A stretch of 64,000 bases of DNA, taken from NCBI RefSeq assembly GCF_003260975.1, contig NZ_CP030041.1:4405501-4469500 (forward strand), given 5' to 3'. The translations under genes and the position numbers were made by a program. Source of the stretch: Echinicola strongylocentroti (GTDB lineage Bacteria; Bacteroidota; Bacteroidia; Cytophagales; Cyclobacteriaceae). Below, piece after piece: positions 1-64,000 of this stretch. Each line of letters opens with the position of its first letter. Position 1 is the first letter of the stretch. The notes under the pieces are model-generated. The model was not told the origin of the DNA and searched no databases. It saw nothing but the letters and a program-made list of their open reading frames with translations.

Positions 1-670
1 AAGAAACCACATTATAGGCCCAGCCGCCCATGGTGGCAGATTCATAAGCATAGGCAAAATACAAATTACCAGGCTTTGGGGCAGCGCTGGAATAGGTTTT
101 AATGACAAAATCTGCTGGAAACTGCTTTTTTTTCTGTAGTGATCTCAAATGGGCAGTGAGTAAATAGCTAATTGCTCCGCCTTGACTATGACCAGTAATA
201 AGGAGTTGTTTATACCCACCCTGATAGAGAGAGTCTAGTTTTGGGAGGATGTCCCTACTCAAGAAGGCTGTACCTATCAACCATCCTACATGTACCGCTG
301 CTTTTGGGTCAGTGGCAAGCTCATAATCGAAGGTGAAATCAGAGGAAAGCTGCAAGCTTCCCTTTGCCGGAACCATGGCTGCATAAAAGTTTGCTAACCA
401 ACTGACAGGGTCTGCGGTCGTTCCCCGGATACTGAGAAGGGCTGTTTGGTCGCCGATCCATAGCTCCCAACGGTTTTTTAGCCCCATTTCTGGAGAACGG
501 TATAGGCGTTCAAATTTTTGTGGGGAATCAATACTTTTTAATGTGTCTATTTGTGAAGCACCTACTCGGATCATCTCGAGGTACTCTTCCTTGTCAAAAC
601 CCGGCTGTAGGGTTTGCGCAGTGAGGGCAGCAGGTGTGCCTAAAACCAGTATCAGCAATAACCAATGCAT
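1..670 (-). CDS. Secreted class 3 lipase family protein (3' end outside window)
   Basis: Reading the minus strand from an ATG at 670 gives an open frame that runs off the window edge (223 codons seen). It begins with a short hydrophobic leader (MHWLLLILVLGTPAALTAQ), a likely signal peptide with cleavage after the alanine-rich stretch. Around residue 160-164 it has the nucleophile elbow GHSQGG, with Ser162 as predicted catalytic serine, preceded by an ITGHS strand and followed by a helix, as in class 3 alpha/beta-hydrolase lipases. The Asp and His of the triad are expected downstream and are partly outside the window. The gene starts 16 bp after the phosphopantetheinyl transferase stop, so the two are probably co-transcribed. 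A role in tailoring the NRPS-PKS product is possible but unsupported; substrate is unknown. The family call is good, the specificity open. Confidence 0.75.
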   Translation of the reverse strand, partial: MHWLLLILVLGTPAALTAQTLQPGFDKEEYLEMIRVGASQIDTLKSIDSPQKFERLYRSPEMGLKNRWELWIGDQTALLSIRGTTADPVSWLANFYAAMVPAKGSLQLSSDFTFDYELATDPKAAVHVGWLIGTAFLSRDILPKLDSLYQGGYKQLLITGHSQGGAISYLLTAHLRSLQKKKQFPADFVIKTYSSAAPKPGNLYFAYAYESATMGGWAYNVVS

Positions 671-686
671 TACTAAATATACTCCA

Positions 687-1433
687 TTAGTCTTTTACAT
701 CAAAAAAGCGGATTTTTCGGTATTTCACAGGGAATGATAGGCTGACAAAGTAAAGCTCGTCCATCAGTAGACTTTTTATTTTCCAATCAGAAAATCCTCC
801 CCCTACTTCGTATGGGATATACTGAGTGCCGTCGAGGCAGTTGATGGCGTGTAGATTGTCCACCATGCCGATTGAGGTAGCTTTTAGTAGGGATTCTTTC
901 CGCGTCCACAATTTGTAAAATTCATGCCGAGGTGAATAGGCATTTTCAATATAGTGAGCCTCAGGTTTTGTGAAACAATTGTTGATAAGGGAAAGAAAGT
1001 CAAAACCACTATCGACATACTCTATGTCCACTCCCAGTTCGTCTCTGCTAAACCCGAATATCACCCAATCATTGGAATGGGAAATATTAAAATGGATGGT
1101 TCTGGTGTCTTTGAGGATTGGCTTTTTATTGATCCCTTCGACAAATTCGATATCAATCGGAGCTTTGTTCAAATACTTTGAGAGGAAGATTTTCAGGTAT
1201 CCTTTGCCAATAATATACCTTACCCGGTCACTTTCCCTTTGGTACCTGTTCATGGTTTTTATTTCCTGTGCTGTGAGGTGTTGTTGGATTTGCTCCAAAT
1301 TATTCATCACTTCTTTGACAGAAACTCTCCACAGATCGACATGCTCATCGATCAAGTAATTCGATTGTTGGTTCCAGGTGGGAAGTAAAACGGTGCTGCA
1401 ATGAATCTTACTGATATAAAGTTGGCTATTCAT
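687..1433 (-). CDS. Sfp-type 4'-phosphopantetheinyl transferase
   Basis: It transfers the phosphopantetheine arm of coenzyme A to the conserved serine of carrier domains, converting apo-NRPS/PKS proteins to the holo form. The protein shows the family's magnesium and CoA motifs: FNISHSNDW, then LGVDIEYVD, then the hallmark KLWTRKESLLKA. About 248 residues matches the Sfp group rather than the short AcpS group. I place the start at the ATG at 1433; the frame can be extended seven codons to a TTG at 1454. It lies downstream of, and in the same direction as, two carrier-protein megasynthases, so its likely targets are the four carrier domains encoded between 1942 and 12664. A 38-nt motif at 1746-1783 is shared with the region upstream of the megasynthase operon, hinting at common regulation. 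Confidence 0.9.
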   Translation of the reverse strand: MNSQLYISKIHCSTVLLPTWNQQSNYLIDEHVDLWRVSVKEVMNNLEQIQQHLTAQEIKTMNRYQRESDRVRYIIGKGYLKIFLSKYLNKAPIDIEFVEGINKKPILKDTRTIHFNISHSNDWVIFGFSRDELGVDIEYVDSGFDFLSLINNCFTKPEAHYIENAYSPRHEFYKLWTRKESLLKATSIGMVDNLHAINCLDGTQYIPYEVGGGFSDWKIKSLLMDELYFVSLSFPVKYRKIRFFDVKD

Positions 1434-1745
1434 GGGACACGTTTTATTCTCCAATAATTCAAAGAGTAAACGCCATTCTCATTAATGAAATTTTTGTTTA
1501 CTTCGTTTTTTAACTGTTCACTCCTGTTACTAAAGACAGGTAGTACGGTAGTTTTTTTATTCATTCGTTAAAATCGGTTTTCCATTATTCTTGGAAAGCT
1601 AGTAGATATCAGCATTCGTTGGTATTTTTATAAGATACTATGACCAAGATTGTACTTAATTGATCTTCGATAGTTATGTTGGTGTCACTTGGATACCTAA
1701 TGATGCCCTTACTAATCTAAAGTAAATCTAGCTAATTTTTAAATC

Positions 1746-1783
1746 AATAAAAATGTATTTTATATTAAAAAAAATGATTTTAA
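1746..1783 (-). promoter_or_regulatory. 38-nt AT-rich motif shared with the megasynthase upstream region (copy 1)
   Basis: The segment matches 12760-12797 at 36 of 38 positions with no gap and in the same orientation relative to the minus-strand genes. It starts AATAAAAATGTATTTTATAT and ends AAAAATGATTTTAA. This copy lies about 310 bp upstream of the phosphopantetheinyl transferase start. It could be a promoter or operator coordinating both transcription units; that is inference. Confidence 0.4.
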
Positions 1784-1900
1784 ATAAATTGTGGTTCAAG
1801 TGAGCTAAAACAGTTATCATCCTTTGTAAAAAGTATATAACATCAAGAATAAATTGTCTTTTATTGAGAGTGATTATAGGGTCAAATAATTAGGGTGCAA

Positions 1901-1927
1901 AATCGGCACCTCTTCATGGTGCCGATT
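1901..1927 (-). terminator. Terminator-like hairpin after the NRPS gene
   Basis: A perfect 10-bp stem, AATCGGCACC / GGTGCCGATT, with a 7-nt loop starts 14 bp past the TAG stop of the NRPS gene. On the minus strand the stem is followed by a short T run (TTTT, then GCACCC), so it is a plausible but weak intrinsic terminator. Confidence 0.6.
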
Positions 1928-1941
1928 CTGAAATTGGGCTG

Positions 1942-4900
1942 CTAGAGGTCACTGTTGAGTAGCGATTGTAGTTTTTGGGCAAATGGCTTTACAAATGGCG
2001 GGTCAAACATGCTGTTGTGGTCTCCGTCTACATCGATTACTTTTACGGAGTTGGCGTACGAGGACCACCCGTAAAACTCCGCGTCTTGGACAGCAGTGAG
2101 CTTGATCTTGGCTTTGAAGAGTACCAGGTCCATGTCGATGGGGGCCAGCTTGTAGTTTTCTATAGCGTCCGTGTTGATCTTTTTTATTTTTTTGATGATC
2201 GCTGCCCTATCCATAGGGTCTTTTTCTTTTTGAATCCCCATTTTGATTAATATTTCCTCCGCCTTTCTCTTGATCATCCTTCCTTTGGTAATGCGGAAAG
2301 TCTGTGGAGCATTTACCAATAACTGCATTTCTACCTTTCTTTTTTGGAATTCTTTCGCAGCCTTCTCAAGGAAACCACTGGAAATAGCGGTTTCTTGATC
2401 TATACTAGTGTCAAAGATGATCAGTTTGCCCATTTTTTTATTGCGTTTGATCAACTGCTTGGCCATTTCAAAAGCCACATATCCTCCAAAAGAATATCCG
2501 CCGATATGATAAGGACCTTCCGGGTTATGCTCGATGATTTCGTTGACATAGTGGGCAGCGATATTTTCCATGCCGATGTTGGGGCTATCTGTGCCGTTAA
2601 GTCCTTTTGCTTGAAGGCCGTATAGCGGCTGGTCTTTATCTACATGGTCGATAAGCTTAAAATAGTTGGTGATGTTGGCAGCTACGCCATGGACCATATA
2701 GATTGGGGCTTTATGGCCGGAGGGCTTGATAGGGAGCAGTGAACTCCATTCTTTGTTTTGCGCTTGTGTTTGGTTTTTATTGTCCAAAATTGCCGCAAAA
2801 CCCCGTACCGTGGCATGTTTAAAGATCGTCGTCAAGGGTAGTTGGGCATCGATTTTTTTATCCAATGTGCTCATGACTTCTACAGCGAGGATAGAATGCC
2901 CCCCCAATTCGAAGAAGTCATCGTCCAGATCAATGAACGGTAGTTTTAATTTGTCCTGCCATATTTCACTGACCAGCATTTCATTCTCCGACCACGAAGA
3001 GCGATCACTGGCTTTGTGTTCCTTCGCTTCAAAAGTCGGAACTGGCAAGGCTTTTTGGTCGATCTTTCCATTAGGTGTGAGCGGAAAATGTGTTAGGGCG
3101 ACCCACTCCACAGGCACCATATAATCAGGGAGTGATCTCTGAAGGAAAGATTTCCACAGGAGGGTTTCATCATTGGGTGGCCTCTCCGCAGATTGGTTTT
3201 TTCTAATGATGTATGCAATGAGATGCTTAGGACCGGCAGTACCTTGGATAATGGAGACGTGAGAGGCCGTCAAGCCGTCGATAAGATTTATCTGTTGCTC
3301 GATCTCTCCGAGTTCGATGCGGTGGCCTCGGATTTTTACTTGAGTATCGATTCTTCCCAAGCATATTAATTCCTCGTTGGAGTTTATTTGCCCCAAGTCT
3401 CCGGTTTTGTATAATTTGGGATGGGTAGAATCAAAAGGATTATTGATAAACCGTTCCTTGTTAAGTTCTGGTCTTTGCCAATATCCTAAGGCTACCCCTT
3501 TTCCTCCGATATATATTTCTCCTATTTCTCCAGGACTGACAGGCTGTTGGTGTTCGTCAAGAAGGTATATCTGTGTGTTATGGATGGGTTTGCCGATGGA
3601 GTTGTACGCTTCTGGCTTATCGATGAGCTTGATGGTGGAGAATATAGTGGTCTCAGTAGGGCCATAAGCATTCCAGATTTCGTCAGTGATAGGGAGGAGC
3701 TGTTCGATAAGCTTTTGGCTAAAGGGTTCGCCTCCAGATACTATTTTCAGGGGCAAATGACTCTCCCATCCTACTTGAAGGAGCATTTGATAAGTTGCAG
3801 GAGTGGAAAATACCCGTGTGATGTACTTTTCTTTAAGTGCTTTGAGCAATAACCTTCCGTCTTTCTGGGTAGGGGTGTCTGCCACGACCAGTGTGGCTCC
3901 ATTTCCTAAGGTAGCCACGATTTCCATTCCGGCCACATCAAATGAAATGGTCGTAATGGCCAGTGTCCTGTCTGATTCGGATACATTAAAAATGTCTTTG
4001 GCACTATAATAAAAGTTGATAAGGTTTTGATGGGAGACCAGAACGCCTTTTGGCAGCCCTGTACTACCTGAAGTGTACAGTAGGTACAGCGGGTCGTTTT
4101 GAGTGAGCCCCACCTCTTGGTACGTGCTGGAATATACCGAAGGGTTGTCCATAAATGTCTCCATAACCAAATGGGAGATGTCTTCCGGAACTTCTCCAAG
4201 TAAATCCCTCGACGTGATTATGGCCTTGGCAGCACTGTCTTCTAGCATGTGCTTGATTCTTTCCTTGGGGAGACTTGGATCAATTGGAATGTAGACCGCA
4301 CCGGATTTAATGGTTCCTATCAGGGCCATGATCAATTCCGCTGATCGGGGAAGGAATAAACCTACTCTGTCCCCTTTGTTGATGTTTTGTTTTCTAATGA
4401 AGTCAGCAAACTGGTTGGAGAGCTCATCGAGTTCTGCATAGGTGAGTTTTTGTTGTTGAAATTCTACTGCAGTTTTTTGAGAGTACCGAACGGCGCTTTC
4501 ATGTAGGATATCGGCAAAAGAGCCTTTTTGAGGAACTTCCAAGGTGGTTTTGTTCCAGCTGCGATAAAATTCCAGCACCTCGTTTTTGTCACGCAAGGAA
4601 ATCTCCGAAATCCGTAACTCGGGAGACTGGGTTACCGAGTCCAGTAGATAGCTGAATTCTTCCATCATGCTCACAATACTTTCTTTTTTGAAAAGAGTCG
4701 TATTGTAGGACCATTCAAATCTGCAATGGTCCTTATTGTTGGTGAGATTCAGTGCGATTTCAAAATTGTCATAGGCCCGAGGATTGCTGATCAGCTCAAA
4801 ATCCAAGTTGTCAAACGCTACATTGGAATCCATTCCCAAGTCTAGGTTCAATACCACAGGAACCAAGGTAGTTGAAGAAAGGTCCCGTTTTAGGTTAAGT

Positions 4901-5970
4901 TTATTAAGTAGGCTGCTATAGGTAAGTAGCTGATGATCGTAGCAGTCCAGGATAAATTCGTTGCGCTGCTTTAGGTGCTGCAAGAAGGTGTCATCAGGAG
5001 AAAATCGGCTGGGAAGAGGCAGTAGGTTTACACAGTGACCGATTAGGTTAAAATGCCCCATGGCGGGTTGTCCTGCTGCCGGAACACCCAATACCACCTC
5101 GTTTGAACGGTATTTTTTGGAAAGAAATACTTCAAAGGCAATGATGAAAGTATTCACCATTGAGACATTGTGCTGCAGGCCCAGTTGCTTGATTTTGTTG
5201 ATTTGCTCCGAAGGGATGTTGAAGTCAAGTCGAGCACTTTTATAACTCTTTATTTCTGGTCTTGGATAGTCGGTGGGAATCTTAAAATCTTTCGATACAT
5301 CCTTGAATTTATCAAGCCAGAATTGTTCTGTCGATCGTTGTTCCTGTGTGTTTTCCCTCTTGTGTATCGCTTCGCAATAAGTGCCCAGCGAATTGGCTTT
5401 TGCCAGGTAAGTGGGTGAGTAGGACAATTCGTTGTTATACAGTTTGCTGAGTTCTTCCAATATTACACCTAGTGACCATCCGTCACCAATGATATGGTGT
5501 ATGGTGAAGGTGAAGTGATATTCTTTTTCCCCCAATCGGTGAATCGCCAAACGAAAAAGCGGCCCGTTTTCGAGGTCAAAAGCGGTGTTTACGTTTTCTT
5601 GTAGGAAGTTTTTCAAATAGGCTTCCTGATCGGATTTGGTCAAAGAAGCGATGTCTTTGGTGATCAGCTCTGGCTGGAGATGCTCCTGGATGAAGATCGA
5701 CTTTCCGTCCTTGCTAAAGGTGGCCCTAAGCGCTTCGTGCCGGACGACGAGTTCATGTATAGCCCTTATGAAATGCTGTTCGGAAAAGGCCCCACGGAAC
5801 AGTAGAGAGATGGATTGGTTATAGGATTTGTTGGCTTCTTTCCCGCCGATTTGACATGCCAGCCATATTTCTTTTTGTGAAGCTATAGGAGCAAAGACCC
5901 TTTCAAGTGCGGTGGTTTCAAAAGGATCAAAATCTACCTGCTTAAATTCGTAGTCGAGTAGTTGTTTCAT
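1942..5970 (-). CDS. Non-ribosomal peptide synthetase, terminating module C-A-T-TE
   Basis: A 1342-residue single module. Condensation domain at about 20-450, with the active-site motif HHIIGDG near 158. Adenylation domain at about 480-960, with LLYTSGSTGLPKG, NAYGPTETT and RGHRIELGEIE. Carrier domain with FFELGGHSI (attachment Ser about 1026). Type I thioesterase at about 1080-1340, with GGYSFGG (Ser about 1160) and a C-terminal GDHNSMF (His about 1318). By alignment to GrsA from memory, the specificity residues read roughly D-V-M-S-V-G-A-I-F; Asp at the first position fits an alpha-amino acid, but I do not recognise the code. The gene begins 11 bp after the stop of the hybrid megasynthase, so the C domain should accept that protein's product, add one amino acid and hand it to the TE for hydrolysis or cyclisation. 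A 3' hairpin ends the transcript. Confidence 0.93.
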   Translation of the reverse strand: MKQLLDYEFKQVDFDPFETTALERVFAPIASQKEIWLACQIGGKEANKSYNQSISLLFRGAFSEQHFIRAIHELVVRHEALRATFSKDGKSIFIQEHLQPELITKDIASLTKSDQEAYLKNFLQENVNTAFDLENGPLFRLAIHRLGEKEYHFTFTIHHIIGDGWSLGVILEELSKLYNNELSYSPTYLAKANSLGTYCEAIHKRENTQEQRSTEQFWLDKFKDVSKDFKIPTDYPRPEIKSYKSARLDFNIPSEQINKIKQLGLQHNVSMVNTFIIAFEVFLSKKYRSNEVVLGVPAAGQPAMGHFNLIGHCVNLLPLPSRFSPDDTFLQHLKQRNEFILDCYDHQLLTYSSLLNKLNLKRDLSSTTLVPVVLNLDLGMDSNVAFDNLDFELISNPRAYDNFEIALNLTNNKDHCRFEWSYNTTLFKKESIVSMMEEFSYLLDSVTQSPELRISEISLRDKNEVLEFYRSWNKTTLEVPQKGSFADILHESAVRYSQKTAVEFQQQKLTYAELDELSNQFADFIRKQNINKGDRVGLFLPRSAELIMALIGTIKSGAVYIPIDPSLPKERIKHMLEDSAAKAIITSRDLLGEVPEDISHLVMETFMDNPSVYSSTYQEVGLTQNDPLYLLYTSGSTGLPKGVLVSHQNLINFYYSAKDIFNVSESDRTLAITTISFDVAGMEIVATLGNGATLVVADTPTQKDGRLLLKALKEKYITRVFSTPATYQMLLQVGWESHLPLKIVSGGEPFSQKLIEQLLPITDEIWNAYGPTETTIFSTIKLIDKPEAYNSIGKPIHNTQIYLLDEHQQPVSPGEIGEIYIGGKGVALGYWQRPELNKERFINNPFDSTHPKLYKTGDLGQINSNEELICLGRIDTQVKIRGHRIELGEIEQQINLIDGLTASHVSIIQGTAGPKHLIAYIIRKNQSAERPPNDETLLWKSFLQRSLPDYMVPVEWVALTHFPLTPNGKIDQKALPVPTFEAKEHKASDRSSWSENEMLVSEIWQDKLKLPFIDLDDDFFELGGHSILAVEVMSTLDKKIDAQLPLTTIFKHATVRGFAAILDNKNQTQAQNKEWSSLLPIKPSGHKAPIYMVHGVAANITNYFKLIDHVDKDQPLYGLQAKGLNGTDSPNIGMENIAAHYVNEIIEHNPEGPYHIGGYSFGGYVAFEMAKQLIKRNKKMGKLIIFDTSIDQETAISSGFLEKAAKEFQKRKVEMQLLVNAPQTFRITKGRMIKRKAEEILIKMGIQKEKDPMDRAAIIKKIKKINTDAIENYKLAPIDMDLVLFKAKIKLTAVQDAEFYGWSSYANSVKVIDVDGDHNSMFDPPFVKPFAQKLQSLLNSDL

Positions 5971-5981
5971 GACAGGAATAG

Positions 5982-8900
5982 TTAAAAGTTTTTAGGGGCC
6001 AATTGAAGGTACTTGCCTGGCCGCTTAGGATCAGGGACAAACCACGCCGCTGTCCCCTCCGGGGTCTTGCCGAGTTTGGCCCCAGGTAGTGGAGGAATAC
6101 TGTTTTCTATATTTATTGAAAAGCGTTGGGAAAGCCCAGGTACCATATCGTCCCAAAATTCCGCTTTGGCCATATTGCAGAAGCCTTTTTTGATTACGTG
6201 AACAATGTTATCTATATCGGCGTCCACATAGGCTTCAGTAGCGAAACAGGGAAAACCATCATAGATATGGAGTCCCATTTCCCTGAAAGTGCCAAAGAGC
6301 AGTTCTGTAAATGGAAGTTCTTCCTTCCACTTGATTTTCCACATTGAGCCAAAGTGTCCAATGTAGGCAGGAAGTCCGTTTGATTCAAAAAAGCTGTCCA
6401 GCTCATTGGCCAATCGTTGGACCTTGTTCCCGAGCGCTAGCTGGAGTTTCCCTGCGTCATTCTGGATGTGCTCTAAGGTAGCCTTTGCCGCAGCAAGAGC
6501 TAAGGGATGGCGTACAAAAGTCCCCGCAAAGTAAGTGACGCCTACTTCCGGTATGCTGTCATCTCCGTATTGCCATTGCCCACCATCCAGTGCATTCATG
6601 AATCTGGAGCTACCAGCTATTACGCCAATGGGGAGTCCGCCTCCTATCACTTTGCCGTAGGTAGCGAGATCGGCCTTTATCCCAAACAGTTCTTGGGCTC
6701 CTCGGGGATGCATGCGGAATCCCGTGATCACCTCGTCAAAGATCAATGCCGATCCGGAAGATGCGGTGATCTCGCGGACTTTGCGGAGAAACTCCACCGG
6801 CTGGAATTCTGGCCGACGGCTTTGGACCGGCTCCACTAATACAGCTGCAATTTCGGCCTTTCTTTCTTCAATGACCCTGAGGGACTCCTCTGTGCCATAA
6901 TCGAGCACCAGGATATTTTCTACGGCCTCGGGCATGATGCCTGCTGAGGCAGGGATCGATTTTAGACTCTTGGTGCCTCGGACGATTACCTCGTCAAATA
7001 TGCCATGATAAGAACCGTTAAATGCGACTATCAAAGAGCGCTGGGTGATGGTCCTTGCGATACGGAGAGCCCCCATCACTGCTTCTGATCCCGTGTTGCA
7101 GAGCGCCGAGCGTTCGTGACCTGTGATGTCACAGACGAGCTTGCATACTTCCCCGGACAGTTCATGCTGGGGGCCGATTTCATAGCCCTTTGTTAGTTGA
7201 TCCTGAATGGCAGTATTGATAAATGACGGGCCATGGCCAAAAAGCACAGACCCGAAGCCGTTCAGGACATCCAAGTATTCGTTTCCATCAATATCCCAAA
7301 GACGACTACCTTTTGAGCGGTTGACCACCAAGGAGTAGACGATTTCCTTGATGACGGGATTAAAGCCATTCACCACCCTGGGGTCAGCCATGTGCGGACG
7401 GTTTTTCTGGGTGTATTCCTTGCTGGATTTGGTCTTGGAAGTATATCGTTGAGTAAACTCCGAGATAAAACTTAACTGCTTTTCGCCTAATGCCTGGCCT
7501 TTTCGGTCGATCTTCGCAGCAGCACCAAAAGGCTTGCTGGTTTTTTGGATGTCCTCATTTAAAAGGGCTTTGGCGGGAACGGCTTTTTCAGGAATTTCCT
7601 TGGGGGCTGAATAGTGGGGCAGAGCGCTTGCAGCTGTAGCAGGTGCTGTATTTGCTTGGGCCGCTGTGCCTTGAAGCAGCGCGATTTGTTGACTGAGCAA
7701 TTCCAACTGCTTACCGATAAGCCCAATGGTGGCTTGTTGCTGTTGGGAATAAACATGTCCTTCCGTTGGGGCAGGAGTAGCTGTGTTGGTTGGTGTCGGT
7801 GGAGCTGTGTTGGTGTCCAGTGATGGAGAATGCACAGGGGGTGTTTCAGGCTGAAACTGATCAGGAGGAAGGTGTTGGTCCAAGTGATCGGTCAAAGAAA
7901 CGATAGAATTGAAGCGGGAGCTCAGCTCTCTAAAAGAAACAGGCATCCCGAATTCCCTTTTGAGATTAAAAGAGAGTTGGGTAAGTAACAATGAGTCCAG
8001 CCCCATTTCTAAGAACGTGGCATCGTCAGGCTGGTCCGAAAAGTCCATTCCTGAGACCTCTTCCATTACTTTTTTGATCTTTTGGGAAATTAGGGCTGTT
8101 CTCATAACCGTCGGAGATTCTTTTGGTATTGGGGTTGAAGGTGTTGGAAGACTGGTGGCAGCCATGATGGTCCTCTGGTCTTTTTGTTGTGGTGGAGGGG
8201 CTATCCAGCAGGTTTTCCGATCAAAGGCATACGTAGGGACATCTAGTCTTATGCGTTTTTGTCCGTAATAGAATTTTCCCCAGTCGACATGTAAGCCTTG
8301 GTCAAGTATTTCGCCCATGGAGTGGAGCAGTGTGGAATATTCATGGCTATCTGACTGCCTGTTTAGGCTGTTTATTACGGTTGCCTTCTTGGAGGAAGGA
8401 TGTTGTTTTACAAGTGAGGAAAGTACATTCCCAGGACCTATTTCCAATAAGATACCGGTAGGCCATATATCCATCAGCGTTTCTATGGTCGGGCTGAACA
8501 GCACTGTTTTTCGTAAATGCTCTGTCCAGTATTCAGCTGAGGTGGCTTCAGTCTCGGTCAAGCGCTGAGAGGTGACTGTCGAGTAAATAGGTAGCTGTGG
8601 TGCCTGAAGCGAGCATTTTTTTATTTCCTCCTTAAACGCCCCCAGAATGGGATCCATCATGCTGGAATGGAAGGCATGACTGGTGAAGAGTTTTTTATGG
8701 AGAAGGCCATGCTTCTGGAGCGTTTTGCCAAATTCGTCAATATTGCTGGAAGGTCCGGCTACCACACAAAGTTGAGGTGAATTTACAGCTGCCAAAGAAA
8801 GACCTTCGGTCATTAACGGGGCTACCTTTTCTTGTGGAGCCCTCACGGATAGCATGTCGCCGTTCGGTAGATCAGCGACGAGCTTCCCTCTGACGGCCAC

Positions 8901-11900
8901 GATACGGGTGACCTCTTCAAGTGTAAATATTCCTGCTAGGTGAGCCGCCACAAATTCCCCGATGCTGTGTCCGGTAAGTGCTACAGGAGAGATTCCCCAT
9001 GACATCCATTGCTTTGCGAGGGCATACTCTATGGCAAATATAGCTGGTTGGGTATATTTGGTGTTTTTCAAGAGTGATTCAGCTTCTTCGGTCACCTGCG
9101 CTGGGTAGATGATATCCAATAATTCCCTGTCCAAATGGGCGTCAAATAAGGAGGCACAATGCTCAAGGGCCTCTCTGAATACAGGAGCTGATTCCAAGAG
9201 ATCTTTCCCCATATTGAGGTATTGGGATCCCTGCCCAGGAAAGAGAAACAAGGGTGATTGGGGAAGGTTTTTGACCGTATTGATCTTTAATTTCCCTACT
9301 TCCTTTTCACTTAATTGTGCCAAAAGGTCTTCTTGGTCCTTAAACACTAAGTGGTTTTTCTTGGGGAAATCACTTGGTTTGGAATGGATGGAATAAGTAA
9401 GGTCGTCAAGGTTTATCGGGCCATTTGAAGAAATAAAATTCTTTAGCTTTTCCCTGTATTTTATGATGCTTCCTTCTGATTTGGCCTGTAAGGCGATGAG
9501 ATGGTAAGGGGCAGAGGAAGGAGTGGATTCCTTTTTGGTCGTTTGGTATTCTTCCAAAATGACATGAACATTAGTGCCTCCAATTCCAAAAGAGCTGATG
9601 CCTGCTCTCCGAGGAAACTTCGCTTTCCAATCGGTAGTTTTGTCTACAATATAAAATGGGGTCGAGCCAAAATCGATATGGGGATTTAGTTTTTGGAAGC
9701 CCAGTGTTGCAGGCAGCTTTTGATGATGGATGGAGAGGGCTGTTTTGATCAGCCCTGCGATACCGGCTGCTGCGGTAATATGGCCGAAGTTGCTTTTTAC
9801 CGAACCTATGCCGCAGGTGAATCCTGTGTTTTTGGCCTGCTGGAAGGCCAGTTTTAAGCCTTCCGTTTCGATGGGATCTCCCAGAGGAGTGGCCGTTCCG
9901 TGTGCTTCGATATAAGAGATCGATTCAGGTGTTACATTACCGTCCTGCATGGCAGAAAGGATGACGTCGGCTTGTCCGTGGGCACTTGGCGCCGAAAAGC
10001 TCCCTTTGTCTCCGCCATCATTATTGATGCCTATTCCCTTTATGGTAGCATAGATATTGTCACCGTCTTCAATGGCCTTGTCCAGGTCTTTTAACATGAT
10101 CGCACCAGCTCCATCACTAAAGAGTGTGCCGGATCCGTTGGCGTCAAATGGACGGCAGTGGCCGTCCTTACTGAAAATGGCTCCTTCTTGGTAAAGTGAT
10201 CCGCTATTGATGGGAGAGGTCACGGATGCGCCTCCTGCAATGGCCATTTCACATTGGCCACTTCGGATACTTTGTACGGCCTGAGCCACTGCTAAGAGCG
10301 AAGTGGAGCAGGCGGAATAGACACTTACTGCAGGGCCTTTTAAGTCAAAGTGGTAGGCTGTTCGGGTGGAGATATAATCTTTTTCATTGAGCGTCATTAC
10401 CTGAAATTCACCGGACTCTTCTATGAGATCCCTATTGGGAAGGATGTTCTTTTGAAAATAGGTGTTGGTATTCGTTCCGGCAAAAACCCCGATTTTGTAC
10501 CCTTTCTCATCTTGTTTCAAATAACTTTTTTCCAGTAGTTCCCAAGAAAGTTCCAAAAACAAACGCTGCTGGGGATCCATCAGTGCGGCATGTTTCGGGT
10601 TGATACCAAAAAAAGCAGGGTCAAACTGATCCGCATTGGCCAGTACTCCTCTGGCTTTTATATAATTGGCATCTTCGGATAGAGAAGGGGGAATGCTGGG
10701 ATCCAGATCTTCTTTGTCAAAGAACGTAATTGTTTCCTTTTCGGAAACAAGGTTGTTCCAGAATTCCACGGTGTCTTCTGCACCTGGAAATCTTCCTGTC
10801 ATGCCAATGATAGCAATGGCGTTGGTAGGGTTTTTCTGAAAGGAAGCTTTGGAGGATGGTTCCTTCGGGTCGGTGGCAATATATCCTGCTAGCTTTTGGG
10901 GCGTGGGGTATTGATAGATTTTGGTGACAGGAACCTCGATGTTCAATAAGAGCAGCAGGTCATTGGATAATTTTTGGGCCAAGAGGGAATTTCCCCCGAA
11001 TTCAAAGAAATTGTCCTTGAGGCCGATAACATCGTAGTTGAGCAGTTTTTGAAACACCCCACATATCTCCTTTTCCTCACTGGATACTGGAGGTATTAAT
11101 ACAGCTTCTATATTTTCTCTTTTGTTTATAGGGGAAGGGAGGCGCTTTTTGTCGACTTTTCCGTTGGTATTTCTGGGGAAATCAAGCATCGGAATATAAA
11201 CCGAGGGCACCATGTACTCAGGGAGACTGCTGCTTAGCTTCTTGTTCAGCTCTTGGCTGGTATAAGAGTGCTCAGGTGCTTGGTAATAGGCCGCCAGGTA
11301 TTTTTGGCCATCTTCATAGGATTTTGCCAAGACCACTGCTTGGAGAATGCCTTCTATGTTACTGAGGGAAACCTCGATTTCCCCAAGTTCTATCCTGTGC
11401 CCCCTGATTTTGACTTGATCATCTTTCCGGCCCAAAAACATGATTTCACCTTCTTTGGTTATTTTAGCGATGTCTCCGGTTTTATAGATCCTTCTCCGCT
11501 TATTGTCAGGGAAAGTGACCCAAGTGAATTTTTCCGCGGTCAGTTCTTCCCTGTTAAGGTAGCCATTGGCAAGGCAGGGACCCGATATGCAGAGCTCTCC
11601 TTCTTGGCCGGATTCCAAGATACGGTCATGCTCATCAAGGAGGATCATTTGGGTGTTGGCGATCGGGAATCCTATGGAAGGGAGATTTGGCCATCCATCC
11701 ACCTCACTGGCGGGCAAAACGAGCTGGGTCACTATTACTGCAGCTTCTGTTGGCCCGTACTGGTTGAAGAGCGTGGTGGTGGGGAGTGCTTTAAAAAACT
11801 CCCTGATCTTTGGGGTAATGACCAATTGCTCCCCTGCTGTGAAAATTTCCTTGAGAGATGTTGGATAATTGTCCTTCAGTACCGCAGTATTGGCGATCGC

Positions 11901-12664
11901 CTGAAAGCTGATGAATGGCTGAAAAATTCGATGAATTTGGTTGTCCTGGATAAAATCCAATAATCCATTAGGATCCTTGGTGAGCTCGTCGCTGATGAGG
12001 TACAAGCTCCCTCCAGTGACCAATGTGCTGAAGATCTCTTGGAAAGATACATCAAAAGAAAGCTTGGTAAATTGAACGGTATTGATGCCAGGGCCTGAGA
12101 TGGAGTTCTTGGCCTGCCATTCCAGTAGGTTTACGAGTGAGGCATGAGGCACGCTGACGCCTTTTGGCTCCCCGGTACTTCCTGAGGTGAAAATAACATA
12201 CGCAGTGGATGCAGCAGTACATCGGACCGAAGGAGATAAGATAGGGTAGGTCGCAGAAATTGATTTCGAAATATCTATATACTGTAGGTCTTCCGAAACC
12301 TTGCCCAGATTATGGCTGTCTGTCAATACCAATTTTGTGTTTGCCGCTTGGCACATGAACTTCTTCCGCTCAGTGGGCAGTTCGGGAGCAATGGGCACAT
12401 AAGCGGCACCGCATTTGAGAATGGCCAGAATTGCAATGATCATGTCCATTGATCGGTGGGTGCTGATCCCTATGTGATCCCCGGCGAAACCCCAGTTTCC
12501 AAAAGTAAATGTGCCAATTGGTTACTACGGTCTTCGAGCGACTGATAGGTAAGGTACCCTTCTTGAGAAACTACCGCTTTCAGTTGAGCTACAGCGGCTA
12601 CATTTCTACGAAGTAAGTCGATCAATGTCATTTCGGGTACGTATAAAGTGTCCTTGGTATTCAT
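5982..12664 (-). CDS. Hybrid NRPS-PKS-aminotransferase megasynthase A-T-KS-AT-ACP-AMT (frameshifted near 12480)
   Basis: Positions here count from the internal Met at 12449 (2155 residues). Adenylation domain with IFTSGSTGEPKG, NQYGPTEA and RGHRIELGEIE; carrier FFEFGGNSL (Ser 488); ketosynthase from about 550 with ACSTSL (Cys about 714), EAHGTATPLGD and NFGH; acyltransferase with PGQGSQY, GHSIGE (Ser about 1162) and HAFH, which indicates malonyl-CoA; ACP with GLDSLLL (Ser about 1486); a Pro/Thr/Ala-rich linker; and a class III (glutamate-1-semialdehyde-like) aminotransferase from about 1690 with PLP lysine in TYGKVIGGG (about 1933). No KR, DH, ER or methyltransferase is present, so the beta-keto group is left for transamination, as in the mycosubtilin/iturin and microcystin synthases. 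The first about 60 residues of the A domain lie in another frame (start ATG 12664, alternative 12721) and meet this frame at a CCCC run, 12479-12482; one extra G in the coding strand restores PGDHIGIS continuity. A sequencing error or a real mutation are both possible. Confidence 0.9.
12479..12482 (-). other. Apparent -1 frameshift in the megasynthase adenylation domain
   Basis: On the coding strand the run is GGGG. As written, the upstream frame ends ETGVSPGIT then stop. With a fifth G it reads ETGVSPGDHIGISTHRS and runs straight into MDMIIAILAIL, the normal course of an adenylation domain. Confidence 0.8.
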
Positions 12665-12759
12665 AAGTCTAAAGAGAGAGTAGTACAAAAAAGAGGGCAC
12701 CAGCTTCAGAGATGCGCCCATACAACCTTTTTACAACTAAATATAGCTATTTTAATACA

Positions 12760-12797
12760 AATAAAAATGTATTTTATATAATAAAAAATGATTTTAA
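12760..12797 (-). promoter_or_regulatory. 38-nt AT-rich motif shared with the transferase upstream region (copy 2)
   Basis: It matches 1746-1783 at 36 of 38 bases and lies about 100 bp upstream of the megasynthase ATG at 12664. The position suits a promoter or operator for the operon. In the transcription direction it contains TACATTTT, close to the Bacteroidota -7 element TAnnTTTG, but no clear -33 element was found. Confidence 0.4.
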
Positions 12798-13001
12798 GTT
12801 AAATTTTTGCGAATGCATATTCAGTGGCAATTAGACAGGTGTTTTGAAAGGTTGATATTGTGTTAAAAAATGCCAAAGAATGGTTTATGTTGAGATAATT
12901 TGGTGAAAAAGTGATGATAATTTGAGGATTGTCTAAAATAGCTTACTTTACATTATTGTAGGCTGTCTTTGTATGTTCCAAACAGCCAATGATTTTACCT
13001 T

Positions 13002-13189
13002 TGCATAAACCGGGTTAAACCCGGAATATGCATTAGCCTATCTATTGCGGTCTGAAACTGCTTCAAAATCAGTTGCTTCGCTGCTGTTTTCGATTTCACC
13101 ATAGCTGTGCTATGCCTCAATCTCCAAACAGTCTGATTTTCTTGCAGTTTCAAACCTCATGACGATTCCTAATGCATAAACCGGGTTGA
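13002..13189. repeat. Long imperfect hairpin repeat bounded by direct repeats
   Basis: Near-identical direct repeats (TGCATAAACCGGGTTAAA at 13002-13019; TGCATAAACCGGGTTGAA at 13173-13190) bound about 155 bp. The interior is an inverted repeat: arms beginning GGTCTGAAACTGC and, on the other strand, GGTTTGAAACTGC match at 20 of 24 positions. The centre is CATAGC-TGT-GCTATG. The left end (13003-13031) is itself a near-palindrome built on CCGGGTT/AACCCGG. Segment 13018-13046, reverse-complemented, recurs next to both mobile-looking elements (17870-17896 and 51509-51537), so this is a dispersed repeat family. Confidence 0.65.
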
Positions 13190-13240
13190 AGATTACCAAG
13201 GTTTGTTGATGACATCTTTTCTAAGGGTAAAAAAAACATT

Positions 13241-14761
13241 GTGGAGGAAGAACGTGATCATTGGCAACCATCATCTAATGTAAAATTTATAATAAAGCAT
13301 TTAATTGTACTTCAATGGAAGTCGTTTTTTGGATCAGCATCTTTTTCTTCCAATATAGCCATTAAGATTATTATGGGCTTTTTTGCCTTGTACCTGATGC
13401 TGACATTTGGCTTTATGGGGGTGGGTACCTATTATTTTCTCGAAAAAGAGATGGAGCTAAATGCTTTTGAGATGGTCAATAAGCTTTTGGTTTATTATTG
13501 GGCATTTGATCTTATCTTCCGCTATCTGCTCCAAAAAATGCCAATCGTGCACATCAAACCACTGTTGTTTCTTCCGATCAAGAAACCCATCATCGTACAA
13601 TATAGTATCTGGAAGACCATTCTTTCTTTTTTTAATATTATCCATGCCTTTTTCTTTATTCCCTTTTCGGTGGTTTTGGTCAGCAATGGTTATGACAGTG
13701 TTCCAGTGGCCCTTTGGCTTTTGGGATTTTATGCACTTTTGATGAGCAATAATTTTATTAATATCTTCCTTAACCGGGTAGATTCCGTGCTTTTTGGTGT
13801 CGCCGGGCTCATAGGGGCCTTAGGGTTGATGCAGTACTATGGGGTGTTCGATGTTTCGGTAATTACGGGGCCGATTTTCCAGTCATTTTATAATACGCCT
13901 TTTGTTGTACTGATTCCTGTGAGCTTTATGGTGGCCATGTATTGGGCAGCCTATCGTTACTTTAAGCGGCGGTTATATCTTGATGACGGCTTAGCGGTTA
14001 GGGTACAAGAAGCACAATCGGAAGATTTGGGCTGGTTGGACCGGTTTGGAAGCGTAGCTGTTTTTCTTAAAAATGACATTAAGCTGATCAAAAGAAACAA
14101 GCGTTCGAAGACGACAGTGATGATGAGTATTATGTTTGTTTTTTATGGGTTATTGTTTTTTACCAATTCCATCGAGGCTTATGAGGGGCCAGGTTGGCGG
14201 ATCTTTGCAGGGCTCTTTGTGACGGGAGGTTTTCTCTTTAGTTTTGGGCAATATGTCCCGAGCTGGGACAGTTCTTATTACCCTTTGATGATGAGCCAAA
14301 ATATCCGTTATCGGGATTATCTCAATGCCAAGTGGTGGCTAATGGTCATGGCGACAGTGGTTTCGACTATTTTGGCCTCTTTTTATGCTTATTTTGGTTG
14401 GGAAGTTTATCTGGCCATTTTGGTGGCAGGATTTTATAATGTCGGGGTCAATTCCTATATGGTCTTGTGGGGAGGAGCTTATGTGAAGACCCCCATTGAC
14501 CTGACGAGCAATAAAGGCGCATTTGGCAGCTCTCAGGCTTTTAATGCCAAAACACTATTGCTTACCATTCCCAAAATGCTTGTCCCGATGGTTTTATATG
14601 TGATTGGACACGTGGTCAAGGGACCTTACCTGGGATACTTGTTGGTGGCGATAGCTGCTGTTCTAGGGTTTGCATTTAAAGAGAAGGTGTTCAATTTGAT
14701 TGAGAAAAACTATAAAACAGAGAAATACAAGACCTTGGCAGCTTACAAGCAAAAAAATTGA
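13241..14761 (+). CDS. DUF5687-family membrane protein, ABC exporter permease
   Basis: A 506-residue integral membrane protein with about ten or more hydrophobic segments (for example residues 45-70, 130-160, 170-185 and the last 80 residues). It matches my memory of the DUF5687 family, found mainly in Bacteroidota and encoded beside an ATPase. It should form the membrane channel of an ABC-2-like exporter with the next gene. The apparent start is GTG at 13241; the first internal ATG lies about 44 codons in, beyond conserved-looking sequence. Its stop overlaps the possible start region of the ATPase gene, implying translational coupling. It is divergent from the megasynthase operon, so it could export that product, but nothing in the sequence proves the link. 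Confidence 0.75.
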   Translation: MEEERDHWQPSSNVKFIIKHLIVLQWKSFFGSASFSSNIAIKIIMGFFALYLMLTFGFMGVGTYYFLEKEMELNAFEMVNKLLVYYWAFDLIFRYLLQKMPIVHIKPLLFLPIKKPIIVQYSIWKTILSFFNIIHAFFFIPFSVVLVSNGYDSVPVALWLLGFYALLMSNNFINIFLNRVDSVLFGVAGLIGALGLMQYYGVFDVSVITGPIFQSFYNTPFVVLIPVSFMVAMYWAAYRYFKRRLYLDDGLAVRVQEAQSEDLGWLDRFGSVAVFLKNDIKLIKRNKRSKTTVMMSIMFVFYGLLFFTNSIEAYEGPGWRIFAGLFVTGGFLFSFGQYVPSWDSSYYPLMMSQNIRYRDYLNAKWWLMVMATVVSTILASFYAYFGWEVYLAILVAGFYNVGVNSYMVLWGGAYVKTPIDLTSNKGAFGSSQAFNAKTLLLTIPKMLVPMVLYVIGHVVKGPYLGYLLVAIAAVLGFAFKEKVFNLIEKNYKTEKYKTLAAYKQKN

Positions 14762-14766
14762 TTATT

Positions 14767-15486
14767 ATGATAAATGTAGAAAATCTAACGAAAAGTTATG
14801 CTGGCGATCCAGTGTTGAATATGGAATCCTTGGAGATTCCTGCCGGAGAGGTGTTTGGGTTAGTGGGCAACAATGGGGCAGGCAAAACGACTTTTTTCAG
14901 TTTGCTCTTGGACCTGATCCGGCCCAGCAGCGGTCATGTACTGAACAATGGAGTGCAGGTCGATACCAGTGAGGACTGGAAGCCTTATACTTCGGCATTT
15001 ATCGATGAGAGTTTCCTTATTGGGTATTTGACACCAGAGGAGTATTTTTATTTTATTGGCGAACTGCGCGGGCTGAACCAGCAGGATGTAAATGAGTTTT
15101 TGGAGCCTTTTGAAGACTTTTTTCATGGGGAGATCTTAGGAAGTAAAAAATTTCTCAGGGACCTGTCCAAGGGGAACCAAAAGAAAGTGGGCATTATTGC
15201 CTCTTTTATCGGGAATCCCAAGGTAATAATCCTTGACGAGCCCTTTGCCAATCTAGATCCCACCACCCAAATCCGGCTCAAAAAGATCATTGCCAGCTAT
15301 AAGGAGGATGTGGAAGTTACCCTTTTGATCAGTAGCCATGACCTGTTACATGTCACCGAGGTCTGCCAGCGTATCGTAGTGCTGGACAAAGGCAAGGTGG
15401 TGCGGGATACCAAAACATCCGAATCTACCCTTAAGGAATTGGAAGGATTCTTTGCTGAAGAAATCCAGCCTACAGAAGGAGAATAG
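14767..15486 (+). CDS. ABC transporter ATP-binding protein
   Basis: A 239-residue nucleotide-binding subunit that powers the preceding DUF5687 permease. Walker A is GNNGAGKTT (residues 34-42), the signature motif is the variant LSKGNQKK, and Walker B is VIILDEPFANLDP followed by a switch histidine in ISSHD. I choose the ATG at 14767; the frame also offers a TTG at 14758 that would overlap the permease stop. The length is typical of ABC-2 type ATPases. The substrate is unknown. Confidence 0.88.
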   Translation: MINVENLTKSYAGDPVLNMESLEIPAGEVFGLVGNNGAGKTTFFSLLLDLIRPSSGHVLNNGVQVDTSEDWKPYTSAFIDESFLIGYLTPEEYFYFIGELRGLNQQDVNEFLEPFEDFFHGEILGSKKFLRDLSKGNQKKVGIIASFIGNPKVIILDEPFANLDPTTQIRLKKIIASYKEDVEVTLLISSHDLLHVTEVCQRIVVLDKGKVVRDTKTSESTLKELEGFFAEEIQPTEGE

Positions 15487-15649
15487 GGGAGGCTAGCGAT
15501 GACCTGTAACCAGCCTGCGTGGTACATGAAGGCATTTACCCCAGACTTGATCCACTCCATAACCTCCCCTGACGACGGATTATAAAGGGCCTTTTACTCG
15601 TTGCCGATTACTGATACCCGCTTATGTCAGAAAGCTGCTTCATCCTGTT

Positions 15650-17703
15650 TTATGCTTTCGCTGCTAAATCCAGGAGAAAGGCATACTCCAAGGCCGTTTC
15701 TTTCAGCGAGTGAAACCTTCCCGAAGCTCCACCATGCCCAGCATCCATATTGGTATGGAGGAGAAGTAGGTTTTGATCTGTTTTTAGTGTTCGTAGTTTG
15801 GCGACCCATTTGGTGGGTTCCCAGTATTGTACTTGGCTGTCGTGGAGACCAGAAGTGACCAAAAGGTGAGGGTAGTCCTTGCTTTCTACATTGTCATAAG
15901 GCGAGTAAGCAAGCATATAGTCATAATACTCCTTGTTTTTGGGATTTCCCCATTCGTCAAATTCACCCGTGGTCAGCGGAATGCTTTCATCCAGCATGGT
16001 CGTTACCACATCGACAAACGGTACGGCGGCGATAACACCTTTGTAAAGTTCAGGCCGCATATTGATGACCGTGCCCATCAGCATTCCCCAGCACTGCCGC
16101 CCATGGCGAAAAGCTTCTTCGAAGAGGTGTACCTTTCGTTGAGCAGGTGCTCGGAACAGGCGATAAAGTCCGTGAAGGTATGCTGCTTTTTGAGCATTTT
16201 CCCATCGTCATACCAGTGTCTTCCCATTTCCTGTCCACCACGAATATGGGCGATGGCAAAGACAAATCCCCTGTCAAGAAGGCTTAGACGGTTAGAGCTG
16301 AACACAGCATCGGTGCTGAAACCATAGGAACCATATGCATACTGTAGCAATGGATTGGAGCTGTCCTTTTTGAAAGTATCGATTTTGTAGACGAGTGAAA
16401 TGGGGATTTTTGTGCCATCTGGAGCCATGGCCCATATTCTCTCGGATTGGTAGCGGGAGGGGTCGTAGCCGCCCTGAACTTCTTGCTGCTTTAGCAGTTC
16501 CTTTTCCCGGCCTTCCATGTCATAGTCATAGGTGGAAGAGGGGGTCGTCAGGGAATTATAGCCAAATCGTAAAACTTTGGTGTCAAATTGAGGATTATAA
16601 CCTAGCCAAGCCGTATAGGTGGGGTCGTCAAAGGTGATATAGTGGCATGCTGAACCGTCCCACGGCATGATTTGAATTCTTGTCAGCCCATTGGTGCGTT
16701 CTTCGAGTACCAAGTACTGCCCAAATACCTCAAAACCTTCCAGCAAAGTATCCTTTCGGTGGGGGACGATGTCCTTCCAGTGCTCTTTTCCTGGGCTATT
16801 GATAGGAGTTTTGACCAATTTGTAATTACTGGCCTTTTGATGGTTAGTGAGGATCATGAAGTGATCTTCAAAGTGTTCCACACTGTATTCCAGGTCGCGC
16901 TCCCGTTCCTGTATAAGTTGGAAGGAAGAAGTCGGCTGATGGGCGTCTAAGTAGCGGATCTCTGAGGAAACGGTGCTTTCGCTGACGATAAAGATGAAAT
17001 CTTTGGATTTGGACTTGGCGACATGACAGGTGAACGTTTCATCGGCTTCCTCATAGACTAAAATATCCTTTTCCTGTGGCGTGCCCAGTGTGTGTTGGTA
17101 AATCTGAAAAGCCCTTAATGTATTGGGGTCTTGTTTGGAATAAAACAGGGTGTTGTTGTCGTTGGCCCATACCATGTTGCCGGTTACTTGGGAGATTTCG
17201 TCTGTTAGCGGAGTATCGGTGTTGAGGTCTTTTACCTTGATGGTATACACTCGTCTTCCGATATTATCTTCTGCGTGGGCAAGTAATTGTTGGTTAGTGG
17301 AAACTGCAACAGCATTGACATTGAAATATTCATGTCCTTGTGCTATTTGGTTGACATTCAGCAGGACCTCTTCGTTGTTTTGCAGCGAGTCTTTTTTTCT
17401 GCAAAAGACTGGGTACTCACCTCCTTTTACAAACTTGGTGTAGTAGAAATAGCCATCTCTAAAGTAAGGAACACTTTCGTCGTCTTCCTTGATGCGGTTT
17501 TTCATCTCTAGATAGAGTTCTTCCTGTAGTGGCTCCGTGTGATTTAGGCGTTCCTTTAGGTAGTCATTTTCTTCATTTATGTACTGGATGACATCTGGGT
17601 TTTCCCTGTCGTTCATCCAGTAAAAGGGATCTATTCGTGTGTGCTTGTGGTGGGTCAGTTCTTGGTTTTTGATAGGAGCCTTAGGAGCTTTTACTGTTTT
17701 CAT
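15650..17703 (-). pseudogene. ptrB: Oligopeptidase B (S9 prolyl oligopeptidase family), frameshifted at the active-site serine
   Basis: Two abutting frames make one protein of about 684 residues, the normal length for oligopeptidase B, a serine peptidase that cuts peptides after basic residues. The upstream frame (17703 to 16078) gives the beta-propeller and the start of the hydrolase domain, ending [11 protein letters not shown]. The downstream frame (16084 to 15650) resumes [12 protein letters not shown] and carries the Asp ([14 protein letters not shown]) and His (DAGHGG) of the triad. The break falls in GGSAGG, right behind the catalytic serine, at the CCCC run 16086-16089; a fifth G on the coding strand restores GGSAGGMLMG. 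Such an otherwise perfect gene suggests either a sequencing error or a very recent mutation. No signal peptide is seen. It stands alone, converging on the ABC genes. Confidence 0.85.
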
Positions 17704-17869
17704 AGATGGTTTTCGCTTTTCGAGATGAATTGCTGCAAATTTACGGTCTCGGTAAAAAGAAACCTACCATTGTCAAGATTTCCTGTGCCCCAATGCCAGT
17801 AAGTGGTTTTCTTCCCTACTGAGTAGATGATGTGGATGTTGGTTTTATCCCAGTTTATGCGCAGTGGCG

Positions 17870-17896
17870 TAGATAGGCTAATGCATATTCCGGGTT
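17870..17896 (+). repeat. Dispersed 27-nt repeat abutting element copy A
   Basis: The sequence TAGATAGGCTAATGCATATT followed by CCGGGTT occurs here, at 51511-51537, and reverse-complemented at 13018-13044. In the 13-kb copy it continues as a palindrome; here it is interrupted by the element, which fits insertion of the element into this repeat. Confidence 0.6.
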
Positions 17897-18674
17897 CAAT
17901 GCCGTTTAGTTAGTGTGTATCTGGAAAATATGGGTTCTATATTTTTCCCTTGAGCAGTTATTTTTCTAGCTAAATTCCTAGGTGGTTTTCATCCCTTTAC
18001 CTTTGTTACTTTTTTGCTTCAGGTCAAAAAAGTAACCAAAAAACCCCGCCGCTGTGCATCTATTGGCCTAAAATTAAAACCTTCCCTCATGCAGGCAAAC
18101 TCCTCCTTTTTTAGCTGCCAATATTCTTTTTGGCTAGTATTTCGTCAAACAAGCCTGCCTTCTTGCCTACCCGCTTTTTAATTTCTAAACGCCCAATACC
18201 TGCAAGGCGGATCGGATTAATAAGTTTCTTATGGATAAATTATCATCATTATTCCATGTAGTGGTATATTTTCTTAAGTAACCAAGTTGAGCGAGAACTA
18301 TAAGCCCCCCATAGCCAAAAAAGGTATCGCTTCCTTATTACGGCCCTTGGTATGCCTGTTTTCCAGCCGATGGTGGAGGCCGTTAAGAAAGTGAGTTGGC
18401 TCGCGTCGTGGAACAGCGAGACCCACTCACTTTTAGGTCGTAGCCATCGGGTGGAAATTAAAATGGGTGACGGATCTCGGTCGAAGGGTAAATCCATGTT
18501 CCATTTTAAAAGGCATACCACCGGCCTAGATTTTTTTCTTTCTTTTTTCATCAATGGAAAAAAGGAAAAGGATAAAATCCACCAAGATGATCAGGTTTCT
18601 CCAGCCAAAGTCAATCAAAAAAAGGACTTTTAGGTATATGAAAAGGAGGAAATGCCCTTAACTAAACGGCATTG
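17897..18674 (+). mobile_element. Non-coding MITE-like element with 16-bp terminal inverted repeats, copy A (778 bp)
   Basis: Perfect inverted ends CAATGCCGTTTAGTTA (17897-17912) and TAACTAAACGGCATTG (18659-18674). Flanking direct repeats are ATTCCGGGTT (17887-17896) and GTTTCGGGTT (18675-18684), 8 of 10 matching. No transposase frame is present; the antisense frame at 18249-18554 is only partly shared with copy B. The interior shares long blocks with copy B: a 12-bp hairpin at 18005-18036 (GTTACTTTTTTG, 8-nt loop CTTCAGGT, CAAAAAAGTAAC) and the folded 171-nt core at 18349-18519. It differs from B by indels between blocks. Confidence 0.7.
18349..18519 (+). ncRNA. Conserved branched-structure core of element A (possible structured RNA)
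   Basis: 171 nt, 168 identical to 51921-52091 and without gaps. It can fold as a closing stem GGTATGCC (18349-18356)/GGCATACC (18512-18519). Arm 1 is TTTCCAGCCGATGG (18360-18373)/CCATCGGGTGGAAA (18444-18457, one mismatch here), topped by AAAGTGAGT (18388-18396)/ACTCACTTT (18425-18433) and CTCGC/GCGAG. Arm 2 is TTAAAATGGG (18458-18467)/TCCATTTTAA (18500-18509) with one G-U pair. Whether it is transcribed, and in which direction, is unknown. Confidence 0.45.
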
Positions 18675-18714
18675 GTTTCGGGTTAATCCGATTTTGGTGG
18701 AGAACCAAATAGAA

Positions 18715-18736
18715 GGTGCAGGTGATCACCTGCACC
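18715..18736. terminator. Perfect 22-nt palindrome, possible terminator of the small ORF
   Basis: GGTGCAGGTGA followed directly by its reverse complement. It lies about 45 bp beyond the stop of the candidate minus-strand small ORF and is followed on that strand by TTCTATTTGG, so the T-tract is weak. A protein-binding site is an alternative. Confidence 0.35.
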
Positions 18737-18781
18737 CTGAATTCCCTAGTGTGAAATTAAGTTCTATACAGCGGGGAGATA

Positions 18782-18871
18782 TCAATGCTGACTAAGGTTT
18801 TTTTTAAGTGTTGCCTGTAAGAGGGACATTACCACGGTCAATACGCTAGCCGCAAGAATATTGGGTTTCAC
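18782..18871 (-). CDS. Candidate small ORF, 29-residue hydrophobic peptide
   Basis: A minus-strand GTG-started frame encodes a peptide beginning VKPNILAASVLTVVMSLL and ending KKNLSQH. One central hydrophobic helix with a basic C-terminal side suggests a membrane-associated micropeptide. It has its own AT-rich upstream region, a downstream palindrome, and sits clear of element A. No homologue is recognised; in size and character it recalls the small hydrophobic peptides annotated in Bacteroides, but no sequence relationship is claimed. Confidence 0.3.
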   Translation of the reverse strand: MKPNILAASVLTVVMSLLQATLKKNLSQH

Positions 18872-19092
18872 TTTCTTAATTGTTAGTTTATTTAATCTTA
18901 TTTGATGTTGATATTTTACAATTCATAAATTATAGATTTATCCTGATTGTTTTCATGTTTTATTGAAATATAATTTGTAAATAATTTAAATTATCATAAT
19001 ATAATTTTATTATACTGATAATAGGTGTTTTTACTGGTGTTATTGCTGAATATTTTCAAGGACATAAAACATGATTATAGGCCGAATTACTT

Positions 19093-21174
19093 TTACCTAT
19101 TGAATTGATAGCGAACTTGGAACGTCAGCTCGCTGAGATGTTTGCCTTTGACTTCTTGTAGGCCACTGCTAATGGTGTTACGGTCAGTATAGCTGGTCCT
19201 GGCCCAGCGAAGCCACAAGGTTAGTTTTCTCATGGGTTTATACTGGGTCAAGATGTAGTACCTCATTCCCTGTCCGTAATAGCTAGGGATAGAAAAAGCC
19301 CATAACACATTTTTTTCATAGACATACTGCCGATTGTCGTAATCATCTGTGTCAAAGAGCGCTATTCTTCCGCTCCATCTCCAGTTTTTGAATTCGACAT
19401 TCAGGTCCTGGACAATCGTATAACCTTTGGTTAGTTGTTGGTCATAATCGAAGCTGCTCACCTGTACCCTTGAGCGAAGGGAAACATACTCGCTCAGGTC
19501 TGTGTCAAGGTTAAGCAGGTAATTGTACTTTTTCCCGGTACTGATCCGGTAAGTGGGCAGGTCATTGTGTGTTGCCGTCACATTACGGTCTTTCACCTCT
19601 TCCCTTATCTGAAAGTATAGCTCCATGGCCTTTGAAGGACGGTAACTTATCCGCTGGAGCCATTCATGGCCGGAGGAAGGGGCGTATAGACGGTATCTTA
19701 TCCATGGGAATTTAAATTGGTCATAATAGCCGCTCCACTGGAGCTTTTTGGAGGGGTGATAGCTGAGACCGAGATAAATGCCCCTTTCATTGATAGGCCT
19801 GGAGCCTTCCCCAAATGCATTGCCATAAAAGCTGTGGAAATTCCTGTCATAATCCCTGATGTGGAGGACTATATCCAGCTGTTGGCTTAGGCTGCTCATG
19901 ATTCCAGCGACATAGGCTGTGCCCTTGCTCTTGGAGAGTGCGGCTTCTCCGAAAAAGAAATGATTCTGGTAGTTGTAGGAAAAGTAGGTGCTGTGAATAT
20001 GGTTTACTTTTCCCCTGAATTCAAATCCATTGTAGATACGAAGGTCACGATTATAGGTCAAAGGAAACCGAGTGGTCAAGCTGTTGATGCCAATTTGGAG
20101 GTTTTTGTCTCCGGAAGAGTAGTTGATGTTGACCCCAAGGTTTTGCTCGGTGGAAGCGGCCTTGCGGCTGATTTCTGACGTTGTCCGATGGTAGCCATTT
20201 TGGGGGAGAGAGGTCAGTTGATGAGGTGTCAATGTGGTGTCTATATTGGCATCCCTGGCCAATGATGAGGCCATTAGGGAGCCTTCAAATCGCCCTTTTT
20301 GGTAGGTGGCCGCAGCTCCCCTAAAAAAGCCCGTTTCCATAGAAGAAGTGTATGGCTTGATCCCTGTAGAGCTTCTTCTGGTGGTCGTGATGGTCTCAGC
20401 TCCTTTCCCTACGGAAAACCCCGCTCCAAAAACCAACCCTTGGCCATATTGTGCTTGATAGTCCCCGAGCGTGACTTGTTTCCAAGGGCCTTTGTCATAA
20501 AGCGTAAAATGGTAGCTGAGGAAGTTGAACCCAAAGCGTCTGGTGGATGGGTCCCATGTAAATTCCTCTCCTGCGTCCCTGTCCAAGGTGATCCCCATGC
20601 TGAAGTCACCACTGTGCTGCGTTCTGAACCTTAAGTACTGGGTGCCGGGCGGGCCTTGATACCTGTTCGTTAATGAGCCGTTTGATAATGTGTCAGGAAC
20701 AGTAAAGCCTTTTCGTTTTTCCATAAAAACTCGGTGCCTATAAATAAAATAGGCTGTTTTCTCGGTGAGCATTCTTTTAGAGAGTGGCTGGGAAAACTGC
20801 TTTGCATTGTCATCCAAGCTTACAAATGGTTCCAGTTTTTTTATCGTTTGTGCGTCAAATGACGGAATCGCTTGTAGTTCATAAATGGACAAAAATTTTC
20901 CGTAAACATTACGATACTTAAAGAAGTCAGTCACCTGAAGCGGTGTAAGGATATAAATGGACTGAAGGTCATCTGGGGAGCAGCTGTTCAGGTCAATGGG
21001 GTTTAGGTATCGTTGGAGAAGGTTTTCATAGAGCTGTTCATAGTCCAAGTCCTCTTCCTGGAGTGAAAATAATTCTTCCGCAAAGGCCTCAATGTCAAAA
21101 CTATCCTGGGCATGGCTTCTATCAGTGCTTATTATGACCAAGAATACTATAAAAATAATCTTATACTTCTTCAT
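19093..21174 (-). CDS. Helix-hairpin-helix domain protein with outer-membrane beta-barrel-like C-terminus
   Basis: About 693 residues. A signal peptide (KKYKIIFIVFLVIISTDRSHAQ) is followed by an acidic N-terminal region with ComEA-like helix-hairpin-helix signatures at about 50-125 (NPIDLNSCSPDDLQSIYILT and YELQAIPSFDAQTI). The rest is a long alternating-residue region rich in aromatic amino acids, ending RYQFNR, typical of an outer-membrane beta-barrel. Bacteroidota genomes commonly carry such proteins, generally annotated only as HhH domain-containing; the function is not known to me. I choose the ATG at 21174; a GTG at 21180 would overlap the upstream stop by four bases. It is evidently translated together with the PorV/PorQ-like gene in front of it. 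Confidence 0.65.
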   Translation of the reverse strand: MKKYKIIFIVFLVIISTDRSHAQDSFDIEAFAEELFSLQEEDLDYEQLYENLLQRYLNPIDLNSCSPDDLQSIYILTPLQVTDFFKYRNVYGKFLSIYELQAIPSFDAQTIKKLEPFVSLDDNAKQFSQPLSKRMLTEKTAYFIYRHRVFMEKRKGFTVPDTLSNGSLTNRYQGPPGTQYLRFRTQHSGDFSMGITLDRDAGEEFTWDPSTRRFGFNFLSYHFTLYDKGPWKQVTLGDYQAQYGQGLVFGAGFSVGKGAETITTTRRSSTGIKPYTSSMETGFFRGAAATYQKGRFEGSLMASSLARDANIDTTLTPHQLTSLPQNGYHRTTSEISRKAASTEQNLGVNINYSSGDKNLQIGINSLTTRFPLTYNRDLRIYNGFEFRGKVNHIHSTYFSYNYQNHFFFGEAALSKSKGTAYVAGIMSSLSQQLDIVLHIRDYDRNFHSFYGNAFGEGSRPINERGIYLGLSYHPSKKLQWSGYYDQFKFPWIRYRLYAPSSGHEWLQRISYRPSKAMELYFQIREEVKDRNVTATHNDLPTYRISTGKKYNYLLNLDTDLSEYVSLRSRVQVSSFDYDQQLTKGYTIVQDLNVEFKNWRWSGRIALFDTDDYDNRQYVYEKNVLWAFSIPSYYGQGMRYYILTQYKPMRKLTLWLRWARTSYTDRNTISSGLQEVKGKHLSELTFQVRYQFNR

Positions 21175-21176
21175 GG

Positions 21177-21998
21177 TCACTTTAGCTTATAGGTCATCGA
21201 AAAGTGATGCGTGTAGCCAAGGCGGTTGTTTTGGGCCACGGCATAGTTTATCTGGAACCGCTCAGGCTGGAAGCCGATGCCAAAGTGAAGATTGGAAGGG
21301 TTGGTCCTGATACCGCATCTGGCCCAGAGCTTTTCCATAAAATTATACTCCAAGCCAAGCTTGGCGATTGGGGATAATAAGATGTCTTTCTCAGCTTCCA
21401 GGTTAAGGAGTAATTTGCTAGAAGGTTGATAAGAAAGACCGGCCTTGATGATCGTAGGAAGGTAATCTTCCGAATTACTACTGTATTGGCTTCTGGTGAA
21501 GTTATAGACATGGGCCCCGAAGACCAGGTGAGGCCCCAAGATCGCTGTTCCCCCAAATTCAAATACAGGCACACCCCCTCTTCCATAACCCTCGATATTG
21601 GTTTGCAAATAGGATGCTTTCACTCCAAAGCTGGCTATGCCCAGTTGATTGGCGTATCCTATACCTACCGCTTGTTGGTTAAATAATGCGCCTCCAAAGT
21701 GAGAAAGAGAAACACCAAAATTCCCCTTGTCGGATGCAATTACTGCCCCCGCTCCAAGAGTGGTCAGCTCATTAAGGCCAAGCCGGTGATCGTAGCCTAT
21801 CAGGAAAGAGGTGGTTTTAAGTCGACCCATTGCTCCCGGATTATTGAAGATACTCCAAGCATCTGTCAGCGTTACATGGGTATTGGCCAATCCGTAACTT
21901 CTGGCGCCTTTCGCAAAAACCTCAGAACCGTTCTGGCCATAGCTGTAATATGGCGCAATAAGGATTAAATACGAAAAAGCTTTTAAAATAAACTTCAT
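21177..21998 (-). CDS. PorV/PorQ-like outer-membrane beta-barrel protein
   Basis: 273 residues with an N-terminal signal peptide (ILKAFSYLILIAPYYSYGQ) followed by the pattern GARSYGLANTHVTLTDAWS and FNNPGAMG, characteristic of the PorV/PorQ family of T9SS-associated or FadL-like small barrels. The remainder is repeated amphipathic beta strands ending HFSMTYKLK. It may be a T9SS accessory component or a porin; the sequence does not separate these. It precedes the HhH protein gene with a four-base overlap, so the two products probably work together in the envelope. Confidence 0.6.
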   Translation of the reverse strand: MKFILKAFSYLILIAPYYSYGQNGSEVFAKGARSYGLANTHVTLTDAWSIFNNPGAMGRLKTTSFLIGYDHRLGLNELTTLGAGAVIASDKGNFGVSLSHFGGALFNQQAVGIGYANQLGIASFGVKASYLQTNIEGYGRGGVPVFEFGGTAILGPHLVFGAHVYNFTRSQYSSNSEDYLPTIIKAGLSYQPSSKLLLNLEAEKDILLSPIAKLGLEYNFMEKLWARCGIRTNPSNLHFGIGFQPERFQINYAVAQNNRLGYTHHFSMTYKLK

Positions 21999-22076
21999 AA
22001 TAGTGAAAATAAACAGTAAAAAAATGTGTTTAAATTAAACTAAGAAAAATCTTGAAGAAATAAAAATATCCGTTCT

Positions 22077-23561
22077 TTAAAGGGGAGCCTTAATATTGAT
22101 GAAAAAGCTTCCTTCCTGTTGGCTGTTGACGGAGTATTCAAATCGAATTACTTGGTCATAAAAAGTGATCAAATCGAGCCCCAATCCATATCCATAAAGG
22201 TAGGTATTGGTAAGTGCGGCATTTTCGGGGATGTGGTTGCGATCGTTGACGTAGCCATGGTCAAAATTGGCACTGAGGTAAGCCCTGATCGGGAAGGTGT
22301 TGAATTCCTCAATTGGGATCAGCTTAGAAATATCATAGGCCACATCCAGCAGTTTATACCTAAAGCTGTTTTTGTGGATGAAGGTTTGCTGGCCTTCGAT
22401 CACGTAGATTTCATAACCCCGTATAAAATCAGGAGCATAGCCAATTCCACGAACCAAGGTATAGGGCTGCCTGGAGCTGAGGTAGCTGGATACAGAAATA
22501 CCCGTTACCAAGTGCGTTTTATCGCTGAATCTAAAATACTTATTGGCAATCAACGAAATCTCTGTTTCATTGACGTCATCGTTAGTGAAGAGCCCGTACC
22601 TGGTCACGCCGACATTGATAAGTTCACCTTGTGTGGCATAGGCGATATTGTCCCTGCGGTCGTGTTTGAAGTTATAGGAGGCGTAGAAGTATTTTTGTCG
22701 TGTGCTGTCGTTGAGAAAATAATTCGGATTCTGAGTCAGTACCTCTTCATGGATCTTGGTATTGCTAAAACCTATGGTGAGGTAATTGAAATTATAGAAA
22801 TTCCCCCTATAGGTGTATTGCAAACTGGCTCCTAGGTTTTTTCGGAGAATTTCCTCGTTTTCATTGGTGTAAAACACCTGTTTGTTTTGAGCTGATTTTA
22901 CAGCTATGGTTTTATTGGTGTTATAGTTGATCCTGAAGGCAAGGCCATGCTCTTGTTCCTTATCGATATATGGAATGCTGTATGTCAGATCAAATGCTTG
23001 GGTGAATCCTAACTGCCCCATGACGCGCAGCTTTTCATTTCGGCCACCGACATTATTATGGTTGAGCTTCAAACCGTAATTTACCCTGGATAAGTCCCTG
23101 TTTTGATTGATCCACCATTCTGAGAAATTCCGGTCAGCAAGGTCAAATATAATGCTCGGGATCACGTACCATCGTTCTTTTACTGAAACCAATAACTCTA
23201 CTTCTTCATCTTCTACAAAGAGAGGGGTGATTTCTACTGAGGTAAAAAGTTGCAGGTTATATATCCGTTGCTGATCTGTTTTCAAGATACGTAAAAAGTC
23301 CTCCCAGTCATAGACCACTCCTGGAGCTACGTTCATTTCCCTTAGGATGATGTTTTTCTGGGTTTTTTCGTTTCCGATGATAAAGACATTGTTGACGGAG
23401 ACTTGCTCGGGGATCTTTAAGGCACTCGAGTCTTGGGAGACTGTATCTGGAGTCTGCGCCAGAGCTGCGTAGCCATTTATCAAAACCAAGCTGATGAGCG
23501 CCATAAGCAAGTAAATGCTTTTGATGTATCTTTGCGGTATTGATAAACGATATTGTTTCAC
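22077..23561 (-). CDS. POTRA/Omp85-like outer-membrane protein
   Basis: 494 residues: an N-terminal membrane segment or signal (YLLMALISLVLINGYAALAQ), one POTRA-like domain at about 50-130 (VNNVFIIGNEKTQKNIILRE, then VKERWYVIP), and a C-terminal barrel of BamA/Omp85 type rich in Tyr, Phe and Asn. It is shorter than BamA (about 800) and has a single POTRA, so it is a BamA-related surface antigen protein rather than BamA itself. It may help place lipids or proteins in the outer membrane; that is family-level inference. It starts about 53 bp from yidD, which is transcribed the other way. Confidence 0.65.
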   Translation of the reverse strand: MKQYRLSIPQRYIKSIYLLMALISLVLINGYAALAQTPDTVSQDSSALKIPEQVSVNNVFIIGNEKTQKNIILREMNVAPGVVYDWEDFLRILKTDQQRIYNLQLFTSVEITPLFVEDEEVELLVSVKERWYVIPSIIFDLADRNFSEWWINQNRDLSRVNYGLKLNHNNVGGRNEKLRVMGQLGFTQAFDLTYSIPYIDKEQEHGLAFRINYNTNKTIAVKSAQNKQVFYTNENEEILRKNLGASLQYTYRGNFYNFNYLTIGFSNTKIHEEVLTQNPNYFLNDSTRQKYFYASYNFKHDRRDNIAYATQGELINVGVTRYGLFTNDDVNETEISLIANKYFRFSDKTHLVTGISVSSYLSSRQPYTLVRGIGYAPDFIRGYEIYVIEGQQTFIHKNSFRYKLLDVAYDISKLIPIEEFNTFPIRAYLSANFDHGYVNDRNHIPENAALTNTYLYGYGLGLDLITFYDQVIRFEYSVNSQQEGSFFINIKAPL

Positions 23562-23614
23562 GCAGTGGAACTTTGTTTAATGTTTCAGCCTTTTATTACC
23601 AAATGAACTAAATC

Positions 23615-23836
23615 TTGAAAACTATTTTAAGAAAAATAGCAGTTTTTCCAGTGTTGTTTTATCAGTACTTGATTTCGCCAATGTTTCCGGGAGCGTGTAG
23701 GTATACTCCTACTTGCAGTCAATATACGAAAGAGGCTATTCTCAAGCATGGCATAATCAAAGGAGGATGGCTGGGTATCAAGCGCATTGCCAGCTGTCAT
23801 CCGTGGGGTGGCCATGGCCATGACCCCGTTCCTTAG
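23615..23836 (+). CDS. yidD: Membrane protein insertion efficiency factor YidD
   Basis: 73 residues. The family core is clear: [20 protein letters not shown], then [12 protein letters not shown] and a C-terminal [12 protein letters not shown], with the conserved cysteines. YidD is thought to assist YidC-dependent insertion of inner-membrane proteins. The start codon is TTG at 23615; the nearest upstream ATG (23603) hits a stop at once. Its 3' end overlaps the end of lgt by four bases on the opposite strand. Confidence 0.9.
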
Positions 23837-24936
23837 TCGTTTTGAGTTGGGTTGCCTATTTTTAGTGCTCGTATTACCAGGATAATACCTCCCAAAACCA
23901 ATGGGATACTCAGTGTTTGCCCCATGTTCAAGGTCAGGTTTTCTTCAAAGTCCACTTGGTTTTCTTTGAAAAACTCCCAGACGAAGCGCATTCCAAAGAC
24001 AGTGATCAAGAACAATCCAAGCAGTAATCCGTCAGGAAGCTTTTCCCTGTATTTGTGCCAAAGGGCATAGAGCAATAGGAAAATGACAAAATAGGATAGA
24101 GACTCATAGATCTGTGTGGGATGCTTGGTCAGCCCAAATGTCCGGACTGTCGCCAAGTAATGGTCTCCTTCGTCTTTTAGTTCATAATCCAAAGGGGTGT
24201 TTTCAGGTTCTGCCATGTACTTTTCAGAACTGTTGAATTTGGTCAGGACATATTTTACGTCATTTTCCAAGGTCCTTTTCAAATCGGCTTCTTGATAGTT
24301 TCCCTTTTTGATTTCAATGTCAATATTGACGGGGACATGACCATTGCCCTGCAGTTCTCCGGAGCGGTCATCAGGTTTATAAGCAGAAACATGCTCCACG
24401 GGCACATTAAGGGTTTCCAGGATTTCTTCTATGCTATGGGCATAGACAAAGCCACTGTCAGTACCTGTAGGTTTGCCGCCAATCTCAGAATTCATCAGGT
24501 TACCAAATCTGATCAATGCCCCTGTCATGGCCACCACGATGACAATCCTGTCCACCACCCAAAGGTAGCGTTGCTTTGGTGTATTGCGCACATAGAGCCA
24601 GAGGGCTACCAATATGGCTATGGCAGCACCATGGCTGGCAAGTCCACCTTCCCATACTTTGAGGATCTCGATGGGGTTGCTGAGGTATTTTTCGGGTTCA
24701 TAAAACAAGACATGGCCTAAGCGAGCACCAATGATGGTTGCCAAGACCATATAGATGGTGAGTTTGTCCACCAGCCTTTCATCATGGCCTTCTTTCTTGA
24801 AAATATAAATGATGATTTGCTGCGAAATGATAAAGCCAAGCGCAAATAACAGGCTATACCATCTGATCCTGTCAAAACCTGGAAAAACAGCCGGATTAGG
24901 GCTCCAGACTACGTAATCTAAAATTGTGCTGATCAT
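23833..24936 (-). CDS. lgt: Prolipoprotein diacylglyceryl transferase (Lgt)
   Basis: It transfers diacylglycerol from phosphatidylglycerol to the lipobox cysteine of prolipoproteins in the inner membrane. Seven or so membrane segments, [13 protein letters not shown] near the N-terminus, GGLASHGA (conserved His), [15 protein letters not shown] and [13 protein letters not shown] are family landmarks. At 367 residues it is longer than E. coli Lgt (about 290); the extra roughly 90 residues form a charged segment at about 165-265, between the [12 protein letters not shown] motif and the HPTQ motif, which seems typical of Bacteroidota Lgt. Many lipoproteins are expected in this group; two, YceI-like and Wza-like, are encoded in this window. 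Confidence 0.92.
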
Positions 24937-24968
24937 TGGTCTAGTTAATTTCTGCTAAGATAGTTTTA

Positions 24969-26822
24969 TTATTCGTCTATTTGATCCAGTTCATGTAATT
25001 CTTCTGTGAAGCCTCCTGACAATATCGGGAACCTGCACCAGGTCTTGGGATCCACGTTGAAGTCGTCCAAGTGGAAGGAAGGAGCCAAGCGTTCCCGCTT
25101 CCATTGGTTTCTGGACCACAGTCGGAAGAATTTATGGATATAATTTTTTAATTGAACGGGAGATATGTCAAGTTCTTGTTTGAGGATCAGGTAAATGTCA
25201 GCAGGTTTTCTGCGGTCTCGTATGGCGAGACGTTCGATTTCGACGATGACCGGATAGGGCATCAGGTCTTGTTCGTCCGTCTGATGTTGCTCTTGTGGGC
25301 GTAGCTCAGCAGTAGGCTGAAGGGAGTTCACCCTCCTGAGACCTTCGTAGCCTAGCTCTTCTTCTGCCCATCTTAGCCACTGAAGGATAAAATCCTTGTC
25401 CACTGCAGCAATAGGAGAAATACTTCCACTAGTGTCTCCGTCCATGGTGGCATACCCTACATCTCCTTCACTCCTATTTGAGGTGGCAAGGAGAAGTGCG
25501 TTGTTCAGGTTGGCAAGCATCCAGATGACAGGAGCCCGTACCCTGGCTTGGATATTTTGTAGGGTAATGTCATCTTGGCTCCACGTGAGCTTTCGGTCTA
25601 TGGCGGTTTCTATTTTTTGGGTGTAAGAACTCACCTCCTCGCTGATCTTCCAGTCATAGAAAGTAGCTCCTAGGCTCTCTGCCAAGCATCTTGCACTGGC
25701 CAATGTATCCTCTGAAGAGTTCTCAGAACCTTGGTAGGCGGTGGTCAGTACGTGTTTTACAATTGACTTGATCGTGGTATTTTCATCTAGAGAGATAGTT
25801 AAATGGGCCCTTTTTAGAAAATTGTCCAATCCTAGTTCCCTGACACCTCTCTTGACCATTTCTGCGACGAGTGTAGCAATAGAAGAAGAATCGGCCCCTC
25901 CGCTAAGTGAAAGTACGAATCCGGTACTACGGCTTTTTCGCATATAATCGAACAGTGCCAGGCAAACTGCAGCGGTGAATTCCTCGTTCTGATTGTGCGA
26001 GGAGTCTATTGCCGGTGACGGGGCAGGGGACTTTGTGAAGTCCCAGTCATAAACCTGATATGGCTTATATGAAAGCAATTTGTTTTTAACGAGTAGTTTG
26101 CCGTTTTGGGCGAAGAGTACTTCCCCGTCAAAGATCATCCTTCCTGCCTCGTTCCCCAACAGGTTGACGTAAAAGTAAGCGGCATCCAGTGAAGCACTGC
26201 TTTCTATGACAAGTTCTTCCCTGTGGGCACTTTTTCGCATGGCAAAGTGGCTGGCGCTGGGATTGAATATGAGGTCCACATTCCGGTCCTTTAGTCGATA
26301 GCCGGGACGAAGATCTCCTCTCCAGGCGTCTTCACAAATCTCAAAACCATAAGTGACTCCCTTCTTGTTAAAAACAATGTCTCCAAAAGGAACACTTGTA
26401 CCATAAAAGTCCAGCGAGGTGATTTTTCCTGCTTTCCATGGTGTAAACCAGCGAAACTCATAATGTACGCCATCTATGGCCAAAAACTGCTTGGCCATAA
26501 ATCCCAATACCTTATTGTCTTCAAGGACGGCAGTGCAATTAAAAAGTAGCTCACCTATCCTGACGGGAACGCCAATGCATACCGTAATATCCTTAGTGAG
26601 TGGAAGAAGTTTTTTGAGTTGCCCGAACGCTTTCTCAGGATACCATCTGCTCAAGAAAAGGTCTTCACTGCCATATCCAGTGATGGCCAGCTCAGGAAAG
26701 CACAGCAGCTCGATTCCCTTTGACTTGGCTTCAGTGATGGCATCAGTGATATTTTTAAGGTTGCCTTCCCAATCGAGAGGAGTCTGATTGACCGTGGCCC
26801 CACCTATTTTCAAAATTGACAT
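24969..26822 (-). CDS. nadE: Glutamine-dependent NAD+ synthetase
   Basis: 617 residues from the ATG at 26822 (a 13-codon longer frame begins at 26861 but looks non-coding). The N-terminal nitrilase-fold glutaminase shows the Glu in CFPELAITGYG, a Lys in the early part, and the catalytic Cys in YGFEICEDAWRGD. The C-terminal synthetase domain has the ATP-pyrophosphatase loop LSGGADSSS. It makes NAD from deamido-NAD, ATP and glutamine-derived ammonia in the cytoplasm. The two-domain architecture is the usual glutamine-dependent form. Confidence 0.93.
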   Translation of the reverse strand: MSILKIGGATVNQTPLDWEGNLKNITDAITEAKSKGIELLCFPELAITGYGSEDLFLSRWYPEKAFGQLKKLLPLTKDITVCIGVPVRIGELLFNCTAVLEDNKVLGFMAKQFLAIDGVHYEFRWFTPWKAGKITSLDFYGTSVPFGDIVFNKKGVTYGFEICEDAWRGDLRPGYRLKDRNVDLIFNPSASHFAMRKSAHREELVIESSASLDAAYFYVNLLGNEAGRMIFDGEVLFAQNGKLLVKNKLLSYKPYQVYDWDFTKSPAPSPAIDSSHNQNEEFTAAVCLALFDYMRKSRSTGFVLSLSGGADSSSIATLVAEMVKRGVRELGLDNFLKRAHLTISLDENTTIKSIVKHVLTTAYQGSENSSEDTLASARCLAESLGATFYDWKISEEVSSYTQKIETAIDRKLTWSQDDITLQNIQARVRAPVIWMLANLNNALLLATSNRSEGDVGYATMDGDTSGSISPIAAVDKDFILQWLRWAEEELGYEGLRRVNSLQPTAELRPQEQHQTDEQDLMPYPVIVEIERLAIRDRRKPADIYLILKQELDISPVQLKNYIHKFFRLWSRNQWKRERLAPSFHLDDFNVDPKTWCRFPILSGGFTEELHELDQIDE

Positions 26823-26912
26823 ATAGCAAGGTGAATTTGAAGTTGACCTTCCCTCAAGCATAAGACGGAAGGTCGCTTAATACCCATTAACACAATTGGC
26901 AAATATAGGGTT

Positions 26913-27656
26913 CTATAGGGCCAAATTCAGTTTTTCGCAGGCATTTTTTGCAGCTTCTTGTTCTGCTTTCTTTTTTGTAGGGCCCTTTCCTTCTGTAAAT
27001 AGCTCCTTCTCGATCCATAGTTCGATGATGAACTCTTTGAAGCGTTGGGACCCAGTGACCGATTGAAGGGTGAATTCTACCTCTTTATTTTCTCGCTGGG
27101 ACCATTCTATGATCTTGCTTTTGAAGTTGGTGACGGTGGTAATGATATTGTCCAGGTCAAAATAAGGGGATAAAATCCTGGTGAGGATAAATCTTCGACA
27201 GAAATCATAGCCTCTGTCCAAGTAGACTGCGCCCACCAATGCTTCCAAGGTGTCACCGTAGATGGATTTATGGGTATATAGCCCTTTATCGGAGAGGTCT
27301 GATTCGACGATGTTGGAAAGGCCGATTTTCTGACCTACCTGGTTGAGGGATTCCCTGTTGACGATCCGGGAGCGGGTTTCGGTAAGGAAGCCTTCGTCCC
27401 TGTAGGGGAATTTGATAAAAAGGTGCTCGGCGACTACAGTGCCCAGAACGGCATCTCCGAGAAATTCCAATCGCTCATTGGAAGCTTTTACGCCTTGCCT
27501 GATTTCCTCGGCAGCAGAGGAATGGCGGACGGCGAGCTTATATAACGACAAATTCAAAGGCTTGCTGCCTACCATTAACTTAATGGCAGCAGCAAGCCTT
27601 TTGTCTTTTTTATTATAAAGTAGTTCGTGTAATCTGAGTGTTCGAAATATTTTCAA
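26913..27656 (-). CDS. rnc: Ribonuclease III
   Basis: 247 residues. The RNase III signature NERLEFLGDAVLG is followed by a second acidic motif (YGDTLEALVGAVYLD) that supplies the metal ligands, and a C-terminal double-stranded RNA binding domain (GPTKKKAEQEAAKNACEKL). It cleaves double-stranded RNA in rRNA maturation and RNA decay. The start codon is TTG at 27656, seven bases after the fabF stop, so it is co-transcribed with acpP-fabF, the standard arrangement. Confidence 0.95.
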   Translation of the reverse strand: MKIFRTLRLHELLYNKKDKRLAAAIKLMVGSKPLNLSLYKLAVRHSSAAEEIRQGVKASNERLEFLGDAVLGTVVAEHLFIKFPYRDEGFLTETRSRIVNRESLNQVGQKIGLSNIVESDLSDKGLYTHKSIYGDTLEALVGAVYLDRGYDFCRRFILTRILSPYFDLDNIITTVTNFKSKIIEWSQRENKEVEFTLQSVTGSQRFKEFIIELWIEKELFTEGKGPTKKKAEQEAAKNACEKLNLAL

Positions 27657-27663
27657 GGTCGGA

Positions 27664-28917
27664 TTACTCAGTTATTTTTTTGAAAATGACAGAGGCATTA
27701 TGTCCGCCAAATCCAAATGTATTACTCAAAGCTACATTTACTTCCCGCTCCTGAGCCTTGTTGAAAGTCAAGTTCAGTTTTTCATCAAACGCTTCGTCTT
27801 TGGTGAAGTGATTGATGGTCGGCGGTACCAAATCATGGTTAATGGCCATGATCGAAGCGATGGCTTCAATGGCTCCAGCGGCACCAAGAAGGTGTCCTGT
27901 CATGGATTTGGTACTGCTGATATTGAGGTCGTAAGCGTGGTCACCAAAGATTCGTTGAATGGCTTTGATTTCACTTACATCTCCCAATGGAGTGGAGGTA
28001 CCGTGTACGTTAATGTAATCTACCTCTTCCGGGGTTATCCCAGCATCTTCCAGAGCAAACTTCATGACATTACCAGCACCTACTCCTTCCGGGTGAGGTG
28101 CGGTGATGTGGTGAGCGTCTGCGGTCATGCCGCTACCGATGATCTCCGCATAGATTTTGGCTCCACGTGCTTTGGCGTGTTCGTATTCTTCAAGGATAAT
28201 GGCACCAGCACCTTCTCCGAGGACAAAACCGTCACGGTCTTTGTCAAATGGTCGAGAGGCCACTGCTGGATCATCATTCCTTTGGGAAAGGGCCTTTAGC
28301 GCATTGAATCCACCAACACCTGCTTCTGTGACGGCAGCTTCAGAACCTCCTGAAACAAATACATTGGCCTTGCCCAGCCGGATGTAATTGTAGGCATCGA
28401 TCAGGGCATTGGTGCCAGAAGCACATGCGGATACCGTCACAAAGTTAGGCCCTTGGAGGCCATACTTCATGGAGATGAATCCTGCACTGATGTCAGCGAT
28501 CATTTTGGGGATAAAAAACGGATTGAAACGAGGTGTTCCATCACCAGTCGCAAAACTGGTTACTTCGTCTTGAAAAGTCTTCAAGCCCCCTATACCGGAA
28601 CCCCAGATCACACCGGCCTTACTGAGGTCGATCTTTTCTAGGTCCAGACCAGAATCCTTCATGGCTTCCTCGGATGCGATGACCGCATACTGGGTGAAGG
28701 GATCCATTTTACGGGCTTCTTTTCTATCGATAAATTGCTCGATGTCGAGGCCTTTTACCTCACAAGCAAATTGTGTCTTGAATTTTGAGGCGTCGAATCT
28801 CGTAATAGGAGCAGCACCGCTCACCCCATTAGCTAGCCCCTTCCAGTATGCCGGAACGGTATTCCCTAATGGCGTAAGGGCGCCTAAACCTGTTACTACA
28901 ACTCTTTTTAAATTCAT
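27664..28917 (-). CDS. fabF: Beta-ketoacyl-ACP synthase II
   Basis: 417 residues, elongating fatty acyl-ACP with malonyl-ACP. The catalytic triad is visible: Cys in VTVSACASGTNALIDA, His in NVHGTSTPLGD and His in TKSMTGHLLGAAGA. It begins MNLKRVVVTGLGALTPLG, standard for FabF. It lies between acpP and rnc in one transcription unit. It is not part of the secondary-metabolite locus. Confidence 0.96.
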   Translation of the reverse strand: MNLKRVVVTGLGALTPLGNTVPAYWKGLANGVSGAAPITRFDASKFKTQFACEVKGLDIEQFIDRKEARKMDPFTQYAVIASEEAMKDSGLDLEKIDLSKAGVIWGSGIGGLKTFQDEVTSFATGDGTPRFNPFFIPKMIADISAGFISMKYGLQGPNFVTVSACASGTNALIDAYNYIRLGKANVFVSGGSEAAVTEAGVGGFNALKALSQRNDDPAVASRPFDKDRDGFVLGEGAGAIILEEYEHAKARGAKIYAEIIGSGMTADAHHITAPHPEGVGAGNVMKFALEDAGITPEEVDYINVHGTSTPLGDVSEIKAIQRIFGDHAYDLNISSTKSMTGHLLGAAGAIEAIASIMAINHDLVPPTINHFTKDEAFDEKLNLTFNKAQEREVNVALSNTFGFGGHNASVIFKKITE

Positions 28918-28939
28918 AAATGAATTTTGAGAAGTTAAA

Positions 28940-29176
28940 TTATTTTACGTTTGCTTCCAGGTAGCTTACAGCTTGACCTACAGTGCCGATTTGTTCAGCT
29001 TGGTCATCTGGAATAGAAATGTTGAATTCTTTTTCGAATTCCATGATAAGCTCAACCGTATCCAAAGAGTCAGCGCCAAGATCATTAGTGAAGCTTGCTT
29101 CAGGAGTTACTTCAGATTCTTCTACGCCTAACTTATCCACGATAATGGCTTTTACTTTTTGTGCAATTTCAGACAT
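28940..29176 (-). CDS. acpP: Acyl carrier protein
   Basis: 78 residues, acidic, with the phosphopantetheine attachment serine in [11 protein letters not shown]. It carries growing fatty acyl chains for FabF and the other FAS II enzymes. It is the first gene of acpP-fabF-rnc and has its own promoter-like sequence upstream (29210-29236). Confidence 0.97.
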
Positions 29177-29209
29177 TTTGTGATTAGTTTAGTTAAAACA
29201 CTCCGCAAA

Positions 29210-29236
29210 GAAATATATTTAATACCTTAATGTCAA
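29210..29236 (-). promoter_or_regulatory. Candidate promoter of acpP-fabF-rnc
   Basis: On the minus strand TTGACA begins at 29236 and is followed, 16 nt after the TTG, by TATATTTC (29217-29210), seven of eight matches to the Bacteroidota -7 element TAnnTTTG. Confidence 0.4.
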
Positions 29237-29276
29237 AAAAAACCGATAACTAAATTTAAGATATTATGATGAAACA

Positions 29277-29305
29277 TTGAAGTTGAGCAATTATTTTTAA
29301 TTTTG
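29277..29305 (+). promoter_or_regulatory. Candidate promoter of the IPExxxVDY gene and pyk
   Basis: TTG at 29277-29279, an 18-nt spacer, then TAATTTTG at 29298-29305, a full match to TAnnTTTG. It lies 22 bp before the ATG at 29328. Confidence 0.45.
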
Positions 29306-29327
29306 TTCTTCTAAAAAACCTCCCTTC

Positions 29328-29756
29328 ATGAGGAAGACAAAACTCCAGGTAGAACACGATTTTAATTTTGATCTTTTAGGTCTGGTAGCTCCAGTGAAGG
29401 ACTACAAGATGGCCTGGGTGGTCAATAGTTTGCTGGGAATCAGGATGATAAAGATAGATGATTTTAAGCTGGAGTTTTTAAATCAGCCCAAGCTGGAGAT
29501 TTCTCGCTACATTTTGGAAAAAGATCACGGGTATATTCAGTTATTAAAGAACCGTTCTTTTTCAGATTCGGGACAAACGCTGTATCTTGTGCCAGAATTA
29601 AAGATTATGGATTATTTTCTTCTCCTACAGGATTTCACCCAGGAGACAAGCCTTAATCAATGCATAGGACAGCTGTCCCACAGTAACTATGTGCAGAATA
29701 TAGTCAAGCTGGATGTGGAAAAGCTAAAGTCAAAAGAGAACCTATTAACCTATTAA
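29328..29756 (+). CDS. IPExxxVDY-family conserved protein
   Basis: 142 residues without signal peptide or membrane segment. It carries LVPELKIMDYF near residue 90, a variant of the IPExxxVDY motif that names this Bacteroidota-restricted family of unknown function. It lies just upstream of pyruvate kinase (20-bp gap), the arrangement I recall as common in this phylum, and is presumably co-transcribed with it. A regulatory link to glycolysis is only a guess from position. Confidence 0.8.
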   Translation: MRKTKLQVEHDFNFDLLGLVAPVKDYKMAWVVNSLLGIRMIKIDDFKLEFLNQPKLEISRYILEKDHGYIQLLKNRSFSDSGQTLYLVPELKIMDYFLLLQDFTQETSLNQCIGQLSHSNYVQNIVKLDVEKLKSKENLLTY

Positions 29757-29775
29757 ATATAATAATATACATACA

Positions 29776-31212
29776 ATGAACTTACCCATCGCGAATAAGA
29801 AGACCAAGATTTTGGCTACAGTTGGGCCGGCTTCAAACAACGAAAAGACGCTTACGGATTTGGTGAAGGCTGGAGTAAATGTGTTCAGGCTGAATTTTTC
29901 CCATGGAAATCACGAAGGTCATGCCGAAGTCATTCAACTGATCCGTAAGATCAACAAAGATTACGGATTGAATGTAGGGATTTTGCAGGATTTGCAAGGA
30001 CCAAAAATCCGTGTCGGAGAAGTGGAAAACAATGGTGTGGAGATCAAAGAAGGTGAACCAATTACCATTACCAACGAAGCGGTCGTCGGTACTTCCTCTT
30101 TGGTGAGCACCGTTTACCAAAACCTTCCACAGGATGTGGTGGCTGGTGACAGGATTTTGATCGATGATGGTAATCTCGAAGTGGCGGTAAACAGTACAGA
30201 TGGAAAAAACGTCAACTGTACCGTAGTCCACGGAGGAATACTGAAATCCCGAAAAGGCATCAACTTACCCAATACCAAAGTAAGTGCGCCATCACTGACC
30301 GAAAAGGACAAAAAGGATTTGGAGTTTGGCCTCGAAAATGAAGTGGACTGGATAGCCCTTTCCTTTGTCCGTTCTGCTGAAGACATTATCGACCTTAAGA
30401 AGAGGATTGACGCTAAAGGAAAGGCGTGTAAGATCGTAGCCAAGATAGAGAAACCAGAAGCGCTGGACAATATCGATGAGATCATCGAAGTCACAGACGG
30501 CGTAATGGTGGCCCGTGGTGATCTAGGCGTAGAAGTACCCATGGAGATGGTGCCGCTATGGCAAAAGAGAATCGTGGAGAAATGTAAGCAGGCCAGCAAA
30601 CCAGTCATCATCGCTACACAGATGCTGGAAAGCATGATCCAAAACCCACGTCCTACCCGTGCGGAAACCAATGACGTGGCCAACGCCGTACTGGATGGTG
30701 CTGATGCAGTGATGCTCTCTGCGGAGACCGCTTCCGGTTCCTATCCTGTTCATGCGGTGGAAGCGATGACCAAAGTGATCCAATACGTGGAAAATAATTC
30801 AGATGTCTATCACTATCTGTATGATATTCCAGAAAATAGCGATTATTTCGTGAGCAATAACGTGATCATGATGGCTTCAGGCTTGTCCAAAAACGTCAAT
30901 GCCAAGGCCATTGTAGGGATCACCGCTTCAGGCTTTACGGCGTTCAGGATTGCATCTCACCGCCCATTTGCCAAAAACTTTGTGTTTACACACAATAAGA
31001 CGTTGATTACTCAGCTTAGCTTGGTGTGGGGAGTGACTGCCTATTTCTTTGAAGGAAAGCAAGTGTCCACAGATGAGACCATTACCTTTATCCAAGATAC
31101 CTTGAAGGAAAGAGGCCATCTAAAAGTAGGTGATATCATGATCAATACCGCAAGCATGCCGCTAAAGGACAAAGGCAAGACCAATATGCTGAAAATCCAC
31201 ATGGTGGAGTAG
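29776..31212 (+). CDS. pyk: Pyruvate kinase
   Basis: 478 residues, converting phosphoenolpyruvate and ADP to pyruvate and ATP. Family marks are TKILATVGPASNN, VFRLNFSHG, QDLQGPKIRVGE, the active-site IVAKIEKPEALDN with the catalytic Lys, MVARGDLGVEVP, and TRAETNDVANAVLDG. The C-terminal allosteric domain is present. The transcript ends at a clear hairpin at 31241-31268. Confidence 0.96.
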   Translation: MNLPIANKKTKILATVGPASNNEKTLTDLVKAGVNVFRLNFSHGNHEGHAEVIQLIRKINKDYGLNVGILQDLQGPKIRVGEVENNGVEIKEGEPITITNEAVVGTSSLVSTVYQNLPQDVVAGDRILIDDGNLEVAVNSTDGKNVNCTVVHGGILKSRKGINLPNTKVSAPSLTEKDKKDLEFGLENEVDWIALSFVRSAEDIIDLKKRIDAKGKACKIVAKIEKPEALDNIDEIIEVTDGVMVARGDLGVEVPMEMVPLWQKRIVEKCKQASKPVIIATQMLESMIQNPRPTRAETNDVANAVLDGADAVMLSAETASGSYPVHAVEAMTKVIQYVENNSDVYHYLYDIPENSDYFVSNNVIMMASGLSKNVNAKAIVGITASGFTAFRIASHRPFAKNFVFTHNKTLITQLSLVWGVTAYFFEGKQVSTDETITFIQDTLKERGHLKVGDIMINTASMPLKDKGKTNMLKIHMVE

Positions 31213-32139
31213 AAGGTCATTATTCAAATACAACCATTCAAAAGCACCTTGAGCGATCGAGGTGCTTTTTTATTGGGTAGGTAGTGGGTATTACGAAATT
31301 TAGTTGTTTTATGCTCTTGTGCCCAAGGTGTTGGTGGAGTAACTTTACTTGTAACTTAATGATTGTTATTGAGTTGTTTTGTTACCTGATTAACCTTTAC
31401 TATAATGAGCCCCCTTGTTTAGTTAAAGCGAGGGGGAGTGTCACTCTGGACTGATAAACAGATCCGTTCAGGGTGACATTTTCATTAATTCACTAAATGG
31501 ACGATGTTGGTTTGCATATTCAACTTCAGGAGAGCTACCAAATCTGGTCAGTATTTACACCATCCGTCAGCTGGAAGACGCACTGGCAGTTTCGCATGCC
31601 TGGGAAATAGGAGCGAAATCGATAAAAAACAACTACTGTCCTCTGACAAAATTTCACATGTGCTGAAAAGTAGATCTAAACGAAATGAGAAAAGATTAGT
31701 TGGATTTCCACAAACTATCACGTCCTCTGAATACCTGATCAGAAAGTCCCCTTTAGGGGATTTAGGGGTGGTTTTTAACGAGTTTCCTTCGAAGACAAAA
31801 TCTTTACTCGGACGCCATTGAAAAACAACTTGGACGCTGCTTTCAGCTAATGGATAGTTTTATGGAAGCATTCCTGTTAACCTGAGCTCGACTTAATTTT
31901 AGTATTAAAAGCGTCATAGCGAACCCTTTTTAGGAGGATGTGGGTTGGAAAAGGGTGTGGCAATCCCGAAATACTGAGACTGCCACGGCTTCCACCCGCT
32001 CAGACCTCCCTCTAAGCCTCGCAGTGCATGTTCCGACCACTGTACGGAAACGGTTTTATAATCGAACTGAGGTTGTTATATACCCAGTGCTTTTGTCTTT
32101 ATTCTTTCTTCTACCCTTGATACTTCTACTGTCTATCAG
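31213..32139. other. Intergenic region with hairpins and degenerate repeats, no convincing gene
   Basis: About 930 bp. After the pyk terminator come two further hairpins: CCCCCTTG/CGAGGGGG near 31410-31436, and TGTCACTCTGGAC/GTTCAGGGTGACA near 31439-31479. A palindromic CCCCTTTAGGGG lies near 31749-31760, and TGCCAC/GTGGCA repeats near 31960-31995. A 105-codon open frame at 31504-31821 has coding-unlike composition and no recognisable motif, so I do not call it a gene. Confidence 0.55.
31241..31270 (+). terminator. Intrinsic terminator of pyk
   Basis: AAAGCACCT / AGGTGCTTT stem with a 10-nt loop, followed by a T run. Confidence 0.85.
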
Positions 32140-33708
32140 CTAACCCGTGACAGGACCTTTAGGCGCGACCATAAGTACTTTTTCCTGATCGACCATCACG
32201 GCACCTGCGGGGGATCCTTTTACCTTTCTGACGTATTTACAGGGAGTGTAGATCACTGCGGCAAGGGATTCGTTTTTGCTTTTGGAGTAGTAGGCTGCCA
32301 ACTCGGCGGCCCGTTCCAGGGTAGTTTGGGGGATGGTGAGGCCTGATTTGTACTTGATGATGACGTGGGACCCTGCCACGTCTTTGGCGTGGAGCCATAT
32401 ATCATCTTTCCAGCTAAAATACCGGAGCATTTGGTCATTCGCTTTAGCGGATTTGCCTACCAAGATCTCAAAACCGTCGATTTCAAAACGCTTGAAAGGG
32501 ACGTTGGTTTGGTCTTCTTTGGATTTGGGAGATAGTTGGTTGGTTTTGGAAAACTCCCTTAGTGCTTTGAAGTCGTCAATAGTGGTCAGCTCTTCCAGTA
32601 GCGTTTCGAGTTGCAGGAAATAATCCTCTTTTTCTGATAGGTTTTTTTGGAGTTGTTGTACTTCTATTTTCCCGTTTTTGGATTTTCGGTAGAGGTTTTC
32701 GGCGTGCTTTTGAGGGGTAAGTCCTTTTTTTAGAGAGATGGTGATTTCCTTGTTTTGATAGAAGTCAAACAAGGTGGTTGTTTCAGCACCTTGTGGGATT
32801 TGATGGAGATTGGCCATGATGACATCGGCTGTTTGGCTGGGAGGGGGGCTGTCTTGCAGTTCGGCCAGTTTTTTTGATGTTTTACTCAGGTAGGCACTGG
32901 TTTTCTTTTTTTGGTCTTCCAGTTTTCTGACCATAAGGTTTTTTTCTTTTTCGAAGGCTTGATGAATGACGGCATGCTGGAAGTACTCATTGCAGCTTCT
33001 TACAGGGTCAGCTGAAGAAAACACCGCGTTTTGTACTGGGAGAAGGGTGAGCAGGTATTGGTCATTTTTCTTGGTGATGCTGAAGAGGGGGGCATTCAGC
33101 ATATCGATCATCTCTTGCATCAACAGCCACTTGGTTTCGATATCCGCTTCAATGTAACCTTGGGACTTTAACCATTCCCGAGGGACTTTCCCTAGTGTGG
33201 GTAAGAATGTGGCTGCTTTCCCTCCTTGTTTTAGGAATTCCTCGTAGGAAAGGTCCAAGTGTCTCTCCAGTTCATGGAGGGCAATATTGTGGTCTTCCTT
33301 GAGTTCATTTCTAAACAGGGCCGAGGGACGACTATCGTCGGTACCTGTATAAAGAAGGATATTGCTGCGACTTCCGTGTAGTTTGAAGAGCAGGGTCTTT
33401 TGGGAGTTGAAATCAATTCTGAATGCTCTCTCAAATGATAATACCCGAACGGAATCGACCGTGTCTCCGATGAGCTCCGGAAATAGGTCGACGCTGTTTT
33501 TTTTGCTTCGTTTATAATCCTCAGGGAAACTAAGGCAGGGGTTGGATGGGCTGAGGTTTGCCCTCAGGAAATGGGATCGGCTCTCATTAGTAAACCCCAT
33601 GACCAACTCGTCTTTATTTTGGGAAAAACAAGTGGCCAATTCCAGCCCTGCGAATAATTTGTCGATTGCTGGACAGAGGTATTGGAGGAAATGATAGTTG
33701 AGGTGCAT
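32140..33708 (-). CDS. NFACT-family protein (RqcH/Tae2/FbpA-like)
   Basis: 522 residues. The N-terminal NFACT-N-like half, a central coiled-coil rich in Lys, Glu and Leu (about 250-400), and the C-terminal NFACT-R domain (DUF814; SWKDDIWLHAKDVAGSHVII, then PAGAVMV) are in the usual order. Relatives bind peptidyl-tRNA-blocked large ribosomal subunits, and in Firmicutes RqcH adds C-terminal alanine tails; some members were first named fibronectin-binding proteins. Here a ribosome rescue role is a family-level inference; the protein has no signal peptide, which fits a cytoplasmic role. Confidence 0.85.
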   Translation of the reverse strand: MHLNYHFLQYLCPAIDKLFAGLELATCFSQNKDELVMGFTNESRSHFLRANLSPSNPCLSFPEDYKRSKKNSVDLFPELIGDTVDSVRVLSFERAFRIDFNSQKTLLFKLHGSRSNILLYTGTDDSRPSALFRNELKEDHNIALHELERHLDLSYEEFLKQGGKAATFLPTLGKVPREWLKSQGYIEADIETKWLLMQEMIDMLNAPLFSITKKNDQYLLTLLPVQNAVFSSADPVRSCNEYFQHAVIHQAFEKEKNLMVRKLEDQKKKTSAYLSKTSKKLAELQDSPPPSQTADVIMANLHQIPQGAETTTLFDFYQNKEITISLKKGLTPQKHAENLYRKSKNGKIEVQQLQKNLSEKEDYFLQLETLLEELTTIDDFKALREFSKTNQLSPKSKEDQTNVPFKRFEIDGFEILVGKSAKANDQMLRYFSWKDDIWLHAKDVAGSHVIIKYKSGLTIPQTTLERAAELAAYYSKSKNESLAAVIYTPCKYVRKVKGSPAGAVMVDQEKVLMVAPKGPVTG

Positions 33709-33710
33709 GG

Positions 33711-34472
33711 TTATAGGCTGATCGTAAGGCCATCGTAGGCCAAGAATACATTCTCTGGTAGCTGCTCTTCCACTTTTTGGTGCGAACCAAGTTTATGGCT
33801 GATGTGGGTAAGGTAGGCTTTTTCAGGCTTAATGATGTCAATGAGCTCCAGTGCTTCCGAGAGGGTAAGATGCGAAAGGTGTTCTTTTATTTGAAGAGCA
33901 TTTAGCACTAAAGTTTTAGTGCCTTTTACCTTTTCCAGCTCTTTTTTATCAATGTATTTTGCATCGGTGATGTAGGTAAAATCTTTTATTCTGTAGCCGA
34001 AGACAGGAAGCTTATAATGCATTACCAAAATAGGCGTAAATGTCGTTCCGAGCACTTCAAATGGTTCGTTGCTGATTTCATTGGTGACCACTTGAGGGAC
34101 TCCTGGATATTTTTTTGGGGCGAAGACATAGGAGAATTCCCGTTGGAGCTGGTCGAGTACTGCAGTGGTGCCATAGAGCGGCATATCCTTCATCTGCATA
34201 AAATTAAACGGCCTGATATCGTCCATTCCAGCGGTGTGGTCCTTGTGCTCGTGCGTATAGATGATGGCATCCAATTCACAAATGCCTTCACGGAGCATTT
34301 GGGCCCTGAAATCCGGGCCGGTGTCGATCACAAAACTATTATTGTCTACTTTTAGGTGAATGGAGCTTCTCAGTCTTTTGTCTCGGAAATCCACTGAAGA
34401 GCAAGTCTCGCATTTGCAGCCGATAACGGGGATTCCCTGTGATGTTCCTGTGCCTAGAAAAGTAACTTTCAT
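33711..34472 (-). CDS. MBL-fold metallo-hydrolase (PhnP-like)
   Basis: 253 residues of the metallo-beta-lactamase fold. Metal ligands are seen in YTHEHKDHTAG (HxHxDH), with further His and Asp downstream. An early GTGTSQGIPVIGCKC, then CxxC-type cysteines (CKCETC), recall the PhnP/cyclic phosphodiesterase branch, whose members hydrolyse phosphodiesters. The actual substrate is unknown. It ends two bases before the NFACT gene, so the pair is probably co-transcribed. Confidence 0.8.
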   Translation of the reverse strand: MKVTFLGTGTSQGIPVIGCKCETCSSVDFRDKRLRSSIHLKVDNNSFVIDTGPDFRAQMLREGICELDAIIYTHEHKDHTAGMDDIRPFNFMQMKDMPLYGTTAVLDQLQREFSYVFAPKKYPGVPQVVTNEISNEPFEVLGTTFTPILVMHYKLPVFGYRIKDFTYITDAKYIDKKELEKVKGTKTLVLNALQIKEHLSHLTLSEALELIDIIKPEKAYLTHISHKLGSHQKVEEQLPENVFLAYDGLTISL

Positions 34473-34580
34473 TTGTCTTCTGATTGTTCAATGTTTGTTT
34501 TGCCCATCCAAGATGACGTAGAGTTGTGTTTTCTGAATTTGATAAATGGTGTCAGGGCCAATGAATGCAAAACATAAAAA

Positions 34581-34859
34581 CTAGAGCTTTAATTCCGTTT
34601 GCTGAAGCTCGATATAGAAGTCTTGGTTTTTTTTGTTTTTGAACTCCTTTGGGTTGAAATTGAGTTCTTTGAGGATGTCGATCAGGGTATTGACTTTCCC
34701 TTCCAAGGTGTAGTATTTGTTGATGATTACCACTTTGGTGTCTTTGAGGATACAGTAGCCTGATTTAAAGTTTCCTTTTTCATAGCGCAGCATGTAGTCC
34801 GATTCTGCAAAAAGACTTTCTATCTTATCCAAATTAGTTTTTGTGTACTTAATTGCCAT
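34581..34859 (-). CDS. Conserved hypothetical protein, small, basic
   Basis: 92 residues, lysine-rich (MAIKYTKTNLDKIESLF, then TKVVIINKYYTLEGKVNTL), no signal or membrane segment. I do not recognise a domain. It follows the two response-regulator genes by 20 bp on the same strand and could be their partner or a passenger. The sequence is coding-like over the whole length. Confidence 0.6.
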   Translation of the reverse strand: MAIKYTKTNLDKIESLFAESDYMLRYEKGNFKSGYCILKDTKVVIINKYYTLEGKVNTLIDILKELNFNPKEFKNKKNQDFYIELQQTELKL

Positions 34860-34879
34860 TTGGAATATAGGGTAACGGA

Positions 34880-35263
34880 TTATTCTGCGCTTAGATGCTT
34901 CTTTACTGTGGACAGTAAGAGGTCATAGTCCAATGGTTTTTGGAGGTAATCATTTAGACCTGCTTGCTTAAAGTCCTCCATCGTGTAGTTTTTATAGTTG
35001 CCGGTAATGGCGATCACGGGGATGGTTGCTTTTTTTGGATCCTTGAGCGCTCTAATGGCTTTGGTGCATTCGATACCGTCCATTTTGGGCATATTGATGT
35101 CCATCAGGATTAGGTCATAATCCTCATCTGCTAGTTTGTCCAATACTTCTTTACCATTTTTGACAGCTGTAATTTCGTAGTTTTCAAACAGCAATACATT
35201 TTTAGTCAGGTTGATAATTACCGAACTATCCTCAGCTACTAAAACTTTTTTACTCTCGCTCAT
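34880..35263 (-). CDS. Single-domain response regulator (CheY-like)
   Basis: 127 residues, a receiver domain only: acidic pocket Asp-Asp near the N-terminus (LVAEDSSV), phospho-acceptor Asp in LILMDINMPKMDG, Thr in PVIAITGN and the conserved Lys in LQKPLDYDLL. No output domain, so it probably works through protein contact. It begins two bases after the REC-Hpt gene. No histidine kinase is encoded nearby. Confidence 0.9.
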   Translation of the reverse strand: MSESKKVLVAEDSSVIINLTKNVLLFENYEITAVKNGKEVLDKLADEDYDLILMDINMPKMDGIECTKAIRALKDPKKATIPVIAITGNYKNYTMEDFKQAGLNDYLQKPLDYDLLLSTVKKHLSAE

Positions 35264-35264
35264 T

Positions 35265-36011
35265 TTAAGATAAGTTGTTTAATTCTTGCAAATGCGATTT
35301 GAATACCTGCAGTTGATCTTGCAATGTTAAATAATCTTCGACAATATCATTGTAATTTGAGGTTTTTATTTTTTGTTCAAAAATACTGGCATGCTTAAAT
35401 AGTATTCTTGCGCCTAAAGTCCCCGAGTTGCCTTTTAATATATGAAGTTTTTCGTCAATATCTGCATATATCTTCTGATCTATTAATAATCCTATTTCGT
35501 CCAGCAGTGTTTTGGCTTCTTCATAAAAGTCTTGGTAGACTGTTTTGATGTCTTCGTCAGAGTTGTATTTTTTTAGCTGACTGTATACTTTTTGGTCCAG
35601 GATACATTGGTCTTCATTCTGCTGACTGTGCCCGGATCCCAAGTGGTTTCTATGTAGGTGGTTGCTGATGCTTTCCAATAGGTCCTTAGGCTTTACGGGC
35701 TTGTCAATAAAATCGTCGAAACCTGCAGATAAAAAATAATCCCTGTCTGTTTGGTCAGAATAAGCAGAAATAGCAATCACCGGTGCATTGGTCAATCCTT
35801 CGGATTTTATGATCTTTAAGGCAGTGATCCCGTCCATGATGGGCATTTGGATATCCATCAAGATAAGGTCGAAAATTTCACTTTTGATTTTATCAATAGC
35901 CTCTTGCCCATTTTCAGCAGATGAAAATGGAAAGTTATGACAGATGATGTTTTCAAAAACCTTTCTGTTCAGATTGTTGTCGTCTACTATTAATATCCTT
36001 TTGTTTTCCAT
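35265..36011 (-). CDS. Response regulator with C-terminal Hpt domain
   Basis: 248 residues. Receiver at about 1-120 (ILIVDDNNLNR, phospho-acceptor LILMDIQMPIMDG, PVIAISAY, FIDKPVKP), then a linker and a histidine phosphotransfer domain at about 145-240 with the phospho-His site LHILKGNSGTLGA. The layout suggests a phosphorelay in which a separately encoded hybrid kinase passes phosphate through this protein. Its direct neighbour is a second single-domain receiver, a natural relay partner. Confidence 0.85.
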   Translation of the reverse strand: MENKRILIVDDNNLNRKVFENIICHNFPFSSAENGQEAIDKIKSEIFDLILMDIQMPIMDGITALKIIKSEGLTNAPVIAISAYSDQTDRDYFLSAGFDDFIDKPVKPKDLLESISNHLHRNHLGSGHSQQNEDQCILDQKVYSQLKKYNSDEDIKTVYQDFYEEAKTLLDEIGLLIDQKIYADIDEKLHILKGNSGTLGARILFKHASIFEQKIKTSNYNDIVEDYLTLQDQLQVFKSHLQELNNLS

Positions 36012-36050
36012 GACCTAATCCTCTAATTTTGGGCCATTGGTTCCCTAAAT

Positions 36051-36980
36051 TTGTTTGGTCTATTGTTGTTGAAAAAAAATAAATATCTTCTAATAGTGGC
36101 TGGTCCTACGGCAGTGGGAAAAACCGATCTATGCATAAAGCTAGCTAAAAAATTCAAAACAGCTATCATTTCTTCTGATAGTAGGCAGTTTTACATTGAG
36201 ACCAATATCGGGACGGCCAAGCCGTCTGCTGTGGATATGAAAGATGTACCGCATTATTTTGTAGACAATCTGTCCATAAGAGAAGATTATGATGTGAGGA
36301 AATTTGAAAAGGACGCTTTGCAGCTTTTGGAAAAATTGTATGAAGAGCACCACGTGGTCATCATGACTGGAGGTTCAGGCCTGTATATTGATGCCGTTTG
36401 TGATGGGTTTGATGCGATTCCGGATATTGATCCCTCGATCAGGCAGTCACTTAATACGTTATTTGAGGAGCAGGGAATAGAGGCCTTGCAGGCAACACTA
36501 GCAGCATTGGATCCCGACTATTATGCCACCGTGGACATTTATAACCCACAGCGGTTGATTAGAGGCTGCGAAGTCACTTTAGGTACAGGGAAGCCTTTCA
36601 GTAGTTTTCGTAAAAGGAAGAAAGCAAAGCGCCCGTTTGAAGTGATCAAAGTGGGGCTGGAACGCGATAGGGAGGAGCTCTATGCACGGATCAATTTACG
36701 CATGGACCAAATGATAGCGGCAGGGCTTTTTGCTGAAGCGGAGGCATTGTTTCCTTACCGTCATTTGAATGCGCTGCAAACCGTAGGCTATACGGAGGTT
36801 TTTGGGTACTTGGAAGGGAAATATGATAAAGAAGAAGCGGTAAGGCTATTAAAAAGAAATTCCAGAAGATATGCCAAAAGGCAAATGACCTGGTTTAAGA
36901 GAGACGGCCAAATTCAGTGGTTTTCACCGGGGCAGTTTGATGAAATTACGAAATACGTCGAGGATCAAATGCGGCCTTGA
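36051..36980 (+). CDS. miaA: tRNA dimethylallyltransferase
   Basis: About 300 residues. It prenylates adenosine 37 of tRNAs reading UNN codons. P-loop IVAGPTAVGKTDL, then SSDSRQFYIETNIGTAKP and YFVDNLS are the family signatures, with RLIRGCEV and GYTEVFGYLEG later. The start is not ATG: TTG at 36051, or more likely one of the TTG codons at 36063-36069 just before KKNKYLL. The 3' end overlaps the opposing gene by 16 bp. Confidence 0.93.
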   Translation: MFGLLLLKKNKYLLIVAGPTAVGKTDLCIKLAKKFKTAIISSDSRQFYIETNIGTAKPSAVDMKDVPHYFVDNLSIREDYDVRKFEKDALQLLEKLYEEHHVVIMTGGSGLYIDAVCDGFDAIPDIDPSIRQSLNTLFEEQGIEALQATLAALDPDYYATVDIYNPQRLIRGCEVTLGTGKPFSSFRKRKKAKRPFEVIKVGLERDREELYARINLRMDQMIAAGLFAEAEALFPYRHLNALQTVGYTEVFGYLEGKYDKEEAVRLLKRNSRRYAKRQMTWFKRDGQIQWFSPGQFDEITKYVEDQMRP

Positions 36981-37294
36981 CCAGTGATCTTCGCTACGAT
37001 GCTGTAAGGTGTTGTTTTTATCAGCTCGTTGTATTGGTGTTTAAGGAGTTTTGCTTGCCCAAGTTGGGTTTTTATTTTTTTCCTTTCTGGATGACCTGAC
37101 TCGAATTGTGATTCGATTGCCGCCTGTATATTGTCCAGATTGACTTCTGTTTTGGAGCAAGCGGCCAGTTGCTGGCGTAGATTTGACACCGCTGCCTTAT
37201 ATTGTTCTTTTTTTTGGGCGATGCTATGGTTGACCACCATTCCAAAGAGCAATATAAAGCTAGTCAGTGTTAGTAATATCGGAATAAATCCCAT
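36965..37294 (-). CDS. Hypothetical membrane-anchored coiled-coil protein
   Basis: 109 residues. One N-terminal membrane segment (IPILLTLTSFILLFGMVV) and a helical, charged remainder with likely coiled coil. No known domain recognised; the arrangement resembles small LemA-like proteins but without the diagnostic motif. It starts three bases after the pfkA stop, so the two are likely co-transcribed. Confidence 0.6.
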   Translation of the reverse strand: MGFIPILLTLTSFILLFGMVVNHSIAQKKEQYKAAVSNLRQQLAACSKTEVNLDNIQAAIESQFESGHPERKKIKTQLGQAKLLKHQYNELIKTTPYSIVAKITGQGRI

Positions 37295-37297
37295 GTG

Positions 37298-38272
37298 TTA
37301 AATGCTAAGTATTTCTATCAGTTTTAATGTATCACGGTTCAACGGCTTGCTTTTAGTGATACAATCTTCAAAACTCGTGTAGACTACTTCGTCATGGATA
37401 ATCCCGGCCATGCAATTGGCTTGGCCGTTCATTAGGCCTTCTACAGCTGCCATGCCACATCTACTGGCTAGCATCCTGTCTTTTCCTGTTGGGCTTCCTC
37501 CACGCTGGATATGTCCAAGGGTAGTGACCTTGAAGTCTTTGGAGTCATCGTTGATGGTGTGTTTGACTTTTTCCATGATTTCGGCAGCGCTGCCTTCTTC
37601 ATCACCCTCGGCCACTACGATTACACTAGATGTTTTGGTTTTTCGAGAACCTTTCAGCTTTTCTACCACTTCGTTAAGAGTGGTTTTGGTTTCGGGGACC
37701 ATGACCATTTCAGCACCGCCACCTAGGCCGCATTCTACCGCAATATATCCGCTGTCCCGTCCCATTACCTCAATGAAAAATATGCGGTCGTGCGCTGCTG
37801 CGGTGTCGCGTATTTTGTCTATTGCTTCTAAGGCTGTATTGATCGCCGTGTCAAAGCCAATGGTGAAATCTGTCCCAAAGATGTCGTTATCGATAGTGCC
37901 TGGGCACCCAATGGTTGGGATCCCGTATTCTTCATAGAATACTTTGGCACCTGTAAAGGTACCGTCACCACCTATGGCCACCAAGCCTTCGATTCCATGT
38001 TTTTGCAATTGTTCGTAAGCTTTTTTTCTGCCCTCCTTGGTGCGAAACATTTCGCTGCGAGCAGATTTGAGAATGGTTCCTCCGCGTTGGACGATGTTAC
38101 TTACGGCGTGGGACTCCATTCGTTGGATCTCGCCATTGATCATGCCATCATAGCCGTACATGATTCCGTACATTTCCATACCGTGGAAAATCCCGGTTCG
38201 CACCACCGCCCTTATACAGGCGTTCATGCCGGGCGCATCTCCTCCAGAGGTTAATACAGCAATTTTCTTCAT
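37298..38272 (-). CDS. pfkA: ATP-dependent 6-phosphofructokinase
   Basis: 324 residues. N-terminal ATP loop TSGGDAPGMNACIRA, GGDGTFTGA, catalytic PGTIDNDI with the base Asp, MGRDSGYIA, and LGHIQRGGSP near the C-terminus. The length and GGDGT motif fit the ATP-dependent bacterial type. It catalyses the committed step of glycolysis. Confidence 0.96.
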   Translation of the reverse strand: MKKIAVLTSGGDAPGMNACIRAVVRTGIFHGMEMYGIMYGYDGMINGEIQRMESHAVSNIVQRGGTILKSARSEMFRTKEGRKKAYEQLQKHGIEGLVAIGGDGTFTGAKVFYEEYGIPTIGCPGTIDNDIFGTDFTIGFDTAINTALEAIDKIRDTAAAHDRIFFIEVMGRDSGYIAVECGLGGGAEMVMVPETKTTLNEVVEKLKGSRKTKTSSVIVVAEGDEEGSAAEIMEKVKHTINDDSKDFKVTTLGHIQRGGSPTGKDRMLASRCGMAAVEGLMNGQANCMAGIIHDEVVYTSFEDCITKSKPLNRDTLKLIEILSI

Positions 38273-38603
38273 CGGTCTAATTATAGGTTTTATAGTGAGC
38301 CAAAATTAAGCATTAATGAATGGAATAGTAATTAAATAGGTAAATCTTTTGTCCCTGTTTGGCTTGGTGGGTAGGGCAATCCATGATCCCATTCTTTTCT
38401 GCAGTCTGGTGTTAATTGCGATTTACTGGTGATTTTTTTTGATGAACGGATTGCTTTATTATATTTGTCAATAACCAATATAGTAGAATATTATTTTAAT
38501 TTTTGCAAATTCATTTAAATATAGTTTTGTGTTTTTTAAACGTAATTATGTGAATTTTGTAAAAATTCTTTGTTTAGGTAATTGATACCAGACGCCAAAT
38601 CTT
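38273..38603. other. Intergenic region upstream of the T9SS adhesin gene
   Basis: Divergent promoter region between pfkA and the adhesin gene. It contains TTG (38439-38441), 18 nt, then TATATTTG (38460-38467), and a second possible pair, TTG (38503-38505), 16 nt, TAGTTTTG (38522-38529). Confidence 0.55.
38439..38467 (+). promoter_or_regulatory. Candidate promoter of the T9SS adhesin gene
   Basis: TTG, 18-nt spacer, then the consensus TATATTTG, about 137 bp before the ATG at 38604. The long leader leaves room for regulation in the 5' UTR. Confidence 0.45.
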
Positions 38604-41600
38604 ATGAAAAGAACACTACTCCTATGCATTATGGGGATAATGCTCTGTGGTGCAGTACGCCCATTTTCGGGTGGAATGACACCCGGTGCATCTCCTGTAA
38701 TCAACACCACGCCTGGCTACACGGAATTTGAACCGGGAAAAGGTGCTGTCACCATTGATAAAGAGGTGACCGTGACCGATGAGGATTCGCCAAAAGCCGC
38801 CAAAGCGGTGGTGAAGTTAACTAATCTCCCCGATGGAGGGAATGAATTCATCAACATTGCCCCTGATGTGGTAGACCTGGCCAATGATAATGGCCTCACG
38901 GTAAATTATAATTTTACCAATGGTGAATTGACCATTACCGGTGAGGCAGATTTTTCCCTTTACCAACGCATTTTTAGGGAATTGACCTACAATAATTTTT
39001 CTCCTATTCCCGATATCGCTGATCGAATCGTGAAATACTCGATTTATGATACTGAGGGAAACACCAGTGCCGAGCAAACGAGAATCATCAGGGTGAAAAA
39101 TGTGCCCGCTGTCATTACTGAAATTCAGCCTGTGGCAGACGGGTTATATGGAATTGACGATGCGGTGGCTGTTACCGTTGTCTTTAACAGACCCGTTTGG
39201 GTGAATGGGGGGACTCCCCAGATCCCGCTACAAATTGGAGAACAGGCTGTCATGGCCAGCTATAGCTCAGGCGCTGGTTCCAAGGAATTGGTTTTTGTTT
39301 ATACCGTAGTGGAGGGAGACCTGGATGAAGATGGAGTCGAGTTTACCCAAGAAGTCCGTCTGAATGATGCAGCTATAGTGGACAGTGTGGATGAGCCAGC
39401 TGATCTGCAGGTTGATGGTTTTCCAAGTACTTCAGGTATAGGAGTAGACGGAATCCGTCCATTTGTTGCTGCGGTTACTTTGCCAGAGGATGGTGCCTAT
39501 TCCGTTTGTGGAAACAGTATGCTGAAGTTTGTGCTTTCGATGAGTGAAACCGTCACGGCAAACGAAGATATAAAGTTGGATATCACGCTGGATGCAGGAG
39601 CACGAACAGCGCGTTTTGTGCCTTCAGAGTCCACCGCCGACGAGTTGGTGTTCGTGTATGATGTGGCATCTGGGGATAAGGACGAAAATGGTATCAGTGT
39701 ATCTGGCTTGGCTCTCGGCGAAGGAGTGATAGCTGATCAGGCTGGAAATGAACTGACAGATATCGCCTTGGACAGTGCTGCCGTGGCTGAGGCCAATAAT
39801 ATTATAATAGATGGTACCGCACCGGCACCGCCTCAGGTTACTGCTATCACGCCGGATAGTGGGGTGTCTTCCTCAGATGGGATTACCAACACTTCTGCCT
39901 TAATGATAGCCGGGACTGCGGAGGCTGACCTGTCAGTAGAAATCTTCGCCAATGATGATAAAGTAGGGGAGGCAATGGCTGATTCGGAGGGTAAATGGAC
40001 CTTCGATGCGACGGGACTGGAGTGGGAGGAAGGACAGTATGAGCTTTCTGCTGTAGCAGTGGATGGTTCCTGTAATTCCAGCGAATCGAGTAATACCTTA
40101 TTGTTGACCCTGGATCTGAACGGGCCTTTGGTAAGTGTCACAAACACGGAGGTAAGCCTTGGTGAAAATGGTGAGGTATTGGTTACAATAGAGGAATTGG
40201 TGGATAGTTACAGTGATAATTATTCATCTATGGAGACAATTGAACTGGCTATGGAAAAGGATGTCTTTACCTGTGAAGACCTAGGTGAAAATACAGTGAC
40301 GATCACCGCAACCGACTTAGCGGGCAATGTCACCGAAACCAACGCATTGGTGACCGTGGTACACAACGAAGCCCTGTCTTTTGTAGTGGAAGACCTCGAA
40401 GTATCGCTGGACGAAAATGGATTGGCGGAGTTAGTGTATTCGGATGTGGTAAAAGGTCTCAACGGGACGTGCTTGGACTTAGATAGGTTCACATTTGAAT
40501 TGAGCAAGTCCAGTTTTAGTTGTGGCGATGTCGGGAGCCATAATGTATCCATTGCCATTACGGGAGAGAACGGTTTTACCGCTTCGGAGGAAGCTTTGGT
40601 AAAGGTGACAGATGATGCTGCTCCCCAGATCAGTGGAGGGGACGAGAATGTGGACGTTTTTGTAGGTTTATCTGGCGAGTATGTAATGGAGAATTATTTG
40701 GAGATCTTCGAGGTTTCTGATAATTGTACTGTAGCGATGACCAATCAGTCTCCTGCGGAAGGAGCTGTATTGACGGGATATGGGACGCCTCATGTCGTGA
40801 AAATCACAGCGACAGATGATGCTGGTAATGTGACGGAACATGAGTTTACCATTACCCTAAAAAGCAATATTATAGCCTCATTGGTGGACCCGGACCTATT
40901 GACGGTCAGTTGGGGTACAGAAGAGGAGGAGCTGCCGTTGCCAGAGCAGGTGGAAGCCGTCTTGGTGTCAGGAGAGACGGTAATGGTGGAGGTGGCTTGG
41001 GATATCCAACACTACGATAATATGTCACCGGGACTTTATCAAAATGCTGGAACAGTGTCCCTCACCGAATCAGGATATAGCTATGATGGTGACAGGCAGC
41101 CTATGTTGACTATTGTGGTGAATGAAAAATCATTGCCCGAAGACATATTATTAAGTGAGGATGAGTTTTCGGTGGAGGATGATCCCAATGCGCCGCTGGG
41201 GATACTGACCACTGTGGATGTGGATGATGACCAGCATAGCTATGCGCTTATCGGAGAGTATGATGACGAGCAGTTCTTCTATATTCTTGGTGATCGTCTT
41301 TTTTGGACACCTGAAGCGATGCCGGAAGACCAGCATGAATTCACCATCACTATCAGTAGTACTGACAGGATCGGGAATAGCATAACCAAAACCTTCTTGA
41401 TAACCAGATCAAAGCCAGCGCTGGATGACTTGACCATTAGCAATGTGTTCAGCCCAAATGGTGATGATATTAATGATGATTGGGGAGTGCCGTCCTTGAA
41501 GTTTTATGGTGAGGTGAAGCTGATGATTTTTGAAAGAAGTGGGAAGATGGTCTTTGTGACCTACGATCCTGAAGAACGATGGGATGGGAGGTACGAAGGC

Positions 41601-41693
41601 GGCGACCTTCCTGTCGGGTCCTATTATTACGTGATTGAATTAGGGGAAGAGCAGGCGAAGCGAAGAGGGGTGCTTACCCTGATTCGGAACTAA
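38604..41693 (+). CDS. Secreted multi-domain adhesin with type IX secretion C-terminal domain
   Basis: 1029 residues with a signal peptide (LLLCIMGIMLCGAV). The middle is a string of beta-sandwich modules: a cadherin-like N-terminal module (about 40-180), Ig-like repeats each ending TAPAPP, TATDLAGNVTE or TATDDAGNVTEH (HYR-like), a bacterial Ig-like module near 760 and a cadherin-like module at about 840-930. The last about 90 residues begin TISNVFSPNGDDINDDW and end VLTLIRN, the gliding-motility-associated (type B) CTD recognised by the T9SS for export and surface attachment. It is probably a surface adhesin. The next gene encodes a PorP/SprF-like protein, the usual partner for type B CTD proteins. 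Confidence 0.85.
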   Translation: MKRTLLLCIMGIMLCGAVRPFSGGMTPGASPVINTTPGYTEFEPGKGAVTIDKEVTVTDEDSPKAAKAVVKLTNLPDGGNEFINIAPDVVDLANDNGLTVNYNFTNGELTITGEADFSLYQRIFRELTYNNFSPIPDIADRIVKYSIYDTEGNTSAEQTRIIRVKNVPAVITEIQPVADGLYGIDDAVAVTVVFNRPVWVNGGTPQIPLQIGEQAVMASYSSGAGSKELVFVYTVVEGDLDEDGVEFTQEVRLNDAAIVDSVDEPADLQVDGFPSTSGIGVDGIRPFVAAVTLPEDGAYSVCGNSMLKFVLSMSETVTANEDIKLDITLDAGARTARFVPSESTADELVFVYDVASGDKDENGISVSGLALGEGVIADQAGNELTDIALDSAAVAEANNIIIDGTAPAPPQVTAITPDSGVSSSDGITNTSALMIAGTAEADLSVEIFANDDKVGEAMADSEGKWTFDATGLEWEEGQYELSAVAVDGSCNSSESSNTLLLTLDLNGPLVSVTNTEVSLGENGEVLVTIEELVDSYSDNYSSMETIELAMEKDVFTCEDLGENTVTITATDLAGNVTETNALVTVVHNEALSFVVEDLEVSLDENGLAELVYSDVVKGLNGTCLDLDRFTFELSKSSFSCGDVGSHNVSIAITGENGFTASEEALVKVTDDAAPQISGGDENVDVFVGLSGEYVMENYLEIFEVSDNCTVAMTNQSPAEGAVLTGYGTPHVVKITATDDAGNVTEHEFTITLKSNIIASLVDPDLLTVSWGTEEEELPLPEQVEAVLVSGETVMVEVAWDIQHYDNMSPGLYQNAGTVSLTESGYSYDGDRQPMLTIVVNEKSLPEDILLSEDEFSVEDDPNAPLGILTTVDVDDDQHSYALIGEYDDEQFFYILGDRLFWTPEAMPEDQHEFTITISSTDRIGNSITKTFLITRSKPALDDLTISNVFSPNGDDINDDWGVPSLKFYGEVKLMIFERSGKMVFVTYDPEERWDGRYEGGDLPVGSYYYVIELGEEQAKRRGVLTLIRN

Positions 41694-41699
41694 TTCGAT

Positions 41700-42671
41700 A
41701 TGAAGGCTACTATGAAACGTGAAAACATGAAAAAGATCATTCTAATCCTCCTTATAATGCCAGCTCTTATCAATGATGGGCTTGGCCAGAGTAGAAAATA
41801 CTTTAGTTATTTTAATGCGCTCCAAAGTTATTACAATCCAGCCTTGGTAGGCTTGGAAGGGAGTAGTGCCAGAAGTATTGTCCGTAACCAGTGGAGTGGA
41901 ATCGATGGAGGCCCCAAGACAGTTTATGGAAGTGTTGAGGGAGAATTTGCTCAGATTGGAGGCAGCGATAGTGTTCCTTCCATTGGGAGAAATGCGATAG
42001 GACTTTCAGTGATGTATGATAAGCATGGGGCATTTAGTGAAACAGAGCTATTGCTTAACTACACTAATCGGATCCGGCTGTCAGAAAAGCATTTCCTTGG
42101 TTTAGGTATCGGTGTGAAATACATGAATACAGAACTTGATGGAATGTCCCTGAGCCCGGAGCAGTCCGATGACCCGTCACTTTCCAAATACATGGGAGGT
42201 TTTGCAGAAATGAAATTTTTGGATTTTAATTTTGGGCTTGCGTTAAGACATAATAATTATTACGTCGCCTATGCCGTACAGAATCTAGCAGCAGGGAAAA
42301 TCTCGTCAGGTGATGAGTTTTATACGAAGAGACCGTTGAGTCATAATGTTCAGGCTGGCTATAGAGGAGTGGTGAGTGATAATGTGGGGCTGATAGGAAA
42401 TGTGCTCTACCGACTTCAGGAAGACCTGCCTTATAATGCTGAGTTTAATTTTAAAGCCTTGTTTATGAATAAAGTATGGCTTGGGGTGGGGCATAGGGTG
42501 GATTACTCGACAGGTCTTCAGGCGGGTTTTTTGATGAACCGGGTTAGTGTAGGATATAGTTATGAAATGGCCACCCAACGCCAATCTAGGATGTATGGCA
42601 GCACCCATGAGTTTATGGCATCCATAAGGCTCTTTGATCATTATGGGAAGGGGATAATGGCCATGTGGTAG
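41700..42671 (+). CDS. PorP/SprF-family outer-membrane protein
   Basis: 323 residues, with a signal peptide from the Met at residue 10 (KKIILILLIMPALINDGLGQ). The pattern YFSYFNALQSYYNPALVG followed by RNQWSGIDGGPKT is diagnostic for PorP/SprF; the rest is beta-barrel. Such proteins pair with surface proteins bearing type B CTDs and help their secretion or attachment. It starts six bases after the adhesin stop, so the two form an operon ending at the hairpin 42696-42722. Confidence 0.88.
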   Translation: MKATMKRENMKKIILILLIMPALINDGLGQSRKYFSYFNALQSYYNPALVGLEGSSARSIVRNQWSGIDGGPKTVYGSVEGEFAQIGGSDSVPSIGRNAIGLSVMYDKHGAFSETELLLNYTNRIRLSEKHFLGLGIGVKYMNTELDGMSLSPEQSDDPSLSKYMGGFAEMKFLDFNFGLALRHNNYYVAYAVQNLAAGKISSGDEFYTKRPLSHNVQAGYRGVVSDNVGLIGNVLYRLQEDLPYNAEFNFKALFMNKVWLGVGHRVDYSTGLQAGFLMNRVSVGYSYEMATQRQSRMYGSTHEFMASIRLFDHYGKGIMAMW

Positions 42672-42695
42672 TGCCCTGAAAGAAAAACAACAATT

Positions 42696-42728
42696 AAAAT
42701 CGCACCTTTACTGTGCGATTTTTTTTTA
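42696..42728 (+). terminator. Intrinsic terminator after the PorP/SprF gene
   Basis: Stem AAAATCGCAC (42696-42705) / GTGCGATTTT (42713-42722), 7-nt loop, then a T run. Confidence 0.85.
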
Positions 42729-42887
42729 TCTTCGCCGTGAAATGTCGACAAATATGTTAAAAACCCTTATGTTATGAAAAGCATTTATTTTAATGTTTAA
42801 TACTTTTTAATATATTTGTTTCAAGTAAAAAGGAGGGTAATTGTGAAATTGTTCCATTTGGGGCCTGTAAAATAAAAGGAATATAAT

Positions 42888-43928
42888 ATGAAATTTTTAG
42901 TAACTGGAGTTGCTGGATTCATCGGTCATAGTTTAGCGGGGAAACTTTTGCGTGAAGGTCACCAAGTGGTGGGGATAGATAGCCTAAACGATTATTATGA
43001 TGTTAACTTGAAGCTGGCCAGGTTAAAAGACCTCCATGTGGATGTGGCGGCAATTGACTTACATAAAAAAGTGGCGTCTACGGACGCGAGCTGTTTTGAG
43101 TTTGTGAAGATGAAATTGGAAGACGGTAAGGAGCTTTTGGAGCTCTGCTCCGTGGAGCGGTTTGATGTAGTGATCAATTTGGCCGCGCAAGCTGGAGTGA
43201 GGTATTCATTGGAAAACCCCCGTGCGTATGTGGATGCCAATATTGTCGGTTTTTTGAATGTCTTGGAAGCATGTAGGCATTATCCGGTGAAACACCTGAT
43301 CTACGCCTCCTCCAGTTCCGTGTATGGAGCCAATAAAAAAATGCCCTTTTCTACTTCCGATAATGTAGACCACCCAGTCAGTTTATATGCGGCATCCAAA
43401 AAATCCAATGAGCTAATGGCCCATACCTATAGCCATTTGTATGGGGTGCCTACTACTGGATTACGGTTTTTTACGGTATATGGCCCATGGGGAAGACCCG
43501 ATATGGCTTTGTTTATTTTTACCAAGGCCATTTTGGAAGGTAAACCCCTGAAAGTGTTTAATTATGGTAAAATGAAACGTGATTTTACTTATGTAGACGA
43601 TATTGTGGAAGGAGTCTACAGGGCCGCCTTGGTGCCACCACAGTCAGGAGAAACAGCCACCGAAGAGTACGTTTCCAATGCCCCTTATCGTGTTTTTAAT
43701 ATTGGCAATTCCAAAGCCGTAAACCTGATGGATTTTATCAGGGCCATAGAAAAGGCCACAGGTAAAGAGGCTGTTTTGGAGATGCTTCCTATGCAGCCAG
43801 GAGATGTGCCAGCCACATATGCAGACGTCGCAGCGCTTTCAGAAGCTACCGGGTATAAGCCCGATACACTTGTAGAAGATGGGGTGGCCAATTTCGTGGA
43901 TTGGTACCGTAATTATTATCAAGTATAG
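42888..43928 (+). CDS. NAD-dependent epimerase, UDP-glucuronate 4-epimerase-like
   Basis: 346 residues of the extended SDR family. N-terminal Rossmann motif VTGVAGFIGHSL, active-site SSSSVYG with YAASKKSNE (YxxxK), and LRFFTVYGPWGRPDMAL, then KRDFTYVDDIVEG, all typical of UDP-glucuronate or UDP-glucose 4-epimerases of capsule pathways. I favour glucuronate because GRPDMALF is characteristic there. It begins an exopolysaccharide-related gene group; a TATATTTG box at 42811-42818 may be part of its promoter. Confidence 0.8.
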   Translation: MKFLVTGVAGFIGHSLAGKLLREGHQVVGIDSLNDYYDVNLKLARLKDLHVDVAAIDLHKKVASTDASCFEFVKMKLEDGKELLELCSVERFDVVINLAAQAGVRYSLENPRAYVDANIVGFLNVLEACRHYPVKHLIYASSSSVYGANKKMPFSTSDNVDHPVSLYAASKKSNELMAHTYSHLYGVPTTGLRFFTVYGPWGRPDMALFIFTKAILEGKPLKVFNYGKMKRDFTYVDDIVEGVYRAALVPPQSGETATEEYVSNAPYRVFNIGNSKAVNLMDFIRAIEKATGKEAVLEMLPMQPGDVPATYADVAALSEATGYKPDTLVEDGVANFVDWYRNYYQV

Positions 43929-44032
43929 GGAAGTCTATTATGGTATTGTTTTTGGTTATCTTAAATTTGTTGGTACATCTAACCAACGTTTTTGAAACCG
44001 ACCTTTAGCAAAAAGGCAAATACCTACTTTAC

Positions 44033-45079
44033 ATGAAAAAATCAATTTTAATTACAGGCGGAGCAGGCTTTATCGGGAGCCATCTGGTCAAGCTATTTGT
44101 CAATAAATACCCCGACTACACGATTGTCAATTTGGACAGTCTTACCTATGCAGGCAATCTTGAAAACCTTAAGGAAATAGAGGAAAAGGACAACTATCAT
44201 TTTGAGAAAGTAGACCTTTTGGACGAGAAAGGATTAGAGGAGGTATTCAAAAAACATCAAATTACCGATGTGGTCCATTTGGCAGCAGAATCCCATGTAG
44301 ATCGATCTATTTCGGATCCATTGGCATTTGTAAAGACCAATGTCATTGGTACGGTGAACTTGCTGAATGCTGCTAAGACTTCATGGAAGAAATTGGATGG
44401 ACATTTATTTTACCATGTTTCCACCGATGAAGTGTATGGATCTCTGGATGATGGTGGTTTTTTCTTGGAAACGACAGCTTATGATCCCCAGTCGCCCTAT
44501 TCTGCTTCCAAGGCTTCTTCTGATCATTTTGTCCGGGCTTATGCCAATACTTATGGCATGAAGACTGTCATTAGTAACTGTTCTAATAATTATGGTCCTA
44601 ATCAATTTCCTGAAAAATTAATTCCGCTCTGTATCAATAATATTAGGAATAGAAAAGCCCTGCCTGTTTACGGAAAAGGGGAGAATGTCAGGGATTGGCT
44701 TTATGTGGAAGATCACGCAGCAGCAATTGACGTGATATTTCACAATGGGACAACAGGAGAAACCTACAATATCGGAGGGTGGAATGAGTGGAAGAACATT
44801 GATATAGTAACCCTGCTTTGCGAGATAGTGGACAGGAAGTTAGGTAGGGAAGAAGGTGAGTCTGCAAAGTTGATTACTTTTGTGAAAGATCGTGCTGGCC
44901 ATGACCTCCGGTATGCCATAGATGCTGGCAAATTGGAGAAAGAATTGGGCTGGAAGCCATCATTACAATTTGAGGAAGGGATAGAAAAGACCGTGGACTG
45001 GTATTTGGCCAATGAGGAATGGCTAAAAAATGTGACTTCTGGAGAGTATCAAAAATACTACGATGAGTACTATGAATAA
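44033..45079 (+). CDS. rfbB: dTDP-glucose 4,6-dehydratase
   Basis: 348 residues. Rossmann motif TGGAGFIGSHLV, NLDSLTYAGNLENL (the family's dTDP-glucose dehydratase signature), HLAAESHVDRSI, active-site STDEVYGSL and YSASKASSDHFVRAY, NCSNNYGPNQFPEK. It makes dTDP-4-keto-6-deoxyglucose, the first branch step to dTDP-rhamnose and related sugars. No rfbA, rfbC or rfbD is in the window. A strong terminator follows. Confidence 0.95.
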   Translation: MKKSILITGGAGFIGSHLVKLFVNKYPDYTIVNLDSLTYAGNLENLKEIEEKDNYHFEKVDLLDEKGLEEVFKKHQITDVVHLAAESHVDRSISDPLAFVKTNVIGTVNLLNAAKTSWKKLDGHLFYHVSTDEVYGSLDDGGFFLETTAYDPQSPYSASKASSDHFVRAYANTYGMKTVISNCSNNYGPNQFPEKLIPLCINNIRNRKALPVYGKGENVRDWLYVEDHAAAIDVIFHNGTTGETYNIGGWNEWKNIDIVTLLCEIVDRKLGREEGESAKLITFVKDRAGHDLRYAIDAGKLEKELGWKPSLQFEEGIEKTVDWYLANEEWLKNVTSGEYQKYYDEYYE

Positions 45080-45113
45080 TAGCTCCCAATTTTTTGTGAT
45101 GGAGATTCGGGAT

Positions 45114-45154
45114 AAAAGTATAGTCAAATAAATGTTGTTTGACTATACTTTTTT
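45114..45154 (+). terminator. Intrinsic terminator after rfbB
   Basis: Perfect 15-bp stem (AAAAGTATAGTCAAA / TTTGACTATACTTTT, 45114-45128 and 45138-45152) with a 9-nt loop and a T run. Confidence 0.9.
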
Positions 45155-45269
45155 GTAGGTACTTGAGAATCATGTTCATATGTTATTTTTGAATTTTCAT
45201 AGCCTAGATATTTGAGTATATTTGGTTTAGCATAGTAGTTTCAACCAACGCAGTATAATCTAATTTTGA

Positions 45270-46073
45270 ATGAAGAAATCTCCATTTGCTATTTTCATAG
45301 CACTGTTAATGATTTCGTGTGTGAGTAATAAACGCCTGAATTATCTGCAGAACCTTCCTGATGACGAGCCGATCGAGTTAGATGAGTTTATCCCTTACGC
45401 TGAAATAGATTATGAATATATATTGCAGCCCTTCGATATAGTGGACATTGATTTTGCGTCTTCTGATGAGGAGCTTACCAAGGTTTTTGAATACCAAGGA
45501 GCCCGAAATGCCCGAGGTGGCGGGGGAGGTAATAATGGAGGAGATCCGTTTTATTTTACTGGTTATTCTTTGGATAAAGATGGCATGGTGAGAATTCCCA
45601 AGTTGGGACGAATCAAAATAGCTGGCCTTACAGAGGAAGAAGCCCGCGCGAAAGTAGAGGAAGAGATCAACCGGTATTTTAAGGAAGAGGTTTATGTGCG
45701 TTTAAGGACTGGAGGAATTAGATTTACTACCATTGGTGAATTTAACAGTTCTGGTACAAAAGTAATCTATAAGAACAGGGCAACTATTTTCGATGCCTTG
45801 GCAATGGCTGGTGAGAGCGATATATTGGCCAAGAAAAACGAATTGTTTTTGATTAGGCAATACGACGGGGGGACTAAAATCCATCAGGTAAACCTGAATG
45901 ATCGGGCTCTATTGGCGTCTCCGTATTATTTTATCCAACCAAATGACGTCCTTTATCTCCAGCCGATGTCCATTAGACAAGTAGGTGATGCCAATAATAT
46001 AGCTACCACCTTACAGTTGACGATTGGGTTAGTTACTGCTGTTTTGTTCTTTGTGGCCTTAACCAAAGATTAA
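45270..46073 (+). CDS. Polysaccharide export outer-membrane lipoprotein (Wza-like)
   Basis: 267 residues. Lipoprotein signal ending LLMISCVSNK (lipobox cysteine), then a polysaccharide-export domain (YILQPFDIVDIDFAS, later YSLDKDGMVRIPKLGRIKI) and a SLBB-like segment (TIGEFNSSGTKVIYKN). A C-terminal hydrophobic segment ends the protein. With the Wzc-like kinase it should form the envelope-spanning export channel. It is followed by that gene after three bases. Confidence 0.9.
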   Translation: MKKSPFAIFIALLMISCVSNKRLNYLQNLPDDEPIELDEFIPYAEIDYEYILQPFDIVDIDFASSDEELTKVFEYQGARNARGGGGGNNGGDPFYFTGYSLDKDGMVRIPKLGRIKIAGLTEEEARAKVEEEINRYFKEEVYVRLRTGGIRFTTIGEFNSSGTKVIYKNRATIFDALAMAGESDILAKKNELFLIRQYDGGTKIHQVNLNDRALLASPYYFIQPNDVLYLQPMSIRQVGDANNIATTLQLTIGLVTAVLFFVALTKD

Positions 46074-46076
46074 CTC

Positions 46077-48518
46077 ATGAACGATCCTTACGACATAGCG
46101 AAGTTTGAGGAAGAAGATAAGCCGGTTGATATCAACTATTACCTGGTCAAATACCTTCGTTTTTGGCCATTGTACCTTTTTTGTGTTTTGATAGCGCTGG
46201 TGGGCGTATTTCTGTATCATCGGTATACGGTAGAAAAATACCAAGTAAAGGGGAGTATGTTGGTCCAAGCAACCCCCAGCCCAGAGGTAAGGATCCTTGA
46301 TCGTTCCAATATTTTCGAAAATCCTGGAGGATTGGAAAATGATATATTGGTGTTTACCTCAAAGAAATTAGCTGCGGAAGCACTTGAAAAAGTGCATTTT
46401 GATGTGAGTTATTATGCATCGACCAATATCAAGGAAATTGAATTGTATGAAAAATCACCAGTTAGGGTTCATGTAGACTGGGACCATGCGCAAGGGGATA
46501 ACGGTTTGATCAATTTAACGGTGACCAGCACGGATGAGTTTATGCTAAATGGGGTGGATAAAGGCTTCTTTAATTATTTTTCTTCCCAAGAATTAGCTCC
46601 TAGAGACGCCGCTATATTGGGTAAAACCTACCGTTTTGGGGAAGTGGTTGAGTCTGGCCAAGCGAAGTTTGTGGTGGAGAAGGTAAAGGATGTGGAGGTA
46701 GGAGAAAAACTAGCTTTTGTGATCCATAACCCCTCCTCCCTGATCGATTACTATGCTAATGCCGTGTCTGTTAGGCCCCAACATAATTACGGTTCAGTGC
46801 TGCAAGTTACTTTGGAGACTAAGGTGCCAGAGAAGGGAAGGGATTATGTGAATGCGCTGATGAATGCGTATATCGAACATGATCTCGCCAAGAAAAATGA
46901 AATATCCGAAAACACCCTGAAGTTCATTGAAGAACAAATGTATGTGGTGGAGGACTCCTTAAAGAAGGCTGAAAGGCAAATGCTTGATTTTAAGGTGGAT
47001 CATATGATGCTGGATGTGGACTCTGAATATGGTGGTGTATTGACCAAAATACAGGCCTTGGAAGAAAGGATGCAGGATTTGGAGTTTGAACTGGAATACT
47101 ACAAATCCCTCCAAGAATACTTGGAAGAGAAATCTACAGATCTCAATGAGACATTGGCGCCTTCCATGATGGGGATCACAGACGGGACCTTGAATAGCAT
47201 GACACAGCAGCTCATGACATTGTCGATGGAGAGAAGAAGGATTCTTTCTGTAGTGAATGAAAATCATCCCGATGTTAACAAGCTTGATGAACAAATTGCG
47301 AGGTTAAGGGCAAATATTTTTGAGAACATCAAAAATTTAGTGGCCAACACGGAAAAGAAAAAGAAAGAGGCAGAAAAAAAACTGGCAGAGTACGATCGGG
47401 AGTTTTCTAAATTACCAAAAGCGGAGTCTAACTATACTAATATTTACAGGGAGTTTAAGTTGCGCGAAAACCTCTACAATTATTTATTGGAAAAGAGAGC
47501 GGAGGTGGGGATAGCCAAAGCCTCCAATGTGTCTGATAATTCGGTGGTGGACTATGCCAAAAAAGGACAGATGATCCATCCCCAAAAAGCCAGAAACTAT
47601 GGGATGGCCTTAGGACTGGGCATTTTGCTTCCATTGGGGCTGGTTTTATTGTATGATTTTGTGAATGACAAGATTGTAGATCAGATACAATTGAAAAACG
47701 CCATTAATATCCCGCTATTGGGCACGGTAGGTTATAGTGAAAAAGAAACGAATATGCTGGTCGGGGAATACCCAAAGGCCATCGCCTCCGAGTCCTTCAG
47801 GTCACTGCGATCGGCGCTTTTCTATATTGCCAGTGAGAAAAAATGCAAGCGGGTTTTGGTGACTTCAAGTGTGTCAGGAGAGGGGAAGACTTTTGTTAGC
47901 TTGAATCTCGCTGCCGCCATGGCACTGAGCGGTAAGAAGACCTGTGTCCTAGGTATGGACTTGAGAAAACCACGAATAGCGCAATATGTCGGGATAAGCA
48001 ATAAAAACGGATTGTCATCTTATTTGGTAGGTGAATCAAGCAAGGATGAAATCATCTATCAGACCAAGTATGAAAACCTGTATTTCGTACCTTCTGGCCC
48101 TGTGCCGCCCAATCCAGCAGAACTATTGCTTAAACCTCAAATGGAAGATTTGATGGCATTTCTTGAGGAGAAATTTGATGTGGTGATTATGGATACCCCA
48201 CCGATGGCATTGGTGTCAGAGACGATGGATCTTTTGCGTTTTTCTGATGTCAACCTGTATATTGTCCGACAGGATTATACTCAGAAAAAGTACCTGATGA
48301 TGGTCAATGACCTCTTCGAAAACGATCAAATTAGTAATTTCTATGGAGTATTTAATGCCGTGAAAACAGGAGGGAATGATTATGGCGGCTATAACTACGG
48401 GTATGGCTATAACTATTCCTTTATCAAAAAAAGTCACTATTCGGGCTACTATGAGGAAGAGCCCGCAAAGCCTAAAAAGGGATGGATAGAGAGATTTTTG
48501 GCTAAATTCAGAGGTTGA
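46077..48518 (+). CDS. Polysaccharide co-polymerase / tyrosine autokinase (Wzc-like)
   Basis: 813 residues. N-terminal Wzz domain with a membrane segment (FWPLYLFCVLIALVGVFL), a long coiled-coil region (about 280-480), a second membrane segment near 515, then a BY-kinase domain with Walker A SSVSGEGKTFVSLN, Walker A' CVLGMDLRKPR and Walker B VIMDTPPMA. The C-terminal tail is tyrosine-rich (GGYNYGYGYNYSF and further Tyr), as needed for autophosphorylation. It controls polymer length and export together with the Wza-like protein. Confidence 0.92.
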   Translation: MNDPYDIAKFEEEDKPVDINYYLVKYLRFWPLYLFCVLIALVGVFLYHRYTVEKYQVKGSMLVQATPSPEVRILDRSNIFENPGGLENDILVFTSKKLAAEALEKVHFDVSYYASTNIKEIELYEKSPVRVHVDWDHAQGDNGLINLTVTSTDEFMLNGVDKGFFNYFSSQELAPRDAAILGKTYRFGEVVESGQAKFVVEKVKDVEVGEKLAFVIHNPSSLIDYYANAVSVRPQHNYGSVLQVTLETKVPEKGRDYVNALMNAYIEHDLAKKNEISENTLKFIEEQMYVVEDSLKKAERQMLDFKVDHMMLDVDSEYGGVLTKIQALEERMQDLEFELEYYKSLQEYLEEKSTDLNETLAPSMMGITDGTLNSMTQQLMTLSMERRRILSVVNENHPDVNKLDEQIARLRANIFENIKNLVANTEKKKKEAEKKLAEYDREFSKLPKAESNYTNIYREFKLRENLYNYLLEKRAEVGIAKASNVSDNSVVDYAKKGQMIHPQKARNYGMALGLGILLPLGLVLLYDFVNDKIVDQIQLKNAINIPLLGTVGYSEKETNMLVGEYPKAIASESFRSLRSALFYIASEKKCKRVLVTSSVSGEGKTFVSLNLAAAMALSGKKTCVLGMDLRKPRIAQYVGISNKNGLSSYLVGESSKDEIIYQTKYENLYFVPSGPVPPNPAELLLKPQMEDLMAFLEEKFDVVIMDTPPMALVSETMDLLRFSDVNLYIVRQDYTQKKYLMMVNDLFENDQISNFYGVFNAVKTGGNDYGGYNYGYGYNYSFIKKSHYSGYYEEEPAKPKKGWIERFLAKFRG

Positions 48519-48551
48519 GTCGGTTGTGTAAATCGGTTTTATCAAGATTTT

Positions 48552-49792
48552 TTAGTGCGACAGGGCCTTTTTAATGGCGCTGGCTTTTAGCATGCATTCA
48601 TCATATTCGTATGCTGGATCTGCGTCATAAGTGATGGCGCTTCCTGCGGCAAAAAAGAGGTGCTTGGCCTTAGTGTCTATGATGATGCTCCTGATGATAA
48701 CGCTAAAATCAAAATCCCCCTCTTCGTCCAGGTATCCCAGTGCTCCCGAAAACCATCCCCTTTTGAAGTTTTCATATTGCTCGATCAGCTCCATGCATTT
48801 GATTTTGGGTGCACCGGTCATGCTTCCCATGGGGAATGTGCTGGCAATGATCTCTGCAAAGGGAACTTGAGGTTTGAGTTCTGCAGTAACAGTTGAAATC
48901 ATTTGATATACCTGCCGGAATGGGTAAATGCCAAATAGTTCTTCTACTTTTACCGTGCCCGTCTGTGCGATTCTCGCCAAGTCATTTCGCATCAGGTCTA
49001 CGATCATGAGGTTTTCCGCTCTTTCCTTTTCGCTTGCTTGCAGTGCTTGTTTGAGCTCCTCGTCTTCAATAGGGTCTTTCCCTCTTCGGATAGTGCCTTT
49101 GATCGGTTGGGCTATGAGTTTTTTCCCCTGTTTTTTGATGTACCTTTCTGGCGATGCGCCTACTAAAAATTGCTCCCTGCACTTGAAGAAACTTGCAAAG
49201 GGCATAGGGGACAGATCCTGTAGTTCCCAAAAGAGCTGGACGGGATCAAGTGATTCCACAGCTGCTTCAAAGGCGATACAATAATTCATCTCGTAAATAT
49301 CACCTTCCCTGATGTGTTCCTGGATCGCCCTCACTGTTTGAATGTATTGATCTCGATCTGTTTTAGCTTGGATTGAAGTGATCTTTTTTGGGATGTTTTG
49401 GGGTTGGAATTGGGTGATCTCCTTGAATACCTGAGTAGGCTGTGGGTGGGTGATGGACAAGCGTTGCCCATGAAAATCAACGATCAGCTCAGGAAGGAAA
49501 AAACAGGTTTCCGGACAGGCGACCAAGGCGGTATTTTGGCTATAGAGTCTTTCAAATTTATTTTTCAGGTCGTAGCTTAGTATACCGGCTTTTTTACCGG
49601 GGTGTGATCCCAGTTCATTCCAGTCAATGGACCGGTGCCCAGCAAAAAGAATATGACGAAACCCGTCATGGGGTAAGAGATAGTATTGGGGTGATGGTAG
49701 CTGAGGTAGGTGTATTTTTCTGATGCCCAGTGGAGAGCATGTTTTATCACATCATTTGTTAGCGGAAAATCTTCAGTGAACGCATCCTTCAT
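48552..49792 (-). pseudogene. pabB: Aminodeoxychorismate/anthranilate synthase component I (pabB-like), frameshifted
   Basis: Two frames on the minus strand join into one chorismate-utilising enzyme of about 413 residues. The short upstream frame (49792-49577) starts MKDAFTEDFPLTNDV and reaches YPMTGF. The downstream frame continues GFRHILFAGHRSIDWNELG, which lies in frame with the long ORF. The C-terminal part shows the family core: EGDIYEMNYC, PIKGTIRRG, ENLMIVDLMRNDLARI, FPMGSMTGAPKIKCMELI and ITYDADPAYEYDEC. It would make 4-amino-4-deoxychorismate (folate) or anthranilate; I lean to pabB as no trp genes are near. The break lies at a CCC run, 49662-49664; one more G on the coding strand restores MTGFRH. 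Apart from this the gene is intact. Confidence 0.82.
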
Positions 49793-49820
49793 GCTGTAAA
49801 ATTAATGGAAAGGGCATAAA

Positions 49821-49850
49821 AAAAGAGGAATTCGAGCGAATTCCTCTTTT
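49821..49850. terminator. Strong hairpin terminator between yceI and pabB
   Basis: Perfect 14-bp stem AAAAGAGGAATTCG / CGAATTCCTCTTTT with a 2-nt loop. On the minus strand it is followed by a T run, so it most likely ends the yceI transcript just before the pabB start. Confidence 0.85.
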
Positions 49851-49871
49851 GCTATATTATTTCATCAATGA

Positions 49872-50594
49872 TTAGTTTGCCTTGATGTCAAAACCTACAT
49901 TGACTGTGTTGTAGATGAACTTATCTTTGGCTTTATCTGCGACAGAGCTTTCATCACCATAGGTCAATCCCCAGTCTGTTCTGTCAATGTTAAAACCAGC
50001 TTTGGCAGATATTACACCGTTGTTCAGGCTTACAGCTGCAGGGAACTTGATGTTCTTGGTGTTTCCTCTCATGGTCAGGTTACCGCTGATCCAGTGGGTA
50101 GGATTTTCTACCATTTGCTCACTGAGGCTGTTGGGCGTAAAATCAGACTTGAACTCTTCTTTATCTTCGATGGTCGCATCGGCCTGGAATGGCTCAACAG
50201 CAGTGATTTCAAAGGTCGCTGTAGGGTGGTTAGAAGCATCAAAGAAATCAGGTGACTGCAAGTGACCGTGAAGTTTGCCATAATTTTCTGAACCTTCTTC
50301 CATATCGCCAATCTCAAGGGCTGCAATATCAAAAGTGAAAGAACCGCTGGTAATGGCATCTCCTTCGATGGAAATTTCACCTTTGGTCACTGGAATCGTG
50401 CCGAAGTGTTTTCCTGCAGGCTTATATCCTGTCCAAGAGACCGCACTTGAAGCTGGGTCTACAGTGACTGTTTTACCAGTAGCAGCTGCTACTTCCTGTG
50501 CTTCTGAAGTTTCTACAGTTTCGCTCTTTTGGCCACAAGCGACCATCAGTAGTGCACTTGCCAGCAATAGGCCGGTAGTTTTAATTGATTTCAT
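49872..50594 (-). CDS. YceI-family lipoprotein
   Basis: 240 residues. Signal peptide with lipobox ALLMVACGQ, then the YceI lipocalin-like domain: DPASSAVSWTGYKPAGKHFG, then SGSFTFDIAALE and DASNHPTATFEIT, TPNSLSEQMVENP and GNLTMRGNTKNIKFP. YceI proteins bind isoprenoid-like lipids in a beta-barrel; the exact role is unsure. It is probably an envelope-anchored carrier. It sits near cydAB and menaquinone genes but not adjacent to them. Confidence 0.9.
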   Translation of the reverse strand: MKSIKTTGLLLASALLMVACGQKSETVETSEAQEVAAATGKTVTVDPASSAVSWTGYKPAGKHFGTIPVTKGEISIEGDAITSGSFTFDIAALEIGDMEEGSENYGKLHGHLQSPDFFDASNHPTATFEITAVEPFQADATIEDKEEFKSDFTPNSLSEQMVENPTHWISGNLTMRGNTKNIKFPAAVSLNNGVISAKAGFNIDRTDWGLTYGDESSVADKAKDKFIYNTVNVGFDIKAN

Positions 50595-50741
50595 AACTGT
50601 TTAGTCTTAAATTGTTGAGTGTATTAGATGTATATACATGTAAATTTAAAGTTAGAAAAAAAGGTTCACATTTTCATTAAAAAAACTAGATTTGATAATT
50701 AATTGTTTTTGAATAAGCTGAATAATACTTAGAATAGTTAT

Positions 50742-51254
50742 ATGGCACTAGTGAAAATGGTAAATGGTAAGGCTCCTCAATTAGGGGAGAAATGTTGGTT
50801 AGCAGATAATGCCACAGTGGTGGGCGACGTCAGGATGGGAGAGGGCTGTACCGTGTGGTTCAATGCCGTAGTGAGAGGAGATGTCCATGAAATCGTGATC
50901 GGCGACAATACTAACATCCAAGATGGAGCAATCATCCACTGTACGTATCAAAAAGCCGGTACGTATATCGGTAGTAATGTTTCCATTGCCCATAATGCCA
51001 TCGTCCATGGCTGTACCGTTCATGACAATGTCCTGATCGGGATGGGCGCAGTAGTGATGGACAATGCCGTGGTACACAGTGGTGCCGTGATCGCTGCTGG
51101 AGCCATTGTTTTGGCAGGTACTGTGGTGGAAGCTAATAGCATCTATGCTGGTATTCCTGCCAAAAAAGTGAAGGATACGGGAGAAGAAATGATGGCCGTC
51201 ATCAAACGTACAGCGGAGAATTATCCCAAATATGCTTCTTGGTATGGGGAGTAG
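50742..51254 (+). CDS. Gamma-class carbonic anhydrase-like protein
   Basis: 170 residues, a left-handed beta-helix of hexapeptide repeats (VGDVRMGEGCTVWFNAVVRGD, then GDNTNIQDGAIIH). Metal-ligand histidines are visible in DGAIIHC and SIAHNAIVHGC. The family includes gamma carbonic anhydrases (Cam/CaiE/PaaY-like); many members have unproven activity. It is a single gene with its own upstream region. Confidence 0.88.
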   Translation: MALVKMVNGKAPQLGEKCWLADNATVVGDVRMGEGCTVWFNAVVRGDVHEIVIGDNTNIQDGAIIHCTYQKAGTYIGSNVSIAHNAIVHGCTVHDNVLIGMGAVVMDNAVVHSGAVIAAGAIVLAGTVVEANSIYAGIPAKKVKDTGEEMMAVIKRTAENYPKYASWYGE

Positions 51255-51510
51255 GGGTTTAGATTGGATCAGGGGACTGATGGAACCCTGATGACGCCAG
51301 GGCGAACGCATTTAAAAAAGTATCCCAGCTTGAATATATATCTGCCGTTCCTATGGGCTAAAAATGAGTGGATCTGGCTTTTTCACTGTACGAGCTAACT
51401 CATTTTCTTAACACCCCATCAACTGTCCCAAAACCGAATGCTCCAACGGTCGAATAAGGGACTCACATCGAAGCGACTGATTTTGTCCGCCGCGGCGGAT
51501 CAGGACGTAA

Positions 51511-51537
51511 TAGATAGGCTAATGCATATTCCGGGTT
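51511..51537 (+). repeat. Dispersed 27-nt repeat abutting element copy B
   Basis: Same sequence as 17870-17896 and the reverse complement of 13018-13044. Its last ten bases, ATTCCGGGTT, reappear directly after the element at 52247-52256. Confidence 0.6.
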
Positions 51538-52246
51538 CAATGCCGTTTAGTTAGTGTGTATTTGGAAATATTGGTTCTATTATTTTTCTGCTAAATTCCA
51601 AGATGGTTTTCATCTCTTTACCTTTGTTACTTTTTTGCTTCAGGTCAAAAAAGTAACCAAAAAACCCCGCCGCTGTGCATCTATTGGCCTAAAATTAAAA
51701 CCTCCCCTCATGCAGGCAAACTCCTCCTGTCTAAAGCCAAGCAGGCCTATCTAAAGTCAGGTAAACCTTCTTTAGCTGCCAACATTCTTTTTGGCCAGCA
51801 TTTCGTCAAACAAGCCTGCCTTTTTGCCCACCCGCTTTTTAATTTCTTAACGCCCAATACCTGCAAGGCGGATTCAGTTAATAAGTCCCAAAAAGGTGTT
51901 GTTTCCATATGACGGCCCTTGGTATGCCTGTTTTCCAGCCGATGGTGGAGGCCGTTAAGAAAGTGAGTTGGCTCGCGTCGTGGAACAGCGAGACCCACTC
52001 ACTTTTAGGTCGTAGCCATCGGCTGGAAATTAAAATGGGTGACGGATCTCGGTCGCAGGGTAAATCCATGTCCCATTTTAAAAGGCATACCACCGGCCTA
52101 GATTTTTTTCTTTCTTTTTTCATCAATGGAAAAAAGGAAAAGGATAAATTCCACCAAGATGATCAGGTTTCCCCAGCCAAAGTCAATCAATAAAAGGACT
52201 TTTAGGTACATGAAAAGAAGGAAATCCCCTTAACTAAACGGCATTG
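51538..52246 (+). mobile_element. Non-coding MITE-like element with 16-bp terminal inverted repeats, copy B (709 bp)
   Basis: Perfect inverted ends CAATGCCGTTTAGTTA (51538-51553) and TAACTAAACGGCATTG (52231-52246), flanked by perfect 10-bp direct repeats ATTCCGGGTT (51528-51537 and 52247-52256), which look like a target-site duplication. Internally it shares with copy A a 12-bp hairpin (51626-51657) and the 171-nt core (51921-52091). No transposase frame. The antisense frames inside it (51878-52126, 51747-51998) and the sense frame 51554-51754 are not conserved full length in copy A, so I take them as non-coding. Confidence 0.72.
51921..52091 (+). ncRNA. Conserved branched-structure core of element B (possible structured RNA)
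   Basis: 171 nt, 168 identical to 18349-18519. In this copy the stems are perfect: closing GGTATGCC (51921-51928)/GGCATACC (52084-52091); arm 1 TTTCCAGCCGATGG (51932-51945)/CCATCGGCTGGAAA (52016-52029) with inner AAAGTGAGT (51960-51968)/ACTCACTTT (51997-52005) and CTCGC/GCGAG; arm 2 TTAAAATGGG (52030-52039)/CCCATTTTAA (52072-52081). The nested order makes a three-way junction. Expression is unproven. Confidence 0.45.
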
Positions 52247-52290
52247 ATTCCGGGTTAAATTAGAATAGCCAAGTAGCGTAACATCCTTAA

Positions 52291-52309
52291 CCATGGGCAA
52301 GGCCCATGG
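52291..52309. terminator. Hairpin downstream of cydB
   Basis: Perfect CCATGGGC / GCCCATGG stem with a 3-nt loop, enclosed by CCTTAAC/GTTAAGG (about 52285-52336). It lies about 60 bp past the cydB stop and may stabilise or end that transcript; there is no clear T run. Confidence 0.4.
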
Positions 52310-52371
52310 TAAACATCTATGGTATGATGTTAAGGGTGGAAAAGAAATATATAACAGTCAAGGTAGCTGTC

Positions 52372-53397
52372 TTAATGTTGGTTGGATTTTTTAATTGAAA
52401 CCGGTTGCTTCTGAAAGCTGTAAATGAGATAAAACAAGGCGGGCAAAATAAACAAGCCACCGATCAGCAGGGCCATGGCAAGGGCGAAAATGGTGCTTTC
52501 ACCTGCGGCTGCATTTTGCAGACTGATAGTGCTGTTTTTGAGAATGATGAAATCAGGATGTTGGCTGACCATTAAAGTAACTAGGATCATCGTGATCTGA
52601 AAGCCTACTAGCACCCGGGGCCAGTACACTTTTTTCTTTTTTAGCAAGTACCAAGTGATCGGCAAGGAAACGGTCGCCAAGACCAATGCAAGTAAGCCAA
52701 TAGGATGATTGACCAGTTCGGTAAAGAGTCGAATGCCTTCCCATTCCCCGACCAAGAATACCAGACCTCCGGTAATCACGGTAAGGATATTCATGCGAAA
52801 GGCCTTTTCCCGAAACAGGTCCCTGTCTTCGTTGTTGTTGGCCTCTCCGATCAGGAACACCGCTGCGAGAAACCCGCAGATGACTACTGTGAATAGTCCT
52901 ACAGACAGGGGAAACCATCCCAACCAAGGGTGAATATAGGCTGAAACGAAGTCCGTTGCATCAGGGTCTATTCTTCCAGAGATGGCGGTGCCCGCTAGAA
53001 TACCAAGGAAAAAGGGTGTCATAAAGGAGGAGTAAACAAAAATCAGGTTATAGATTTTTTGAAAATGGTCCTTGACGGCATCATAATGCCTAAAGATAAA
53101 TGCAGTGCCACGGGCGATGATCCCAATCAGCAGCAAAGAAAGCGGAATGTGCAAGTAAACAGAAGCCAATGTGTATATTTCTGGAAAACCCACAAATAAA
53201 ATGACAATGGTAATGATCAGCCACATATGGTTGGCTTCCCAGATAGGTCCGATGGCCTGATAGGTAAGCAAGCGGGTGCGTTCCTTCAGGGACCCTCTCG
53301 AGAAAAGCTCTATGATCCCCGCACCGAAATCCGCTCCGCCAAAGAGGAGGTAAAATAAGATAGATAGGTATAAAAAGGCGATGACGACATACAGCAT
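52372..53397 (-). CDS. cydB: Cytochrome bd quinol oxidase subunit II
   Basis: 341 residues with about eight or nine membrane segments, starting MLYVVIAFLYLSILFYLLFGGADFGAG, then RGTAFIFRHYD. It is the second large subunit of the bd-type quinol oxidase, supporting CydA. It follows cydA by three bases. Such oxidases reduce oxygen with high affinity using menaquinol, made here by the nearby men genes. Confidence 0.93.
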   Translation of the reverse strand: MLYVVIAFLYLSILFYLLFGGADFGAGIIELFSRGSLKERTRLLTYQAIGPIWEANHMWLIITIVILFVGFPEIYTLASVYLHIPLSLLLIGIIARGTAFIFRHYDAVKDHFQKIYNLIFVYSSFMTPFFLGILAGTAISGRIDPDATDFVSAYIHPWLGWFPLSVGLFTVVICGFLAAVFLIGEANNNEDRDLFREKAFRMNILTVITGGLVFLVGEWEGIRLFTELVNHPIGLLALVLATVSLPITWYLLKKKKVYWPRVLVGFQITMILVTLMVSQHPDFIILKNSTISLQNAAAGESTIFALAMALLIGGLFILPALFYLIYSFQKQPVSIKKSNQH

Positions 53398-53400
53398 AAC

Positions 53401-54726
53401 TTAGGAGTTTGACGGTAACGATAAATCTTGGTTTTTGTCCAGGTTTTTGATCTGTCTTATCAGTAGCAGTGTTACGATCCCGGCAAGTGAAATATAAATG
53501 GCTGCATATAGCAAAAAGGAATACACAATACCCGGCATCGGGGTGACGGCATCTTTGGTCTTCATGATGCCGTAAAGTATCCACGGCTGTCTTCCCACTT
53601 CTGTGACAAACCACCCAGCCTCTACGGCTATGAAACCTAGTGGTGTGAGCAGGGCGATCAAGCCCAAAAACTTACTCGAATAGATGTACTTTTTATTTTT
53701 CCAGAGCCCAAAAAGCCAGAAAATCCCCGTTATCATAAGCACCATACCACAGCCGACCATGATCTGAAAGGCAAAATGGGTAATGGTGACAGGAGGATGC
53801 TCGCCTTTTGGGATTTGGTCAAGCCCAATGACTTCAGCGCTAAAATCCCCATGGGCGAGAAAACTCAAGGCACCAGGTATTTTAATGGCATAATTGACGG
53901 TTTCGTTTTCTTCATCAGGAATACCACCGATGATCAGGGAGGCCGCTTCTTCTGTTTCAAAATGGGCTTCCATGGCAGCAAGTTTTGCGGGTTGTCTTTC
54001 GGCGACGTCCTTGGCAGAAAGATCCCCGCTGAGGGGCTGTAAGATGGCCGCCACTGCACCTAGGGTGAGCGAAATCTTCAAGGCGGCTTTATGGATGTCC
54101 GTGTTTTTGCCTTTGGTCATCATCCAGGCGTGAATACCTGCCACGGCAAAGCAAGTCGCTACAAACGCCGCCAGGATCATGTGCAGCGATTGCGTGAACC
54201 AGGCATCGTTAAACATGGCGGCCATGGGGTCGATATTGAGGTATTCACCATTGACATAGTCAAAGCCTGCTGGGGAATTCATCCAGGCATTGGCAGCGAC
54301 CACCAAAATGCCGGAAGCCAGCCCGGAAACACCCACCACCACTCCGGTAAACCAGTGGAACCAAGGACGGAATTTTTCCCAGCCATACAGAAAGAATCCC
54401 AAGGCAATTGCCTCAATAAAAAAGGCGGTACCTTCCAGTGAAAAAGGCATGCCGAAGATAGGCCCGGCATGCTTCATAAACTCTGGCCAGAGCAAGCCAA
54501 GCTCAAAGGAAAGCATAGTGCCCGATACGGCTCCCGTCACAAAGAAGATGGCCACGCCCTTGCTCCAGGCCTTGGTGAGGGTCTTGTATTTTTCTTTTCC
54601 GGATTTGAGGTATTTATAGTGGGAGATCGCCATCAAGAAGGGCATAATCATGCCGATGCAGGCAAAGATGATGTGAAAACCCAACGAAAGTGCCATTTGA
54701 GACCTGGCGGCCAGAAGATCATCCAT
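53401..54726 (-). CDS. cydA: Cytochrome bd quinol oxidase subunit I
   Basis: 441 residues with nine or so membrane segments. LAARSQMALSLGFHIIFACIG carries the haem ligand His near the N-terminus; GMPFSLEGTAFFIEAIALG and GRQPWILYGIMKTKDAVTP are family marks, with the conserved Met in the Q-loop region. The Q loop is short, as in the CIO/short-loop class, compared with the E. coli long form (522 residues). It oxidises quinol and reduces oxygen. Confidence 0.94.
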   Translation of the reverse strand: MDDLLAARSQMALSLGFHIIFACIGMIMPFLMAISHYKYLKSGKEKYKTLTKAWSKGVAIFFVTGAVSGTMLSFELGLLWPEFMKHAGPIFGMPFSLEGTAFFIEAIALGFFLYGWEKFRPWFHWFTGVVVGVSGLASGILVVAANAWMNSPAGFDYVNGEYLNIDPMAAMFNDAWFTQSLHMILAAFVATCFAVAGIHAWMMTKGKNTDIHKAALKISLTLGAVAAILQPLSGDLSAKDVAERQPAKLAAMEAHFETEEAASLIIGGIPDEENETVNYAIKIPGALSFLAHGDFSAEVIGLDQIPKGEHPPVTITHFAFQIMVGCGMVLMITGIFWLFGLWKNKKYIYSSKFLGLIALLTPLGFIAVEAGWFVTEVGRQPWILYGIMKTKDAVTPMPGIVYSFLLYAAIYISLAGIVTLLLIRQIKNLDKNQDLSLPSNS

Positions 54727-54846
54727 ATGAGAATAGGTTAAAAATTGTTAAAACCTTGCCTTTACTTACGGCATAGGCTGATTTTAGTTTGCTGGAATAA
54801 GATAATAAATCAATGTTTAATATGACTTTTAACCTGTTTTTTTAAA

Positions 54847-55929
54847 TTAAATGAATTTATCCAAAGCCTGTTTTAGGCTGTCACTCCGTTTGATTTTGCC
54901 GGAAGCAGTTTCTGAAAAATTTTCTATAAAGTAAACTTTTTTTGGCCGTTCGTATTTACTGAAGGTTTCAGCAATTTTAACTGATAAATTATGGTCGGAG
55001 GCTTCCGTTACGGGAGGTGTTTCGATCACTAAGACCACTTCCTCTCCCCATTTATCACTGGGAGCACCAGCGACAAAGAAACGTTTTCCAGGAAAAAGGG
55101 CTTCCATAATCGGAGCAATCTGTGCCTCTAGCTTCTCTGGCTGTATTTTTATTCCACCGGAGTTTATGGTGAAGTCTGACCGCCCTTCCCAAATGAAGGT
55201 ATTGGCTGCTGGGAGGGTTACGATATCATTTGTGGTGAGGGTGGTTTTGGCCATGGGAGCATTGATGACCAGTCGGGAGTCTTTGGTGGTGGAAATAGCG
55301 ACTCCGGGGAGTGTCTGATAGGTGAGTGGAGGAAGGCCGGTTATTTTGGCCAAGGCAATATGGGAAACGGTTTCTGTCATGCCGTAAGTTTGGTAGGCGT
55401 TACAGGATAATTGGGACACTTCCTTTTGGAGCTTTTGTGATAGCGACGCTCCACCAATGATAAGGTGCTGGATGCTGTTGAGTTTTTCTGCACTGTTGAG
55501 GAGACTGTTTTCGACTTGCGCTGGTACCATAGCTACAAAATCAAAGGAGTCCAATGCGCCGAAATTGGCCAGAGGAGTTCCCGAAGGTTCTTCTAGGTAG
55601 ATGGTACTGTCCCACTCGAGTCCTCTGACGAGCATCATCTTGCCAGCAATCATGGTGGTGTTTAGACAGCAAAGTAGGTTGGCCTGTGGTTTAATGTCAA
55701 AGAATTTGCCGGTGGCATTCGCACTGATTTCCATTTGCTGGCGGTTGACATCGATCGTCTTGGGTGCCCCGGTGGAGCCAGAGGTGTTCAGCTGAAAGCT
55801 GGCCGCACCATTTAGCCAGGCTTGACAGAAGGCCAATGATTGGTCAATGTAGGGGGTACAGGTCGGCCAGTTTCCTTTTTTGATTTCCCCGAAGGGTATA
55901 GATGTTTTTCCAATGTTGATTTTGCCCAT
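54847..55929 (-). CDS. menE: o-Succinylbenzoate-CoA ligase (MenE-like)
   Basis: 360 residues of the adenylate-forming family, short for the fold but normal for MenE of this phylum. LNTSGSTGAPKTI (phosphate loop), YQTYGMTETVSHIAL, and near the end GRSDFTINSGGIKIQPEKLE with a C-terminal Lys in TASGKIKRSD. It activates o-succinylbenzoate with CoA in menaquinone synthesis. It is oriented away from menB with about 390 bp between. The family assignment is sure; the substrate comes from context. Confidence 0.85.
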   Translation of the reverse strand: MGKINIGKTSIPFGEIKKGNWPTCTPYIDQSLAFCQAWLNGAASFQLNTSGSTGAPKTIDVNRQQMEISANATGKFFDIKPQANLLCCLNTTMIAGKMMLVRGLEWDSTIYLEEPSGTPLANFGALDSFDFVAMVPAQVENSLLNSAEKLNSIQHLIIGGASLSQKLQKEVSQLSCNAYQTYGMTETVSHIALAKITGLPPLTYQTLPGVAISTTKDSRLVINAPMAKTTLTTNDIVTLPAANTFIWEGRSDFTINSGGIKIQPEKLEAQIAPIMEALFPGKRFFVAGAPSDKWGEEVVLVIETPPVTEASDHNLSVKIAETFSKYERPKKVYFIENFSETASGKIKRSDSLKQALDKFI

Positions 55930-56323
55930 GGACTTTTCTCAATTTCTACAAAAATAGTCAATTCAAAAAGGACAGGTCGTACCAAGACTATAATTTGATT
56001 ACATGGATGTCCACAATGACACCCGTAATTCTAGGGAAATTAGGTAAGTTCTCACAGAAACCACGGAAATCGCAGAAAAGTCCTATTCCATTCAGGGTGT
56101 TCTGTGCGTTCAGTGAGAAATACAATGTACAGGCATAAAAGCGTATAATCGACGACAGACGACGGTCGGCAGACCACAGTCGTTGTAGCTTAGGGTTTAG
56201 CCCGACTTATGCTATGCATTAGGAATCGTGATGATAGCTGGTTTTGTCCATTTTTATATGCTTAATCGATCCGTTGCTATTATCTTGCATGGATATTTCT
56301 TTTAGCAATAAATCAACAAAAAT
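55930..56323. other. Divergent intergenic region between menE and menB
   Basis: About 390 bp with no gene. It includes imperfect hairpin sequence near 56151-56187 (GACGAC ... GTCGTT). It should carry the divergent promoters, but no convincing TTG/TAnnTTTG pair was recognised. Confidence 0.5.
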
Positions 56324-57157
56324 ATGGAGTGGAAAGTAGTAAAAGAATTTAAGGATATCACTTATAAGAAATGTGGTGGAGTGGCCAGGATAGCTTTTAA
56401 CCGTCCAGAAGTAAGGAATGCTTTTCGGCCGCAAACTACCAGTGAGCTTTTTGAGGCGTTTTTGGATGCCCGAGAGGACACATCCATTGGGGTGGTGCTG
56501 TTGTCTGCAGAGGGACCTTCGCCAAAGGACGGCGTGTATTCTTTTTGCAGTGGGGGCGATCAAAAAGCCCGCGGTCATCAAGGCTATGTGGGAGAGGACG
56601 GCATGCATCGGCTGAATATCCTCGAAGTACAGCGACTGATTCGGTTTATGCCAAAAGTCGTGATTGCGGTAGTGCCAGGCTGGGCTGTCGGTGGAGGTCA
56701 TAGCCTACATGTGATTTGCGACCTGACCTTGGCCAGCAAGGAACACGCTATTTTCAAGCAGACCGATGCGGATGTTACCAGTTTTGACGGAGGCTACGGC
56801 TCGGCTTATTTGGCCAAAATGGTTGGACAAAAGCGAGCAAGGGAAATATTTTTCCTTGGGAGAAATTACTCTGCCCAAGAAGCCTATGAAATGGGGATGG
56901 TCAACGCCGTTATTCCCCATGATGAGCTGGAGGACACCGCTTACGAATGGGCGCAGGAGATCTTGGAAAAATCCCCAACATCCATCAAAATGCTGAAGTT
57001 TGCCTTTAACCTTACCGATGACGGCATGGTGGGCCAGCAGGTATTTGCCGGTGAAGCCACACGCTTGACTTACATGACAGAAGAAGCGCAAGAAGGCAGG
57101 AATGCATTTTTGGAAAAGAGAAAGCCCAATTTTAAGGATGTTAAGTGGATTCCGTAA
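56324..57157 (+). CDS. menB: 1,4-dihydroxy-2-naphthoyl-CoA synthase
   Basis: 277 residues of the crotonase fold: ITYKKCGGVARIAFNRPEVRN, FCSGGDQKARGHQGY (oxyanion-hole Gly), VPGWAVGGGHSLHVICDLTLAS, and FDGGYGSAYLAKMVG. These are near-invariant for MenB, which closes o-succinylbenzoyl-CoA to the naphthoate. A terminator-like hairpin (CTGCTATCC/GGGTAGCAG, 57177-57199) follows. Confidence 0.95.
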   Translation: MEWKVVKEFKDITYKKCGGVARIAFNRPEVRNAFRPQTTSELFEAFLDAREDTSIGVVLLSAEGPSPKDGVYSFCSGGDQKARGHQGYVGEDGMHRLNILEVQRLIRFMPKVVIAVVPGWAVGGGHSLHVICDLTLASKEHAIFKQTDADVTSFDGGYGSAYLAKMVGQKRAREIFFLGRNYSAQEAYEMGMVNAVIPHDELEDTAYEWAQEILEKSPTSIKMLKFAFNLTDDGMVGQQVFAGEATRLTYMTEEAQEGRNAFLEKRKPNFKDVKWIP

Positions 57158-57176
57158 ATTAATTGATAATCAACGT

Positions 57177-57207
57177 CTGCTATCCATTGTGGGTAGCAGG
57201 CTTTTTT
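57177..57207 (+). terminator. Intrinsic terminator of menB
   Basis: CTGCTATCC (57177-57185) and GGGTAGCAG (57191-57199) with a 5-nt loop, followed by CTTTTTT. Confidence 0.75.
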
Positions 57208-57229
57208 GCCCTAACAAACCTGAAATACC

Positions 57230-58522
57230 ATGAAAAGAACTTTATTCGCTGTAGCCTTTTGGATGGCAACGGCAAGCGCATTTAGTCAGACTCCTACACT
57301 TCAGTCCTCCCCAAGACTGACCGAAGCTGATCCCAGTAGTGTTGGAATGTCGGCTGAGAGGTTAGACAAGATCTCCAAAATGTTGGAAGGAGAGGTGGAT
57401 GCAGGGAATATACCCGGAGCAGTGGCTTTAGTGGCCAAAGATGGTAAAATTGTACTGCATGAAGCTTTTGGTATGGCCAATAATGCTACGGGTAAGGCCA
57501 TGCAGAAAAATACGATTTTCAGAATTGCTTCCCAGACCAAAGCCATTACTTCCACGGCAGTTATGATGCTTTGGGAGGAAGGTAGGTTCAGACTGGATGA
57601 TCCCATTTCCAAGTATATTCCAGCATTTAAAAATCCTCAAATCTTGAGTGGTTTTAATTACGCAGATACCAGCTATACTACTGTGCCGGCAAAATCGGAA
57701 ATTACCATCCGTCATTTACTCACACATACCTCTGGCTTGGGGTACGGAGTGATCGATAAAGATGAACGGGTGAAAATGATATACCAAAAAGCAGGGGTGA
57801 CAGATCTGTTTACCACTAAGTCCATCACTATCGGTGAAAGTGTAAGGAAGCTGGCTAAGCTTCCGTTACACTTTAATCCGGGAGAGCAATATTCCTATAG
57901 TGAGGGCTTGGATGTGCTGGGGTACTTAGTGGAGGTGATCTCTGGACAGTCCTTCGACGAATACCTGAAAGATCATATTTTTGCCCCATTGGGAATGGAG
58001 GATACGTGGTTTTATCTTCCCGATAGTAAAGCAGATAGACTGGTGACCGTGCAGCAAAAAGTGGATGGGGAATGGCAACAATTTCCAGTGACATTTTATG
58101 ATACCGATTATCCCAAAAAAGGAGCAAGGACTTTCTTTTCAGGGGGAGCGGGGCTAAGTAGTACTGCCGAGGACTACGCCACCTTCCTCCAGATGTACCT
58201 CAATGGCGGGGAGTTAAACGGAGTAAGACTTCTGAGCCGCACTACTGTAAGAAGTATTATGGGCAACCAGACAGGAGAGCTCTTTGGTGGAGAAAATCAG
58301 TATTATGGTTTGGCTTTTGGGGTGGTGACTGCTGAGGGAGAAGCGCATGGAGGAATGGGGAGTGAAGGTACCTTCGACTGGGGAGGTTATTTCAACACGC
58401 AGTATTTTGCAGATCCCAAGGAGCAGGTAATCGGTATTCTTATGAAACAAACACAGGGTCCGGTAGATGATCAGACCGCATGGAAGTTTCGGCAGATGGT
58501 AGGTGCGGCAATAGATGATTGA
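57230..58522 (+). CDS. Serine hydrolase, beta-lactamase class C-like (CubicO family)
   Basis: 430 residues. Signal peptide (MKRTLFAVAFWMATASAFSQ). The catalytic Ser-x-x-Lys tetrad is ASQTKAIT at about 97; the second tyrosine motif is YSYSEG at about 220; and HGGMGSEGTFDWGG carries a possible KTG-box equivalent near 385. The family covers esterases, DD-peptidases and lactamases; the substrate is unknown. It is exported, so it acts in the periplasm or outside. It interrupts the men genes and ends at its own terminator. Confidence 0.85.
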   Translation: MKRTLFAVAFWMATASAFSQTPTLQSSPRLTEADPSSVGMSAERLDKISKMLEGEVDAGNIPGAVALVAKDGKIVLHEAFGMANNATGKAMQKNTIFRIASQTKAITSTAVMMLWEEGRFRLDDPISKYIPAFKNPQILSGFNYADTSYTTVPAKSEITIRHLLTHTSGLGYGVIDKDERVKMIYQKAGVTDLFTTKSITIGESVRKLAKLPLHFNPGEQYSYSEGLDVLGYLVEVISGQSFDEYLKDHIFAPLGMEDTWFYLPDSKADRLVTVQQKVDGEWQQFPVTFYDTDYPKKGARTFFSGGAGLSSTAEDYATFLQMYLNGGELNGVRLLSRTTVRSIMGNQTGELFGGENQYYGLAFGVVTAEGEAHGGMGSEGTFDWGGYFNTQYFADPKEQVIGILMKQTQGPVDDQTAWKFRQMVGAAIDD

Positions 58523-58544
58523 TGATCAATGAAATGTAATGATG

Positions 58545-58578
58545 AAAGCCACCTTGATGACGAGGTGGCTTTTTTTGT
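58545..58578 (+). terminator. Intrinsic terminator of the serine hydrolase gene
   Basis: AAAGCCACCT / AGGTGGCTTT with an 8-nt loop (58545-58572) and a T run. Confidence 0.85.
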
Positions 58579-58608
58579 GATGTGACTGATTTTTTAGTAC
58601 ATTTCTAT

Positions 58609-59223
58609 ATGGATACCTCTGAAAAAGATCGCAATAAAGTCGCGGAGCCTGACGTCGAGTACGGTCATTATTCCTATGCAGACTACCTGACGTGGCAGAT
58701 GGATGAGATGGTGGAGCTGATCAAGGGCAAGGTGTTCAAGAAAGCCGCAGCAGCTCCTCGCCGGATTCACCAGAAGGTCTCAAATGAGTTGGCATATTTA
58801 CTGACGGACTATTTGAAAGAGCAGCATTGTGAGGTGTATTCGGCACCCTTTGATGTACGGCTTCCTCAGCAGTCCAAGGCGGATAAGGATATTACCACGG
58901 TTGTCCAGCCAGACTTGTGTGTGATCTGTGATCGGGCAAAACTGGATGATCGAGGATGTATCGGAGCGCCTGACTTGGTAGTGGAGATCCTTTCCCCAGG
59001 CAATAACCGTTTGGAGCTCCAAAACAAGTACGAGCTGTACCAGGAAAGTGGAGTGAAAGAATACTGGATCATTCATCCTGATGAACAGACGCTGTTGGTT
59101 TACACATTGGTAAATGGAAAGTATGTTCCTTCACAATTGATGACCAGTGGAGATATGGTACGGTCTAAAGCCGTTGAAGGATTTGAGCTGGATTTGGAGG
59201 ATTTCTTTTCCAGAATGAAATAG
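58609..59223 (+). CDS. Uma2-family (DUF820) nuclease-fold protein, copy 1
   Basis: 204 residues from the ATG at 58609 (a GTG at 58582 is also open). It carries the PD-(D/E)xK-like core: EPDVEYGHYSYADYLTW, VQPDLCVICDRAKLDDRG, APDLVVEILSPGNNRLELQ and KYELYQESGVKEYWIIHP. The family is abundant in some bacteria and is predicted to be an endonuclease, but its role is unproven. It is nearly identical to the following gene except between residues 59-76 (SNELAYLLTDYLKEQHCE). The two lie eight bases apart and should be co-transcribed. Confidence 0.85.
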   Translation: MDTSEKDRNKVAEPDVEYGHYSYADYLTWQMDEMVELIKGKVFKKAAAAPRRIHQKVSNELAYLLTDYLKEQHCEVYSAPFDVRLPQQSKADKDITTVVQPDLCVICDRAKLDDRGCIGAPDLVVEILSPGNNRLELQNKYELYQESGVKEYWIIHPDEQTLLVYTLVNGKYVPSQLMTSGDMVRSKAVEGFELDLEDFFSRMK

Positions 59224-59230
59224 CCAAAAG

Positions 59231-59857
59231 ATGACAAAGGATTTAAAAACACCAGAAACAGATAAGAACAAAGTTGCGGAGCCTGACGTCGAGTACGGTC
59301 ATTATTCCTATGCAGACTACCTGACGTGGCAGATGGATGAGATGGTGGAGCTGATCAAGGGCAAGGTGTTCAAGAAAGCCGCCGCAGCCCCTCGCCGGAT
59401 TCACCAAAAAGTCGCAGTGGAGTTGACAAAGCGATGGGCGGTGTTTTTGGAAGGGAAGGTTTGTGAGGTGTATTCAGCGCCATTTGATGTACGGCTTCCT
59501 CAGCAGTCCAAGGCGGATAAGGATATTACCACGGTTGTCCAGCCAGACTTGTGTGTGATCTGTGATCGGGCGAAACTGGATGATCGAGGATGTATCGGAG
59601 CACCTGATTTGGTAATGGAGATCCTTTCCCCAGGCAATAACCGTTTGGAGCTCCAAAACAAGTACGAGCTGTACCAGGAAAGTGGCGTGAAAGAATATTG
59701 GATCATTCATCCTGATGAACAGACGCTATTGGTTTACACATTGGTAAAAGGAAAGTATGTCCCATCACAATTGATGACCAGTGGAGATATGGTACGGTCT
59801 AAAGCCGTTGAAGGATTTGAGCTGGATTTGGAGGATTTCTTTTCCAAGATTAAATAG
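59231..59857 (+). CDS. Uma2-family (DUF820) nuclease-fold protein, copy 2
   Basis: 208 residues, a tandem duplicate of the preceding gene. Outside the short N-terminus (MTKDLKTPETDKNK) and a segment reading AVELTKRWAVFLEGKVCE, it is almost identical to copy 1, including at silent codon positions. The putative active-site motifs (QPDLCVICDRAK, APDLVMEILSPGNN, KEYWIIHP) are intact, so both copies may function. One recent duplication with local conversion or replacement of the middle patch explains the pattern. Confidence 0.85.
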   Translation: MTKDLKTPETDKNKVAEPDVEYGHYSYADYLTWQMDEMVELIKGKVFKKAAAAPRRIHQKVAVELTKRWAVFLEGKVCEVYSAPFDVRLPQQSKADKDITTVVQPDLCVICDRAKLDDRGCIGAPDLVMEILSPGNNRLELQNKYELYQESGVKEYWIIHPDEQTLLVYTLVKGKYVPSQLMTSGDMVRSKAVEGFELDLEDFFSKIK

Positions 59858-59864
59858 TTGACTT

Positions 59865-61547
59865 TTATATATCCATAAACTCTTTCAGGGCGGCCTTTAC
59901 TCTGCTGAGAATGGCGGTATTTTTGGCGCTATCGGAAAATACCTCAATGATTTTAGGTCTGATCGAGGGGGAGTAAAAAACCGTAAGTCCATCGTTCAGC
60001 TCGTTTTCAGTTTTGACTGGCGTATAGTCAAAGTCAAAATCCTTGGCCAGGTTTTCGGCATTTAGCTGTTGTTTGGTTTCAAAAAACTCTTCCAGCTCGG
60101 GTTGCTGGCTAGGGCCATTGATGATGCGGAATATGCCGCCAGCATGATTGTTGAGCAGGATGATTCTGAGGTTGTTCACCGTATAGTTATGCCAAAATGC
60201 ATTCCTGTCATAAAAAAAAGCCATGTCTCCTGTGATCAAGGTGACATATTCTTTGGTGGTCAACGCACAGCCAACGGCGGTCGAGTTGGATCCATCTATT
60301 CCGCTAGTTCCCCTGTTACAGATGATTTCTTGTGGTCTTGCTCCCAAGAAGTTTACGTAGCGAACGGCCATGCTGTTGGCTAGGTGGAGTTTTGACTGTT
60401 GAGGGAGCTGTTGAAGTACGTGGTAAATTGCTTTCCATTCACCAAAATCAGCCTTCTCTAGCCCTTGTTGGAGGGCTGTTTTTATTTTTTTATCGCTTTC
60501 ATGCCAGCGATTATAAAAATCAAGGTCGCTGGAGATATTTGACTGAATAAGCAATTCCAAAAAGGCTGTAGGAGAAGTGTGAATGATCTTGTTTAGCCCT
60601 TGGTAAGTGTCAGGGGAATATCCCGCAGGCTGTATGTGCCAATGATCGGCTCCCGAACTTCGTAAGAAGTTTTTTAGAGGTTTTGAGATAATTGACTTTC
60701 CAAAACTAATTACCAGATCAGGAGCAAGTAAAGCATGTTCTGATATTGGGAGCAATTGGTCATGAAAGGTGACGGTCTCCTCGGATTGCATATTGGAAAT
60801 GGTGTCACTGACCACGACCACCTTTTGTTTCTTGGCCAAGAGGTTGAGAAGAGCCAAGGTGTGTTCGTCTGGTGATTGTTGTCCAGGGACAATGAGGATT
60901 CTGTGAAACCGGCCAAGGTTATTGGCTAGTTGTGCAATGGATTCATTGCTAAGTATGGGGGCATTCCCCAATTTATCTATTATGGGAATGGGATGCGAAT
61001 AGTCAAATTGTTCCTGTTGTTCTGGATAAAAAGGTTCCCTTAATGGGATGTTGATGTGGACAGGGCCTTTTGGGTAGTCCGATGCCGTATTGATGGCCTC
61101 ATTGGTGATTCTATGCGCATGCCATACTTTGTCTTTGTGGGAGAAGTCGTCCGGAAAATCAAAATCATCCTTGACATGCCTGCCGTATATGTTTTTTTGA
61201 CGAATTGTCTGACCATCCCATTGGTCTATCCATTCTGGAGGCCTGTCAGCAGTGATGACGATGAGGGGGATTTGCTGGAAGTAAGCTTCAGCAATAGCTG
61301 GTGCATAATTGAGTGCTGCCGTACCGCTGGTACATACCAAAACCACAGGTTTTTTGAGTTGTTGGGCGATGCCAAGCGCTACAAAAGCGGCGGACCGCTC
61401 GTCTGAGATACTTCGGCAATGAATCTCAGGATGTCTGGCAAAGGCTATGGAGATCGGAGCACACCTCGATCCTGGGGAGAGAATGACATTTTTGATGCCT
61501 TTTCTGGCGCATATGGCCACTAGGTCAATTATTGGCTGGATAATCAA
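59865..61547 (-). CDS. menD: 2-Succinyl-5-enolpyruvyl-6-hydroxy-3-cyclohexene-1-carboxylate synthase
   Basis: 560 residues of the thiamine diphosphate family. IVLSPG-type start VILSPGSRCAPISIAFARHP, SDERSAAFVALGIAQ (catalytic Glu), CTSGTAALNYAPAIAEAYF, ADRPPEWIDQWDGQTIRQ, and a C-terminal half with the ThDP/metal region GDMAFFYDRNAFW and NNHAGGIF. It joins isochorismate and 2-oxoglutarate in menaquinone synthesis. The start codon is TTG at 61547, eight bases after the menF stop. Confidence 0.95.
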   Translation of the reverse strand: MIIQPIIDLVAICARKGIKNVILSPGSRCAPISIAFARHPEIHCRSISDERSAAFVALGIAQQLKKPVVLVCTSGTAALNYAPAIAEAYFQQIPLIVITADRPPEWIDQWDGQTIRQKNIYGRHVKDDFDFPDDFSHKDKVWHAHRITNEAINTASDYPKGPVHINIPLREPFYPEQQEQFDYSHPIPIIDKLGNAPILSNESIAQLANNLGRFHRILIVPGQQSPDEHTLALLNLLAKKQKVVVVSDTISNMQSEETVTFHDQLLPISEHALLAPDLVISFGKSIISKPLKNFLRSSGADHWHIQPAGYSPDTYQGLNKIIHTSPTAFLELLIQSNISSDLDFYNRWHESDKKIKTALQQGLEKADFGEWKAIYHVLQQLPQQSKLHLANSMAVRYVNFLGARPQEIICNRGTSGIDGSNSTAVGCALTTKEYVTLITGDMAFFYDRNAFWHNYTVNNLRIILLNNHAGGIFRIINGPSQQPELEEFFETKQQLNAENLAKDFDFDYTPVKTENELNDGLTVFYSPSIRPKIIEVFSDSAKNTAILSRVKAALKEFMDI

Positions 61548-61555
61548 GGCGCTGG

Positions 61556-62761
61556 TTATTGAATGAATTTTCCGATAATATCACATTTCAATGTTGTTTC
61601 TTCCCATTCTTTTTCGGGTATGGAGTCAGCTGTTACTCCGGCTCCGGCATAGAGAAGAACTTCTTCATTGATAAACTGGGCAGTCCGAAGGTTGACGTAG
61701 ATGGCTGTTTGGCCTTCTATATTGACAGGCCCTATAAATCCAGCAAAGAAACAACGGTCAAATTGTTCATGATCATAGATGAACTTCATGGATGCTTCCC
61801 GAGGGGTGCCGCAAACAGCAGAAGTAGGATGTAGAAGTTTCAGCATAGTAGACCCCAATTGTGGGAAATTGGCCGCTTCCATATCCACTCTAAAGTCGGA
61901 TCTGAGATGTAGTAAATTCCCCGCTTTTACAGTTCTTGGTCCATTTTCTTCATACTCCCTAAGCCTTATTTTTTTGAAATTGTTCACAATATAACGACTT
62001 ACCATTGCTTGCTCCTCAATTTCCTTTTGCTTCCAAGCAGCGTTTTTTACAGGGTCTTCACCTTCCGCTTTTTGGGTGCCGGCGAGGGCCATCGTTTGGA
62101 AATAATTGCCTTCCGTCTTGATGAGTATCTCGGGAGTGGCACCTAGCCATGTGCCGACATTGGGGATGTGGAAGAAATTGATAAATGCATCAGGATAGGC
62201 CTTGCAAAGGGACAAAAAGGTCTTTGCGACATCAAAGTCCTCGTTCAAATGGATCTTCTGGATGCGGGCAGGTACCACTTTTGAGAGGTGTCCTTCCGTT
62301 ATGGCCTCGATGCATTTTTGGACCGTCTCGATAAAACGTTCCTTGGAGGTAGAGGTGAAATCATCGCTGGATTTTTTTGGCTGGCATTTTCGAATTAACT
62401 GCCGTATTTGTCTTTTTATTGTTGAGGGCGAGAGGCCAATGCGCTCGTATGACTGTCCATCCTCTTGGGTGATGGACTGGCCGATTTCAAATTTGACGTA
62501 TTCCGAAGCCTCTAGAAAATAAGCTTTTCCATCTTCTTGATCAGCAAATGGGTGCACAATAAATCCTTGGGGCAATGCGTCCAGCTCGAGATTAACTCGT
62601 TTTGTTTTGCCCGATTGGTCGAGGATTATTTCGGCACTGTTGGTTTTTGGTGTCCGCCATATGGCAATTTGGTGATCTCCAGTAAGTGCTTTGTATAACC
62701 ACTGATCCAGTGCTTCTTCTTGCGTGATGACAGGGGAGGTTGCGGTTGGTGTATTCATCAT
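61556..62761 (-). CDS. menF: Isochorismate synthase
   Basis: 401 residues of the chorismate-binding family, converting chorismate to isochorismate. Motifs: KVVPARIQKI, FFHIPNVGTWLGATPEILI, MALAGTQKAEGEDPV, and LHPTSAVCGTPREASMKFI with the catalytic region, ending EEVLLYAGAGVTADSIPEKEWEET. Two ATGs lie at the start (62761, 62758). It overlaps the end of the thioesterase gene by four bases (ATGA), showing translational coupling, and precedes menD by eight bases. Confidence 0.92.
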   Translation of the reverse strand: MMNTPTATSPVITQEEALDQWLYKALTGDHQIAIWRTPKTNSAEIILDQSGKTKRVNLELDALPQGFIVHPFADQEDGKAYFLEASEYVKFEIGQSITQEDGQSYERIGLSPSTIKRQIRQLIRKCQPKKSSDDFTSTSKERFIETVQKCIEAITEGHLSKVVPARIQKIHLNEDFDVAKTFLSLCKAYPDAFINFFHIPNVGTWLGATPEILIKTEGNYFQTMALAGTQKAEGEDPVKNAAWKQKEIEEQAMVSRYIVNNFKKIRLREYEENGPRTVKAGNLLHLRSDFRVDMEAANFPQLGSTMLKLLHPTSAVCGTPREASMKFIYDHEQFDRCFFAGFIGPVNIEGQTAIYVNLRTAQFINEEVLLYAGAGVTADSIPEKEWEETTLKCDIIGKFIQ

Positions 62762-63183
62762 GATTTTTTATCCAGAACAGCCATGGTTATTCTGCTGATG
62801 CAGGCTAATTCACCTTCTTCTGTTACTATTTTTATTTCCCAGACGTGTGTGTTTTTTCCGAGATGGATGGGTTTGGCACAGCCTTTTACCTGTCCACTCC
62901 GTACAGCTTTGATATGGTTGGCGTTGATGTCCAGGCCCACACAGTGATAATGGTCAGGATCTACACAGCAAGCGGCTCCTACACTTCCCAATGTCTCTGC
63001 CAACACAACACTCGCTCCTCCATGTAACAAACCAAACGGCTGTTTTGTTCTGTGATCTACAGGCATGGTCGCCTCCAAATAATCCTCACCGATTTTGGTA
63101 AAGCGAATACCTAGATGTTCCAACATATTGCCCTCAACAAATTGATTTAACATTTCTAGGTTGAGGTTTTTGGGAAATATCAT
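62758..63183 (-). CDS. Hotdog-fold thioesterase, probable 1,4-dihydroxy-2-naphthoyl-CoA hydrolase
   Basis: 141 residues of the PaaI/YbdB/MenI type: LEHLGIRFTKIGEDYLEATM, then the core PFGLLHGGASVVLAETLGS and GLDINANHIKAVRSG. The chemistry is acyl-CoA hydrolysis; from its first place in an operon with menF and menD, the natural substrate should be DHNA-CoA (MenI function). Substrate specificity cannot be read from sequence. Confidence 0.82.
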   Translation of the reverse strand: MIFPKNLNLEMLNQFVEGNMLEHLGIRFTKIGEDYLEATMPVDHRTKQPFGLLHGGASVVLAETLGSVGAACCVDPDHYHCVGLDINANHIKAVRSGQVKGCAKPIHLGKNTHVWEIKIVTEEGELACISRITMAVLDKKS

Positions 63184-63348
63184 GAAATTTGAAATAAAAA
63201 CGTTTTCTTTGAAATGAATTTATAACCTTTTTTGACTTTCGAGAAAATGTACGAAAAAGGATGCTTCTAAAGAAGTTACTTTACTTAGCAGTGACCCAAT
63301 TGACCAGTATAACTTTACTTAAGAAATCGATAACAAAAATACAGAATA

Positions 63349-63981
63349 TTGAGTACTAAAAAAATTTACTTGGTTCGCCATGGGCAAACAGACTATAATC
63401 TAAGAGGTGTCGTCCAAGGAAGCGGCATCAATGCTTCTATCAATGCGACTGGTCGGAAACAAGCGGAAGCTTTTTATGAGGCATATAGGCATATCAAATT
63501 TGATAGGATTTACTATACTGGGTTGAAGCGTACACGACAGTCTATCGAGCGGTTTTTGGATAATGGTACGCCTTATGAGTCATTACCTGATCTGAATGAG
63601 ATCAGTTGGGGCAAGTATGAAGGGGTGCCTATGACCAAGGATGAGCATTCGTATTATCAGGGAATGTTGGAAAAATGGTCTGATGGCGATCTTGATTTCT
63701 CCATAGAAGGCGGTGAGTCCCCTAATATGGTTTTTGCGCGCTTGAAAAGGGGACTTGAGTATATTTTGTCCCAAGAAGGAGAGACCATCTTGATCTGCAT
63801 GCACGGAAGGGCTATGCGTATAATGCTAAGTCTGATGCTGGACTATGATCTACGGTTTATGGATGTTTTTGATCACCATAACCTAGGATATTATGAGCTG
63901 ACTGTAAAAGAGGATGGAAAGTTTATATTAGATCGCTATAATCACGTGAAGCACTTAAAGATCAAAGGATTGATTGGGTAA
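63349..63981 (+). CDS. Histidine phosphatase family protein
   Basis: 210 residues. The catalytic motif YLVRHGQTDYN (His phospho-acceptor) is at the N-terminus and the second His lies in LICMHGRAMRI. Such proteins include phosphoglycerate mutase-like and alpha-ribazole phosphatases; the substrate is unknown. The frame starts at TTG 63349, six codons before the active-site motif; no ATG precedes it in frame nearby. It is divergent from the menF operon. Confidence 0.85.
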   Translation: MSTKKIYLVRHGQTDYNLRGVVQGSGINASINATGRKQAEAFYEAYRHIKFDRIYYTGLKRTRQSIERFLDNGTPYESLPDLNEISWGKYEGVPMTKDEHSYYQGMLEKWSDGDLDFSIEGGESPNMVFARLKRGLEYILSQEGETILICMHGRAMRIMLSLMLDYDLRFMDVFDHHNLGYYELTVKEDGKFILDRYNHVKHLKIKGLIG

Positions 63982-64000
63982 TCTTGCCTTTCTTTTTATC

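Follow-up and report, generated by a model that had tools for sequence, protein, structure and literature searches.

What does a branched fold that recurs almost unchanged at two places of the Echinicola strongylocentroti chromosome represent? The window analyzed here, a stretch of 64,000 nucleotides of that chromosome, had been predicted from the sequence alone to hold a structured RNA of 171 nucleotides in two copies. To our knowledge, only a small number of bacterial RNAs of unknown function are both large and strongly covarying. The explanation that we favor, with a probability of roughly 0.7, is that the fold belongs to a class of structured RNA of the Bacteroidota, carried as cargo by at least two kinds of DNA transposon that are non-autonomous and lack genes, and probably acting in trans as a passenger. 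Genome comparison establishes the predicted fold, its conservation, its copy number and its presence in two types of transposon, and a working RNA is a likely reading of these sequences.

Two near-identical cores with a branched predicted fold

The original prediction counted 168 identical positions out of 171, without gaps, between 18349-18519 (copy A) and 51921-52091 (copy B), and a pairwise comparison gave exactly this figure. The three differences were also found as described, namely a G/C difference at 18451/52023 that leaves one long-arm position of copy A unpaired, an A/C difference at 18484/52056 within the loop of the second arm and a T/C difference at 18500/52072 that exchanges a G-U for a G-C pair. 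The proposed three-way junction is stable in both copies, with minimum free energies of -80.4 and -87.0 kcal/mol for the two cores and z-scores of about -8 (-8.2 and -8.6; 300 dinucleotide shuffles per copy, none of which reached so low an energy). Strong folding was also seen for the reverse strand of copy A (z -7.9), so folding energy alone cannot pick the strand. The 361-nt stretch surrounding copy A gave a z-score of -6.15. The fold reaches beyond the 171 nucleotides, to 18342-18530, and is then followed by a 3' hairpin (Table 1).

An element of about 750 bp around each core is present dozens of times in the genome, so that the agreement of copies A and B mostly reflects recent duplication and cannot on its own speak for function. 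The reading as RNA was upheld by the relatives described below, which also settled the fold; the argument drawn from two near-identical copies proved weak in itself. The third copy in the window resembles the L350 and L357 loci in its 5' part (51451 to about 51340) and has lost its 3' half, as judged by eye against L350.

Table 1. Features of the two elements and of the third RNA copy in window coordinates; R2 is the wider covariance model.
Feature	Position	Strand	Evidence
TIR1 element A, left terminal inverted repeat (CCGGGTTCAATGCCGTTTAGTTAGTG)	17890..17915	+	
Hairpin A of element A (GTTACTTTTTTG...CAAAAAAGTAAC), belonging to the TIR1 element	18005..18036	+	
RNA core, copy A, three-way junction, 54 model pairs	18342..18530	+	R2 match 167.0 bits, E 6.8e-38; covariation
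171-nt stretch first predicted, the core minus its outermost GGCC/GGCC pairing	18349..18519	+	
3' tail of core, copy A (GGCCTAGA), proposed partner of the hairpin B loop	18523..18530	+	tail/loop co-variation
Hairpin B, copy A, loop ATCAATG, 3' of core	18538..18569	+	
TIR1 element A, right terminal inverted repeat	18658..18682	+	
Third RNA copy, truncated, different subfamily	51271..51451	-	R2 match 64.7 bits, E 1.8e-13
Element B, left terminal inverted repeat	51531..51555	+	
Element B, hairpin A	51626..51657	+	
RNA core, copy B	51914..52102	+	R2 match 171.8 bits, E 5e-39
Hairpin B, copy B	52110..52141	+	homology with copy A
Element B, right terminal inverted repeat	52230..52254	+	

Covariation supports the fold and points to the plus strand

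Fourteen diverse cores, taken from subfamilies of the same genome, from E. shivajiensis and, in one case, from genus g41, were aligned with MAFFT without the use of structure. In this unfitted alignment 32 of the 54 consensus pairs changed on both sides, 94.6% of cells were paired, compared to 82.0% after shuffling and at most 52% with slid partners, and the covariation score of 0.419 (shuffled, 0.187) was reached by none of 500 shuffles. The number of further pair types did not rise above the shuffles in the same alignment (62 compared to 57.2, with 43 of 500 shuffles reaching it). A covariance model, R1, was built from the 14 cores and collected 111 matches from 100 loci. Among 105 distinct rows 47 of the 54 pairs showed two-sided changes and still paired, as did 46 of the 54 in a subset of 48 rows, both alignments being fitted to the model and so biased toward it. 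For the 105 rows, 92.4% of cells were paired, compared to 71.6% in column shuffles, which leave the relatedness among rows in place, and at most 50% with slid partners; the covariation score was 0.540 (shuffled, 0.178). Two pairs failed in more than 40 of the about 100 rows of the large alignment.

Compensatory changes thus go beyond both column shuffles and slid partners, as is expected of a structured noncoding RNA, and the covariation that the original prediction had left to a larger alignment appears in the 105 sequences as well as in the MAFFT alignment made without structure. An RNA-like fold under selection is strongly supported by these comparisons. There were 36 G.T and 5 A.C combinations in the unfitted alignment, and 227 and 61 in the fitted one, an excess of G.T which indicates that the folding strand is the plus strand, as written in the window. 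This strand most likely folds as RNA.

No sign of a conserved peptide

The prediction had favored RNA over protein, in part on the ground that all three differences between the copies would alter amino acids of an antisense peptide. This was confirmed in the only stop-free antisense frame, where all three are non-synonymous. Across 102 rows the three length classes modulo 3 are about equally filled (34/37/31), and a fully open frame was found in 3 and 12 rows on the two strands, compared to 10 and 14 in shuffled sequence, so that open frames are no commoner than in shuffled sequence. These lengths and counts ruled out protein coding on either strand, and the choice of RNA over protein stands on them together with the covariation. 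The antisense ORF at 18249-18554 was dismissed as a gene, some minus-strand frame being open in 12 of 102 rows compared to 14 of 102 shuffled.

A 3' hairpin and a likely pseudoknot

On the 3' side of the core the usual order is a T-run and then hairpin B, whose 5' arm is rich in T and whose 3' arm is rich in A. A script detected such a T-rich hairpin in 89 of 121 loci, and a looser test found some 3' hairpin in 105 of the 121. The arms of hairpin B differ among loci while their complementarity persists, and its loop is often complementary to the last bases of the core, as in the tail/loop combinations CTTGATC/GATCAAG, CTTGACC/GGTCAAG and GCCTTGAT/ATCAAGGC and in the shorter AAGTC/GACTT, AAGGC/GCCTT and AAAGG/CCTTT. 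The longest match between tail and loop averaged 3.93, compared to 3.34 (sd 0.10) with loops re-dealt randomly, a value reached in 0 of 500 trials; this comparison dropped the 32 of 121 loci with no T-rich hairpin, collapsed the other 89 to 59 distinct pairs and left relatedness uncorrected. In most Echinicola copies the contiguous pairing amounts to just 3 bp (GAT/ATC). Pairings of 6-8 bp occur here in Pararhodonellum, Cyclobacterium and the f62 genomes. The co-variation of tail and loop suggests that the two likely form a pseudoknot. The core measures about 190 nt, or roughly 235-250 nt with hairpin B included, and the entire unit of genome G628 (L352) folds at z -10.8.

Neighboring genes show no recurrent partner

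Among 473 ORFs near 71 loci, the two commonest clusters, at 8 and 7 loci, have the look of spurious ORFs from the element itself, and the next one, a sulfatase judged by eye and by Pfam, occurs at 7 of the 71 loci. Apart from the apparently element-derived ORFs, no protein recurred at more than 7 of the 71 loci among the 18 largest clusters. Pfam was run on near proteins, of which 148 were scored out of 158 collected; its commonest family was again sulfatase (6 of 148), DnaB helicase was found for 2 of 148, and no transposase appeared among the 25 commonest of 154 families. PADLOC gave at most 3 proteins per family. A frequent position beside transposase, integrase, nuclease or helicase genes, one of the marks used for the multicopy RNA class termed mobile/repeat sequence candidates (MRSC), was thus not seen, isolated cases being possible. 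Some of the neighbors pointed to polysaccharide operons, but a role there was dropped, as neither orientation nor distance was fixed.

The orientation to the surrounding genes is inconsistent, which is another of these marks. For 28 copies the strands of the upstream and downstream neighbors were (+,+) in 8, (-,+) in 6, (-,-) in 6 and (+,-) in 5, with 3 having no downstream gene in reach; in a second set of 25 with both neighbors known, given relative to the element, they were (-,-) in 11, (+,+) in 7, (+,-) in 6 and (-,+) in 1. All copies inspected lie between genes. Such an intergenic position, together with the T-run and the second stable hairpin 3' of the core in many copies, would suit a cis-acting terminator or insulator, in which transcription would stop at the GGCC-closed junction and the TAGATTTTTT and hairpin B that come after it, making insertions harmless. 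We regard this as quite improbable, as a terminator has no need for a conserved junction, highly conserved internal loops or a co-varying pairing of tail and loop, and the 28 copies take no consistent orientation to their neighbors.

Two types of transposon carry the core

Both window cores sit in an element of about 750 bp, TIR1, with ends CCCGG..CAATGCCGTTTAGTTA. TIR1 without the core is also common. All 20 loci chosen for having no listed core lack the apical core motif, 16 of them with both ends in reach; two members of this core-less set, L145 and L159, retain a 3' remnant of the core. Target duplications were sought in 36 distinct copies with both ends, of which 30 have at least one end abutting another repeat. 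Among the six clean copies, three (L015, L021 and L113) have identical 5-bp flanks (TTTAA or TTAAA), L028 agrees at 4 of 5 positions and L164 at 2 of 5, and L145 has TTTAA twice (5/5) if its left end is set 3 bases outward. TIR1 probably makes 5-bp target duplications, as judged from these few clean copies.

The second type of carrier is an element of about 350-400 bp with ends ATGNNTATC...CAT and 10-bp target duplications. Its ends were recognized in 14 of 19 loci, the other 5 being dropped with ends unrecognized, and the two flanks agreed at 10 of 10 positions in four loci, 9 of 10 in six, 8 in two, 7 in one and 5 in one (9 of 10 with a shift). Further RNA copies have no visible element ends. 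Like miniature inverted-repeat transposable elements (MITEs), the carriers combine terminal inverted repeats with target-site duplications and have no gene that we could see; a conserved RNA is not usually part of how MITEs are defined, but here one is kept across carriers with unrelated ends.

Pattern searches tolerating 2-3 mismatches revealed no autonomous partner sharing the carrier ends. REP/REPIN elements are short palindromes with many intergenic copies that are moved by RAYT transposases. The elements described here resemble them in their many intergenic copies and in the six Y1-transposase matches of the same genome, but differ in that the core is a branched fold of 190 nt and in that the six Y1 loci hold no TIR or core motif within 1.5 kb at up to one mismatch, the only traces within that distance being one CCGGCTTTAA and a few one-mismatch halves of hairpin A.

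Several other repeats were observed around these elements. Hairpin A was rejected as a part of the RNA family, an A-type hairpin being found upstream in just 18 of 121 loci. Hairpins of the type GTTACTTTTTG..CAAAAAGTAACCAAAA lie upstream of some cores (L127, L131, L352, L356 and window positions 18005-18036), some of them with a loop complementary to the sequence directly downstream, and may represent a Bacteroidota repeat in its own right, with an architecture like that of hairpin B. A shorter repeat, CCCGGATTATGCRTTAGGAATCG, has 277 pattern matches in the same genome, ends CCCGG..CCGGG and apparent 5-bp TTAAA/TTTAA duplications. It occurs against element ends and within some RNA copies; in the window, a partial copy at about 17870-17894 directly adjoins element A on its left side. 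In L097 and L100 such a shorter related repeat is inserted with a TTTAA/TTAAA duplication, as seen by eye in comparison with L095/L099 and L096. The single-contig Echinicola genome G047 contains another abundant repeat, TATCCGTAAGAGTGCACGTA, with a related end sequence.

Replication polarity belongs to TIR1

From GC skew and gene direction, the replication origin was inferred to lie at about 3.0 Mb and the terminus at about 0.05 Mb; dnaA, at 1.78 Mb, does not mark the origin. When the border is set at 3.0 Mb, a hand count finds 73 of the 76 left ends of TIR1 elements, with or without the core, oriented in the direction of fork movement. The left ends of the window (17897-17919 and the copy near 51540) are among the 76. 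Genes neighboring TIR1 elements often do not follow the fork. The short repeat with CCCGG ends is not so polarized, with 146 to 131 overall and, for the 100 places listed, 43 plus and 14 minus on the left and 26 plus and 17 minus on the right. In Echinicola genome G482, 44 of the 59 copies listed out of 78 were concordant with the fork, a count that drops to 39 when third-position skew is used to place one of the arm borders, at about 0.6 Mb, and G484 showed no polarity (9 of the 17 copies listed out of 28). Core copies outside TIR1 in the genome of the window are not clearly polarized, with 2 of 5, of the L350 type, being concordant. Since core-less TIR1 elements are polarized and the non-TIR1 copies are not clearly so, the polarity is a feature of TIR1, and its attribution to the RNA was rejected.

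A polarity of this kind is what single-strand transposition would predict, and it bears on the alternative that the fold serves as single-stranded DNA, for example at a replication fork, as a signal for a transposase or recombinase, the RNA form never mattering. Additionally, two genomes of another family have a unit with hairpins at both ends at a shared position but in opposite orientations, and the authors of PMC11109978 allow a DNA form for their mobile or repeat motif. We nevertheless consider this alternative unlikely. The core is not needed for the polarity, given that TIR1 elements are polarized in its absence; cores outside TIR1 are not clearly polarized; and the core occurs in transposons with two unrelated types of ends. 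The excess of G.T over A.C is also that of RNA pairing, a pattern that one DNA strand could yield as well.

Copy number and distribution

In the 6.25-Mb genome of the window at least 52 BLAST matches (pieces) to the 841-bp element around copy A were found with 40 of 221 candidates scored, a 26-base core pattern had 60 sites at up to 3 mismatches compared to 0 for the reversed control, and the covariance model had 79 matches. All 11 Echinicola genomes searched have between 1 and 79 matches each, with 79 in the genome of the window, 78 in G482, 29 in G111, 28 in G484, 21 in G483 and 14, 12, 8, 7, 6 and 1 in the remaining six, the single match being that of G481. Among genomes of the order, R1 was positive in at least 20 of 390, all within Cyclobacteriaceae and in 4 of 130 genera, and R2 was positive in at least 8 of 395 genomes of the class; searches over more than 40 genomes used stricter filters with 6 candidates scored each, and these counts are lower bounds. 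Four of the R2-positive genomes lie outside Cyclobacteriaceae (G628, G657, G503 and, weakly, G840 at E 9e-4), and in the sequences inspected from such genomes the order of parts is unchanged. Other carriers include Belliella aquatica (G476), Pararhodonellum marinum (G050) and Algoriphagus species, and loci of Cyclobacterium and Rhodonellum were added by a DNA pattern and confirmed by R1. The pattern matches L275 (a Chitinophaga MAG), L289 and L327 were excluded, as R2 finds nothing there.

On a 403,959-base contig of Belliella aquatica four RNA copies lie on the same strand within about 35 kb, with long intergenic gaps (L185, L186). In the related genomes G628 and G657 (L369, L371) the unit lies beside a MerR-like gene, named by eye, at the same place in opposite orientations. 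Plasmid and phage collections gave 0 matches to one 261-base query in blastn, and viral contigs gave 0 matches to one exact degenerate pattern; a phage, plasmid or viral origin found no match with these queries and was set aside.

Comparison with known RNA families

Rfam 15 had 0 matches in the window and 0 in 12 relative loci from several genera, and no tRNA or tmRNA was found in the window. A permissive Rfam scan of the window element returned 13 matches with E from 0.23 to 9.3, all far below gathering scores. HEARO was absent from these weak, chance-like matches up to E 10. At the sensitivity used, no known RNA family matched.

HEARO or omega RNAs and IS110 bridge RNAs are structured RNAs within mobile elements. 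The RNA described here shares that setting, which, together with a terminal loop of the second arm that is mostly 27-36 nt long and strongly variable between subfamilies, might suggest a guide RNA of an RNA-directed transposon (an omega RNA of IscB/TnpB type or a bridge RNA of IS110 type). This is very improbable. There is no match of sequence or structure to these RNAs; the combination of an Rfam match and an adjacent IscB/TnpB-type gene that would mark a HEARO or omega RNA was not found, HEARO being missing even from the permissive scan; and no nuclease, transposase or recombinase gene recurs beside the core. Core-less TIR1 elements are mobile, and the loop is nearly identical in most cores of the genome despite their differing places of insertion.

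The MRSC class described in PMC11109978 consists of structured, covarying RNAs with many copies per genome and variable orientation to genes that are possibly selfish. The RNA described here is likewise structured, covarying, multicopy and possibly selfish, with no fixed orientation to genes. One member of the class, MRSC-65-2, is described there as one long stem containing a UYCCGG repeat and is sometimes near a transposase gene; in contrast, the RNA described here has a three-way junction, a likely pseudoknot, two defined types of transposon and no recurrent transposase. The terms Echinicola and Cyclobacter are absent from the main texts of PMC11109978 and PMC8632094. No description of the element was found in the literature covered, mostly outside subscription papers, on noncoding RNAs, repeats and MITEs of Cyclobacteriaceae, Echinicola or Algoriphagus and on repeat families of Bacteroidetes. 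The RNA class is apparently undescribed.

A possible trans-acting passenger RNA

On the preferred reading of a transposon-borne RNA, the RNA would be transcribed from the plus strand, and the folded molecule would act in trans, most likely by binding one protein of the host or a transposase. The contact may be made through the most conserved middle of the core, CGUUAAGAAA ... UUAGCUC / GAGAUCC ... UUUUAGG. The RNA would be copied around the chromosome by its carrier and would spread as a passenger of whichever transposon holds it. A trans function for the host would be odd given 79 copies in one Echinicola genome and 1 in another. It is conceivable, though doubtful, that the RNA is a self-standing mobile gene that acts in trans via a protein partner and switches transposon vehicles across families of Bacteroidota, in which case the RNA would be the unit of selection.

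Finally, a defined core, a likely pseudoknot, new covariance models, 1-79 matches per genome within one genus and one vehicle with precise 10-bp duplications make the purpose of a transposon-borne RNA testable in cultured marine bacteria.
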